A stretch of DNA of 39,075 bases, taken from contig JAAYTD010000034.1 of the NCBI GenBank assembly GCA_012518115.1, forward strand, positions 1-39,075. The letters run 5' to 3'. This document shows, piece after piece, positions 1 to 39,075 of the stretch. The stretch's first letter is position 1, and every line of letters starts with the position of its first letter. The DNA comes from Ignavibacteria bacterium. Lineage in GTDB: Bacteria > Bacteroidota > Ignavibacteria > Kapaibacteriales > UBA2268. The notes under the pieces were generated by a model, which saw nothing but the letters and a program-made list of their open reading frames with translations, made no database searches and had not been told where the DNA came from. The translations under genes were made by a program, and so were the position numbers.

Positions 1-2
1 AA

Positions 3-122
3 ACTTTTGAAGTAACTTTTGATATTCCTAACTCTATAAATAACGGAGCTTATTTCATAAGCGTAAAAAATGCCAACGAAATAAGAAGTAAAATGTTGTC
101 TATTGTTAGAGAAAGAGAATAA
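3..122 (+). CDS. 3' end of an exported protein, T9SS type A-like C-terminus (partial)
   Basis: An open frame enters from the left edge and stops with TAA at 120-122, giving 39 residues. It contains NNGAYFISVKNANE followed by a basic tail (SKMLSIVRERE). This resembles the last strands of the type A sorting domain that directs proteins through the type IX secretion system, which usually shows a G-x-Y-x-(I/V)-x-V core and a Lys/Arg-containing end. It is followed at once by a strong terminator (132-165), which supports a genuine gene end. The rest of the protein lies outside the window, so its function cannot be told. The sorting-signal reading is an inference from a short stretch. Confidence 0.6.
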   Translation, partial: TFEVTFDIPNSINNGAYFISVKNANEIRSKMLSIVRERE

Positions 123-131
123 AGAAAGAAA

Positions 132-165
132 AACAACCTACTAAAAAATAGTAGGTTGTTTTTTT
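132..165 (+). terminator. Rho-independent terminator of the left-edge gene
   Basis: A perfect 12-bp inverted repeat, AACAACCTACTA (132-143) and TAGTAGGTTGTT (149-160), encloses a 5-base A loop and is followed by a run of T. It starts 10 bases after the stop of the partial gene. Confidence 0.9.
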
Positions 166-293
166 ATTTTAGATAATTATTTAGTTAGTTGTTGAGCGTA
201 GCTAAAACGCCGGAATGTCTGAACTATGATTTTTGTACTTGGAATTAGGATATATATTTATAACCTCTGCAAGAGGAGAATTTTAAAATATTA

Positions 294-2108
294 TTAATCA
301 TCTAAACTCAATATAGCTAGAAAGGCTTCTTGCGGAACTTCAATATTGCCTACTTGTTTCATTCGTTTTTTACCTTCCTTTTGTTTTTCTAACAGCTTAC
401 GTTTACGAGAAATATCACCACCATAACATTTAGCTAGCACATTTTTTCTCAAAGCTTGCACATTCGTTCTTGCAATAATTTTAGAACCTATAGCTGCTTG
501 TATTGCAACTTCAAACATTTGTCGCGGTATCAATTCTTTTAACTTAGTACACAACTTTTTACCCCATTCATAAGCCTTTGATCTATGCACAATAGAAGAA
601 AGTGCATCAACAGGTTCACCATTTAATAAAATATCCAACTTTACTAAATCTGACTTTCTGTACTCATAAAAATCATAATCAAGAGAAGCATAACCGCGAG
701 AAACAGACTTTAATTTATCGTAAAAATCAAATACTATTTCTGCAAGTGGCAATTCCCAAGATAAATCTGCTCTATCTTCCGATAGATATTCTATATTTGT
801 AGAAATTCCACGTTTATCCAAACATAATTTCATTATATTTCCCACATAATCACTGGGAGTTAAAATTTCCGCTTTTATAATAGGTTCTTGTATTTCTCTT
901 ATTTCTGCGGGATTAGGAAGTTGAGCAGGATTTTCTATAAAAATTATCTCGCCGCTATTAGTAATAATTTTATATTGAACGTTAGGAACAGTTGTAACAA
1001 TATTTTGTTGAAACTCTCTTTCTAAACGCTCTTGAACGATTTCCATATGTAAAAGTCCTAAAAAACCGCAACGAAATCCGAAACCTAAAGCATTAGATGT
1101 TTCGGGCTCATAAGAAATCGCAGAATCATTTAAAACTAACTTAGCCAACGCTTCACGTAAATTCTCAAAATCATCTGTACTTGCAGGATAAACACCGCTA
1201 AAAACCATCGGTTTTACTTCCTTAAATCCAGAAATAGGAGTAGTAGCTGGATTTTTTGCTAATGTAACGGTATCGCCTACTTTCGTATCTTTCAAATTTT
1301 TAATACTTGCAGTAAAATATCCTACGTTTCCTGCAGATAATTTACCTACACGAAGACGCTTCATTTGCATAATACCAACTTCCTCAACTTGATAAGTCAT
1401 TCCCGTTTGCATAAATAAAATTTCATCTCCCTCCTTTATCTCGCCTTCAAAAACTCTGATATTCACAATAACTCCACGATAAGAATCAAAATTTGAATCA
1501 TAAATTAAAGCTGTAAGTGGTTTGTCTATACTTCCAGTAGGTGGCGGAATTCTCTCAATAACAGCATCTAAAACTGCATCAATTCCTATGTTCTTTTTAG
1601 CTGATATATACAGCATTTCTTCTTCCCTGCAGCCTATTAAATCTATAATTTGCTTTTTAACAGCCTCTATTGTAGTTTCGGCACTAGGCAAATCAATTTT
1701 ATTTAAAACAGGAATTATTTCTAAATTATGTTCAAGAGCTAAATATAAATTACTAATCGTTTGAGCTTCTATACCTTGTGTTGCATCTACAATTAAAATA
1801 GCACCTTCGCAAGCTGCTAACGAACGCGATACTTCATAAGTAAAATCAACATGACCCGGCGTATCAATTAAGTTTAATGTGTACTTTTCATTAGACTTAT
1901 CAACATATTCCATTTGAATTGCATGTAACTTTATTGTAATACCACGTTCTTGCTCTAAAGGATTAGAGTCAAGAATTTGTGCATTTGTCATATCACGCGA
2001 AGAAATAGTGTTTGTTTTTTCGAGTAATCTATCTGCAAGTGTTGATTTACCATGATCAATATGAGCTATGATACAAAAATTTCTAAAATTTCTAATATTT
2101 TTCATCAA
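294..2108 (-). CDS. lepA: Elongation factor 4 (LepA), ribosome-associated GTPase
   Basis: A 604-residue translational GTPase, the usual LepA/EF-4 length. EF-4 binds ribosomes and acts on the pre/post-translocation state; it is highly conserved but usually dispensable. The P-loop AHIDHGKST is at residues 15-23, followed by the switch II motif DTPGH and the specificity motif NKID. The LepA-specific C-terminal domain ends with [18 protein letters not shown], which closely matches the family and separates it from EF-G. Either of two adjacent Met codons may be the start. It is transcribed alone, divergently from the carbonic anhydrase gene, across a 215-base AT-rich gap in which I see no clear promoter match. 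Confidence 0.97.
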
Positions 2109-2323
2109 AATGTAATTTCAATATTTTTATGGAATATTAAATATACAAAAAAAAATAATATAATAGCAATTATATTTTGATAGCATCTTTTTTTTTCATA
2201 TGTTTATAAATTGATTTTTAAAAAATAATTTATAAAGTGTTTTTTATCTAAAAAATTATTATTTTAGTGAATAACTTTATATAATAACAATGAAGTAACA
2301 AATAAAAAGTATTTATTAAAGAT

Positions 2324-3001
2324 ATGAAAAAAACAACAAACGATGATAACAGCTCTCAACAAATCAACTACAATAGATTGTTTGAGGGAATTCGCGGCTT
2401 TAAAGCCAACGAGCATATTCCTAAAAAGGAATTTTTTGCCCAATTAGGCAAACATCAAAATCCGCACACGCTATATATTGGTTGCTCCGATTCACGCGTG
2501 GTTCCAAACTTAGTTACTGGCACCATTCCGGGCGAACTATTTGTTGTGCGTAACATTGGCAATTTTGTCCCCTTTTACGACAAAAACTCTGATACCTTTG
2601 TTGCTACCTCAGCGGTAATTGAGTATGCAGTTAAGCAACTACAAGTGGACAACATAGTTGTTTGCGGACACTCAAACTGTGGTGGCTGCGAGGCACTTTA
2701 TAAAAGCGCCAAGGAAATGAAAGATCTACCACATACAAAAAAGTGGCTTGAACTTGCAGCACCCGTAAAGAAAATTGTAGAAGAACAAATAGCAAAAAAT
2801 GTAATTTCTATTGAAGATCGTAGCACATATACCGAACAAATGAACGTGGTTGTGCAAATTAGCCACTTAATGAAATATCCATATATTCGTAAGTTACTAA
2901 AACAAGGCGAGTTAACTATTATGGGCTGGTGGTACAATATCGAAGAAGGCGAAATTTATAATTACGATGATGAACTTAAAAGATTTATACGAGTGGAATA
3001 G
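2324..3001 (+). CDS. Beta-class carbonic anhydrase
   Basis: A 225-residue cytoplasmic zinc enzyme that interconverts CO2 and bicarbonate. The family signature is complete: CSDSR with zinc ligand Cys54 and the Asp56/Arg58 pair, then CGHSNCGGC with His116 and Cys119. There is no signal peptide. It stands alone between lepA (divergent) and a convergent DUF454 gene, so no operon partner hints at its use; supplying bicarbonate to carboxylases is the usual role. Base composition is distinctly richer in GC than its neighbours (codons such as CGC, GTG and GGC are frequent), which suggests acquisition by transfer or a different expression class. Its terminator overlaps the end of the neighbouring gene. 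Confidence 0.95.
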   Translation: MKKTTNDDNSSQQINYNRLFEGIRGFKANEHIPKKEFFAQLGKHQNPHTLYIGCSDSRVVPNLVTGTIPGELFVVRNIGNFVPFYDKNSDTFVATSAVIEYAVKQLQVDNIVVCGHSNCGGCEALYKSAKEMKDLPHTKKWLELAAPVKKIVEEQIAKNVISIEDRSTYTEQMNVVVQISHLMKYPYIRKLLKQGELTIMGWWYNIEEGEIYNYDDELKRFIRVE

Positions 3002-3058
3002 CTACAAAACTGCTAATTGTTTGCAGTAATTCTAATTACAAAGCGAAAACTTTAATTT

Positions 3059-3106
3059 AATCTAAAAAATCATTTTTATTTCTTTATGATTTTTTAGATT
3101 TTTTTC
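3059..3106 (+). terminator. Terminator of the carbonic anhydrase gene, overlapping the DUF454 3' end
   Basis: A perfect 15-bp inverted repeat (3059-3073 with 3086-3100, 12-base loop) is followed by six T. The distal arm lies inside the last codons and stop of the convergent DUF454 gene (stop at 3084-3086), so the hairpin also encodes the Lys/Ser tail of that protein. Confidence 0.85.
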
Positions 3107-3458
3107 TGCCAATTAAAACAATATGAATAGTAACAGCTATAGCAACAATAAGAAGAAAAATTGTTGTATGTTTCTGGAAGTCTAGTAAAAAAATAGAAAC
3201 TCCTATTCCCATCCAAAGAATAACTAGAGTAGTAATTTTACTATGTGTAGGCATTGTTTTATTTTCTAAATAATCGCGAATATAATCTCCTAAGTACTTA
3301 TTATTAATAAGTTTATCATAGAACTTACGAGAGCTCTTAGAAAATAGAAAGCTAGCTAGTAGAAAAAATGGTGTAGTAGGCAAAATTGGAACAAATATAC
3401 CTATTGTACCTAATGTAACGCAAAATAATCCAATTGCTATAAAAATCTTTTTTTTCAT
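3084..3458 (-). CDS. DUF454 (YbaN-family) small inner-membrane protein
   Basis: A 124-residue protein with the DUF454 signature: an N-terminal membrane helix, then GIFVPILPTTPFFLLASFLF, then the SSRKFYDKLINNKYLGDYI segment, and two further membrane helices (about residues 75-110) before a Lys/Ser-rich tail. The family's function is unknown. The start codon directly follows the stop codon of the upstream anti-sigma kinase gene with no gap, so the two are probably co-translated and may be functionally linked. The Leu-Ala-Ser in the signature is encoded by one of the CTAGCTAG palindromes (3352-3359). Confidence 0.88.
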   Translation of the reverse strand: MKKKIFIAIGLFCVTLGTIGIFVPILPTTPFFLLASFLFSKSSRKFYDKLINNKYLGDYIRDYLENKTMPTHSKITTLVILWMGIGVSIFLLDFQKHTTIFLLIVAIAVTIHIVLIGRKKSKKS

Positions 3459-3899
3459 TTATTGGACGTTGTCCTTATTTTCTAAACTAAAAACCATAGA
3501 AACACAAAATCCACGTTGAGTTTTTTTAATATTTTTTTGACAGCAAAATTGATTTATAATGAAAATACCACGTCCATTTTCTTTATTTAAATTTTCGGGC
3601 AACAAAGGATCAGCTAATTTAGATTCATCAAATCCTTCTCCTTCATCAATAATATCAAGATGAATAGCATTATCTTCAACATATAAATATAGCTCTACAC
3701 ATTTAGAAGGATTAAGTTGATTTCCATGTATAATAGCATTATTTAACGCTTCGGAAGCACAAACATATATATTATTGAATAGTTTGTCCGTAATTTCAAC
3801 GGAGTTGCGTAAATCAGATAAAACACAGTCAAGTTTAGATATTGCTTCACGAAAAGTAGTAAATTTTTCATACCTCTCAAATACTTTTACTTTACTCAT
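3459..3899 (-). CDS. RsbW/SpoIIAB-type anti-sigma factor, serine kinase-like ATPase
   Basis: A 146-residue protein of the HATPase_c_2 family (GHKL fold). Visible ATP-site boxes are the N-box SEALNNAIIHGN (about residues 49-60), the G1 box DEGEGFD, and the G2 box NGRGIFIINQF. Family members bind and inhibit a sigma factor and phosphorylate an STAS-domain antagonist. Neither a sigma factor nor an antagonist is encoded nearby, so the target is unknown and a partner-switching role is an inference from the family. It forms a two-gene unit with the DUF454 gene. A candidate -7 box lies at 3941-3948 inside the end of the barrel gene upstream. Confidence 0.88.
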   Translation of the reverse strand: MSKVKVFERYEKFTTFREAISKLDCVLSDLRNSVEITDKLFNNIYVCASEALNNAIIHGNQLNPSKCVELYLYVEDNAIHLDIIDEGEGFDESKLADPLLPENLNKENGRGIFIINQFCCQKNIKKTQRGFCVSMVFSLENKDNVQ

Positions 3900-3919
3900 T
3901 TTTTCTATAATAATTAATA

Positions 3920-5803
3920 TTAAAAATTGTATGACGTTTGCAAAAATAAGTTTGGGTTAATTCCCGAATAAGAATTATCATTAAATTGATATTCTAAATA
4001 TCCATAACATTTTATTGATAATTTATTAAGCTTTATAAATATAGAGACATCTGGTGAATAAGTTTTAATTTGTTGGACATTAGTCAAAGAATTATTTGAA
4101 AGATCAATTTGTCCATATTCTAAAAAGAAAAATCTAAAGCCAACAGAAATTGAGTTAAACTCATTAAATAAAACATTAACAGCGGGCAATGTCATTATTT
4201 CTAAGTTACCTCTTTGAGGTATTTCAGAAAAAGAATTCCAAAAGAGCTTGCCCTGCTCATAATATCTTACAGAAGATTTATTTGTAATTGCATATTTTTC
4301 ATTTAATTTTACCCTCAAACTATCTTTATACGATATTTGTCGGAAACTGTAACTTTTTATTTCTGCTCCCTCACTTTCAAAATCGTATATATTATAATTT
4401 GCTAACACTTCAAATGTAGGTTTGAAGAGTAGAATTTTATTGTCAAAACATATAGTATTTTTTAATTGTATAATACGATTCCAATTATTTTGAGCGCTAC
4501 GCTCTTTCTTTATAAATACAAGATGATTTTGCGTTAAATTTAGTTCACTAGCTAGTGTTAGCAAATCAGAAAAACGTTTTTTATAAATTAGATTGCCTAA
4601 GGCATAAAATTCATCTCTATCATCGTTATTAGTTTTGCTCGGCGTATCATATTCCAATTTAGAAACAGAAGCATTTAATAATAATGTATCTTTTGGAGAT
4701 ATGATAAACATATTTTTGTAAAATAGTCCGAAATTAGTAGATATATTATTTTTTTGATTTTCTAAATTCTGCAAAAAAGTAAAATCATCATTTGATATTT
4801 GAGTATGCTTTTCTATTAAATTTTCTTCTGTTCTATAGTTTACTTTTACTCCTAAACTTTGGTATATACTTTTGTAATTAAGATCTATTTGCGTATTAAA
4901 GTTAAGTTTTAACTCATTGTAATTTCTATATATTAAAGACAAATTATTCTGCTCTAGGCTTTTATTAAAATAGCGGTTAATGCGAATATTTTCAACATCG
5001 GCATCAATAATCGTTGCAAGATTTTTTGTAATCAAAAATTTTGTTGCTATAAGTCCATAAAATTTATTTTCTTTATGAATTTCTATTGCATTTTGAGAAT
5101 TTTTGTTTGTAAAATCTTGTAAAAAATTACGTTCTTTAAATTTATATCCTGCATTTATAGATAATAAATTTTCATTATTCGTTTTAGAAATAGAAGAAGA
5201 AAAATCAAAATCTTTTGAGTTTCGTTCATCTTTTAAAAGCACAAATTCCGACATAACTTTAGAAGAAAGTTTATAGCCATCAAAATCTATTTCTTCTAAG
5301 TCTCCATCGCCTTTGAAAATAAAGCCATTTGAAACAACTTCAATTTGTTTATTGTTCTCCATTCCACATAATAATTTTAATTTTCCAATTTGATTATCTT
5401 TTAAAAAAAATCCTCCTAAACCTGACAAACGAAAAAGAGCATTACTTTTTGTTGAATATAAGTCAGATAATAGAGTAAGATTAGAAGAAGCTACAGCAAA
5501 TATATTTTCAAATATCGGATAATGATATTCAAATAAAAAAAATTCGGCATCGCGAAAATTAGATTCTGTTTGTTCTGTTGCTATTCCTTGATAAATATTT
5601 TTTATATGGAAGTTTCCAAAAGAAGTATTGAAAGGTAAGTTTATATTTCCTGTAAAATTCCATATATTATTTAAGCGACTGAAGCCAATTTCAATATTTT
5701 GAGTTTCTGTATTATTTGTAAGAATATCGGCAACGCTTCTGTTGCTATTAGATAAAACTAACAAGAAACAAAGAAAAATAATTATTTTTTTTATACAATT
5801 CAT
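3920..5803 (-). CDS. Putative outer-membrane beta-barrel protein
   Basis: A 627-residue protein. It has an N-terminal signal peptide (basic MNCIKK, a hydrophobic core and a likely cut near Val-Ala-Asp, residues 24-26). The rest is rich in alternating polar/hydrophobic strands and aromatic residues, and it ends in a terminal Phe (QTSYNF), the classic C-terminus of outer-membrane barrels. I see no TonB plug, POTRA or OmpA-like domain and cannot assign a family. A good Bacteroidota-type promoter lies just upstream (5828-5859). The anti-sigma/DUF454 pair follows on the same strand 20 bases later, but that pair may have its own promoter. Specific function unknown. Confidence 0.7.
   Translation of the reverse strand: MNCIKKIIIFLCFLLVLSNSNRSVADILTNNTETQNIEIGFSRLNNIWNFTGNINLPFNTSFGNFHIKNIYQGIATEQTESNFRDAEFFLFEYHYPIFENIFAVASSNLTLLSDLYSTKSNALFRLSGLGGFFLKDNQIGKLKLLCGMENNKQIEVVSNGFIFKGDGDLEEIDFDGYKLSSKVMSEFVLLKDERNSKDFDFSSSISKTNNENLLSINAGYKFKERNFLQDFTNKNSQNAIEIHKENKFYGLIATKFLITKNLATIIDADVENIRINRYFNKSLEQNNLSLIYRNYNELKLNFNTQIDLNYKSIYQSLGVKVNYRTEENLIEKHTQISNDDFTFLQNLENQKNNISTNFGLFYKNMFIISPKDTLLLNASVSKLEYDTPSKTNNDDRDEFYALGNLIYKKRFSDLLTLASELNLTQNHLVFIKKERSAQNNWNRIIQLKNTICFDNKILLFKPTFEVLANYNIYDFESEGAEIKSYSFRQISYKDSLRVKLNEKYAITNKSSVRYYEQGKLFWNSFSEIPQRGNLEIMTLPAVNVLFNEFNSISVGFRFFFLEYGQIDLSNNSLTNVQQIKTYSPDVSIFIKLNKLSIKCYGYLEYQFNDNSYSGINPNLFLQTSYNF
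3941..3948 (-). promoter_or_regulatory. Candidate -7 box for the anti-sigma/DUF454 pair
   Basis: On the minus strand this reads TATTTTTG, a match to the Bacteroidota TAnnTTTG element, placed so that transcription would begin about 35 bases before the anti-sigma start codon. No clear -33 TTTG is seen, so confidence is low. Confidence 0.35.
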
Positions 5804-5827
5804 TTTGAAAAATGAAAATTATTATTG

Positions 5828-5859
5828 CAAATTTATCTTTTTTTCATTTAAATTACAAA
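5828..5859 (-). promoter_or_regulatory. Bacteroidota-type promoter of the barrel gene
   Basis: On the minus strand TTTG (5859-5856) is followed after 20 bases by TAAATTTG (5835-5828), matching the primary sigma factor pattern of this phylum (-33 TTTG, -7 TAnnTTTG). The inferred transcription start is about 15-20 bases before the ATG at 5803. Confidence 0.6.
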
Positions 5860-5969
5860 TCTAAACTACATTTTTTTTATTTTAACTTTTTTTTTACTTT
5901 TATAGTTGTTTTTTCATAAAAAATCATTAAATTACAAAGATTTTTTATTAACCAATTTTGGATAGAAAT

Positions 5970-7118
5970 ATGTTAGCATTAAATTTAAGTGATGAACAAA
6001 AAGTATTACGCGACATGGTGCGTGATTTTGCAACAAAAAAATTAAAACCAATAGCAAGCCAAATTGACGAAACGGAAATGATACCGAAAGAAATAATTTC
6101 AGAAATTTGTGAATTTGGTTTGTTAGGAGCAGCTTTTCCTGTTGAATATGGCGGAAGTGGCTTTGGCGAATGTGGTTATGCCATTATAGCTGAAGAAATA
6201 GCCAGAGTATGTATGTCAACGGCAACATTTATAGGAGCTCATGTCTCTATTGCTAGTAATTCAATTTATGTTGCAGGCAATGAAGAGCAAAAATTGAAGT
6301 ATTTAACCCCACTAGCTACTGGTGAAAAGATAGGCGCTTTTGCTCTTACAGAATCGCAAGCAGGCTCCGACGCTTTTAATGTTTTGACACATGCGGAACT
6401 TGATGAAAATACTTCAGAATGGATTTTAAACGGTAGTAAACAGTGGATTTCTAACGCACCTATAGCTGATATTTTCATTGTTTATGCAAGAACTAAACGT
6501 GGAATTTCAACTTTTATTGTTGAAAAAGATACTAAAGGTTTTACTGTTGGACCTCCTGAAAAGAAACTTGGTATAAGAGGTAGTCAAACTGCTACATTAA
6601 CTTTTGAAGATGTACGTATTCCAAAAGAAAACTTGCTTGGAGCGGAAGGACGCGGCTTTTTAACTGCGATGAAAGTACTTGATACAGGACGACTTGGACT
6701 TGGAGCAGCTTGTTTAGGTGCTTGCAAAGAGTTACTTAATATGTCCGTTCAATACTCTAAAGAAAGAAAACAATTTAACGAATCTATTTCTAGTTTTCAA
6801 GCTATACAATTTATGTTAGCAGAAATGCAAACCCTTATTTACCAAGTAGAATCTATAGTTTACAGAACTGCAACGCTCTATGATGAAGGAAAAATGACTA
6901 CGCGACATGCTGCTATAGTTAAACTTGCTGCTTCTGAAGCTTTGGATAAATGCGCTGATTATGCTATGCAAATCTATGGCGGTGCGGGCTATTCTAAAGA
7001 ATATCCGATAGAGCGATATTATCGTGATGCAAGAATTAATCGTATTTTTGAAGGAACATCGGAAATACAAAAAATAGTTATTGCACACGATTTATTAAAA
7101 AAAGGAGAACTTAAATAA
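5970..7118 (+). CDS. Acyl-CoA dehydrogenase (short-chain type)
   Basis: A 382-residue flavoenzyme that oxidises acyl-CoA to enoyl-CoA, passing electrons to ETF. It has the three-domain family layout: an N-terminal helical domain; the FAD/substrate motif ALTESQAGSDAF with KQWISNAPIADIFIV in the middle domain; and a C-terminal domain with MQIYGGAGYSKEYPIERYYR and FEGTSEIQK, whose Glu is in the position of the catalytic base of butyryl-CoA dehydrogenases. I chose ATG at 5970; an upstream TTG (5958) would add only four residues. The glycosyltransferase gene begins directly after the stop codon, though the two functions are not obviously related. No ETF or thiolase genes are nearby. Confidence 0.93.
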   Translation: MLALNLSDEQKVLRDMVRDFATKKLKPIASQIDETEMIPKEIISEICEFGLLGAAFPVEYGGSGFGECGYAIIAEEIARVCMSTATFIGAHVSIASNSIYVAGNEEQKLKYLTPLATGEKIGAFALTESQAGSDAFNVLTHAELDENTSEWILNGSKQWISNAPIADIFIVYARTKRGISTFIVEKDTKGFTVGPPEKKLGIRGSQTATLTFEDVRIPKENLLGAEGRGFLTAMKVLDTGRLGLGAACLGACKELLNMSVQYSKERKQFNESISSFQAIQFMLAEMQTLIYQVESIVYRTATLYDEGKMTTRHAAIVKLAASEALDKCADYAMQIYGGAGYSKEYPIERYYRDARINRIFEGTSEIQKIVIAHDLLKKGELK

Positions 7119-9422
7119 GTGCTTAATACGCAGCAAAATAACGAAAGTAGTAAAATTTCCGTTTGTATTATCGCAAAAAATGAAGAAAAAATGTTGCAAC
7201 AATGTTTGCAATCTGTAAAAGATATTGCTTACGAAATAATTGTTGTTGATACAGGTTCTACAGATAAAACAGTTGAAATAGCAAAAAACTTTAATGCGAA
7301 AATTTATCATTTTGAATGGCAAGACGATTTTGCTTTGGCAAGAAATGAAAGTTTAAAATATGCAAACGGCGATTTTATTTTCGTTATTGATGCTGATGAA
7401 AAGCTATTAACTCCTGATGCTTTATTAGAAGTTACAAGTTTGTTAAGTGCAAAGAAACACGATAAAATAGGAGCTTGTTTGTGCAATGTCATATCGGTTA
7501 TATCGGATAAAAATGGAGCTACAGAAAAACATATAGATAAAATCGTTAGATTATTTCGCAATAATAAGCAGTATAAATTTAATGGCATTATCCATGAACA
7601 AATCCAATCTTCTGTTATAGCTAATGGCGACAAAATAGTTGCTACTGATATTTGTATCGTCCATTCGGGATATGACTTACCTGCAAATAAACTGTATGAA
7701 AAAAGAAAGCGTAACTATAGACTTTTAGAAAAATATGTAGCAGAAAATCCTAATGATTTATACTATAAAACGCATTTAGCAAAAAATTTATTGATGTTGG
7801 AAAAATTTGAGGCGGCAGAAAAAATATTTTCAGAAGTACTAAATTCTATGAGTAAATCAAGTAAAGCTAGACCTGAAGTATTGAACTATGCAGCGCTGAA
7901 CTTATTGAACATTGATAAAATTGATGAAGCTATAGAGCTCGCAAAAGAATCTATAGCTAATTTACCTCTGCAATCTTTTGCTAATTATATTTTGGGAGAA
8001 GCTTACTCGCTGAAAAGAGATTTTTCATTAGCTTTAGAAGCATATTTTAATATGCAAAAAGCAATAGAAAATCCTAGTTTTGAAGCAGTTTTATCGGGCG
8101 ATTATTTCATTGCTCCCGAAATTTTACATTGGAAAATAGGAAGCATTTTTCTTGCTATAAATGATTTTGAAAATGCTGCATTAGAGTTTGAAAAAGGACT
8201 GAAAATTTCGCCTCAAAATTTGCATTGTTTAGTCGGATTTGCTAATGTAGCTTATAAGATGAAACATTTTGAGTTGTCAAAAAAAGTATTAGAAAATGCT
8301 TTTTTACTCTATCCGAAGAATACAGAACTAGCTAGTTTTATAGCAGAAGTTGATAAGAAAATAAACGAGCAAAAAGTAGAAGTAACAGATAATAAACAAA
8401 AGAAATTAACGCAAAATTTAATTTCTCTTTGTATGATAGTAAAAAATGAAGAAAAAATGTTGCCGGGTTGTTTAGAATCCGTTTGCGATATTGTAGATGA
8501 AATAATTATTGTTGATACAGGTTCTACAGATAAAACTGTTGAAATAGCAGAAAAATTTGGTGCAAAAATCTATCACTTTAAATGGCAAGATGATTTTGCT
8601 TTGGCAAGAAATGAAAGTTTGAAATATGCTACTTCGCAATGGATTTTATATCTTGATGCTGATGAAAGATTAACTGAAGACAGTAGAAAACAAATTAGGA
8701 CTTTATTAAAAAGTGCTTCTGATACTACGGGTGGCTATTTCTGTAAAATTGAAAGCGAACACTACAAGCTAGACGGTTCTACTGAAAAACATATAGGTGG
8801 CTATCCACGTTTATTTAGAAATTTTGTTTATCCTAACATTAAATTTATTGGCAAAGTACATGAGCAAATTTCGCCATCTATAATAGCATTGAACAAGAAT
8901 ATTTTAATGTCCGATATTACTATTGAACATCTTGGTTATAATCTTTCAAGCGAAGAAATGCACCAAAAAGTAAAGAGAAATTATAAAATCTTACTTGATC
9001 ATATTCAGGAAGAACCTACTAACGGCTATGCGTGGTTTCAGTTAGGACAAACTTTAGGACAGATGCAATTAATGGAACAAGCCGAAGAAGCTATTCGTTT
9101 TGCAATTAAATGTGGTAATCTATCGGATTCTGTTTATGCTAGCGCGGCTTCAACTCTTTCGCAGTTAATGGGTATTAAAAAAGATTATAACGAATCACTT
9201 TACTGGGCTAATGAAACTTTAAAAATAGTGCCTAAACAGATTTACGGACTTAGTTTAAAAGCTCATTCCCTATTATATTTAGGTAGAAAAAAAGAGGCGG
9301 CAGATTATTTCAAACAAGCTTTAGATGTTATAAGAAATAACAAAGGTATTCCACAAACAGGGTTTGATGTTCAAATATCAGAAGAAATTTTGTTAAAAGG
9401 TTTAATAGAAAGTAAAAGTTAG
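7119..9422 (+). CDS. Tandem GT2 glycosyltransferase with TPR repeats
   Basis: A 767-residue protein with two family 2 glycosyltransferase domains (SPBc2/YibD-like), each followed by tetratricopeptide-type helices. Domain 1 (about residues 13-200) and domain 2 (about 435-625) share VDTGSTDKTVEIA, KIYHF(E/K)WQDDFALARNES and a DxD-type DADE motif. TPR-like repeats fill about 200-420 and 640-760. It has no signal peptide or membrane segments, so it is probably cytoplasmic and acts on an envelope glycan or a protein; the acceptor is unknown. The GTG start at 7119 is the only one that precedes the first domain, and it abuts the previous stop. The two halves are similar at DNA level (about nine bases in ten over 7233-7365 and 8499-8631), pointing to duplication. 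Confidence 0.85.
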   Translation: MLNTQQNNESSKISVCIIAKNEEKMLQQCLQSVKDIAYEIIVVDTGSTDKTVEIAKNFNAKIYHFEWQDDFALARNESLKYANGDFIFVIDADEKLLTPDALLEVTSLLSAKKHDKIGACLCNVISVISDKNGATEKHIDKIVRLFRNNKQYKFNGIIHEQIQSSVIANGDKIVATDICIVHSGYDLPANKLYEKRKRNYRLLEKYVAENPNDLYYKTHLAKNLLMLEKFEAAEKIFSEVLNSMSKSSKARPEVLNYAALNLLNIDKIDEAIELAKESIANLPLQSFANYILGEAYSLKRDFSLALEAYFNMQKAIENPSFEAVLSGDYFIAPEILHWKIGSIFLAINDFENAALEFEKGLKISPQNLHCLVGFANVAYKMKHFELSKKVLENAFLLYPKNTELASFIAEVDKKINEQKVEVTDNKQKKLTQNLISLCMIVKNEEKMLPGCLESVCDIVDEIIIVDTGSTDKTVEIAEKFGAKIYHFKWQDDFALARNESLKYATSQWILYLDADERLTEDSRKQIRTLLKSASDTTGGYFCKIESEHYKLDGSTEKHIGGYPRLFRNFVYPNIKFIGKVHEQISPSIIALNKNILMSDITIEHLGYNLSSEEMHQKVKRNYKILLDHIQEEPTNGYAWFQLGQTLGQMQLMEQAEEAIRFAIKCGNLSDSVYASAASTLSQLMGIKKDYNESLYWANETLKIVPKQIYGLSLKAHSLLYLGRKKEAADYFKQALDVIRNNKGIPQTGFDVQISEEILLKGLIESKS

Positions 9423-9448
9423 ATATTAAAAACAAAATTGAATTATAA

Positions 9449-9493
9449 AATTCCCCTTTGGCACGAAGGGGTGGCAGGCGCTAGCTTGACGGG
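9449..9493. repeat. GC-rich intergenic hairpin repeat, copy 1
   Basis: It contains CCCCTTTGGCACGAAGGGG, an inverted repeat around a short loop, then GTGGCAGGCG and TTGACGGG. It matches the copy at 9629-9674 almost base for base over the first 30 bases and differs in the second small hairpin. It is of the kind scattered between genes in many Bacteroidota genomes. Confidence 0.8.
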
Positions 9494-9544
9494 ATATTTG
9501 GAAGACGTAAGACAGAAACATTGAACAATGAACAATGATTTTTT

Positions 9545-9584
9545 AACCGCAAAGAACACAAAGATTTACGCAAAGGACGCAAAG
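9545..9584. repeat. cgcaaag-type dispersed repeat, copy 1
   Basis: It starts AACCGCAAAGAACACAAAGA and continues with further cgcaaag units. The same unit occurs as an inverted pair at 33785-33840, 24 kb away, next to unrelated genes, so it is a dispersed intergenic family and not part of a gene. Confidence 0.7.
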
Positions 9585-9628
9585 AAGACGACAGAAATAA
9601 GTTTTATTTTCCGCTCTTCGCTGAAAGC

Positions 9629-9674
9629 AAATTCCCCTTTGGCACGAAGGGGTGGCAGGCGAAGCCTGACGGGG
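9629..9674. repeat. GC-rich intergenic hairpin repeat, copy 2
   Basis: It has the same CCCCTTTGGCACGAAGGGG hairpin as copy 1. The second hairpin is intact here: GGCAGGC, GAA loop, GCCTGAC, then GGGG. Confidence 0.8.
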
Positions 9675-9687
9675 TAGTTAATAAAAA

Positions 9688-9724
9688 AAACTGCTTACTG
9701 AAGAAATCAATAAGCAGTTTTTTT
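9688..9724. terminator. Two-way terminator between the GT2/TPR and LRR genes
   Basis: A 10-bp inverted repeat, AAACTGCTTA (9688-9697) and TAAGCAGTTT (9711-9720), is preceded by a run of A and followed by T. It can therefore stop transcripts from either side, chiefly the LRR gene ending at 9759. Confidence 0.85.
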
Positions 9725-9758
9725 ATGTCAAGTAAAAATCAAGTAATTTGTTTTTATA

Positions 9759-12209
9759 CTAATTTTTTATAACTTTTCCTATCTTTTCTCTTGTTTTTAC
9801 TATGTACACTCCTGCCGGCAGATTTGAAATATCTATTTCTGTTTTTTCTGCATTAAGTGTTTGCTTATATAAAACTTCACCTGCTAAACTTAATATTTTT
9901 ATTTCATCGCCAAAGGTATTGCTTCCAATAAAAAATTTACCTGTAGTAGGATTAGGATAAATATCGAACCATTCTATTTCGCAAATACTTCCATTCTTTT
10001 CTTTAAGTATAGCATTGCAATAGTTGTACGGAGTAAATATTCTTTTTTGTTGTCTAGTTAAATACAGAATAAAACCTTCAGCCTGATTACAACAGTATAA
10101 CTCCCATAAATTTAACAGCGGTCTAATATCTAAGCTTTTAAGCATGTTATCGTTACAATATAAAGTATCTAATCTTATATTTTTACTTACATCTAATTCA
10201 GTTATGTCATTATAAGAACACTTGAAGTAAGTTAGTCTTGTATTATTACTTATATCTAAGTTACTTAGGTAATTGGTGGAACAATCAAAAGATTTTAGTG
10301 CAACGTTTTTACTTACATCTAAATTGCTTAGGTAATTGTCAGAACAATTTAGTGTTATTAAATTTATATTATTACTTAAATCTATGTCGCTTAATTGATC
10401 CCAATAACAATACAATTCTTCTAATTTTATATTCTTGCTTAAATCCAAGTTACCTAGTGGATTATAAGTACAAATTAAAGATATTAATTCAATGTTTTTA
10501 CTTACATCTAAGCTAGTGAGATCATTATACCAACAATGTAATTTTTCTAAGTTAATGTTATTACTTACATCTAAGTTACCTAGTGGATTATAAGCGGTCT
10601 TTAAATATGTTAGTTCTATATTATTACTTATATTTAAATTAGTTAGGTGATTGGTGGAACAATCTAGTTCTTTTAGTTTGACGTTTCCACTCAAATCTAA
10701 GTTGCTTAGGTAATTATCAGAACAATTTACTACGATTAAGTTTACATTATTACTTAAATCTAAGTTACTTAATTCATTCCAATAACAATATAGTTCTTCT
10801 AATTTTATGTTCTTGCTTATATCTAACTTACCTAATGGATTATAAGTACAAATTAAAGATATTAGTTCTGTGTTTTTACTTACATCTAAGCTATATATCT
10901 GATTAACCCAACAATGTAATTTTTCTAAGTTAATGTTATTACTTACATCTAAGCTAGTGAGACCATTACGACAACAATTTAATATCTTCAAATTTGGCAT
11001 ATATCTAATTAACTCATCTATGCTAATAAGACCAGATTCCCTGCAATCTAAAACCTCTATTTTTGCTAATGCTTCTAAATTTGTTTTAGTGCCAGTTATT
11101 CCACCGTCTGCATTTATAACGACTCCGGGCAAGGTGTACGCTGCAGAAAACTTTATCCATTTTTTTAAGCTTGGTTCTGTTATTAATGAAATTAGAGGAT
11201 GTTCTAATATAGCATCACAATAATTTTCTTCAGTAAATTTGTCTTTTTGTTCATTGGTTAAAGACAGAATAAAGCCTTCTGCTTGATTACAACAGTTTAG
11301 TTGCACTAAATTTAGTATCGAGGTAATATCTAAGCTATCAAGCATGTTATCGTTACAATATAAAAAAATTAAATTTATATTACTTGTAACATCTAAGCTA
11401 GTTAGTTGATTATAAGAACAATTAAACTCTTTTAGTCCTATGTTTTTGCTTACATCTAAATTACTTAATAGGTTTTCGGAACAATCTAGCATACCTAATT
11501 CTATATTCTTAACTACATCTAAGTTAGTTAGTTTGTTTTTAGAGCAATATAAGTCTGTCAAATTTATATTACTTGTAACATCTAAGTTAATCAATAGATT
11601 ATCAGAACAATTTAATACTCTTAAGTTTATGTTTTTGCTTACATCTAAATTACTTAATAAATTTTCAGAATAATCTAATACTTTTAATTTTATATTACTT
11701 GTAAGATCTAAGTTGCTTAATTGATTTGTAGAACAAATTAAGTCTATTAAGTTTATATTTTGACTTAAATCTAAGTTAGTTATATGATTTCCAGCACATT
11801 CTAAATTTGTTAGTTCTATGTTTTTGCTTACATCTAAATTACTTAATTGATTATTAGAACAATGCAATTCTTCTAAGTTTATGTTTTTACTTATATCTAA
11901 TTCAATCAAAGAATTACGGTTACATATTAACGTCTTCAAGTTTGGCATATGTTGAATTAATTCATCTATGCTAACAATCTTGAATTTACTACAATTTAGA
12001 TGCTCTATTTTTGCTAACGCTTCTAAGTTTGTTGTAGTATTATCTATTCCGCCATCTTCATTTATAACAACTCCAGATAATTTATCTGTATTAGCTTTTA
12101 TCCATTCTTTTAATTGTGGATTTGTTATTAATTCATCAGAAAATGCAGAATACGAAATTAAAATAAATAATGCCAAAGGCATCAAGAAACAATTTTTTAG
12201 GGTTTTCAT
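9759..12209 (-). CDS. Exported leucine-rich-repeat protein with T9SS sorting domain
   Basis: An 816-residue secreted protein. A signal peptide covers about residues 1-24. Then come many 21-residue leucine-rich repeats of the form LxxLxCSxNxLxxLDVSxNI, and a C-terminal type A T9SS sorting domain (WFDIYPNPTTGKF at about 725, ending GVYIVKTREKIGKVIKN), so it is probably exported and anchored at the cell surface. The LRR part consists of two homologous units: about 27-335 and 337-720. Each opens with LKxWIKxx and GVVIN(E/A)DGGI, continues with TNLEALAKIE and IDELI, and closes with CCNQAEGFIL and NYC(D/N)AIL. Surface LRR proteins often bind hosts or matrix; this is inference. Confidence 0.9.
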   Translation of the reverse strand: MKTLKNCFLMPLALFILISYSAFSDELITNPQLKEWIKANTDKLSGVVINEDGGIDNTTTNLEALAKIEHLNCSKFKIVSIDELIQHMPNLKTLICNRNSLIELDISKNINLEELHCSNNQLSNLDVSKNIELTNLECAGNHITNLDLSQNINLIDLICSTNQLSNLDLTSNIKLKVLDYSENLLSNLDVSKNINLRVLNCSDNLLINLDVTSNINLTDLYCSKNKLTNLDVVKNIELGMLDCSENLLSNLDVSKNIGLKEFNCSYNQLTSLDVTSNINLIFLYCNDNMLDSLDITSILNLVQLNCCNQAEGFILSLTNEQKDKFTEENYCDAILEHPLISLITEPSLKKWIKFSAAYTLPGVVINADGGITGTKTNLEALAKIEVLDCRESGLISIDELIRYMPNLKILNCCRNGLTSLDVSNNINLEKLHCWVNQIYSLDVSKNTELISLICTYNPLGKLDISKNIKLEELYCYWNELSNLDLSNNVNLIVVNCSDNYLSNLDLSGNVKLKELDCSTNHLTNLNISNNIELTYLKTAYNPLGNLDVSNNINLEKLHCWYNDLTSLDVSKNIELISLICTYNPLGNLDLSKNIKLEELYCYWDQLSDIDLSNNINLITLNCSDNYLSNLDVSKNVALKSFDCSTNYLSNLDISNNTRLTYFKCSYNDITELDVSKNIRLDTLYCNDNMLKSLDIRPLLNLWELYCCNQAEGFILYLTRQQKRIFTPYNYCNAILKEKNGSICEIEWFDIYPNPTTGKFFIGSNTFGDEIKILSLAGEVLYKQTLNAEKTEIDISNLPAGVYIVKTREKIGKVIKN

Positions 12210-12378
12210 TGAAATTTCTCCATATTATTAAATAAAATTATATGCTCAATACATATAAGACACAAATCTTGCGATTTTGTTACTTTTTTTTTAGAAAATT
12301 ATCTTTTAAAATACAAAAATAACATGAATTAAACAACAAAGTCAAATTTATTTTTATTGTTTTATTTATGAAATAAAA

Positions 12379-12416
12379 AAAATACTGCCGAAACTTTTTG
12401 CTTAGACAGTATTTTT
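12379..12416 (-). terminator. Terminator downstream of tRNA-Glu
   Basis: AAAATACTG (12379-12387) and CAGTATTTT (12407-12415) form the stem. Read on the minus strand, the hairpin is followed by a run of T (complement of 12373-12380), as expected for the tRNA transcript. Confidence 0.75.
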
Positions 12417-12430
12417 ATTGTGAAAAGCTG

Positions 12431-12502
12431 TACCCCCAAGGGGATTCGAACCCCTGCTGCCAGCGTGAGAGGCTGGTGACCTAACCACTAGTCTATGAGG
12501 GC
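12431..12502 (-). tRNA. tRNA-Glu (anticodon CTC)
   Basis: A complete cloverleaf can be folded: acceptor GCCCTCA with TGGGGGT (one G-U at the tip, one inside), a D-arm with GTGGTTAGG, anticodon stem CCAGC/GCTGG with loop CTCTCAC (anticodon CTC), a T-arm with GGTTCGAATCC, and discriminator A. The 3' CCA is not encoded. It reads GAG, the minor Glu codon in this AT-rich genome; a TTC-anticodon gene is expected elsewhere. It stands alone, followed by its own terminator. Confidence 0.95.
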
Positions 12503-12605
12503 AAGTGATTATTTTATAAAAAGTCAAAATAAAGTGTGATTACAAAAATAATAATATTTTCTGTATCGAACAAATTTTTGATAAAAAAATATAGTGAACT
12601 ATTTT

Positions 12606-13871
12606 TTAGATTGTTTCAAAAATCCATTTCGCACATTGAATTTTTGTTGCTACAGGAAAATCATATACTTTTTCATCATTTTTTTTCAAAATAGAAATTG
12701 TATTATTATCTCCTTCAAATCCACTATCTTTTTTATTCGCTGAATTAACAACAATCATATCGCAATTTTTTTTATTCAATTTTTCTTTAGCATTTTCTAT
12801 CTCATTTTCTGTTTCGAGAGCAAATCCAATAAGGAATTGATTTTCCTTTCTTTCGCCAAGTGTTTTCAATATATCTTTAGTCTTTTTTAATTTAATACAA
12901 TAATTATCGCCAACATCTTGTTTCTTAATTTTTCCGCTTACTTGAATTTCAGGAGTAAAATCTGCCACCGCTGCTGCCATAATCGCAATATCACATTCAG
13001 CGAAATTATTTGTACAAGCTACAAACATTTCTTCGGCAGATTTAACGGAAATAAATTTATCCACGTTAGGTCTTTTCAAAGAAGTAGCGCCTGATATCAA
13101 TGTAACTAAAGCTCCATTTCGCGAAGCAACTTCTGCTAAAGCATAGCCCATTTTTCCAGTAGAATAATTAGAAATAAATCGTACTGCATCAATCTTTTCT
13201 ATTGTACTTCCTGCACTTATCATAATTCTTTTGCCCGAAATATTTCCTAAAATAGTATCGTTTAGCAAGCTATCTGCACTATCATCATTAAAAATACTCT
13301 TTGACGAACCTGATAAAACTTCATTTGTTGCACTTAAAATTGTATTAAATTCGGGCAATCGTCCCGGTCCCACAAGTCCACTAGCTAGTTCCCCTTCATC
13401 AGGCAAAATAATTTTAGCGCCATACTCAATTAGTGTATTTATGTTTTTTTGCGTTGCAGGATTCATATACATCGTATAATCCATAGCGGGCGATATTACA
13501 AGCGGAATAGAATTTGGTAACGCAATAGCTACACAAGAAAGTGCGTTATCACAGTTTCCATTTGCAATTTTTGATAAACTTGTTGCCGAACAAGGAGCAA
13601 TTAAATATACATCGCACCAATGAGCTAGCTCTATATGCCACGCTCCGACAGATTGATTTCTGCTATCAAAAATATCAGAAATTAATATATTTTGTGTTAG
13701 ATTTTCAAGAACTGAAAATGAAACAAATTTTTCCGCTGAAGGAGTTGCAACTACACGAACATTAGCTCCCGCTTTTATCAATTCCCTAACAAGTTGTGGA
13801 GCTTTATAAGTTGCTATTGAACCTGTAATTCCAAGTAGAACTTTTTTATTTTTTAAGTGTGAAAAATCCAT
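12606..13871 (-). CDS. coaBC: Bifunctional phosphopantothenoylcysteine decarboxylase/synthetase (CoaBC)
   Basis: A 421-residue bifunctional enzyme that makes 4'-phosphopantetheine for coenzyme A: it ligates cysteine to phosphopantothenate, then decarboxylates. The N-terminal flavoprotein domain (about 1-190) shows LLGITGSIATYKAPQLVR, the active-site His in GAWHIELAHW, and PAMDYTMYMNPATQ (the Bacteroidota form of the PxMNxxMW motif, with Asp for Asn). The C-terminal CoaB domain (about 205-421) shows KRIMISAGSTIEKIDAVRFI, SNYSTGKMGYALAE and the KLKKTKDIL segment. A DUF4292 lipoprotein gene lies just upstream on the same strand. The Leu-Ala-Ser at 13381 uses the CTAGCTAGT motif. Confidence 0.96.
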   Translation of the reverse strand: MDFSHLKNKKVLLGITGSIATYKAPQLVRELIKAGANVRVVATPSAEKFVSFSVLENLTQNILISDIFDSRNQSVGAWHIELAHWCDVYLIAPCSATSLSKIANGNCDNALSCVAIALPNSIPLVISPAMDYTMYMNPATQKNINTLIEYGAKIILPDEGELASGLVGPGRLPEFNTILSATNEVLSGSSKSIFNDDSADSLLNDTILGNISGKRIMISAGSTIEKIDAVRFISNYSTGKMGYALAEVASRNGALVTLISGATSLKRPNVDKFISVKSAEEMFVACTNNFAECDIAIMAAAVADFTPEIQVSGKIKKQDVGDNYCIKLKKTKDILKTLGERKENQFLIGFALETENEIENAKEKLNKKNCDMIVVNSANKKDSGFEGDNNTISILKKNDEKVYDFPVATKIQCAKWIFETI

Positions 13872-13942
13872 TTTACGCTAGTTGATATTTATTGAAAAAT
13901 ATAAAAATACAAAATAATTCTTACTTTTTTATAAAAGATATT

Positions 13943-14749
13943 TTAATCAAACTCAAATAATCTAAAAGACTTAGGTTTGTCAAATGACATAGGCGAAGTA
14001 ACTTTCTGTAAAATCTTTACTTCTTGATATTCTATCTCAACTTTTCCATTAAGCATAGGAAAAGTTATAACTATTTTTTTAGGAAAATTATAATCGTTTA
14101 AAGGCGAATAATTTGAATATACGATATTCATAACTGTTTCATTATTCTCATTCTTACGCTGAATTTGAGATATTGTATTTTGCTCTTTGGAAACAAGTAA
14201 AAACTCTGCCCCAATATCAGAAATTAAACTAACAAATAATTGTTCAGACTCAACTTCCGTTTTAAACGAATAGCTGTCATAGCTTTCAGATAATGAAGCA
14301 CGTAAAAAACGAACTAAATCATTAAAAGAAAGAGGAATATTTATAATTTTTTTCAGATTTTCAGCAGTCGGTTTCCCTGTATATGTTATACTTTCAAGAT
14401 TGCTATTTATTATATATCTATCTTGATTAGCAAAAAGTTTACCGACATTAATATTGAAAGGACCAGTCATATTAATAAGAATTGAATCTGTTTTTGCAAT
14501 TTCAATTTTTGCGGAAACCATATTGCTTAGCTGAGGAAAATCAATTTTTATTTTTGCATTTAAAAGTAAATTTTCATTGTCAGTATTATTTAACTTTAGA
14601 TTATGCAAGGAAATAGCTTGTTGTTGCTCTATTTTTTCCTTTTCCTTACTAAATGAATCTGTTTGCTGTTGTGTTGTAGAACAGCTTGTAACTAGTATTA
14701 ATAACAATAAGATAGTCGTATTATAAAATTGTGTTTTTTTCATAATCAA
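13943..14749 (-). CDS. DUF4292 lipoprotein
   Basis: A 268-residue lipoprotein: a Lys-rich start, a hydrophobic stretch and a lipobox ending in Cys about residue 23 (LLLILVTSC). The body has the DUF4292 look common in Bacteroidota: an N-terminal strand region with KIKIDFPQLSNMVSAKIEIAK, then MTGPFNINVGKLFANQDRYI, and a C-terminal part ending in PMSFDKPKSFRLFEF. The fold recalls LolA/LolB-type lipoprotein carriers, so an outer-membrane assembly role is possible but unproven. It is upstream of coaBC, with a 71-base gap. It is divergent from gatB. Confidence 0.75.
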   Translation of the reverse strand: MIMKKTQFYNTTILLLLILVTSCSTTQQQTDSFSKEKEKIEQQQAISLHNLKLNNTDNENLLLNAKIKIDFPQLSNMVSAKIEIAKTDSILINMTGPFNINVGKLFANQDRYIINSNLESITYTGKPTAENLKKIINIPLSFNDLVRFLRASLSESYDSYSFKTEVESEQLFVSLISDIGAEFLLVSKEQNTISQIQRKNENNETVMNIVYSNYSPLNDYNFPKKIVITFPMLNGKVEIEYQEVKILQKVTSPMSFDKPKSFRLFEFD

Positions 14750-14901
14750 AAAAATATATTCTAAACTCTAATAAAAAAGTTCAGAGAAATAGTTAATAAA
14801 ATATGGCAAAATACAAAATAGAAATCATAAAAACAAAATTATATATTTTAAATTGAAAAATATTTTTCTATATCTTATCAATCTAAGTTTTTGTAAAAAT
14901 A

Positions 14902-14911
14902 ACTAGCTAGT
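14902..14911. repeat. ACTAGCTAGT palindrome, the one intergenic copy
   Basis: A perfect 10-base palindrome in the DUF4292-gatB gap. The CTAGCTAG core recurs at 3352, 4548, 8328, 13381, 15867, 25109 and 37931, all inside genes. Confidence 0.8.
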
Positions 14912-14961
14912 ATAATAACATAAAATTTCTACATCATACCAATTTTTATCATTTTTTTTTT

Positions 14962-14969
14962 TATATTTG
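14962..14969 (+). promoter_or_regulatory. Candidate -7 box of the gatB operon
   Basis: TATATTTG is an exact match to TAnnTTTG, 37 bases before the gatB ATG, in a T-rich upstream context. No clear -33 TTTG is present. A weak purine-rich ribosome site (GGAAAGGAAAA) lies just before the ATG. Confidence 0.5.
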
Positions 14970-15005
14970 CAGTTTATATTTAAATTCACGGAAAGGAAAA
15001 TCACA

Positions 15006-16457
15006 ATGAATAAATACGAAGCAATAATCGGTTTAGAAGTACACGCACAATTACTAACGAAAAGCAAAGCATTTTGTTCTTGCTCAACTGTATTTGGTGC
15101 TTCGCCAAACACAAATACTTGCCCTGTTTGTCTTGGACATCCGGGAACTTTACCTCTTCTAAACAAAGGATTAGTTGAAGATATTGTGAAAGTTGGTATT
15201 GCTACAAATTGTAAAATCCGTCCGATTTCTTCTTTTGCACGTAAAAATTATTTCTACGCTGATCTTGTTAAAGGTTATCAAATTACGCAACATAACGATC
15301 CTATTTGTTATAATGGCTTTGTAAACATAGAACTTGACGAAAACGAAAGAAAAAAAATAGGTGTTACAAGAATTCATATGGAAGAAGATACGGGAAAAGG
15401 TATTCATGATTTAGATATTGATTCTCTTATGGATTATAATCGTAGTGGCGTTCCTTTGATAGAAATTGTAAGCGAACCAGATATGAGAAATGCTAATGAA
15501 GCTTATAAGTATTTAACTGAATTACGCAGAATTTTAGTTTATCTTGGCGTTTGTACTGGAAATATGGAAGAAGGAGCTCTTCGTTGCGATGCTAATGTTT
15601 CTGTACGTTTGAAAGGTGCTACAAAATTTGGAACAAAAACAGAAGTTAAAAATATGAATAGCTTCCGTAATGTTGAAAAATCTATTGAATTTGAAATTGC
15701 TCGTCAAATTGAAGTATTGGAAAACGGCGGAGAAATACTGCAAGAAACGCGTATGTGGGACGGACAAAAACAAGAAACACGAACAATGCGAACTAAAGAA
15801 ACAGCTATTGACTACCGCTATTTTACAGAACCTGATTTAATAAAAGTTTCTGTAGATGAAGCAATGCTAGCTAGTTTAACTTCACAATTGCCTGAGCTTC
15901 CGTTAAATAGAAAAGATAGATTTATTAAAGAGTACGAGCTCCCTGCTTATGACGCTGGAGTTTTAGTAGAAGATAAAAGTATTGCCGACTACTACGAAGA
16001 AACTTGTAAGCACTTATCATCTAAAAATCCTAAGACTTACAAGCTAGTTAGCAATTGGATAATGACCGAAGTTATGCGAATTGTTGCAGAAAAAAATGTA
16101 AGCATTACAGAAATTGATTTAGCACCAAATTTAGTTGCTGAACTTGTTGAACTTTTTGCAGACGATGTTATATCAAGCAGAATTGCAAAAGATATATTTC
16201 CTGAAATTCTTGAAACAGGAATTTCGCCTAAGAAACTTGTTGAAGAACGTAACTTAGCTCAAGTTTCCGATACTGCATCTATTGAAAAAATTGTAAAAAA
16301 ATTGATTGATGAAAATCCTGAAGCTGTTGAGAAGTTTAAAAGTGGAAACAATAGAACGCTTGGTTTCTTTGTTGGAAATACAATGAAGCTTATGGACGGA
16401 AAAGCAAATCCTAAAATCGTTACGGAAATAGTAAATAAATATCTTGCAAACTCTTGA
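15006..16457 (+). CDS. gatB: Asp-tRNA(Asn)/Glu-tRNA(Gln) amidotransferase subunit B
   Basis: A 483-residue GatB, which activates mischarged Glu-tRNA(Gln) or Asp-tRNA(Asn) by phosphorylation in the GatCAB complex. Diagnostic features are YEAIIGLEVHAQLLTKSK at the N-terminus, the zinc-type Cys cluster CSCS...CPVCLGHPGTLP, DYNRSGVPLIEIVSEPD, GALRCDANVSVR, and a C-terminal YqeY-like tRNA-binding domain (GFFVGNTMKLMDGKANP). I use ATG at 15006, because the -7 box and the leader occupy the region that an upstream TTG start (14967) would include. It leads a plus-strand cluster with the pseudouridine synthase, VWA and FKBP genes. gatA and gatC are not in the window. Confidence 0.97.
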   Translation: MNKYEAIIGLEVHAQLLTKSKAFCSCSTVFGASPNTNTCPVCLGHPGTLPLLNKGLVEDIVKVGIATNCKIRPISSFARKNYFYADLVKGYQITQHNDPICYNGFVNIELDENERKKIGVTRIHMEEDTGKGIHDLDIDSLMDYNRSGVPLIEIVSEPDMRNANEAYKYLTELRRILVYLGVCTGNMEEGALRCDANVSVRLKGATKFGTKTEVKNMNSFRNVEKSIEFEIARQIEVLENGGEILQETRMWDGQKQETRTMRTKETAIDYRYFTEPDLIKVSVDEAMLASLTSQLPELPLNRKDRFIKEYELPAYDAGVLVEDKSIADYYEETCKHLSSKNPKTYKLVSNWIMTEVMRIVAEKNVSITEIDLAPNLVAELVELFADDVISSRIAKDIFPEILETGISPKKLVEERNLAQVSDTASIEKIVKKLIDENPEAVEKFKSGNNRTLGFFVGNTMKLMDGKANPKIVTEIVNKYLANS

Positions 16458-16477
16458 TAGCTATACTATTTTTATAA

Positions 16478-17593
16478 ATGGAAAAAACAGATCATATTGA
16501 ACGGATAGAAAAAGTATATGAATTTACTGTCTCAAAAGGACAAAAACCTGAAAGGTTAGATCGCTTTTTAACACGTTCCGTGCAAAATGCAACACGAACA
16601 AAAGTCCAAAAAGCCATAGAAGAAGGACGTGTACTTGTCAATGGAAGTAAGAAAAAAGTAAGTTATAAAATTGCTTATAACGATTTTATTCGTTGCGTTG
16701 TGATGAAGTTGCCACCCATTGAATTGTTGCCTGAAAACATTCCTTTAAATATAACTTTTGAAGATGATTTTTTAATGGTTATCAATAAACCTGCGGGAAT
16801 GTGCGTACATCCGGGAATTGGCAACCGTGATGGAACATTAGTTAATGCTTTGCTTTACTATTTAGGTGTTGATGAACCTATAACTGTTGATATAGACGAT
16901 GAAGAAGAAGATAGTTTAGAAGAAAATGATGATGACGATGAAAGAGATGAGCTCTCGGAAGATGACGAAAGATTATATGATGAAAATTTATTTTTAACAT
17001 CTTCAGGAGTTAGACCATGTTTAGTTCATAGAATTGATAAAGATACAACGGGCTTACTTGTTGTTGCAAAAAATGCGGAAATACACAGAAAATTATCCGA
17101 ACAATTTATAAATAAAACGACTGAACGCGAATATAATGCTATTGTTTGGGGAAAACCTAAAAATGATTTTGGAAGAATTGAAAACAATATAGGACGCTCT
17201 CCTCGCGACAGAAAATCTTTTGCTGTTGTTGAACGTGGCGGAAAAATAGCTATCACTGAATATAAAGTTTTAGAAAGATTTCTATATACTTCCCTACTGC
17301 AATTTAGATTAAAAACAGGTAGAACGCACCAAATCAGAGTACATTCTGCTGATATAGGTCATAAACTTTTTGGTGATGAACGTTATGGCGGTGCAAAAGT
17401 TTTATTAGGTGGCGAAAATCCTCAATGGAAAAGCAAAATGCATAAGATTTTACAGGAATATCCTCGTCAAATGTTGCACGCAAAAACATTAGGATTTGTT
17501 CACCCTGTAACAAACGAAAAAATGTCTTTTAATTCTGAATTGCCTGACGATATGCAATATATTATAGAAGTTATGAGAGAATTTTCTACTTAA
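16478..17593 (+). CDS. RluD-family 23S rRNA/tRNA pseudouridine synthase with acidic insert
   Basis: A 371-residue RluA/RluD-type pseudouridine synthase. An S4 RNA-binding domain (about residues 15-75; RLDRFLTRSVQNATR) precedes the catalytic domain with VINKPAGMCVHPG and HRIDKDTTGLLVVAKN; the catalytic Asp is residue 187. GRTHQIRVH is also present. Between these motifs (about 137-172) is an Asp/Glu-rich low-complexity insert, where RluD homologues usually have a short loop. It starts 20 bases after gatB and is probably co-transcribed. The likely substrate is 23S rRNA helix 69 by analogy with RluD, but RluA-type tRNA/rRNA targets cannot be excluded. Confidence 0.92.
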   Translation: MEKTDHIERIEKVYEFTVSKGQKPERLDRFLTRSVQNATRTKVQKAIEEGRVLVNGSKKKVSYKIAYNDFIRCVVMKLPPIELLPENIPLNITFEDDFLMVINKPAGMCVHPGIGNRDGTLVNALLYYLGVDEPITVDIDDEEEDSLEENDDDDERDELSEDDERLYDENLFLTSSGVRPCLVHRIDKDTTGLLVVAKNAEIHRKLSEQFINKTTEREYNAIVWGKPKNDFGRIENNIGRSPRDRKSFAVVERGGKIAITEYKVLERFLYTSLLQFRLKTGRTHQIRVHSADIGHKLFGDERYGGAKVLLGGENPQWKSKMHKILQEYPRQMLHAKTLGFVHPVTNEKMSFNSELPDDMQYIIEVMREFST

Positions 17594-17610
17594 TCCTTTT
17601 TCAAAATGCT

Positions 17611-18555
17611 ATGATAATAACAATTATTTTACTAGCTTTATCATTGATAGTTTTAATATTTCTATCTTTTAAGGCATATAGAAAAAGGAAACAAATCGGT
17701 GAATTAATTAGTGGCGAAAACAAAGAAGCTCAACAAAACGCAAATAAATTACTGAGAAAATTCTCAATTGAAGTAGCATTATTATTTTTTTCAATTATAT
17801 TTCTAAGTATTTCAACGTTCTTTTTCGTAAAAATAATTAACAAAAACAGCGCCAACGCTTTAAAATCCGAAGTTGTTTTTCTTTTAGATGTTTCTAATTC
17901 TATGAAAGCTAATGACTTAGAAATATCACGCTTAAAAGCAGCTAAACTTACAATATCAAACATTGTAAATAAGATAAATGCAAATATAGCATTAGTTTGT
18001 TTTTCTGAAGATGCGGAAGTTATAGCTCCGATGTCTGTTGATAAAGAATTTATTAATCAAACTTTACAAATTTTAGATGCGAAAACTATAGAAAATCAAG
18101 GAACAAATTTGGAACTAGCGCTAAGAGTAGCTAGTAAGTGTTTTACAAATAAAGAATCTAACAACATCATTATTTTATTAACAGATGCTGAAGATCACAG
18201 TTCTAATTTATTAGAAGGTGTATTAGATGAAATTAGAAGCAATGATATTATTATAAAATGTATTGGATTTGGTACGCAAAATGGTTCTAAAATTCCAATG
18301 GATTCAAATACTTACTTAAAAGATTGGCGAGGACAAGAAGTTATCACTAAATTAAATTTAGAAATATTAAAACAAATTACACCAGATTATAATTTATATC
18401 CTGTTGATATAGATTTTTTTACAAAAAAAATAAGTTTAACAAATCAAGATAGTTACGAACAAAAACATACTACAGAGTATTATATATCTATATCGTTAAT
18501 AATTATTGCGATATTATTTTTATGCTTTTCTTTATATTTGCGTAATATAAATTAA
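17611..18555 (+). CDS. BatB-like membrane protein with VWA domain
   Basis: A 314-residue protein with an N-terminal membrane helix (about 1-20), a second helix (about 50-72), a von Willebrand factor A domain (about 85-255) and a C-terminal membrane helix (about 290-310). The MIDAS metal site is visible: DVSNSM with Asp93, Thr in QGTNLELAL and Asp in LLTDAEDH. The layout is that of the Bacteroidota BatA/BatB proteins linked to aerotolerance and envelope integrity. Unlike usual bat operons, no MoxR ATPase, DUF58 or second VWA/TPR gene is adjacent. It sits 17 bases behind the pseudouridine synthase gene. Confidence 0.82.
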   Translation: MIITIILLALSLIVLIFLSFKAYRKRKQIGELISGENKEAQQNANKLLRKFSIEVALLFFSIIFLSISTFFFVKIINKNSANALKSEVVFLLDVSNSMKANDLEISRLKAAKLTISNIVNKINANIALVCFSEDAEVIAPMSVDKEFINQTLQILDAKTIENQGTNLELALRVASKCFTNKESNNIIILLTDAEDHSSNLLEGVLDEIRSNDIIIKCIGFGTQNGSKIPMDSNTYLKDWRGQEVITKLNLEILKQITPDYNLYPVDIDFFTKKISLTNQDSYEQKHTTEYYISISLIIIAILFLCFSLYLRNIN

Positions 18556-18596
18556 GATCAAATATATTTTTATAAATAAAACAAACGACTTACATA

Positions 18597-19109
18597 ATGA
18601 AAAAAAGAAAAACACAGACACGAAAAAACAGACCAGTAGCAAACAAACCACAACCAGCTACTCCGAATACTCCTAAAGCAAGACAAGCAAAAGTAGGCGA
18701 TACTGTAATTTTGCACTACCGTAAAAAACTAGCTATAAATAATGCAGTTATAGAAGAATCACGTTTAACTGCACCGTTCCAATTTAAAATTGGCGATCAA
18801 CAAGTTATGCCAAGTTTTGAAAATGCAATTATAGGAATGAGTAAAGGTGAGAAAAAAGAATTTTTTGTTCCCGCAGCACAAGCTCACGGAGAAATTCTAA
18901 GAGAAAATTTATTCATTGTTAAACGTGAGCAAATCAAAGCTAACTTTAGTTATCAAGTAGGTCAAGTACTTCTTTTTCAACAGCAAAATGGACAGAAATT
19001 AGGAGCGGAAGTATTAAAAATTACGCCGACTTCGGTAATACTTAACGCAAACAATCCTCTTGCAGGTGAAGATTTATACTTTGATGTTGAAATTCTTGAA
19101 ATTATATAA
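18597..19109 (+). CDS. FKBP/SlyD-type peptidyl-prolyl isomerase
   Basis: A 170-residue protein. A very basic N-terminal tail (about 1-30: KKRKTQTRKNR, then a Pro/Lys-rich stretch) precedes an FKBP domain of the SlyD class: VGDTVILHYRKKL, PFQFKIG, MPSFENAIIGMSKGEKKEF, an insert-in-flap chaperone-type region (about 95-145) and a last strand EDLYFDVEILEI. SlyD proteins catalyse prolyl isomerisation and act as chaperones. The usual His-rich metal-binding tail is absent, while the basic head suggests contact with nucleic acid or ribosomes; this is inference. It is the last gene of the gatB-led cluster, closed by the terminator at 19125. Confidence 0.85.
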   Translation: MKKRKTQTRKNRPVANKPQPATPNTPKARQAKVGDTVILHYRKKLAINNAVIEESRLTAPFQFKIGDQQVMPSFENAIIGMSKGEKKEFFVPAAQAHGEILRENLFIVKREQIKANFSYQVGQVLLFQQQNGQKLGAEVLKITPTSVILNANNPLAGEDLYFDVEILEII

Positions 19110-19124
19110 CAACTAATAAAAAAA

Positions 19125-19160
19125 TGGGGAAATAAAAACTTACTTCCCCACTTTTCTTTT
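19125..19160. terminator. Two-way terminator between the FKBP and folD genes
   Basis: TGGGGAA (19125-19131) and TTCCCCA (19144-19150) pair. A-rich sequence lies to the left and a T-rich tract to the right, serving the convergent genes on both sides. Confidence 0.8.
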
Positions 19161-19183
19161 AAATGATATTTGCAATAAAACTA

Positions 19184-20068
19184 TTAATCTTTATAAACTT
19201 CTTTTTCAGCTGAACGCAAAGTATTTAATATAAGCATTGATATTGTCATAGGTCCTACTCCGCCGGGTACTGGTGTTATAGCGCTAGCTTTCTTTGAAAC
19301 TTCAGCAAAATTCACATCACCTACAACACGATATCCCTTTTCAGTTGAAAGATCTTCAACTCTGTTAATTCCAACATCAATAACTACTACTCCCTCTTTC
19401 ACATCTTCGCCTTTTATAAGTTCTGGCGAACCCACAGCTGCAATTAAAACATCTGCTTGCTTAGTATAATAAGAAATATCAGGAGCTGCGGAATGACACA
19501 CCGTAACAATTGCATTCGCATTAGGTTCTTTTTGCATAAGCAAATTAGCGATAGGCTTGCCAACTATATTGCTACGCCCTACAACCACACAATGCTTACC
19601 TTTTAAATTAATTTTATAACGCTTTAAAAGTTCGTAAATTCCAAGTGGAGTACAAGGAACATAGCTAGGTAGTCCTGCAACTAAACGCCCTACATTTTCT
19701 GGATGAAAGCCATCTACATCTTTAGAAGGCGATATAGAAAGCAATACTTTTGATTCATTAATATGTTTAGGCAAAGGTAACTGAACAAGAATTCCGTTAA
19801 CAGTTTTATCATTGTTCCATTTATCTATTATATCAAGAACTTCTTCTTCCGTTGTAGTATTCGGCATTCTTAAAACTACAGATTCTATACCTATATCGTT
19901 GCAATACCTTTCTTTACTTCTTACATACATCTGCGATGCAGCATCTTCACCTACAAGAAGCAGAGCTAGTTTCGGTTTTATTCCTTTTGCAGTTATATTT
20001 TCCACTCTAGCTTTTAATTCGTTTTTTATATCACTCGATATTTTCTTACCATCAATAATGATTGCCAT
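19184..20068 (-). CDS. folD: Methylenetetrahydrofolate dehydrogenase/cyclohydrolase
   Basis: A 294-residue bifunctional FolD that converts 5,10-methylene-THF to 10-formyl-THF for purine and formyl-Met synthesis. Signature pieces are YVRSKERYCNDIGI with the catalytic Lys, GILVQLPLPKHI, DVDGFHPENVGRL, the NADP-site VVGRSNIVGKPIANLL, and PGGVGPMTISML near the C-terminus. The start codon is preceded by AAGGAG, one of the few good Shine-Dalgarno sites in the window. It follows the DksA-type gene on the same strand with a gap of 27 bases. Confidence 0.97.
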   Translation of the reverse strand: MAIIIDGKKISSDIKNELKARVENITAKGIKPKLALLLVGEDAASQMYVRSKERYCNDIGIESVVLRMPNTTTEEEVLDIIDKWNNDKTVNGILVQLPLPKHINESKVLLSISPSKDVDGFHPENVGRLVAGLPSYVPCTPLGIYELLKRYKINLKGKHCVVVGRSNIVGKPIANLLMQKEPNANAIVTVCHSAAPDISYYTKQADVLIAAVGSPELIKGEDVKEGVVVIDVGINRVEDLSTEKGYRVVGDVNFAEVSKKASAITPVPGGVGPMTISMLILNTLRSAEKEVYKD

Positions 20069-20095
20069 AATAATTTTACTCCTTTTTTATTTAAA

Positions 20096-20779
20096 CTAAA
20101 TATCAAAATCATCTGTTTTGCGCGCTTCAATTCTATCGATACCATCTTCAGGACACCTTTGATGAATTTTATATGAAGCTGAAAGTGTTGTAATTGGTAC
20201 TGCCAGTAATCTTTCTTTTGCTATTAAACAGTTACAAACCCGACAAATACCATAAGTTTTATCATCTACTCTTGATAAAGCTTCATTTAACTTTTGAATA
20301 TACTCAGTTACTCTTTGTAACTGAGCGTAAGTCTTTTCTTTTTCAAGCGCTTCAGCACCATGTTCAGCCATATGATCAGAATAGGCCATATTATCTTCTA
20401 TTGAAGTATTTTTGTTCAAATCGTCTAAACGCTCTTTTAGCATTCTAAGCTCATCAACAGCTTCCATTCTATTCATTTCGATAACAGAACGAAACATTTC
20501 TAAATCTTCGTCAGAATAGCGAACCGGTACATTTTCTACTTTTTTTTGTGTTTTTGCTTTTTTAGATATTTTTTCTTCTTCTTCAACAGAAGATATTAAA
20601 ATTTGTGGTTCAATATCCTTTAATTTTATTTTTTTCTCTGTTATTTCTACAGATTTTTTTTCTGACTTTTGTGTTTTTGGTACTGTAGTCTTTTTAGTAG
20701 ATACACTTTTTTCTGCAACACTTTTTTTAGTTTTAGCAGTCGTTTTCTCGTCTGTTTTCTTTGATGCAGATTTAGCCAT
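20096..20779 (-). CDS. TraR/DksA-family protein with Lys-rich N-terminal extension
   Basis: A 227-residue protein. Residues 1-85 are a low-complexity Lys/Thr/Ser/Ala tail (KTTAKTKKSVAEKS and similar repeats), resembling histone H1-like bacterial tails. Residues about 95-227 are a DksA/TraR domain: a long coiled coil (EMNRMEAVDELRMLKERLDDL) and a degenerate zinc finger CRVCNCLIAKERLLAVPITT, in which the second Cys pair of canonical DksA is not conserved (only one Cys, in QRCPED). DksA-like proteins bind the secondary channel of RNA polymerase and mediate (p)ppGpp responses; whether that holds here is open. A clear GGAGG site precedes the ATG. It is divergent from ftsY. Confidence 0.85.
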   Translation of the reverse strand: MAKSASKKTDEKTTAKTKKSVAEKSVSTKKTTVPKTQKSEKKSVEITEKKIKLKDIEPQILISSVEEEEKISKKAKTQKKVENVPVRYSDEDLEMFRSVIEMNRMEAVDELRMLKERLDDLNKNTSIEDNMAYSDHMAEHGAEALEKEKTYAQLQRVTEYIQKLNEALSRVDDKTYGICRVCNCLIAKERLLAVPITTLSASYKIHQRCPEDGIDRIEARKTDDFDI

Positions 20780-20823
20780 AACTATACCTCCATTTTAATT
20801 TTCAATAATGAAATAAAAATTTA

Positions 20824-20844
20824 TAACTTTGCATTTATAAATGC
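20824..20844 (+). promoter_or_regulatory. Candidate -7 box joined to a 14-base palindrome in the dksA-like/ftsY gap
   Basis: TAACTTTG (20824-20831) matches TAnnTTTG and points to ftsY, although it would leave a leader of about 180 bases. It overlaps by one base the perfect palindrome GCATTTATAAATGC (20831-20844), a possible operator between the two divergent genes. No -33 match is seen. Confidence 0.35.
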
Positions 20845-21019
20845 TGTTTAAATGTGTAAAGATACAACTTTTTTATGAAATAAATGCAAAATAAAACCTG
20901 TCTTTTGAAAAAATGTGATTAAAAAGATAAAATTAATTGCAAAAATGATAAATTATGATATAAAATTCATTTAATTTTAGTATTTTTATAACTTTAATAA
21001 ATAATACTTAACATCACAA

Positions 21020-22231
21020 ATGAGCTTTTTTAACAAAATAAAAAATAAATTTACAGAAAAAAATTCTTCGCAAGAACAAAAACAAGAAATAGAAGAAAAA
21101 AAAGAAAAAATAAATGAAGCTGATCTTACTGTAATCCCTGACGATATCCCCGAAAAACAAATAAATGAAGAAAAAATAGAAATAGAACAAGAGAAAGAAC
21201 AGGAAAAAGAGGAAGGAAAATCATTTTTCAAAAAAATGACTTCATTTGTGGACAAAACTAAAGAATCTATTTCTTCTGCTTTGGGAATTGAAAAAATAAA
21301 AGAAGGATTAAGTAAAACCAGAACAACTTTTTCTGAAAATTTACGTCGTGTTTTAAGAACTGGAAGAAAAATTGATGCTGATTTACTTGATGAAATTGAA
21401 GAAATTTTAATTACTTCTGATATTGGTGTTGATACGACTGAACAAATTATTGATTCATTAAAATCTCGCGTAAAAAAAGAGAATTTTGAAAATGCCGAAA
21501 ACCTGTACAAAATTATAAAAGATGAAATAAATCAAATTTTAATATCTTCGCCTTCTGCAGAAAACGACAAACTTTATGAAATAGATAGCGAAAACACTCC
21601 TTATGTAATTTTAGTTATTGGAGTTAATGGCGTAGGCAAAACAACAACAATTGGAAAATTAGCTTATAATTATAAAAATGCCGGTAAAGATGTAATAATA
21701 GGAGCTGCTGATACTTTTCGTGCTGCCGCTAATGAACAATTAGAAATTTGGGCAAAACGAGCTGAAGTAGATATTGTTCAACAAGGTTTAGGTGCTGATC
21801 CTGCTGCAGTTGCATTTGATACGTTAAAATCTGCCCAAGCGAAGAAAAAAGATGTTGTACTTATAGATACAGCAGGCAGACTACATAATAAAACACATTT
21901 AATGGCGGAACTAGATAAGATTACACGAGTAATGAAAAAACTTAAACCTAATGCTCCTGATGAAGTTTATCTTATTTTAGACGCAACTACTGGACAAAAT
22001 GCTATTTTCCAAGCAAAAGAATTTTCAAAAGTAGCTCCTTTAACTGGTATAGTGCTTACTAAGTTAGATGGTACTGCTAAAGGTGGCGTTGTAATTCCTA
22101 TTGCTAATGAACTTAAAATTCCTGTACGCTATATAGGTGTTGGCGAAAAAATAGATGATCTGCAAGTTTTTTCAGCAAACGACTTTGTTGATGCTCTTTT
22201 TGAAGACCATGCAACTTTAGAAAACGAATAA
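21020..22231 (+). CDS. ftsY: Signal recognition particle receptor FtsY
   Basis: A 403-residue SRP GTPase receptor that docks SRP-ribosome complexes at the membrane translocon. An acidic, Glu/Lys-rich coiled N-terminal region (about 10-70) is followed by the N domain (about 90-180) and G domain: GVNGVGKTTTIGKLA from about residue 201, the insertion-box motif DTFRAAANEQLE, DTAGRLHNK, TKLDGTAKGGVVIPI and the closing GVGEKIDDLQVF. The start at 21020 gives the normal FtsY length. It opens a plus-strand run with ftsW, dacB and the glycosyltransferase gene, linking membrane-protein insertion with wall building. Confidence 0.97.
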   Translation: MSFFNKIKNKFTEKNSSQEQKQEIEEKKEKINEADLTVIPDDIPEKQINEEKIEIEQEKEQEKEEGKSFFKKMTSFVDKTKESISSALGIEKIKEGLSKTRTTFSENLRRVLRTGRKIDADLLDEIEEILITSDIGVDTTEQIIDSLKSRVKKENFENAENLYKIIKDEINQILISSPSAENDKLYEIDSENTPYVILVIGVNGVGKTTTIGKLAYNYKNAGKDVIIGAADTFRAAANEQLEIWAKRAEVDIVQQGLGADPAAVAFDTLKSAQAKKKDVVLIDTAGRLHNKTHLMAELDKITRVMKKLKPNAPDEVYLILDATTGQNAIFQAKEFSKVAPLTGIVLTKLDGTAKGGVVIPIANELKIPVRYIGVGEKIDDLQVFSANDFVDALFEDHATLENE

Positions 22232-22250
22232 TTATATTTATTTATAAAAA

Positions 22251-23417
22251 ATGAAAATAGACAAGCAAAAAATAGAAAATTCTTTTTCAAAGTTAGGCGA
22301 AGACACAAAAGGACATATTGATTGGATAATTTTTATTCCGGTAGTAGGTTTATTGTTGTTTTCTTTAGTTTTTGTTTATAGTGCTAGTGCACCTATTTCT
22401 GCCGAAAAATTTGAAGATGTAGGAACTCTATTTTCAAAACATTTGGTACGTGTATTTTTAGGATTAATTACACTTATTGTGTTTTCAAAAATTGATTATC
22501 ATATATATGAAAAATTAGCACGTCCGATATTCTTTGTAAGTATAGCTATGTTAGTAGGAGTACTTATATTTGGAGAAACTATAAATGGTGCTAAACGCTG
22601 GTTAGAGATAGGACCTATAAACTTTCAGCCTGTAGAATTTGCGAAGTTTGCTATGGTCATATATTTTGCATATCTATTAACACAAAAACAAAAGGTTATA
22701 AAAACATTTGCAGACGGCTTTTTTCCATTCATAATTTGGACAGCTATTATTTGTCTTTTAATTGCATTGCAACCTAATTTTTCAAATTTAGTTTTGATTT
22801 TTATAATAGCTATGACCATGCTATTTATTGGCAATGCAAATTTATTATATCTTATACCTACCGTGGGAGTTGGTGGAATTTTCGCAGTTTTATATGCAGT
22901 CTCAGCACAATATAGAATAGATCGCATCGTGTCGTTTTTTAATTTAGGTGATATTTCTCCGAGTGTAACAGGCTATCAATCACAACAAGCACTTATAGCT
23001 TTAGGAAACGGTGGAGTTTTTGGATTAGGTCCGGGACAAGGACGACAAAACCATCTTTTTCTGCCGGAATCTTATGGTGATTTTATTTTCTCTATTATCG
23101 GTGAAGAATATGGCTTTGTTGGATTAGTTATAATTTTTATAGCTTTCGGAGTAATCTTTTTAAGAAGTATGTTAGTAGCTAAAAAAGCACCTGATAATTT
23201 CGGATATTTTCTAGCTATAGGTATAGTTATAACATTTGCTTTGTATCTTGTTGTAAATGCAGCGGTTAATACAGGATTAGTACCAACAACAGGTGTGCCA
23301 CTACCATTTATTAGCTATGGTGGAACTGCTATCTTAATTTATTCTGCTGTAGCTGGCATTTTGCTAAATATATCAGCACAAGCCAATATTTATCCATTAG
23401 AAACTAATAAAAAATAA
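22251..23417 (+). CDS. ftsW: SEDS-family peptidoglycan polymerase, FtsW-like
   Basis: A 388-residue polytopic membrane protein of the SEDS family (FtsW/RodA/SpoVE), the lipid II-polymerising glycosyltransferases that work with class B PBPs. About ten hydrophobic segments are visible. Family motifs are FVYSASAP in TM1, the catalytic-region motif LIALQPNFSNLVL, GYQSQQALIALGNGGVFGLG, LPESYGDFIFSIIGEEYGFVG and VPTTGVPLPFISYGGTAIL. The GLGPGQGRQNHLFLPE and GIVITFALYLVVNAAVNTG regions look more like FtsW than RodA. It is not in a dcw cluster with mur genes, so RodA remains possible. It lies 19 bases after ftsY. Confidence 0.88.
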   Translation: MKIDKQKIENSFSKLGEDTKGHIDWIIFIPVVGLLLFSLVFVYSASAPISAEKFEDVGTLFSKHLVRVFLGLITLIVFSKIDYHIYEKLARPIFFVSIAMLVGVLIFGETINGAKRWLEIGPINFQPVEFAKFAMVIYFAYLLTQKQKVIKTFADGFFPFIIWTAIICLLIALQPNFSNLVLIFIIAMTMLFIGNANLLYLIPTVGVGGIFAVLYAVSAQYRIDRIVSFFNLGDISPSVTGYQSQQALIALGNGGVFGLGPGQGRQNHLFLPESYGDFIFSIIGEEYGFVGLVIIFIAFGVIFLRSMLVAKKAPDNFGYFLAIGIVITFALYLVVNAAVNTGLVPTTGVPLPFISYGGTAILIYSAVAGILLNISAQANIYPLETNKK

Positions 23418-23424
23418 AATAAAA

Positions 23425-23688
23425 ATGAGTAAAAAAATACATATTATTCTAATCATAACATTAATAGTTATCAGTATATGGTCTATTAGTATACGCAATT
23501 GGTTTGTTTTTATAACTAACATTTGTGTAATATCCGGAGTTTTATTAGAAGATAGAACCCAAAAAATGTTAATGCGAGAAAACGTTAATACTGTTAAAGT
23601 ACGCAGATTACAAAAATTACCTACTATATTATATATTATAGGAGCTACTTCTTTAATAATATACGGATTTATTAAGTTCTATCAATAA
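23425..23688 (+). CDS. Small membrane protein of unknown function
   Basis: An 87-residue protein starting 7 bases after the SEDS gene. Hydrophobic segments are at about 5-21, 26-42 and 68-84, separated by a charged stretch with LLEDRTQKMLMRENVNTVKVRRLQ. I do not recognise a family. Its AT-rich codon use matches the neighbours, and the tight placement between the SEDS gene and dacB suggests co-expression and perhaps an accessory role in wall synthesis; that is inference only. Confidence 0.6.
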   Translation: MSKKIHIILIITLIVISIWSISIRNWFVFITNICVISGVLLEDRTQKMLMRENVNTVKVRRLQKLPTILYIIGATSLIIYGFIKFYQ

Positions 23689-23743
23689 ATACTTCTACAG
23701 TAAAAGTAGTTTTCCATTAACTAATAAAAAAAAGCATATATAT

Positions 23744-25399
23744 ATGAAAAAAAATACAATAATCAAACAAGTATTGTTATTGTCATTATTTTTATTCTTA
23801 CCATTCTCTTTTGCTGCTGACACGATATCACCAATTTCACAGAATAAAACTATTGAAGCTATCGTTAGCGGTAAATCTATTTGCGATTATGACTATAGCA
23901 ATATCAAAACTTCTATAAACAATATATTATATAAGAACAAAAATCTAGACAAAACCAAATATGGAATAGCTGTTTACTCTATGAAATTAAATAAATGGAT
24001 ATACGAACATAATGCTGATCTACTGCTCGTCCCTGCATCAAACACAAAGCTATTTACTACATTCACTTCCTATTCAACTTTAGGAAAAGATTTTCACATT
24101 GCAACAAATATATATATTGATGGTGTTATAAAAGACAACGTGCTTATTGGAGATTTATATTTAGTAGGCGGCGGCGACCCTATTTTCAACATAAATGATA
24201 TTGAAACTATTGTAGATGCCATAAAACAATATGGAATAAAAAAAATTGAAGGTAATATATATGGCGACAACTCCTTTTTTGATGATGTTACAGACAGATA
24301 TAAATATAGTGGTGATCAAGATGAAGTACAGCCTGTTCCGCCAATTACCGCATTATCTATAGAAAAAAATATTGTAACTATTATCGTAACTTCTGGAAAA
24401 ATACCGGGCAAATCTGTTAATGTTAATTTTAGACCTGCTTCTTCAGCATTTACAACTTCAATATCAGCTACAGTTGCATCAAATTCCGAAGAAACAGATT
24501 TATTTGATGACTTGACTGAAAATGACGAGACAGATGAAAATGCAATTTTGAATTTAGCAGGAGACAGCAAGCCTATTCTTGTTGCGGCTAAAAAGAAAAA
24601 TGTACGGAAAAAAAGTAGTCGTCAGAAACGCAATGTTCCAAGCATTCAAATAACTACTTCTATGTTAGAAAATGGAAAACAATGTTTTTATGTAAAAGGT
24701 AGTTTGCAACGCAACAGAACTTATACTTATCAATACTATATCAAAGATCCAGCTTTCGTAGCAACAAGCGCTCTTAAAGATCGTTTAATCACTGCTGGTA
24801 TTACTGTTACAGGTAAAGCTGCTACTAAAACATTAGATACAAATGCAGAAAATAAAAAATTAATATATACTTTCTCTCGTAATATTAATGATATTATTGT
24901 TCCAACTAATAAATTTAGTGATAATTATTTAGCTGAAGCTTTGTTTAAATTAAATGGTGCCGTTAATGGACATAAAGAAGATTGTGCTGCAAGTTCACGC
25001 ATAGCAAATAAAGAAACCTTGAAAAAATTCAATTTAGCTATTCCTGAAAACTTTTTACTTAATGATGGCTCTGGCTTATCAAGAAGAAATACTATAACCA
25101 CAAAACTACTAGCTAGTTTGTTAGTTGCAGCAAATAATTCTACATTTGCACATAAGTTAGATTCTTCTTTGAGCATTGCCGGCATTGACGGAACATTACA
25201 AAAAAGAATGAAACAAAGCAATGCAGAAAATAATCTACGTGCTAAAACAGGAACTTTAAGAAATGTTAGCTCGCTTGCAGGCTATATCAATACTAAACTT
25301 GGTGACACTCTTGTTTTTGCTTTTATTTTTAACGGACCTAATGTGGGCGCTTACAAAAGTATAGAAAATGAACTAGGAATTGTTTTGTCTAATTACTAA
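23744..25399 (+). CDS. dacB: PBP4-type D-alanyl-D-alanine carboxypeptidase/endopeptidase
   Basis: A 551-residue exported penicillin-binding protein (S13 family) that trims peptidoglycan stem peptides or cuts crosslinks in the periplasm. A signal peptide covers about 1-24 (FSFAAD cut region). The active-site motifs are SNTK (Ser99-Lys102 in VPASNTKLFTTF), SDN in FSDNYLAEALFK, and KTG in RAKTGTLRNVSSLAGY near the C-terminus. Between about 220 and 310 lies the usual PBP4 insert, here carrying an unusual acidic stretch (DLFDDLTENDETDE) followed by a basic one (KKKNVRKKSSRQKRN). Leu-Ala-Ser at 25109 uses CTAGCTAGT. The next gene starts 2 bases after the stop. Confidence 0.93.
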   Translation: MKKNTIIKQVLLLSLFLFLPFSFAADTISPISQNKTIEAIVSGKSICDYDYSNIKTSINNILYKNKNLDKTKYGIAVYSMKLNKWIYEHNADLLLVPASNTKLFTTFTSYSTLGKDFHIATNIYIDGVIKDNVLIGDLYLVGGGDPIFNINDIETIVDAIKQYGIKKIEGNIYGDNSFFDDVTDRYKYSGDQDEVQPVPPITALSIEKNIVTIIVTSGKIPGKSVNVNFRPASSAFTTSISATVASNSEETDLFDDLTENDETDENAILNLAGDSKPILVAAKKKNVRKKSSRQKRNVPSIQITTSMLENGKQCFYVKGSLQRNRTYTYQYYIKDPAFVATSALKDRLITAGITVTGKAATKTLDTNAENKKLIYTFSRNINDIIVPTNKFSDNYLAEALFKLNGAVNGHKEDCAASSRIANKETLKKFNLAIPENFLLNDGSGLSRRNTITTKLLASLLVAANNSTFAHKLDSSLSIAGIDGTLQKRMKQSNAENNLRAKTGTLRNVSSLAGYINTKLGDTLVFAFIFNGPNVGAYKSIENELGIVLSNY

Positions 25400-25401
25400 A
25401 T

Positions 25402-26451
25402 ATGAAAATTTCAAAAAAAATTGATATTAAAATAAAAGCAAAAATAAATAAACTCATAACAGAAAATAGAAGACCATATAACATTACGCAAATAGAAAAT
25501 ATATTCTCTTTCGCTTCATCACCTAAAATTTTGTTACTTCGCCACGATAAAATCGGTGATTTAATAGTTTCAACTTCTTTTGTGCGTATTTTAAGAAAAA
25601 AATATCCTAATGCACAAATCGATATTTTACTTAGTAAATATAATATTTCAGCAAAAAAATGCGTTGAACAATATATCAGTAATTTTTGGATTTACACAAA
25701 AAAAATTACTGAAACTATTAAGATTTTAAGGCAATTACGATTAGAAAAATATGATTTAGTTATTGATTTGTTTGACAATCCTTCTGTAACTTCAGGATTT
25801 ATTATAAAATACACTAAACCTACTTTTGCTTTAGGAATTGATAAAAAGAATTCAATAATTTATGATTATACAGTTCCAATGTTAGATAGATTTGCTTCAA
25901 GTATTGTTGAACGTATAGCAAATTTATTGATTGTTTTCGGTATTAATCCGAAAAATGAAAATTTAGACCTTGAATATAATACTGAAATTGAAAGACAAAA
26001 AAATACTAAGTTCAGATTTGGAATAAATTTAGCAGGCTCTACTGAAAGTAGATTTTGGGGCGAAGAAAATAACGCCAAACTTATAGAATATCTTAAAGAA
26101 AAATATCCCGACGCTGAAATACGAGTTTTTGCAACAGGTCAATATATCGAAACAGCAAAGAATTTAAACAGCAAATTAGGAAACTTAATAATTGATAATT
26201 GCAAAAATTTTGATGAATTTGCTTATGAAGTTTCACTATGTAATTTTATAATTTCACCTGATACCTCTATTGTTCATCTAGCTTCAGCTTATAAAATTCC
26301 AAGTGTTATTTTATACATACGCAAACCTGAAATGAATCATCTTCCTTGGTACCCATTCAATTCGCCATATATAGCGCTTGAAACTCCATCTGATACTATT
26401 GAAGATATTAGTATAAATCAAGTAAAAGAAAGTATTGAAAAATTAATGTAG
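25402..26451 (+). CDS. Family 9 glycosyltransferase (heptosyltransferase-like)
   Basis: A 349-residue GT-B enzyme of family GT9, related to the ADP-heptose:LPS heptosyltransferases. N-terminal LLLRHDKIGDLIVSTSF and LRKKYPNAQIDILLSKYN, then GINLAGSTESRFW, and the C-terminal nucleotide-sugar signature SPDTSIVHLASAYKIPSVIL. It probably adds a sugar to the LPS/LOS core on the cytoplasmic face; the exact donor is unknown. It is the last gene of the ftsY-led run. The DNA for its signature (26239-26312) recurs in decayed form at 36894-36954, beyond the accessory block. Confidence 0.88.
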   Translation: MKISKKIDIKIKAKINKLITENRRPYNITQIENIFSFASSPKILLLRHDKIGDLIVSTSFVRILRKKYPNAQIDILLSKYNISAKKCVEQYISNFWIYTKKITETIKILRQLRLEKYDLVIDLFDNPSVTSGFIIKYTKPTFALGIDKKNSIIYDYTVPMLDRFASSIVERIANLLIVFGINPKNENLDLEYNTEIERQKNTKFRFGINLAGSTESRFWGEENNAKLIEYLKEKYPDAEIRVFATGQYIETAKNLNSKLGNLIIDNCKNFDEFAYEVSLCNFIISPDTSIVHLASAYKIPSVILYIRKPEMNHLPWYPFNSPYIALETPSDTIEDISINQVKESIEKLM

Positions 26452-26590
26452 ATTATATTGTTTCAGACAATAGTAGCGAAGTAGAAACGAGCTAATATAA
26501 TAGACCTAGACCTAATTCTTTATGTACTTTTATAGCACAGCTGACTATTTCGTATGATAAATTTGTTACCTCTTTCTTTGTCATATTCTA

Positions 26591-26639
26591 TTTTTTGAAC
26601 CATTAAGTTCTTAACTATTCTTAACTTCTTAATGGTTTG
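26591..26639. repeat. ATTAAG-type dispersed hairpin repeat, copy 1
   Basis: It opens TTTTTTGAACCATTAAG and ends CTTAATGGTTTG, so AACCATTAAG pairs with CTTAATGGTT. Related copies are at 26675-26745 and 29034-29104. The hairpin flanked by T or A runs could also act as a two-way terminator. Confidence 0.8.
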
Positions 26640-26674
26640 TTTAATCATTTAACTGTCATCCTTATATAATATTA

Positions 26675-26745
26675 TTTTTTGAACCATTAAGGCATTAAGA
26701 ACCATTAAGTTCTCAACTATCCTTAACTTCTTAATGGCTTAATTT
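26675..26745. repeat. ATTAAG-type dispersed hairpin repeat, copy 2
   Basis: A longer form than copy 1, with an extra unit GGCATTAAGAACCATTAAG. It ends CTTAATGGCTTAA. Confidence 0.8.
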
Positions 26746-26754
26746 TTATTCCGA

Positions 26755-27143
26755 TTAACGATACATTGCCAACTCCAAACTATCCATATATTCTCCAAGC
26801 GACATATTAAACTTCTGATAATCAGCCTTCTCAAACTCCCCTGCCATACATGGCACGGCGACATTTACGGTTTTTTAAGCTGATTAAAGAACGTTATCAT
26901 AATTGGGACTTTTATTATTGTCGATATTCCGCGAATTGTCATATTTCCGGCTTCCTCAAGTTTTAAAATTTCCTCTTTAGAAGAAATGTCTATTTTTCTG
27001 TTATCGACTAGAATTTCCACATTATCATAAAAACCGTAAATCATGCTTACAGCTTTACAAATTTTATCCCACCCAACTGGATACGTCAGATTAAAAGTTG
27101 ACGCCAGCCAACCATTTTCTTCTCTTACTCCTAATAAAAGCAT
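26755..27143 (-). pseudogene. Small gene of unknown function, split by a frameshift in an A-run
   Basis: The first 92 codons (27143 to 26865) end ITFFNQLKKP and stop. A second open stretch in another frame (26874 to 26755) continues with TVNVAVPCMAGEFEKADYQ and ends SLELAMYR. The frames would join if the six-A run at the junction had one more A, giving about 130 residues with consistent character and codon use. The gene is therefore probably broken, or the run is a sequencing error or a slippage site. I do not recognise the family. Leu-Ala-Ser here is CTG GCG TCA, unlike the core genes. Confidence 0.6.
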
Positions 27144-27181
27144 CTTTTATATATTAAAAAAATTAAAAGTTAAACAGTGAA

Positions 27182-28198
27182 TTATTCAATATAATTCCAT
27201 TTATATTCATTCAAGTAACTTACCTTTTTAGTTTTGATGCTTACATGTACTTTTTGCAACGCAGCCAGTCGCATCCCATTGAAAAGATTGGAACTTACTT
27301 CTTGAACTGTTTTCTCAAAATCGGCATTAAACAGCTCGTTCGGAACATCGGTTACCTCTTGCCAATCGCTTGCATCTGCATCCCAGCGAACTGTAGGCAT
27401 ATCTTCGGAATAGCGGTAAAATGTAAATCCGGTCTGATTGTCGTCGAGTATTACGTTACCCATAAAATTTTCCTCAATGGACAAAAGTTCATTACCAGTA
27501 TTTAAGTCATATATATCCAACATCCGCACATTACTTGTACCATTGCTTAAGACCAAGGCGTTACCCACTACACACTCAAATGCCGTGGCATCTTGAATTG
27601 TGAATGATTTCACATCTTCTCGTTTTGCTTCTACCCGAATTATAAAAGCGTCATAACCATCTTCCCAGCTACCGCTAACGCGACGCGTTTCATCTTCATA
27701 GCAGAGTGTTTCGTTTTCCTGCAAAAGACGCAATGCCATAGTTCCTTCACTTTCCGTTTCTTGTACCTCTGCCGCTTCAAACTCATACTCCATATCTTCC
27801 CACTCATTGGTTTCGTAATTTTTCGCGTAAAATGGAATGATCAGTACTTCTTCGCCCTCTCTTACTTCAATACGCCACGGCTTATCTGTCCAATTTGAGT
27901 TTGAACCTATCACAGGTGGTTCGCCATCGAATATAACCTGTATCTCTCCGTTTGTAAATGTTCCCGAGAAAGAAACCGCATCGCCATCTACGCCGTACTC
28001 GTTTGATTTGACTGTTCCTGTTACTTTTCCATCTGCTGCGACACTCATCTTTACACGAGTTTCATACTTTAGCCCACCTGAATAGAACTCTTTTTCTACA
28101 GATTTTTTTGCATTACTCTTTTTGCCTGAATTACATGCTATAAGCAACGTTATCGGCATAAATGCCACAATTAAAAACACCATTAATTTAGTCTTCAT
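27182..28198 (-). CDS. Lipoprotein of unknown function
   Basis: A 338-residue protein with a lipoprotein signal (Lys start, hydrophobic core, LLIAC lipobox, Cys22), so it is likely an outer- or inner-membrane lipoprotein. The mature part begins with a Lys/Ser linker, then about 30-150 reads as beta-rich (GTVKSNEYGVDGDAVSFSG, then DGEPPVIGSNSNWTDKPWRI), and the rest is rich in acidic residues and aromatics. No family recognised. It starts 3 bases after the stop of the next lipoprotein gene (28202-29014), so the two are probably co-translated. Higher GC than the core genes. Confidence 0.75.
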   Translation of the reverse strand: MKTKLMVFLIVAFMPITLLIACNSGKKSNAKKSVEKEFYSGGLKYETRVKMSVAADGKVTGTVKSNEYGVDGDAVSFSGTFTNGEIQVIFDGEPPVIGSNSNWTDKPWRIEVREGEEVLIIPFYAKNYETNEWEDMEYEFEAAEVQETESEGTMALRLLQENETLCYEDETRRVSGSWEDGYDAFIIRVEAKREDVKSFTIQDATAFECVVGNALVLSNGTSNVRMLDIYDLNTGNELLSIEENFMGNVILDDNQTGFTFYRYSEDMPTVRWDADASDWQEVTDVPNELFNADFEKTVQEVSSNLFNGMRLAALQKVHVSIKTKKVSYLNEYKWNYIE

Positions 28199-28201
28199 AT
28201 T

Positions 28202-29014
28202 TTATCTTTGAGTTTGTTGTTTAAATCTTTCTCGTGCCGCTTCTGTTTTCTCTTTCGAGTAGTGCACATTTAGATTTTCATCAATAATATAGCACGCATG
28301 AGGTTCAAACTCTTCGGTCAATCTGCTTGCATCGTATCCTCCCATAAGTTCTTCAAACCAAACGGTAACCACACCAGGTTTTAAGGCACGCCAACGGTGA
28401 GAGTAATCATTACTTCCGCCGCATTGGTTATCGCGATTTGGGTCGAGGCGTTCGATAAATGTGCCCAAATCCTCTACCAAATCGGCAGGCTCGGCATGTG
28501 TGTAAATTTCTGTAGGCGTGGCAATACCTTTGCTGTAGTTAACGCGAATTTCAAATTGCCGCTTATACCTATCAATCCACTGATACATCAAATCAATCGC
28601 TTGGCTTTCCAACTTCAACGTTTTCTTGTCCTTGCGTTGATTGATAGAATAACTACGGACAATCTCTTTGCCGTTTTTAATAAATTTCACATCGAGATGC
28701 TCCGATAAATCGCGGATATAATCTCGTCGCTCTCTGCGTGGTTTGCTCATCTCAAAAAGAATATTCGCTAACTCATCAAAGTCGCTTTGCGTAATCTCAA
28801 AACTAGTACTATTGTTTTCCTTGTAGCTGCCTTCTTCAAATTCTACGGCATAAGTTCCCGCTATTTTTTTTACTCTTATATTAATACGGTCATCACTACG
28901 CATACCCGAACGGTGGTAATCTACCGATACAAGTTCTTTTTTCTCTGCATTTGTATTTGTGCATCCAAAAAAATAAAAAAGTACTAATGTCATAATAATC
29001 AGTTTTTTCATCAT
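28202..29014 (-). CDS. Lipoprotein of unknown function
   Basis: A 270-residue protein with a lipoprotein signal (FYFFGC, Cys18). The mature part has SVDYHRSGMRSDDRINIRVKK, a long charged segment (SKPRRERRDYIRDL) and a C-terminal part with GVVTVWFEELMGGYDASR. No family recognised. Together with the following lipoprotein gene it forms a two-gene unit. A copy of the ATTAAG hairpin repeat (29034-29104) lies between it and the upstream exported-protein gene, so it may have its own transcription start. Confidence 0.75.
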   Translation of the reverse strand: MMKKLIIMTLVLFYFFGCTNTNAEKKELVSVDYHRSGMRSDDRINIRVKKIAGTYAVEFEEGSYKENNSTSFEITQSDFDELANILFEMSKPRRERRDYIRDLSEHLDVKFIKNGKEIVRSYSINQRKDKKTLKLESQAIDLMYQWIDRYKRQFEIRVNYSKGIATPTEIYTHAEPADLVEDLGTFIERLDPNRDNQCGGSNDYSHRWRALKPGVVTVWFEELMGGYDASRLTEEFEPHACYIIDENLNVHYSKEKTEAARERFKQQTQR

Positions 29015-29033
29015 TAATTCTTTATATTTGTAG

Positions 29034-29104
29034 TTTTTTTTGAACCATTAAGGCATTAAGGGACATTAAGTTCTTAATTAATCTTAACTCCTTAATGGTT
29101 TAAT
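29034..29104. repeat. ATTAAG-type dispersed hairpin repeat, copy 3
   Basis: It starts with eight T, then GAACCATTAAGGCATTAAGG, and closes with CTTAATGGTTTAA. It lies between two genes of the accessory block and is the same family as at 26591 and 26675. Confidence 0.8.
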
Positions 29105-29180
29105 TATTTAATTTTGAACCCAAGTAGTTGAACATCAACTTTGTTTTTGTCAGTTTGTTTGTCCATTGTGTATTATTACC

Positions 29181-29669
29181 TTAATTGTCTGCAAACTGAA
29201 CAAGCGATGCTTTAAATGCAAGATACTCTTTCTTATACTTATTATAAGCCTTCATGTTTTTATATTTTATACCAATTATAGTCGTAGTTTTTTCTATTCT
29301 ATTGCGCGTTTCCTGATAGCTACGTGCATAACTGCCATCTTTTGCCGAAATGGTATAATGAATTACTACTGTATTCTTGCCATTAGTATATTCTTCTTTG
29401 CCTTTGGTTTCATTAGGTTGCACCTCAATGTCGTCTGCACTACTCGACCATTGCGGAGAATAAACATAAAATTCAACGTCTCCATCGGGCGATGTAAAAA
29501 AAACGCTATCGAAGCTACCATCTCCGGCAGTTTCGGAAACAAGAGAGCCTTTGGCTGTAAACGTGGCAGGGTATTTTATTTCAAAAAAACTGCCTCTAAA
29601 TGTTTTTGTCTGTGCTGACAAACCGATAGTTGCTATTGCAAATATCGAAAGTAAAATTGTTCTTTTCAT
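29181..29669 (-). CDS. Exported protein of unknown function
   Basis: A 162-residue protein starting MKRTILLSIFAIATIGLSAQ, a standard signal peptide with a cut after Ala-Gln region. The mature part includes FRGSFFEIKYPATFTAKGS, FDSVFFTSPDGDVEFYVYSP and a Lys/Tyr-rich end (MKAYNKYKKEYLAFKAS). The FEIKYPATF opening recalls PsbP-like or DUF1795-type periplasmic folds, but I cannot confirm this. I chose this start over a longer form (29726) because the signal peptide begins here and the longer form would overlap the upstream gene. Part of the accessory block. Confidence 0.7.
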   Translation of the reverse strand: MKRTILLSIFAIATIGLSAQTKTFRGSFFEIKYPATFTAKGSLVSETAGDGSFDSVFFTSPDGDVEFYVYSPQWSSSADDIEVQPNETKGKEEYTNGKNTVVIHYTISAKDGSYARSYQETRNRIEKTTTIIGIKYKNMKAYNKYKKEYLAFKASLVQFADN

Positions 29670-29709
29670 TTTATACGTTTTTATAAAGTTATAAATTGAA
29701 CTTAATACC

Positions 29710-30630
29710 TCAACCCATTCCGCCAACTATATATGATGTTGTTCTTAATAGTTTGCCTGTTTCTCCTTCATGTAGTATTTCAAAAATTTCAATCGTTTCC
29801 AAACTCGGATAATACGTATAGGAACGTCCGTTTTTAAGTTCGATAAAAACAGTATGATTGGCAAATCCGTCATCAGGCGTATAACGATATGTTGCTTTTT
29901 TAATATCGCTCAATTTAGTTGGTTTTGTGTAACCTTTTTCATCTTCGCCGGAAATTAAATCGCACAAAAATTGTTCTTTATTTCCTTCAAAAAATTGCAT
30001 ACATTGCTCTGATACATAACTTGGCAATATGTACTGTAAGCAACGGTCGGCATCGGTAGCATTGAGTGCAGCGACAAAGCCTTTAACTAGCTGCTGATGA
30101 GTGCTGTTTTGAGTAGGATACTCATTCAGACGCACAAATTGCTCGTTTTGCCACTTATAAATATGTGTCTCTAATCCGTTCACAATCAAAAAAACAGAAG
30201 TTCCATATCGAGGAAGATGAACTTGAACCCAATTGTCACAGCAGTTTATAGCAATGCTGTTTTCCACCCCATTATCCAATTCCTCTATTCCAAACTTTGC
30301 GGTAGGTACTATTTCTCCGTTGATGTAGAGATAGAAAGAATATGCACCAAATTGAGTGGTTGCAATTAATTTGTCGCCATTTTTCAAGTCCCAATGGCAC
30401 ATTTCCCATATGCACTGATTTTCAATTTCTAAACGAAGGTAGCCGTTTTTATAATCACACACCTTAATGTGTTTTTCCAAATCAGCAGACTTATCCGACG
30501 ATAAAAACCGAAAAGCATCACCAGGTAGCAAATGAAACAGTGTTTTCACATTCACTTCTTGTTGTGCATTCACATTTGAAGTTGCCATAACAATCAACAC
30601 AAGCATAATAATTCTGACTGTATTTCTCAT
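29710..30630 (-). CDS. Exported protein of unknown function
   Basis: A 306-residue protein from MRNTVRIIMLVLIVMATSNV, with a signal peptide and NAQQ cut region. A start 10 codons earlier is possible but would precede the signal. The mature part is beta-rich with many aromatics (LFHLLPGDAFRFLSSDKS, then CIWEMCHWDLKNGDK), a Cys-Cys pair (NCCDNWVQVHLPRYG) and an end EILHEGETGKLLRTTSYIVG. No family recognised. It starts 37 bases after the 5'-nucleotidase-type gene and is probably in its operon. Confidence 0.7.
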   Translation of the reverse strand: MRNTVRIIMLVLIVMATSNVNAQQEVNVKTLFHLLPGDAFRFLSSDKSADLEKHIKVCDYKNGYLRLEIENQCIWEMCHWDLKNGDKLIATTQFGAYSFYLYINGEIVPTAKFGIEELDNGVENSIAINCCDNWVQVHLPRYGTSVFLIVNGLETHIYKWQNEQFVRLNEYPTQNSTHQQLVKGFVAALNATDADRCLQYILPSYVSEQCMQFFEGNKEQFLCDLISGEDEKGYTKPTKLSDIKKATYRYTPDDGFANHTVFIELKNGRSYTYYPSLETIEIFEILHEGETGKLLRTTSYIVGGMG

Positions 30631-30667
30631 ATTTTTGAAGTTTATAAAGTTGTAAATCAATTTTCAA

Positions 30668-32137
30668 TTATTTATTGTTAACAAATACTCGTTTTACGTT
30701 CTGATAATTCTTTACAGTTTTCTCTTCCATAAGCCAATTAATACAACCTTCTGCGGTTGTAATAGATAGGGTTTTCCCCGGATCTTTTCTCTGAAAATCG
30801 GCAGTAGCAATAACATAGGAATTTGTAGCTACACTATATGTTTTATCCATATCAAACGGCGTTCCGTCTTCGTTCAGAAATTCTAAATTTATTAACTTAG
30901 AATCATCTTCTGAAACGGTGTATTTCAAATGAAGTCCTGATGGGTACATTATCTTATAATAACCTTGACCACCAAACATATTTGTGATAAACGCCTTGAT
31001 TTCGTGTCCTGTGAGATTCAGCGTTACCACTTGATTGCCAAATGGATCGATAGTAAAAATCGTTTTGCGACTGATATCCCCTGCGGCTAAATGATTGATG
31101 CGTACACCGCCTTTGTTTATAAATGCTATTTGGGTTTTAGCCGTTGCTTTCAGCGCATCTGCCATCCAGTAGCCGAGCTCATCTTTTGAACGAAATTCAA
31201 AAGGAGCATTAGCAATTACTTCTTTCATTACAGGATTATCATTGTACTTATCAACCATAGAACGAGTAGCAGCTTGCTCATTACCTTTTCTGTCTACAGT
31301 AAGCAATTTCATTGAACGACTCACTTGTCCATCAGGTTTTACTATAAGGTTAATAAGCGTAGCATATTTCAACTTACTATCGGCTTGGGTAATCATTATG
31401 CCGTTGTGGATTTGATCTTTGTCCACTTTCGTGTGTGAGTGTCCACCGATAATTAGATCCACTGTACCTTCTGGCAGACTATTTGCCAATTTCACATCGT
31501 TTTCAAATCCTAAATGATTAAGAAAAATCAATAAATCGGCACTGTCTTTCAAGTAAAGATATTTTGGTGCAGTTTTATACGGGTCGGTAAAACTGAAGCC
31601 TGTTAGGTGGTCAGGGTGGCAGGCTGGCTGATTATTTGGGTTTAGATCAAGTAGTGAAACAAAACCCACTTTTAAGCCATTTTTCATAGTAACAATTTTA
31701 TAAGGCTTAACCTTAAAATTCATGTCTTTAGGCAGATTCATATTTGCACATAAAAAATCAAATTTAGCTATTTGAGTGTGTTTCTCAAAGTTCTCGGCTC
31801 CGTGATCAAATTCGTGGTTACCTACTGCCGAAAGGTCGAAACCTACAGCATTCATCAGCTCGATAGTTGGACGTCCCTTCTCTTGATACTGATCGTTAAT
31901 GGGATTTCCCGTTTGGTTGTCTCCACCCGATACCAACAGCATATCAGGATAAATAGCGCGCAGGCTATCCACCATAAATGCAAATCGAGGAAAATTGTCG
32001 ATATTGGCGTGAATATCGTTTACTGCCAATATAACGATTTCTCTGTCTGTAACTGTTTTTTGAGTTACGTTCTTACTTGTTCCACAGCTTGTTAGTGCAA
32101 ATAGCACAAATAAAGCTAATAAAACTCTATTTTTCAT
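30668..32137 (-). CDS. 5'-nucleotidase/UshA-type metallophosphoesterase lipoprotein
   Basis: A 489-residue lipoprotein (lipobox ALTSC, Cys18) with a calcineurin-like metallophosphoesterase domain: NDIHAN (Asp41, His43), SGGDNQTGNP (Asp73), VGNHEFDHG (Asn107, His108) and GGHSHTKVD. A 5'-nucleotidase C-terminal substrate domain follows (INKGGVRINHLAAGDISRK, then TIDPFGNQVVTLNLTGHEI). Family members hydrolyse nucleotides, nucleotide sugars or cyclic nucleotides outside the cytoplasm. It may scavenge extracellular nucleotides, or act on another phosphoester supplied by the unknown exported proteins next to it. Part of the higher-GC minus-strand block. Confidence 0.92.
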   Translation of the reverse strand: MKNRVLLALFVLFALTSCGTSKNVTQKTVTDREIVILAVNDIHANIDNFPRFAFMVDSLRAIYPDMLLVSGGDNQTGNPINDQYQEKGRPTIELMNAVGFDLSAVGNHEFDHGAENFEKHTQIAKFDFLCANMNLPKDMNFKVKPYKIVTMKNGLKVGFVSLLDLNPNNQPACHPDHLTGFSFTDPYKTAPKYLYLKDSADLLIFLNHLGFENDVKLANSLPEGTVDLIIGGHSHTKVDKDQIHNGIMITQADSKLKYATLINLIVKPDGQVSRSMKLLTVDRKGNEQAATRSMVDKYNDNPVMKEVIANAPFEFRSKDELGYWMADALKATAKTQIAFINKGGVRINHLAAGDISRKTIFTIDPFGNQVVTLNLTGHEIKAFITNMFGGQGYYKIMYPSGLHLKYTVSEDDSKLINLEFLNEDGTPFDMDKTYSVATNSYVIATADFQRKDPGKTLSITTAEGCINWLMEEKTVKNYQNVKRVFVNNK

Positions 32138-32196
32138 ATTTATTAATTATATATTATTAATTATTATTTATCTAAACAATTTTTAATTTTCCTTAT

Positions 32197-32210
32197 TGGG
32201 CTAAAGCCCA
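32197..32210. repeat. Short GGGCT/AGCCC hairpin, likely intergenic repeat
   Basis: TGGGCTAAAGCCCA is a self-complementary hairpin followed by T on the plus strand. That is the wrong side for ending the minus-strand genes here, so it is more likely a dispersed repeat or processing hairpin. Confidence 0.5.
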
Positions 32211-32310
32211 TTTTTGTTGTTGTTTTGTTATTTTATTTATTCAACCAATAAACAAAAATAGAACAAAATTAAGATAGGATTGATTGTGCAAAATCATATT
32301 TTCCTTTTTC

Positions 32311-32505
32311 TTATTCTTTGATTATTAAGTGACTTCCGTCTGTGAGTGCTCCATCGTGTGCCACGCTGTTGCCGTAAGCATCTTCCGCTTCGGGCAAAGG
32401 CGACGGTACTTTTTCCTTTTTTTGAGTATAATATGCACGCATAGCATCAGCAACGGTAGCGCCTTGAAAAATCATTAGTTCTATTCTATTCACTGTTACT
32501 TTCAT
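32311..32505 (-). CDS. Small ThiS/MoaD-like (beta-grasp) protein
   Basis: A 64-residue protein. It starts MKVTVNRIELMIFQGATVADAM and ends GALTDGSHLIIKE, the pattern of a minimal ubiquitin-like beta-grasp: first hairpin, helix after GATVAD, last strand after L-x-DG. ThiS/MoaD sulfur carriers end in Gly-Gly; this one does not, so it cannot be a standard sulfur carrier unless processed. A Lys/Pro-rich loop (KKEKVPSPLPEAED) replaces the middle. It lies between the TPM gene and the 5'-nucleotidase gene. The fold is inferred from pattern only. Confidence 0.6.
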   Translation of the reverse strand: MKVTVNRIELMIFQGATVADAMRAYYTQKKEKVPSPLPEAEDAYGNSVAHDGALTDGSHLIIKE

Positions 32506-32677
32506 TATTTCATTGTATTGTTTTAAAATTGAGAAAACGAAAAGCCTCTACGAGCTCCCGTTTTTCTAAAATTTACTGATATAGTCTTCTGTCATTTCCC
32601 ACAAATCGCATAAAGCACTGATAAATAAACAGGCATCCAGCATTCTAATCTCTAATTCCTAATTTCAGATTACAAGA

Positions 32678-33760
32678 TTAAAATTTCGTACTGGCTCCGC
32701 CACCGCCACTGCTTCCACCACCCCAAGAACCACCTGAACTACTATCACTACTACTGCTATTACTATAAGAACTGCCATCACCGCCACGTGATTTAGGTTT
32801 AGGTGGCTCGTACTTGTAAGGCACCAACACTTTATGTCCGTAATTACACGCTTTACAAATATAATGATAACGCTTCAACCCATCTTGTCCCGGTAGAGCT
32901 TTTTGTTCTACTTGCGGTTTGTATTTCAATACTACCTTGCCTTTTGCACCGCATTTTTTGCAATTAAGACGCGGAATATCATCTTTTTTCACTATTTCTT
33001 TATATATCATATAGAATAGATAGGAAGGTAAAAAGAGAACTGCGATAGCACAACCAATGCCCGAAAGCGACTCATACTTAGCTGCTGCTACAAATGGATC
33101 CTCACTTCGGACTACACGTCTCTTTCTTATATACTCTACAATAAGAATAATAATAAAACCGCCCAAGAACCAAAGCAAACCTAATTTTTCGCTATCATTT
33201 AAGAAGGGCTCCTCTATAAGCAACTCAGAAGTTCCATCAAACACTTTTTCCACTTCTTCCACTCCTGCGATAAGTCCCTCACCATATTTATTTTCTTTTA
33301 GAAAAGGAACCATTTTATTCACCTGAATAAGTTTACTTAAACCATCAGTAAGCGTTGCCTCTGTACCTAGTCCAGTTTCAAAAACTATTTCACGCTCGCC
33401 ATCCGCTGTAAGTAGCAGAATGAGCAAACCGTTATGTGTTTCTTTATCGCCGATGCCCCAAGTATTGAACAGCTCGGTAGCAAACTCTTTCGCTGAGCCG
33501 TAGCGCCCCGTGTCTATTGCCGGAAGTACTACAATGGCTGTTTCCACACCAATTGAATCGCGCAAATAGGCAATACGTTTATCTAAAATAACTATATTGT
33601 CTTTTTTCAAGACATTTTCCGGGTCGCTTACATAGCGAGTATAATCCTGCAATTGCACATTTGGAACGTCTTTTACCGTATATCTGTGCTGTGCTTCTAC
33701 GTCTGCATAAAAAAACAGCAGTGCGAGTATTATTACACTTATTTTTATTGATGTTTTCAT
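32678..33760 (-). CDS. TPM-domain (YgcG-type) membrane protein with zinc ribbon
   Basis: A 360-residue protein: signal peptide (1-24), an extracytoplasmic TPM domain (about 36-180; YVSDPENVLKK, then NGLLILLLTADGEREIVFETG and a TDGLSKLI segment), two membrane helices (about 193-212 and 240-258), a cytoplasmic zinc ribbon (CKKCGAKGK and ICKACNYGH), and a Ser/Gly-rich tail (SGGSWGGGSSGGGGA) ending in Phe. The Gly/Ser tail is typical of YgcG proteins. In Bacillus the TPM protein YdjH is encoded with YdjG (zinc ribbon) and YdjI (SPFH). Here it follows LemA. TPM proteins have been linked to membrane protein quality control; the role here is inferred. Confidence 0.88.
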   Translation of the reverse strand: MKTSIKISVIILALLFFYADVEAQHRYTVKDVPNVQLQDYTRYVSDPENVLKKDNIVILDKRIAYLRDSIGVETAIVVLPAIDTGRYGSAKEFATELFNTWGIGDKETHNGLLILLLTADGEREIVFETGLGTEATLTDGLSKLIQVNKMVPFLKENKYGEGLIAGVEEVEKVFDGTSELLIEEPFLNDSEKLGLLWFLGGFIIILIVEYIRKRRVVRSEDPFVAAAKYESLSGIGCAIAVLFLPSYLFYMIYKEIVKKDDIPRLNCKKCGAKGKVVLKYKPQVEQKALPGQDGLKRYHYICKACNYGHKVLVPYKYEPPKPKSRGGDGSSYSNSSSSDSSSGGSWGGGSSGGGGASTKF

Positions 33761-33784
33761 TATCTTATTTTGTGTTTAACTTTA

Positions 33785-33840
33785 CTCTTTGTGTACTTTG
33801 CGGTTTTTCCAAGTCTATTTAACCGCAAAGAGCGCAAAAG
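33785..33840. repeat. cgcaaag-type dispersed repeat, copies 2 and 3 as an inverted pair
   Basis: CTCTTTGTGTACTTTGCGGTT-like sequence (33785-33805) is the inverse of AACCGCAAAGAGCGCAAAAG (33821-33840), forming a long imperfect hairpin between the TPM and LemA genes. It belongs to the family seen at 9545-9584. Confidence 0.7.
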
Positions 33841-33876
33841 TTCATAACAAAAAATGCTAAGTAACTTATTTGCATA

Positions 33877-34467
33877 TCAAAACTTCACGTCCGGAACGGA
33901 GCTACTATTGCTCTTGCCTTTGAAATATTCTTTTTGTGTAAAACCGAACATAGTAGCGATGATATTTTTAGGAAATCGACGACGATAACTGTTATAATTA
34001 TTTACCGCTTCGTTGAACTTCCTGCGTACAAATGCAATCCTGTTTTCAGTGCCTTCTAATTGTCCTTGCAGCATTATAAAATTTTCGTTAGCTTTCAGGT
34101 CGGGATAGTTTTCAACTAGCATCATCAGACGTGATAAAGCCTGCGACAACTCGCCTTGTACATTGTTTAATTTTTGCAAAGTTTCTGCATTAAGATTTTC
34201 TGCATCAACCGTTAATTGAGTAGCTTTGGTACGTGCTTCTACCACTTGTGCAAATGTTTCCTGCTCGTGCTTGGCGTATCCCTTCACAGTTTCCACCAAA
34301 TTCATTATTAAATCAGCACGGCGTTGGTATTGATTTTCCACTTGCGACCAAGCCATTTGAACGCTTTCGTCCCTTTTTACCAAACCATTGTAAGTCCCCC
34401 AGAAAAAGGAAACTATCAACAATAATGCTATAGCAACGGAAAACAATATTATTAATTTTGTTCTCAT
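33877..34467 (-). CDS. lemA: LemA family protein
   Basis: A 196-residue protein with one N-terminal membrane anchor (about 4-23) and the helical LemA body: YNGLVKRDESVQMAWSQVEN, QYQRRADLIMNLVETVKGYA, the ALSRLMMLVENYPDLKAN core and GTENRIAFVRRKFNEAVNNYN, ending NIIATMFGFTQKEYFKG. It is of normal family length. LemA proteins have an outward-facing helical bundle and are often encoded with TPM proteins; the molecular role is poorly known. It lies between the zinc-ribbon gene and the TPM gene, filling the place that PspA holds in the Bacillus ydj operon. Confidence 0.95.
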   Translation of the reverse strand: MRTKLIILFSVAIALLLIVSFFWGTYNGLVKRDESVQMAWSQVENQYQRRADLIMNLVETVKGYAKHEQETFAQVVEARTKATQLTVDAENLNAETLQKLNNVQGELSQALSRLMMLVENYPDLKANENFIMLQGQLEGTENRIAFVRRKFNEAVNNYNSYRRRFPKNIIATMFGFTQKEYFKGKSNSSSVPDVKF

Positions 34468-34513
34468 TATTTGTAAAATTATATTTTTTAAAGTTATAAA
34501 ATTAAAAATCAGA

Positions 34514-34552
34514 AGCGGGAATTAAAATTATAAAAACATCTCTATTCCCGCT
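34514..34552 (-). other. Intercistronic hairpin between the zinc-ribbon and LemA genes
   Basis: AGCGGGAAT (34514-34522) and ATTCCCGCT (34544-34552) form a perfect 9-bp stem with a 21-base loop. No T-run follows on the minus strand, so it is more likely an RNA processing or stability element than a full terminator. Confidence 0.5.
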
Positions 34553-34562
34553 CTCGTACTAT

Positions 34563-35654
34563 TTACTGTCCGAATATCATTTTTAGTGCCACAATAACTG
34601 CGATAATAGCTATAACAAGCATAGCAATTTTCACCTTGTCTTTCGGATACTGACCAATTACTTGTCCAGTGCGCCCGTTTATCACAAATTGATAAAGTTT
34701 GTTATTGAATTTGAAAGCGCTTATCCAAACTGGAAGCAACAGATGTTTAAACTTCACATTGTTAAACTGCGTATGGCTTGAGGTGATTCTTTGTTCGTCG
34801 CCACCAATATCCTCCCTAATAGTATCTTCTATCACGATGTTCATTTTTTCTTTGGCATCTTCTATCGCCTCGCGAAAATCTTTCTGATAAACTTCTGTAA
34901 TAAATCCCGCCAAAAACTCTTTTTTGTATCCCACGCAATTCATCATATCCCAATTTGTAAGACTATTCATAATACTTTCAGGAAGAGTTTTAGATGCCGG
35001 AACAATAACGTCGTCGAAATCTACATTCACGTTACCGCTAGCACTGTACCAATCGGTAACTGTACGTTTTACCTCTTCACCCTTTTCGTTGCGTGATGTT
35101 TCGGTACGATGCATGCCTCGCTGACCTGTATATTCAGTATGTGTATTAGCATCATAAGTCCAAAATGGCAAATACACGCCTTTGAAACCATCGGTTGATA
35201 CACCATTTTTTTTGAGTTGTGAAGGTAAAAACCATTTTTTCCCTAACCATTTTTTAAAGTTTTCTCTACTGACTTTTTCAGTAATTTTAAATGGTAATAA
35301 ATATTCCGGCTGCCAAAAGCGTTTTACCGATGCTTCTTTCATAATAAGCGGTGTGCCACAAAAAGCACATTTCGCAGCTGATGTATTTTCGGGCAAAGTA
35401 GTTGTAGCTCCGCATTGACGACATTTTATTTCGGGAATTTCCACTACATCTTCGGTATTGTTTTCATCGGCACAATTTTTCCAATACTCAAAATCATTTT
35501 CTTTAATTTTTGCAGGTGTTTTGTCTAATCCGCCGGTGTTCCCGCAGTAAATACATTTCAAATCTTCGTCGGCGGGAGAATACTGCATAATGCCACCGCA
35601 TGCTTTACACTTAGTTTGCAGTGCATCGTTTATAGGTTGTTTTATTTCGTCCAT
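34563..35654 (-). CDS. Double zinc-ribbon membrane protein (YdjG-like)
   Basis: A 363-residue protein with two zinc ribbons at the N-terminus (Cys16/19 with Cys34/37; Cys78/81 with Cys96/99), a central beta-rich domain (about 105-330; YLPFWTYDANTHTEYTGQRG, then GNVNVDFDDVIVPASK and LLLPVWISAFKFN), and a single C-terminal membrane helix (about 343-361). This is the layout of the family represented by Bacillus YdjG, often mis-named as a primosomal or TFIIB-type zinc protein. No helicase motifs are present. It lies between the SPFH gene and LemA. A tail-anchored scaffold is a reasonable guess. Confidence 0.82.
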   Translation of the reverse strand: MDEIKQPINDALQTKCKACGGIMQYSPADEDLKCIYCGNTGGLDKTPAKIKENDFEYWKNCADENNTEDVVEIPEIKCRQCGATTTLPENTSAAKCAFCGTPLIMKEASVKRFWQPEYLLPFKITEKVSRENFKKWLGKKWFLPSQLKKNGVSTDGFKGVYLPFWTYDANTHTEYTGQRGMHRTETSRNEKGEEVKRTVTDWYSASGNVNVDFDDVIVPASKTLPESIMNSLTNWDMMNCVGYKKEFLAGFITEVYQKDFREAIEDAKEKMNIVIEDTIREDIGGDEQRITSSHTQFNNVKFKHLLLPVWISAFKFNNKLYQFVINGRTGQVIGQYPKDKVKIAMLVIAIIAVIVALKMIFGQ

Positions 35655-35714
35655 ATTTGATTAGTTAACAAATTAAAAATTTTAAGGTTCATTATTTATT
35701 GTACTTGTCAAATT

Positions 35715-36854
35715 TTATAACGGTGGCGGTACTGCTCCGAATAATTTTGCAAGCGCCGGTACGCTGCTAGCGGCTGCCCAAGCCGGCATTCCTTGTGTCC
35801 ATACCAAAGTATCAGGTGTAAGTTGTCCTTGCTGAACCATCTGTTGTAATTGTGCTTCAGGAAACGGACCTTGTTGTACGCCGTTTATTGCTACGTGGTA
35901 CATTGGTTGCGGTGGAATAGGTGGCGGAACAGCTCCTCCTTGTTGCATAGCAGGATTGAATTGTCCAGCTTGCGGATTTGCCATTTGTTGTGCCATCTGT
36001 CCTGCCATTGCAAATCCCATGCCCGCACCCATAGCATCGCCTGCCAGACTTCCTCCTCCTGCAGGATTGTTAGCTGCATCTTTGAGCGAGTCAGCAAATT
36101 GCATTTGAGTGTAAGCTGCCATATTACCGATAACGCCCATACTTGTACGTTTGTCGAGAGCTTCTTCCACTGCTTCAGGTAGTGAAATATTTTCTACTAA
36201 AAAACGGGTAAGTTCGATACCGTATTCGGCAAAATCATCTTTCAGAGCTACGGTAAGTCCGTCAGAAAATTCATTGAGATTAGCGGCAAGATCAAGTGCT
36301 GCAATCTTAGATTCTCCTAAATAATCGGTGAACTTAGTAATAACAAAATTACGCAATTGATCACTAATTCCCTCAGTGGTAAATTCGCCACTTGTTCCCG
36401 CTACATTACGGATAAAAGGTATTGGGTCAGGCTGAATTCGGAAGTTGTAAGAACCGAATGCACGCATACGAATAGGACCAAATTCAGGATCGCGTAGCAT
36501 TATTGGGTTTGCTGTTCCCCAACGTTGATTAAGAAATTGCTTGGTATTCACGAAATAAACATCTACCTTGAAAGGTGAGTTGAAACCGTATTTCCAACCT
36601 TTTATGGTGGTTAGTATAGGCATATTGGCAGTGGTTAGTTCGTAACGTCCCGGCTGGAACACGTCAGCAAACTGCCCTTCATCTACCAATACGGCTATTT
36701 GAGTTTCGCGCACGGTCAGCTGCGCCCCGTTTTTAATTTCCGACTGATAGCGTGGAAAACGCCAAATCATTGTGTCGCTTGTTTCGTCTGTCCATTCAAT
36801 GATATCTATAAATTCATTGAATACTTTTTGTTTGATTTTTTCAAAGAGTGCCAT
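35715..36854 (-). CDS. SPFH-domain protein with C-terminal GYF_2 domain (YdjI-like)
   Basis: A 379-residue protein. Residues about 1-235 match the SPFH/band-7-like family once called virion core proteins (YdjI): NEFIDIIEWTDETSDTMIWR, GQFADVFQPGRYELTTANMP, RAFGSYNFRIQPDP and LVENISLPEAVEEALDKRTS. A Gly/Ala/Gln/Met-rich linker (about 240-315) follows, then a GYF_2 (DUF4339) domain at 318-372 (YHVAINGVQQGPFPEAQL, WTQGMPAWAAAS). GYF_2 domains are thought to bind proline-rich or membrane partners; the linker ends in VPPPIPPQP. It is the first gene of the accessory block; it lacks a signal peptide and is probably a peripheral, oligomeric membrane scaffold. Confidence 0.9.
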   Translation of the reverse strand: MALFEKIKQKVFNEFIDIIEWTDETSDTMIWRFPRYQSEIKNGAQLTVRETQIAVLVDEGQFADVFQPGRYELTTANMPILTTIKGWKYGFNSPFKVDVYFVNTKQFLNQRWGTANPIMLRDPEFGPIRMRAFGSYNFRIQPDPIPFIRNVAGTSGEFTTEGISDQLRNFVITKFTDYLGESKIAALDLAANLNEFSDGLTVALKDDFAEYGIELTRFLVENISLPEAVEEALDKRTSMGVIGNMAAYTQMQFADSLKDAANNPAGGGSLAGDAMGAGMGFAMAGQMAQQMANPQAGQFNPAMQQGGAVPPPIPPQPMYHVAINGVQQGPFPEAQLQQMVQQGQLTPDTLVWTQGMPAWAAASSVPALAKLFGAVPPPL

Positions 36855-36893
36855 AACTTTAAATTAGTTTAATGTTTATAATATTGTTTGATT

Positions 36894-36954
36894 TGTAATT
36901 TTCTACTTTTAATCTTTATCTAGCTTCAGCTTATAAAATTCTAAGTGTTATTTT
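36894..36954 (+). pseudogene. Decayed fragment of the family 9 glycosyltransferase gene
   Basis: Bases 36918-36954 match 26276-26312 in the GT9 gene with one mismatch in 37. In the same frame they read LASAYKI(L for P)SVI. Similarity continues upstream with more changes and one gap of about 13 bases to TGTAATTTT (36894; counterpart 26239). A stop interrupts the frame upstream and another follows soon after. It is too short and broken to function. Confidence 0.75.
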
Positions 36955-36994
36955 TGATAATTATTTTTAGTTTGTCTTCATGACTATCTGCTTA

Positions 36995-37037
36995 CAAAAA
37001 ATATGAACCTCTTTTTAAATTAAAAATAAGTTCATAT
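36995..37037 (-). terminator. Terminator of the small zinc-ribbon gene
   Basis: ATATGAAC (37001-37008) pairs with GTTCATAT (37030-37037), with further A/T pairing inside. On the minus strand the hairpin is followed by six T. Confidence 0.75.
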
Positions 37038-37048
37038 CTAATAGTTCA

Positions 37049-37255
37049 TCATGTTTTTCTTAAGATAATTTTTTTATCTGATTTTTTCACATCAACTTCT
37101 TTCCCACATTCCCTGCAAAATATTTTGTACTCATCAATATTTTCTGTTGAAATAGTCTCAAAACCATCTTTTGAAAATTCTAAGACATCATATTGATTTA
37201 GATCTGTAATAAATTCACTTGACCAACAATTTGGACATTGATATTTTGAGTTCAT
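37049..37255 (-). CDS. Small zinc-ribbon protein
   Basis: A 68-residue protein with two Cys pairs, CPNC (residues 7-10) and CREC (about 48-51), spaced as in a rubredoxin-like zinc ribbon. Between them is an acidic, aromatic stretch (YDVLEFSKDGFETISTENID) and after them a Lys-rich tail. No family recognised. Codon use is AT-rich like the core genes, so it probably belongs to the old chromosome and not to the accessory block. It has its own terminator and no close partner; lysS lies 128 bases upstream on the same strand. Confidence 0.65.
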   Translation of the reverse strand: MNSKYQCPNCWSSEFITDLNQYDVLEFSKDGFETISTENIDEYKIFCRECGKEVDVKKSDKKIILRKT

Positions 37256-37383
37256 ATGATTTTTCCGTTAAATTAAAATACCAGTTGTGATTATTTTTGC
37301 AATTTAATAAATTAGTGGCATTCACTAACACCTATCTAACTTACTGAAAAATTGTTAAATTATAGTCAAGAATACTAAAAATA

Positions 37384-38889
37384 TTATTTTTCAGGTCTCA
37401 TTGTTGGAAACAGTATAACATCTCTAATAGAAGTTTCACCTGTTAACAACATAACAAGTCTATCTATTCCTATACCAAGTCCTGCTGTCGGCGGCATTCC
37501 TACTTCTAAAGCTTCTAAGAAATCTTCATCTACAACCATAGCTTCATCGTCTCCAGCTGCTTTATTTCTAGCTTGTTCTTCTAATCTATTTCTTTGGTCT
37601 CGTGGATCATTTAGCTCTGAAAATGCATTACATAATTCTTTGCCATTTACAAATAATTCAAAGCGTTCAACTAATCCTTTTTCTTCACGATGTTTTTTAG
37701 CAAGTGGCGACATTTCAATAGGATAATCAATAACAAAAGTTGGCTGAATTAAATGTTCTTCAACTTTTGCTCCAAAAATTTCATCAAGTATTTTCATAGA
37801 GCTCGCCTGTGGATCTATAGGAACTCGCAATTCTCCCGCTATTTTCAAAAGTTCTTCACGTGATTTCCCTTGTAAATCAAAACCTGTATATTCCTTAAAT
37901 AAGTCAAACATTTTCACCCTTTTGAAAGGACTAGCTAGTGAAATTTGTTTACCCTCAATTTCAACACTACTGCTACCATTAATATGAATAGCAAGTTTAG
38001 AAATAAGCTCCTCAACCATTTCCATCATCCATTTGTAATCTTTATAAGCAACATAAATCTCCAACATAGTAAATTCTGGATTATGAGTTCTGTCAATTCC
38101 TTCATTTCTAAAATTTTTGCTTATTTCATAAACTCCTTCAAATCCACCAACAATTAAACGTTTCAAATAGAGCTCTAAAGCAATACGTAAGTAAAGCGGT
38201 ATGTCTAAAGCATTGTGATGAGTTACAAATGGTCGCGCATTAGCTCCACCATAAAGTGGCTGCAATACCGGAGTTTCAACTTCCATCCAACCTTTATCAT
38301 CAAAATAACGTCTAATAAAAGAAATCATTTTAGAGCGTTTAATAAAAGTTTCACGCACATGAGAATTGACTATTAAATCAATATATCTTTTACGATATCG
38401 CAACTCTTTATCGGAAAAAGCATCATAAATAATTTTATTTCCGTTTTCATCAATTTCTTCTTTAACTATAGGTAAATTAGTTAAAGATTTGCATAACAAG
38501 ACAACATTTCTAGCATGAACGGAAATCTCACCTGTTCTTGTTCTAAAAACATATCCATTTACGCCAATAATGTCGCCAATATCTAACATTTTCAAATTAT
38601 CATAAAAATCAGGCAAATCATCACGCTTAAAATAAATTTGTAATTTTGCCGTATCATCAACAATATGAAAGAAACTTGCTTTCCCCATACGCCTTATGCT
38701 CATAATTCTACCAGCAACAGCAACATCGGCAAATAGCTCTGCATTATTATCATCAAATTTTTCTAAAATTACTTGATTTTTATGTGTTTTGTCAAAAGAA
38801 TATGGATAAGGATTTATACCGGCATCTTCAAAATAATGAAGTTCTTCTTCACGCCTAAGTTCTTGATCGTTTTTTGTTTTTCCACTCAT
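37384..38889 (-). CDS. lysS: Lysyl-tRNA synthetase, class II
   Basis: A 501-residue class II LysRS, of normal length. The N-terminal OB-fold anticodon-binding domain (about 55-150; [19 protein letters not shown]) precedes the catalytic core: motif 1 region [33 protein letters not shown], motif 2 [20 protein letters not shown], and motif 3 [20 protein letters not shown] ending in LFPTMRPEK. It charges tRNA-Lys with lysine. A possible -7 box lies at 38928-38935. Leu-Ala-Ser at 37931 uses CTAGCTAGT. Confidence 0.98.
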
Positions 38890-38927
38890 TTTGTTATACT
38901 TGAATTATAATTAAATTTTATAAATTA

Positions 38928-38935
38928 CAAAAATA
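38928..38935 (-). promoter_or_regulatory. Candidate -7 box of lysS
   Basis: It reads TATTTTTG on the minus strand (TAnnTTTG), about 40 bases before the lysS ATG. No -33 TTTG at the right distance, and the surroundings are very AT-rich. Confidence 0.3.
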
Positions 38936-38964
38936 CTAAAAAAAAATCAAACTTTATATAAGAA

Positions 38965-38997
38965 CAAAAAAAAGGAGCAACATTTAGTTACTCCTTT
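38965..38997 (-). terminator. Terminator of the right-edge gene
   Basis: AAAGGAG (38971-38977) pairs with CTCCTTT (38991-38997), plus an inner AAC/GTT pairing. Read on the minus strand, the stem runs into eight or more T. Confidence 0.85.
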
Positions 38998-39026
38998 CAA
39001 TTTTTTTGTTTTTACTATGAAAAATA

Positions 39027-39074
39027 TTATTTTGTAAATATCAATTTCGTTAATTGATATTTATTGCCTTGAAC
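39027..39074 (-). CDS. 3' end of an exported protein with T9SS type A sorting signal (partial)
   Basis: The frame entering from the right edge ends VQGNKYQLTKLIFTK and a TAA stop at 39027-39029. The Tyr-x-x-x-Lys-Leu-Ile-x-x-Lys ending is the standard last strand of type A sorting domains, so this is the C-terminus of a type IX secretion cargo. Its terminator follows at 38965-38997. The rest of the protein is outside the window. Confidence 0.75.
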   Translation of the reverse strand, partial: VQGNKYQLTKLIFTK

Positions 39075-39075
39075 T

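Follow-up and report, generated by a model that had tools for sequence, protein, structure and literature searches.

Gene content and composition of the block

The window analysed here, a stretch of 39,075 nucleotides from an Ignavibacteria bacterium, contains a compositionally foreign block at 26865–36854. All six genes named in a preliminary description of this DNA were recovered on the minus strand: bg64 (32311–32505), encoding a stand-alone protein of 64 aa with a predicted beta-grasp (ubiquitin-type) fold; ushA (30668–32137), encoding a UshA-type metallophosphoesterase/5'-nucleotidase_C lipoprotein of 489 aa; p306 (29710–30630 from its ATG start, or to 30660 from an alternative TTG start) and p162 (29181–29669), each encoding a signal-peptide protein; and p270 (28202–29014) and p338 (27182–28198), each encoding a lipoprotein. 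A small protein, p92 (26865–27143, minus strand), closes the run. On the 5' side lies a flanking module, also on the minus strand, which encodes a TPM-domain protein (32678–33760; PF04536, E 4.5e-26), a LemA protein (33877–34467; PF04011, E 1.1e-59), a zinc-ribbon membrane protein (34563–35654), and an SPFH/Band_7_1 protein with a C-terminal GYF_2 domain (35715–36854; PF13421, E 5.4e-91; PF14237, E 2.9e-21). The signal types of the block proteins, read by eye from the sequence, included lipoboxes in ushA (LTSC), p270 (FFGC), and p338 (LIAC), and signals of the signal-peptidase-I type in p306 and p162. The spacing of 3–40 bases described earlier holds for the ushA–p306 (37 nt), p306–p162 (40 nt), and p270–p338 (3 nt) gaps, but two gaps inside the same stretch exceed 160 nt, namely bg64–ushA (173 nt) and p162–p270 (166 nt), the latter containing one copy of a 78-nt repeat (29031–29108). 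Furthermore, 172 nt separate the TPM gene from bg64, and p92 begins 38 nt past p338. Given the long gaps before bg64, ushA, and p270, the run may be transcribed as one unit, but this is not evident.

The GC3 of 31 window genes was compared. The 11 genes from p92 to the SPFH gene had values of 0.29–0.38, and the other 20 genes had values of 0.14–0.20, except for a carbonic-anhydrase-like gene (0.36); the edges were sharp on both sides (waaF 0.15 and p92 0.29; SPFH 0.33 and lysS 0.18). A single same-genus genome was examined, in which lysS follows dacB and waaF within 4.7 kb, with two other genes but no block between them; lysS is cut there by the contig end (L090), its remainder being on L089. 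Genes outside the block, such as dacB, waaF, and lysS, were named from their translations and not by family search. In that genome lysS and waaF point the same way, and in the window they point in opposite ways, indicating that the site has also been rearranged. Likewise, no block gene was detected in the stretch fetched around lysS from nine family genomes, lysS having been searched for in 10 further family genomes, one of which (G002) lacked a full match. The foreign GC3 and the absence of the block between the corresponding same-genus genes suggest that it was probably acquired; the block DNA had no match among plasmids. The sharp difference in composition, together with two further copies of the 78-nt repeat at the left edge of the block (26568–26645 and 26670–26747), could also be read as a mis-assembly or a contaminating piece, but this is very improbable: the block sits mid-contig between the host-like dacB–waaF and lysS genes, both common to the same-genus genome, so that a mis-assembly would need two false joins, and the host genome (2.48 Mb, 92 contigs) is 97.18% complete with 0.56% contamination.

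The flanking module and the exported proteins

Among 197 genomes, homologues of the zinc-ribbon protein were found in 26, the own genome and 25 others, and an SPFH homologue adjoined the zinc-ribbon homologue in all six loci fetched from other class genomes, from which LemA, TPM, and the remaining block genes were absent. The occurrence of SPFH–zinc-ribbon pairs elsewhere, free of the other block genes, suggests that the block is a composite of separately travelling parts. For the rest of the block, p338, p270, p162, p306, bg64, and p92 reached no Pfam or NCBIfam cut-off, in agreement with the earlier statement that the four exported proteins belong to no known family, and the block proteins showed no meaningful similarity to each other or to the window.

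Of these four proteins, for which profile and structure searches had been proposed, p162 yielded a fold by modelling, and p338, p270, and p306 were orphans at single-sequence sensitivity. In overlapping genome samples that included the own genome, p306 was detected in its own genome only among 60 genomes (own plus 59 relatives) and 245 class genomes, p338 likewise among 60 (own plus 59 relatives) and 294 class genomes, and p270 among 245 class genomes. The three proteins matched nothing in viral contigs or plasmids, and the PDB search returned one match for p338 (E 0.94) and none for p270 and p306. Against PHROGs, p270 and p306 matched only at E 0.08–0.09, and the other four scanned proteins had no match. 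A role in anti-phage defence found no backing, with 10 block proteins matching no PADLOC family at E ≤ 0.1.

The AF2 model of p162 (pLDDT 88.9, with the low values mostly in the signal peptide; pTM 0.80) matched PsbP (6kac_P, Foldseek E 6e-7) and, by VIA, 2vu4 (Z 10.0, 131 residues aligned, with a middling rmsd of 4.1), so that the model supports a PsbP/Mog1/DcrB-like fold for p162, while no PsbP Pfam match was obtained at E ≤ 1 for the six members of its family. Among 197 class genomes searched (own included), clear homologues of p162 were present in five others with 30–45% identity (E ≤ 1.9e-14; two weak matches at E 0.006 were left out). Their contexts were scattered, with no recognisable homologue of the other block genes and never beside the phosphoesterase or the other three proteins; an SPFH gene was located near the p162 homologue in two of the five loci.

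These results bear on the earlier proposal that five envelope proteins form one export-side system, which can be widened to the whole run from bg64 to p92, with the proteins of no known family binding or processing the products of the nucleotidase. The genes do share a strand and a foreign composition, and the gaps from ushA to p92 are short (37, 40, 3, and 38 nt) except for the 166 nt before p270. Nothing beyond this co-location was found in favour of a single system, and it is considered unlikely: relatives of p306, p162, p270, and p338, as well as of the TPM, LemA, zinc-ribbon, and SPFH proteins, were absent by tblastn from all 15 loci carrying ushA relatives, and p306, p270, and p338, having no known relatives, allow no conserved neighbourhood to be demonstrated. 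For p162, the sole member of the four with homologues, all five clear homologues sit in other contexts away from the phosphoesterase, which is the scattering that the preliminary description had itself named as evidence against its proposal.

The beta-grasp protein, the phosphoesterase, and their apparent fusion

The description of ushA as a UshA-type lipoprotein was upheld, as its LTSC lipobox is accompanied by two Pfam domains above their cut-offs, Metallophos (PF00149, 52.2 bits, E 1.4e-13, cut-off 21.5) and 5_nucleotid_C (PF02872, 95.6 bits, E 4.3e-27, cut-off 23.6). The residues D41, H43, D73, N107, H108, H208, H233, and H235, which we take to represent the two-metal motifs DxH, GD, GNHE, H, and GHxH, were invariant across 11 aligned sequences, suggesting that the enzyme is probably active, and the lipobox Cys column held Cys in 10 of the 11. 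The nearest solved structure was 3ivd (E 1.9e-30). The protein is not UshA proper, reaching 149.8 bits against the UshA equivalog NF007109 (cut-off 600), and it fell far below the NCBIfam equivalog cut-offs for NadN, SoxB, and cyclic-nucleotide phosphodiesterase; a regular expression for the GGDG substrate loop matched none of 19 sequences, paralogues included, and is hence uninformative. The default reading of the sequence would be that the enzyme scavenges extracellular phosphoesters. Its close relatives (47–58% identity) occur in Bacteroidales or unclassified-Bacteroidetes records and in one Bacillota MAG fragment, and only 15 of 59 host relatives had a match, at ≤ 31% identity.

The earlier mention of a beta-grasp peptide was borne out by a confident AF2 model of bg64 built from an eight-sequence alignment (mean pLDDT 93.7, pTM 0.76). 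Foldseek returned nothing at E ≤ 0.001 (the best match, a hydrogenase chain, had 1.1e-3), and VIA realignment of its top 1000 placed SAMP1 (4hro) first (Z 9.4, rmsd 1.5, 63 residues aligned), followed by MoaD (1vjk, Z 8.2), TGS (3hvz, Z 8.0), and ubiquitin (near 8), the lower rows being near-tied and thus indicating fold, not function. The model therefore places bg64 with confidence in the ubiquitin/SAMP1/MoaD/TGS fold. The eight homologous sequences, whose differences fall chiefly at the third codon position (0.32, 0.32, and 0.63 at positions 1, 2, and 3; 28 pairs), show that bg64 is truly coding.

A sulphur carrier or ubiquitin-like modifier of the ThiS/MoaD/SAMP type, conjugated via its C-terminus, was also considered for bg64, in view of the fold match to SAMP1 and MoaD and a weak ThiS-like Pfam match in two of the eight members (best E 0.043). 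This reading was rejected and must be regarded as extremely improbable, being largely refuted by the missing tail: the C-terminal Gly-Gly was found in none of the eight sequences, and in five of them the domain continues into a signal sequence, leaving no free tail. The Pfam TGS model was not among the matches of the eight members, though the fold fits.

The block proteins were searched by tblastn against 15 named loci with ushA relatives, and a bg64 homologue was found directly upstream of ushA in seven of them (L015, L017, and L019–L023), with the window itself as an eighth case. No bg64 was detected in L016, L018, L024–L027, or L029, and L028 begins inside the gene with no upstream DNA. The ushA relatives lacking bg64, which count against the pair, belong to Tannerella (two loci), Porphyromonas (three loci), and two others. 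The bg64–ushA pair is nevertheless the only conserved association demonstrable among the block genes. A bg64 profile search of 391 class genomes returned the own genome and four marginal hits (E 0.002–0.009), about the number expected by chance at E 0.01 per genome; none was accepted as a homologue, one (L032) sitting in a zinc-ribbon protein and another (L033) crossing a stop codon. Only the own genome was recovered among 236 phylum genomes, and plasmids gave no match. Outside the seven named loci, bg64 is thus rare or too divergent to be detected.

In five of the seven loci (L017, L019, L020, L022, and L023, the last running off its contig) bg64 and the enzyme form a single open frame, and in the other two the genes are split but overlap, by 4 nt in L015 and by 11 nt in L021. 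Neither the association, its in-frame fusion included, nor the foreign composition of the block had been noticed in the preliminary description. The fused frames run from the 64-residue beta-grasp through a basic linker (e.g., RKKR, KKKK, or EKR, with one Lys only in L022) and a hydrophobic core at about residues 75–88 to the lipobox Cys and the enzyme. The core position is shared by all five fusions, the Cys is residue 88 in each, and the segment ahead of it is indel-free; from the Cys to the first metal motif, VND(M/I)HA, the distances are 21, 31, 31, 21, and 51 residues. Under the positive-inside rule, basic residues ahead of a hydrophobic core predict a cytosolic N-terminus, and the linker residues of the fusions therefore predict that the beta-grasp end faces the cytosol. 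In a tree of 19 sequences, weakly resolved with 9 of 16 inner branches open, the five fusions grouped together (support 93/100) and the window enzyme fell outside the group in a position that the tree leaves open; the fusion may accordingly have arisen once.

Fused translation of the beta-grasp and the enzyme is likely, not proven. The fusion might instead be an illusion of annotation, in which bg64 is a separate gene or translated leader that has lost its stop and the enzyme starts internally. An in-frame ATG, GTG, or TTG does occur near the junction in all five fusions, and the two genes remain separate in the window, in L015, and in L021; internal starts in L017 (TTG) or L020 (GTG) would even preserve the basic residues of the signal peptide. 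In L019, L022, and L023, however, the internal ATG falls after the expected basic residues and would leave a signal peptide devoid of them. The constant 88-residue spacing also argues against an illusion, as does the excess of divergence at third codon positions, which extends from the beta-grasp part (0.23, 0.25, and 0.56) weakly into the linker (0.51, 0.44, and 0.69). An internal start is therefore regarded as a possible but doubtful explanation.

Proposed roles and relation to known systems

The best explanation, to which a probability of roughly 0.55 is assigned, is that the block is an acquired composite in which ushA scavenges phosphoesters and bg64 acts as its partner on the cytosolic side. 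The block would consist of three modules, namely SPFH/zinc-ribbon/LemA/TPM, bg64–ushA, and p306–p162–p270–p338–p92. The ushA product would be a lipid-anchored two-metal phosphoesterase that most likely acts outside the inner membrane, where it would release phosphate from nucleotides or related phosphoesters for scavenging. The ubiquitin-fold domain of bg64 would act with the enzyme from the cytosolic side, and in the relatives it would form the N-terminal part of a lipoprotein precursor, ahead of the linker, the signal stretch, and the lipobox Cys. The beta-grasp piece would most likely serve to assemble or target the precursor, not to carry sulphur, and p306, p162, p270, and p338 would be further exported cargo with no demonstrated link to the enzyme. 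The 173 nt between bg64 and ushA in the window count against this explanation.

A more specific version is put forward tentatively, in which the ubiquitin-fold domain is part of the lipoprotein precursor, in front of a type II signal peptide, folds and acts in the cytosol during export of the nucleotidase, and is then freed by signal peptidase II, split genes such as those of the window being the alternative form. A signal peptidase II cut at the Cys would mean that fused and split genes give the same cytosolic beta-grasp and exported lipoprotein, and, if this is true, a single gene would supply equal numbers of a cytosolic ubiquitin-like protein and a surface enzyme. Lipoprotein signal peptides are normally short, and a beta-grasp part ahead of an export signal is apparently an unexpected arrangement. 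A conserved folded domain before a lipoprotein signal raises the question of what the cytosolic side of a precursor can do, and the fusion raises that of ubiquitin-like domains in settings where neither conjugation nor sulphur transfer is involved. The part worth following up is the beta-grasp/nucleotidase pair with its apparent beta-grasp-headed lipoprotein precursor, which may provide an experimental handle on a Bacteroidales nucleotidase subfamily.

Among known systems, the SPFH–zinc-ribbon gene pairs found elsewhere correspond to the pair in the block, but they come without LemA, TPM, bg64, ushA, or the proteins of no known family. Proteins of the PsbP/Mog1/DcrB-LpqN fold resemble p162 in predicted fold at low sequence identity, whereas the six p162 members reach no Pfam cut-off. 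The ThiS/MoaD/SAMP carriers have a fold like that modelled for bg64, but bg64 lacks the C-terminal Gly-Gly, and five relatives have a signal sequence in continuation of the domain. TGS domains are similar to bg64 in fold, small size, and the lack of a GG tail, but bg64 has no Pfam TGS match, and TGS domains are described as occurring almost always in RNA-binding multidomain proteins in the part of PMC1779556 consulted. A term search of PMC1779556 and PMC1796856 did not find the words nucleotidase, phosphoesterase, and lipoprotein, and the titles and abstract beginnings of the open-licence papers listed by literature searches describe no fusion of a beta-grasp or ubiquitin-like domain with a nucleotidase or lipoprotein signal. 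The 5'-nucleotidase family plan is given as signal peptide, metallophos, and 5_nucleotid_C in the consulted part of a survey (PMC10454023), the main text of which does not contain the words "beta-grasp" or "ubiquitin". With the UshA/5'-nucleotidase family, represented by E. coli UshA (1ush) and the nucleotidase 3ivd, ushA shares both domains, the two-metal motifs, and export, and it differs from that family in its predicted lipid anchor and in the N-terminal beta-grasp that several of its relatives bear.

Left border of the foreign block and base composition

Between the foreign block and waaF, the host-like gene to its left, lies a short truncated frame on the minus strand (window 26490-26590), which we take to resemble the start of a GxxExxY-family protein. 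A 78-nt imperfect repeat was also detected in three copies, placed at the left edge of the block (26568-26645 and 26670-26747) and within it (29031-29108), with inverted-repeat arms present in the 29031-29108 copy. Elsewhere in the window, a carbonic-anhydrase-like gene (2324-3001) had a GC3 of 0.358, compared with 0.17-0.19 in its neighbours, and is possibly a second acquired gene.

Domains of other window proteins

The C-terminus of a leucine-rich-repeat protein (9759-12209) presumably resembles a type IX secretion sorting domain, and the SPFH protein (35715-36854) has a GYF_2 domain at its C-terminal end (E 2.9e-21).

Gene neighbours at related loci

In the Tannerella loci L016 and L018, the place of bg64, the 64-aa beta-grasp protein, ahead of the UshA-type enzyme is taken by a 143-aa putative lipoprotein (9508-9939 in both); the L016 copy, the one scanned, gave a weak EF-Tu domain-2-like match below the cut-off (E 2.8e-4). 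Homologues of p162, the signal-peptide protein with a PsbP/Mog1/DcrB-like fold, were located near SPFH genes at L045 (10090-11481) and L047 (1870-2664), which may hint at a link between PsbP-like and SPFH proteins. The proximity at these two loci mirrors the placement of p162 in the window block.

Follow-up and report, generated by a model that had tools for sequence, protein, structure and literature searches.

Gene content of the locus

The window, meaning the whole stretch of 39,075 nucleotides that was analysed, carries four neighbouring genes on the minus strand that encode an SPFH protein with a GYF_2 domain, a tail-anchored protein with two zinc ribbons, LemA, and a TPM protein with a zinc ribbon. 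The first-pass annotation had the coordinates and orientation of these four genes right, and Pfam agrees with its assignments. The features of the region are listed below.

35715..36854, minus strand: gene for an SPFH (Band_7_1) protein with a Pro-rich linker, a C-terminal GYF_2 domain, a PPPL tail and no TM segment (Pfam)
34563..35654, minus strand: gene for a protein homologous by sequence to YdjG, with two zinc ribbons, a beta domain with very long strands and a C-terminal tail-anchor TM segment
33877..34467, minus strand: gene for LemA, with an N-terminal TM segment and a helical bundle (Pfam)
33796..33830, no strand: inverted repeat TTTGCGGTT...AACCGCAAA between lemA and tpm
32678..33760, minus strand: gene for a TPM protein with a signal peptide, a TPM domain, one or two TM segments, a four-Cys zinc ribbon and a GGGGASTKF tail
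32311..32505, minus strand: gene, linked to the cluster, for a 64-aa miniprotein that has a predicted ubiquitin (beta-grasp) fold and does not end in GG
30668..32137, minus strand: gene for a lipoprotein-like 5'-nucleotidase/metallophosphoesterase, a recurrent neighbour of uncertain membership (Pfam)

The SPFH, YdjG, LemA and TPM genes are separated by gaps of 60, 95 and 116 nt. The inverted repeat in the last gap is perfect, with a chance expectation of 0.00, and no T-run terminator was recognised in this gap. Contamination or misbinning of the contig was rejected on two grounds, namely a large LRR paralogue family that it has in common with many other contigs of the genome and a long match to the genus mate.

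The 363-aa zinc-ribbon protein aligned end to end with Bacillus subtilis YdjG in blastp, with 27% identity over 337 aa (E 6e-43). The first and last residues of the YdjG query match primers printed in PMC8581546. Judged by sequence, the window protein is a true YdjG homologue, and the kinship with YdjGHI proposed in the first-pass annotation stands. Its description as a double zinc-ribbon, tail-anchored protein was also correct, with two four-cysteine ribbons (C16, C19, C34, C37 and C78, C81, C96, C99) whose eight cysteines are conserved without exception across 45 homologues from the surveyed loci, and a single hydrophobic segment at the C-terminus (343-361). Pfam found no domain above cut-off in this protein. 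The AlphaFold2 model (pLDDT 91) has strands of 26-31 residues and its best structural match is the C-terminal domain of YpeB (5boi; Z 5.2, 3.0 A over 66 residues). This match is weak on the scale of the tool and is consistent with the relationship to YpeB given for YdjG in PMC11237479. Foldseek returned nothing at E 0.001 or better with this model and a PDB sequence search with the YdjG profile gave just weak zinc-ribbon matches. Pore-forming toxins were discarded as fold relatives, their long-strand matches having TM-scores near 0.1.

The SPFH protein matched Band_7_1 (E 5e-91) and GYF_2 (E 3e-21) in Pfam and a scan for TM segments found no hydrophobic segment in it. The B. subtilis SPFH protein ends in a zinc ribbon (PMC11237479), whereas the window protein has no zinc ribbon at its C-terminus and carries GYF_2 and a Pro-rich tail there instead. 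Most SPFH partners of YdjG homologues have a GYF_2-like end followed by a PPP tail, where "most" is a reading of the protein ends by eye and a strict pattern matched only 27 of 75.

Pfam assigned LemA to PF04011 (E 1e-59), with no match to the PspA/IM30 family PF04012 (PspA_IM30), and LemA also matched PDB entry 2etd, 'lemA protein' (E 1.5e-45). The TPM protein matched TPM_phosphatase (E 5e-26) and has CxxC pairs at 267 and 302. The topology of the TPM protein is ambiguous, and a cleaved signal peptide combined with two full TM spans would put the ribbon outside the cytoplasm.

Distribution of the gene pairs and of the joined cluster

A scan of species genomes yielded at least 595 relatives of YdjG, and we surveyed the loci of the best 80. 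These came from Bacteroidota, Pseudomonadota, Cyanobacteria, Acidobacteriota, Planctomycetota, Spirochaetes and others. An SPFH gene was found at 67 of the 80 loci, and at 57 of the 80 it was on the same strand within 300 bp. These data show that the SPFH(GYF_2)-YdjG gene pair is a conserved unit across many phyla, and the window has the two genes adjacent on one strand. The pairs of Pseudomonadota, Cyanobacteria, Planctomycetota and others (L025-L098) have the same proteins in the same order as the window, with the same GYF_2-like end and PPP tail. By contrast with the window, they have no LemA or TPM gene nearby, and XpaC-like, TelA or DUF2927 genes lie ahead of SPFH-YdjG in Rhodobacterales, often, and in one Methylomonas.

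Among 118 sampled genomes of the phylum Bacteroidota, YdjG was present in 7, all of which are among the 19 with Band_7_1. Two genomes (G037 and G124) have SPFH-YdjG without any TPM, so the core does not require the LemA-TPM pair. SPFH-YdjG-TPM is contiguous in an Enterococcus gallinarum record with no PspA nearby, and another locus (L127) has YdjG-TPM. Bacillota loci with SPFH-YdjG-TPM and without adjacent PspA (L099, L125 and L128) have the same gene order on one strand as the window, but they have no LemA, their TPM proteins belong to the YdjH-like group and their SPFH proteins are only distantly similar. Judged by gene neighbourhood, the partners of the core seem to change from lineage to lineage, and the PspA-containing operon of B. 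subtilis looks like one of several additions to SPFH-YdjG, each specific to a lineage.

To our knowledge, no function has been settled for LemA or TPM proteins, both of which are very common in the bacterial envelope. LemA was present in 103 and TPM in 100 of the 118 sampled genomes, often a few hundred bases apart, and LemA-TPM is a separate, common pair in Bacteroidota. The window LemA is approximately 50% identical to the LemA of ordinary pairs (e.g. L104-L120) and, as in these, TPM follows directly on the same strand. The window TPM shares with them a signal peptide, a TPM domain, a TM segment and a Gly-rich GGGGAS tail and is nearest to their TPM proteins (approximately 30%), not to the Enterococcus TPM. 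A tree split it from the YdjH-like TPMs (100/98), although joining them was not rejected by the AU test (p 0.35), and placed the TPMs of the cluster in one group (100/100) on a long branch. The ordinary pairs differ from the window in that their TPMs have no zinc ribbon and in that none was found next to SPFH-YdjG. Past the TM region, all five TPMs of the cluster have a ribbon with four cysteines. Such a ribbon is missing from each of 19 other TPMs that have the length to hold it, of which 17 come from LemA-linked Bacteroidota loci and the remaining two are the Enterococcus TPM and YdjH. These results show that the TPM of the cluster has gained a zinc ribbon.

YdjG-LemA-TPM is contiguous in the window and in four relatives (L019, L020, L022 and L037) at 62-73% YdjG identity, with gaps of 17-132 nt while the flanks and inserts differ. 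This contiguity at such identities indicates that the gene order is more than chance. SPFH lies upstream wherever the contig of a relative extends far enough, with 2-4 kb of other genes between SPFH and YdjG in three relatives; at a further locus (L021), SPFH-YdjG and LemA are present and no TPM was seen. A locus with both pairs is confined to the window and a small group of four or five relatives in Bacteroidales. The four-gene order is not kept across Bacteroidota, YdjG itself being in just the 7 of 118 genomes. The order to which the window genome belongs was covered by 123 genomes, of which 2 have YdjG. Outside the window genome, TPM has a distant match in one genome of this order and the miniprotein has none; the genus mate has none of the three. 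This suggests that these genes are largely gained and lost as a set. The distribution of the cluster is patchy and transfer-like, in a genuine contig. In the library of papers that was searched, none described such a combination of LemA, SPFH and TPM.

The linked fifth gene (32311-32505) was missed in the first-pass annotation. Clustering of locus proteins placed homologues of the miniprotein at three cluster loci (L019, L022 and L037), and it follows the cluster at every locus that is long enough, L020 ending before the matching position. Its AlphaFold2 model (pLDDT 91.5; shallow alignment, two of five models good) matched SAMP1 (4hro) with Z 9.3 and 1.5 A over 63 residues, and the predicted fold is a ubiquitin/MoaD-like beta-grasp. 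The miniprotein is unlikely to be conjugated because it has no GG terminus.

PspA and the position of LemA

The pspA-ydjGHI operon of B. subtilis encodes, beside PspA, an SPFH protein, YdjG with a double zinc ribbon, a YpeB-related domain and a TM segment, and a TPM membrane protein (PMC8581546, PMC9239133, PMC11237479); the first-pass annotation described this operon in agreement with PMC8581546 and PMC11237479. The window resembles it in having an SPFH protein, a YdjG homologue with two zinc ribbons, a middle domain and a C-terminal TM segment, and a TPM protein. It differs in that PspA is missing from the locus and LemA is added, and in that the TPM seems nearer to LemA-linked TPMs and has its own zinc ribbon.

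No PspA was found in the window or, within up to 10 kb on either side and often less, beside any of the best 80 YdjG loci. This is not mere insensitivity because the single-sequence query finds proteobacterial PspA at approximately 33-37% identity. PspA is no obligate neighbour of SPFH-YdjG. The window genome encodes a single full-length PspA on another contig (C86; E 2.5e-49), with none of the four cluster families beside it, and the other five cluster genomes gave no match to PF04012, several of these assemblies being incomplete drafts. Of 22 other YdjG genomes, in which the locus has no LemA, about half also lacked PspA, and the difference from the cluster genomes was not significant (Fisher p 0.20). 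Absence of PspA therefore does not mark replacement by LemA.

The first-pass annotation had read the locus as a YdjGHI-like module in which LemA stands in place of PspA, and of this reading the link to YdjGHI holds and the exchange, as worded there, lacks support. That LemA is a functional replacement with the membrane-repair role of PspA could be argued from the three of four partners that are recognisable, from the five of six cluster-bearing genomes without PspA by PF04012, and from LemA being membrane-anchored and helical. We consider it quite unlikely, given how generally PspA is missing near SPFH-YdjG and from YdjG genomes that have no LemA at the locus. Moreover, Bacillota loci with YdjG-TPM have neither protein, LemA arrives with TPM as half of an ordinary pair, and it has no PspA_IM30 match. 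A plain exchange of PspA for LemA is too simple a picture, and the one core seems to be combined with other partners in each lineage. The pspA gene on contig C86 weakens the replacement reading, and the lack of detectable PspA in the other five cluster genomes favours it. The same gene raises the alternative that the system works in trans with a distant PspA in the manner of B. subtilis, LemA being an additional component. The SPFH protein of B. subtilis recruits PspA (PMC8581546), and PspA-less operons of a related band-7/flotillin group have been suggested to use PspA encoded elsewhere (PMC11237479). This alternative seems improbable, with no PspA match in five other cluster genomes (draft assemblies) and pspA of the window genome adjoined by none of the four families.

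Proposed membrane scaffold

Our best reading is that the locus is a new variant of the YdjGHI-like scaffold that joins the SPFH-YdjG core to the LemA-TPM pair. By analogy, this core would be the base of a scaffold at the inner membrane that serves in stress and quality control, with the zinc-ribbon TPM as part of the added pair, and we give this a probability of about 0.55. It is likely that the four proteins work together at the membrane. The SPFH protein of B. subtilis, YdjI, has YdjG and YdjH as its anchors and is itself required for recruitment of PspA to the membrane, and deletion of ydjG or ydjH delocalises both YdjI and PspA; two-hybrid contacts were seen for YdjG-YdjH, YdjH-YdjI, YdjH-PspA and PspA-YdjI (PMC8581546). 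With this precedent, the YdjG homologue, held by its tail anchor with the zinc ribbons and the beta domain on the cytoplasmic side, would together with the ribbon-bearing TPM anchor the soluble SPFH protein at the membrane. The SPFH protein would oligomerise and make further contacts through GYF_2 and its Pro-rich segments. The TPM domain may act outside the membrane in assembly, as a chaperone or in sensing, with LemA as its usual partner. The TPM zinc ribbon may be an acquired docking element that ties LemA-TPM to SPFH-YdjG, which we offer as a tentative idea with the odds somewhat against it. A local PspA would not be needed, and a PspA encoded elsewhere, as in the window genome, may still be recruited by the scaffold.

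A role in envelope stress is probable by analogy. LemA, a TPM-domain gene and an ECF sigma factor are all upregulated in an sppA mutant of Flavobacterium columnare (PMC13236525), and a Listeria TelA mutant is more sensitive to nisin (PMC12791056); both observations fit such a role. The locus provides a concrete partner hypothesis for LemA and TPM. It also suggests that the Psp link of YdjGHI may be one lineage's elaboration of a wider SPFH-YdjG core, which would make the core worth studying in bacteria that lack PspA. A broader proposal seems doubtful to us: SPFH-YdjG would be an ancient shared scaffold core with interchangeable partner modules (PspA and TPM, TPM alone, LemA and zinc-ribbon TPM, or XpaC-TelA), and the Bacteroidales version a PspA-independent membrane repair system coupled by the acquired TPM zinc ribbon and the ubiquitin-fold miniprotein.

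The two pairs might instead be independent and merely adjacent in a small group, inherited or transferred together with no joint function. Each is found alone in other genomes, they are joined in so few relatives, and inserts split SPFH off in three of them. We regard this as unlikely because YdjG-LemA-TPM stays contiguous as its surroundings change, the TPM zinc ribbon was gained in the cluster group only, and the SPFH-YdjG-TPM order is independently present in Bacillota. Secreted-protein genes between SPFH and YdjG or just downstream (L019, L020, L037, L016 and L021), and also after the window cluster, raise the idea that the cluster serves export or assembly of these neighbours (DUF1565 beta-helix, DUF6935, lipoproteins) rather than stress repair. 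These genes vary by locus and in most phyla they do not accompany the core, which makes this idea very improbable compared with the scaffold reading. A neighbour of the metallophosphoesterase type was also found, by clustering of locus proteins, at three other loci (L022, L037 and L024).

Surroundings of the cluster in relatives

Genes for variable secreted proteins lie between SPFH and YdjG, or immediately downstream, in relatives, and TPR hybrid histidine kinases of one related family were found near the cluster in three relatives.

L019:2694-6130, L037:8214-9944, L016:7914-13305 and L021:10716-12035: the variable secreted set, with DUF1565 beta-helix, DUF6935 and lipoprotein members
L037:2953-5883, L019:13503-16394 and L021:1991-3928: TPR hybrid histidine kinases

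The L037 kinase has an AraC-type output, and this family is a possible regulator. In another relative, LemA is split between two reading frames (L020:11222-11839); either a frameshift or a mistake in assembly may account for this.

SPFH-YdjG at further loci

Most other phyla have an SPFH gene with YdjG. By contrast, SPFH was absent within the locus stretch examined for the Acidobacteriota YdjG homologues (L034, L046, L050, L063, L065, L080, L096). In records labelled phage or plasmid (L125-L130, L099), housekeeping genes flank SPFH-YdjG, including dnaX, recR, tmk and ribosomal protein genes in L099 and similar genes in L130. These records look like host chromosomal DNA. In a Vibrio plasmid (L101:1-4150), the region upstream of SPFH-YdjG holds divergently oriented genes for TIR-domain and TRAFs-binding proteins, a defence-like context.

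Repeats and paralogues in the window genome

Intergenic repeats of the AACCGCAAAG type may represent a short interspersed repeat in this genome.

Window 33788-33838 and 9545-9562: AACCGCAAAG-type repeat

The product of the gene at window 9759-12209 is an LRR protein carrying a Por secretion tail; it belongs to a large paralogue family, with dozens of DNA matches across other contigs of the same genome.
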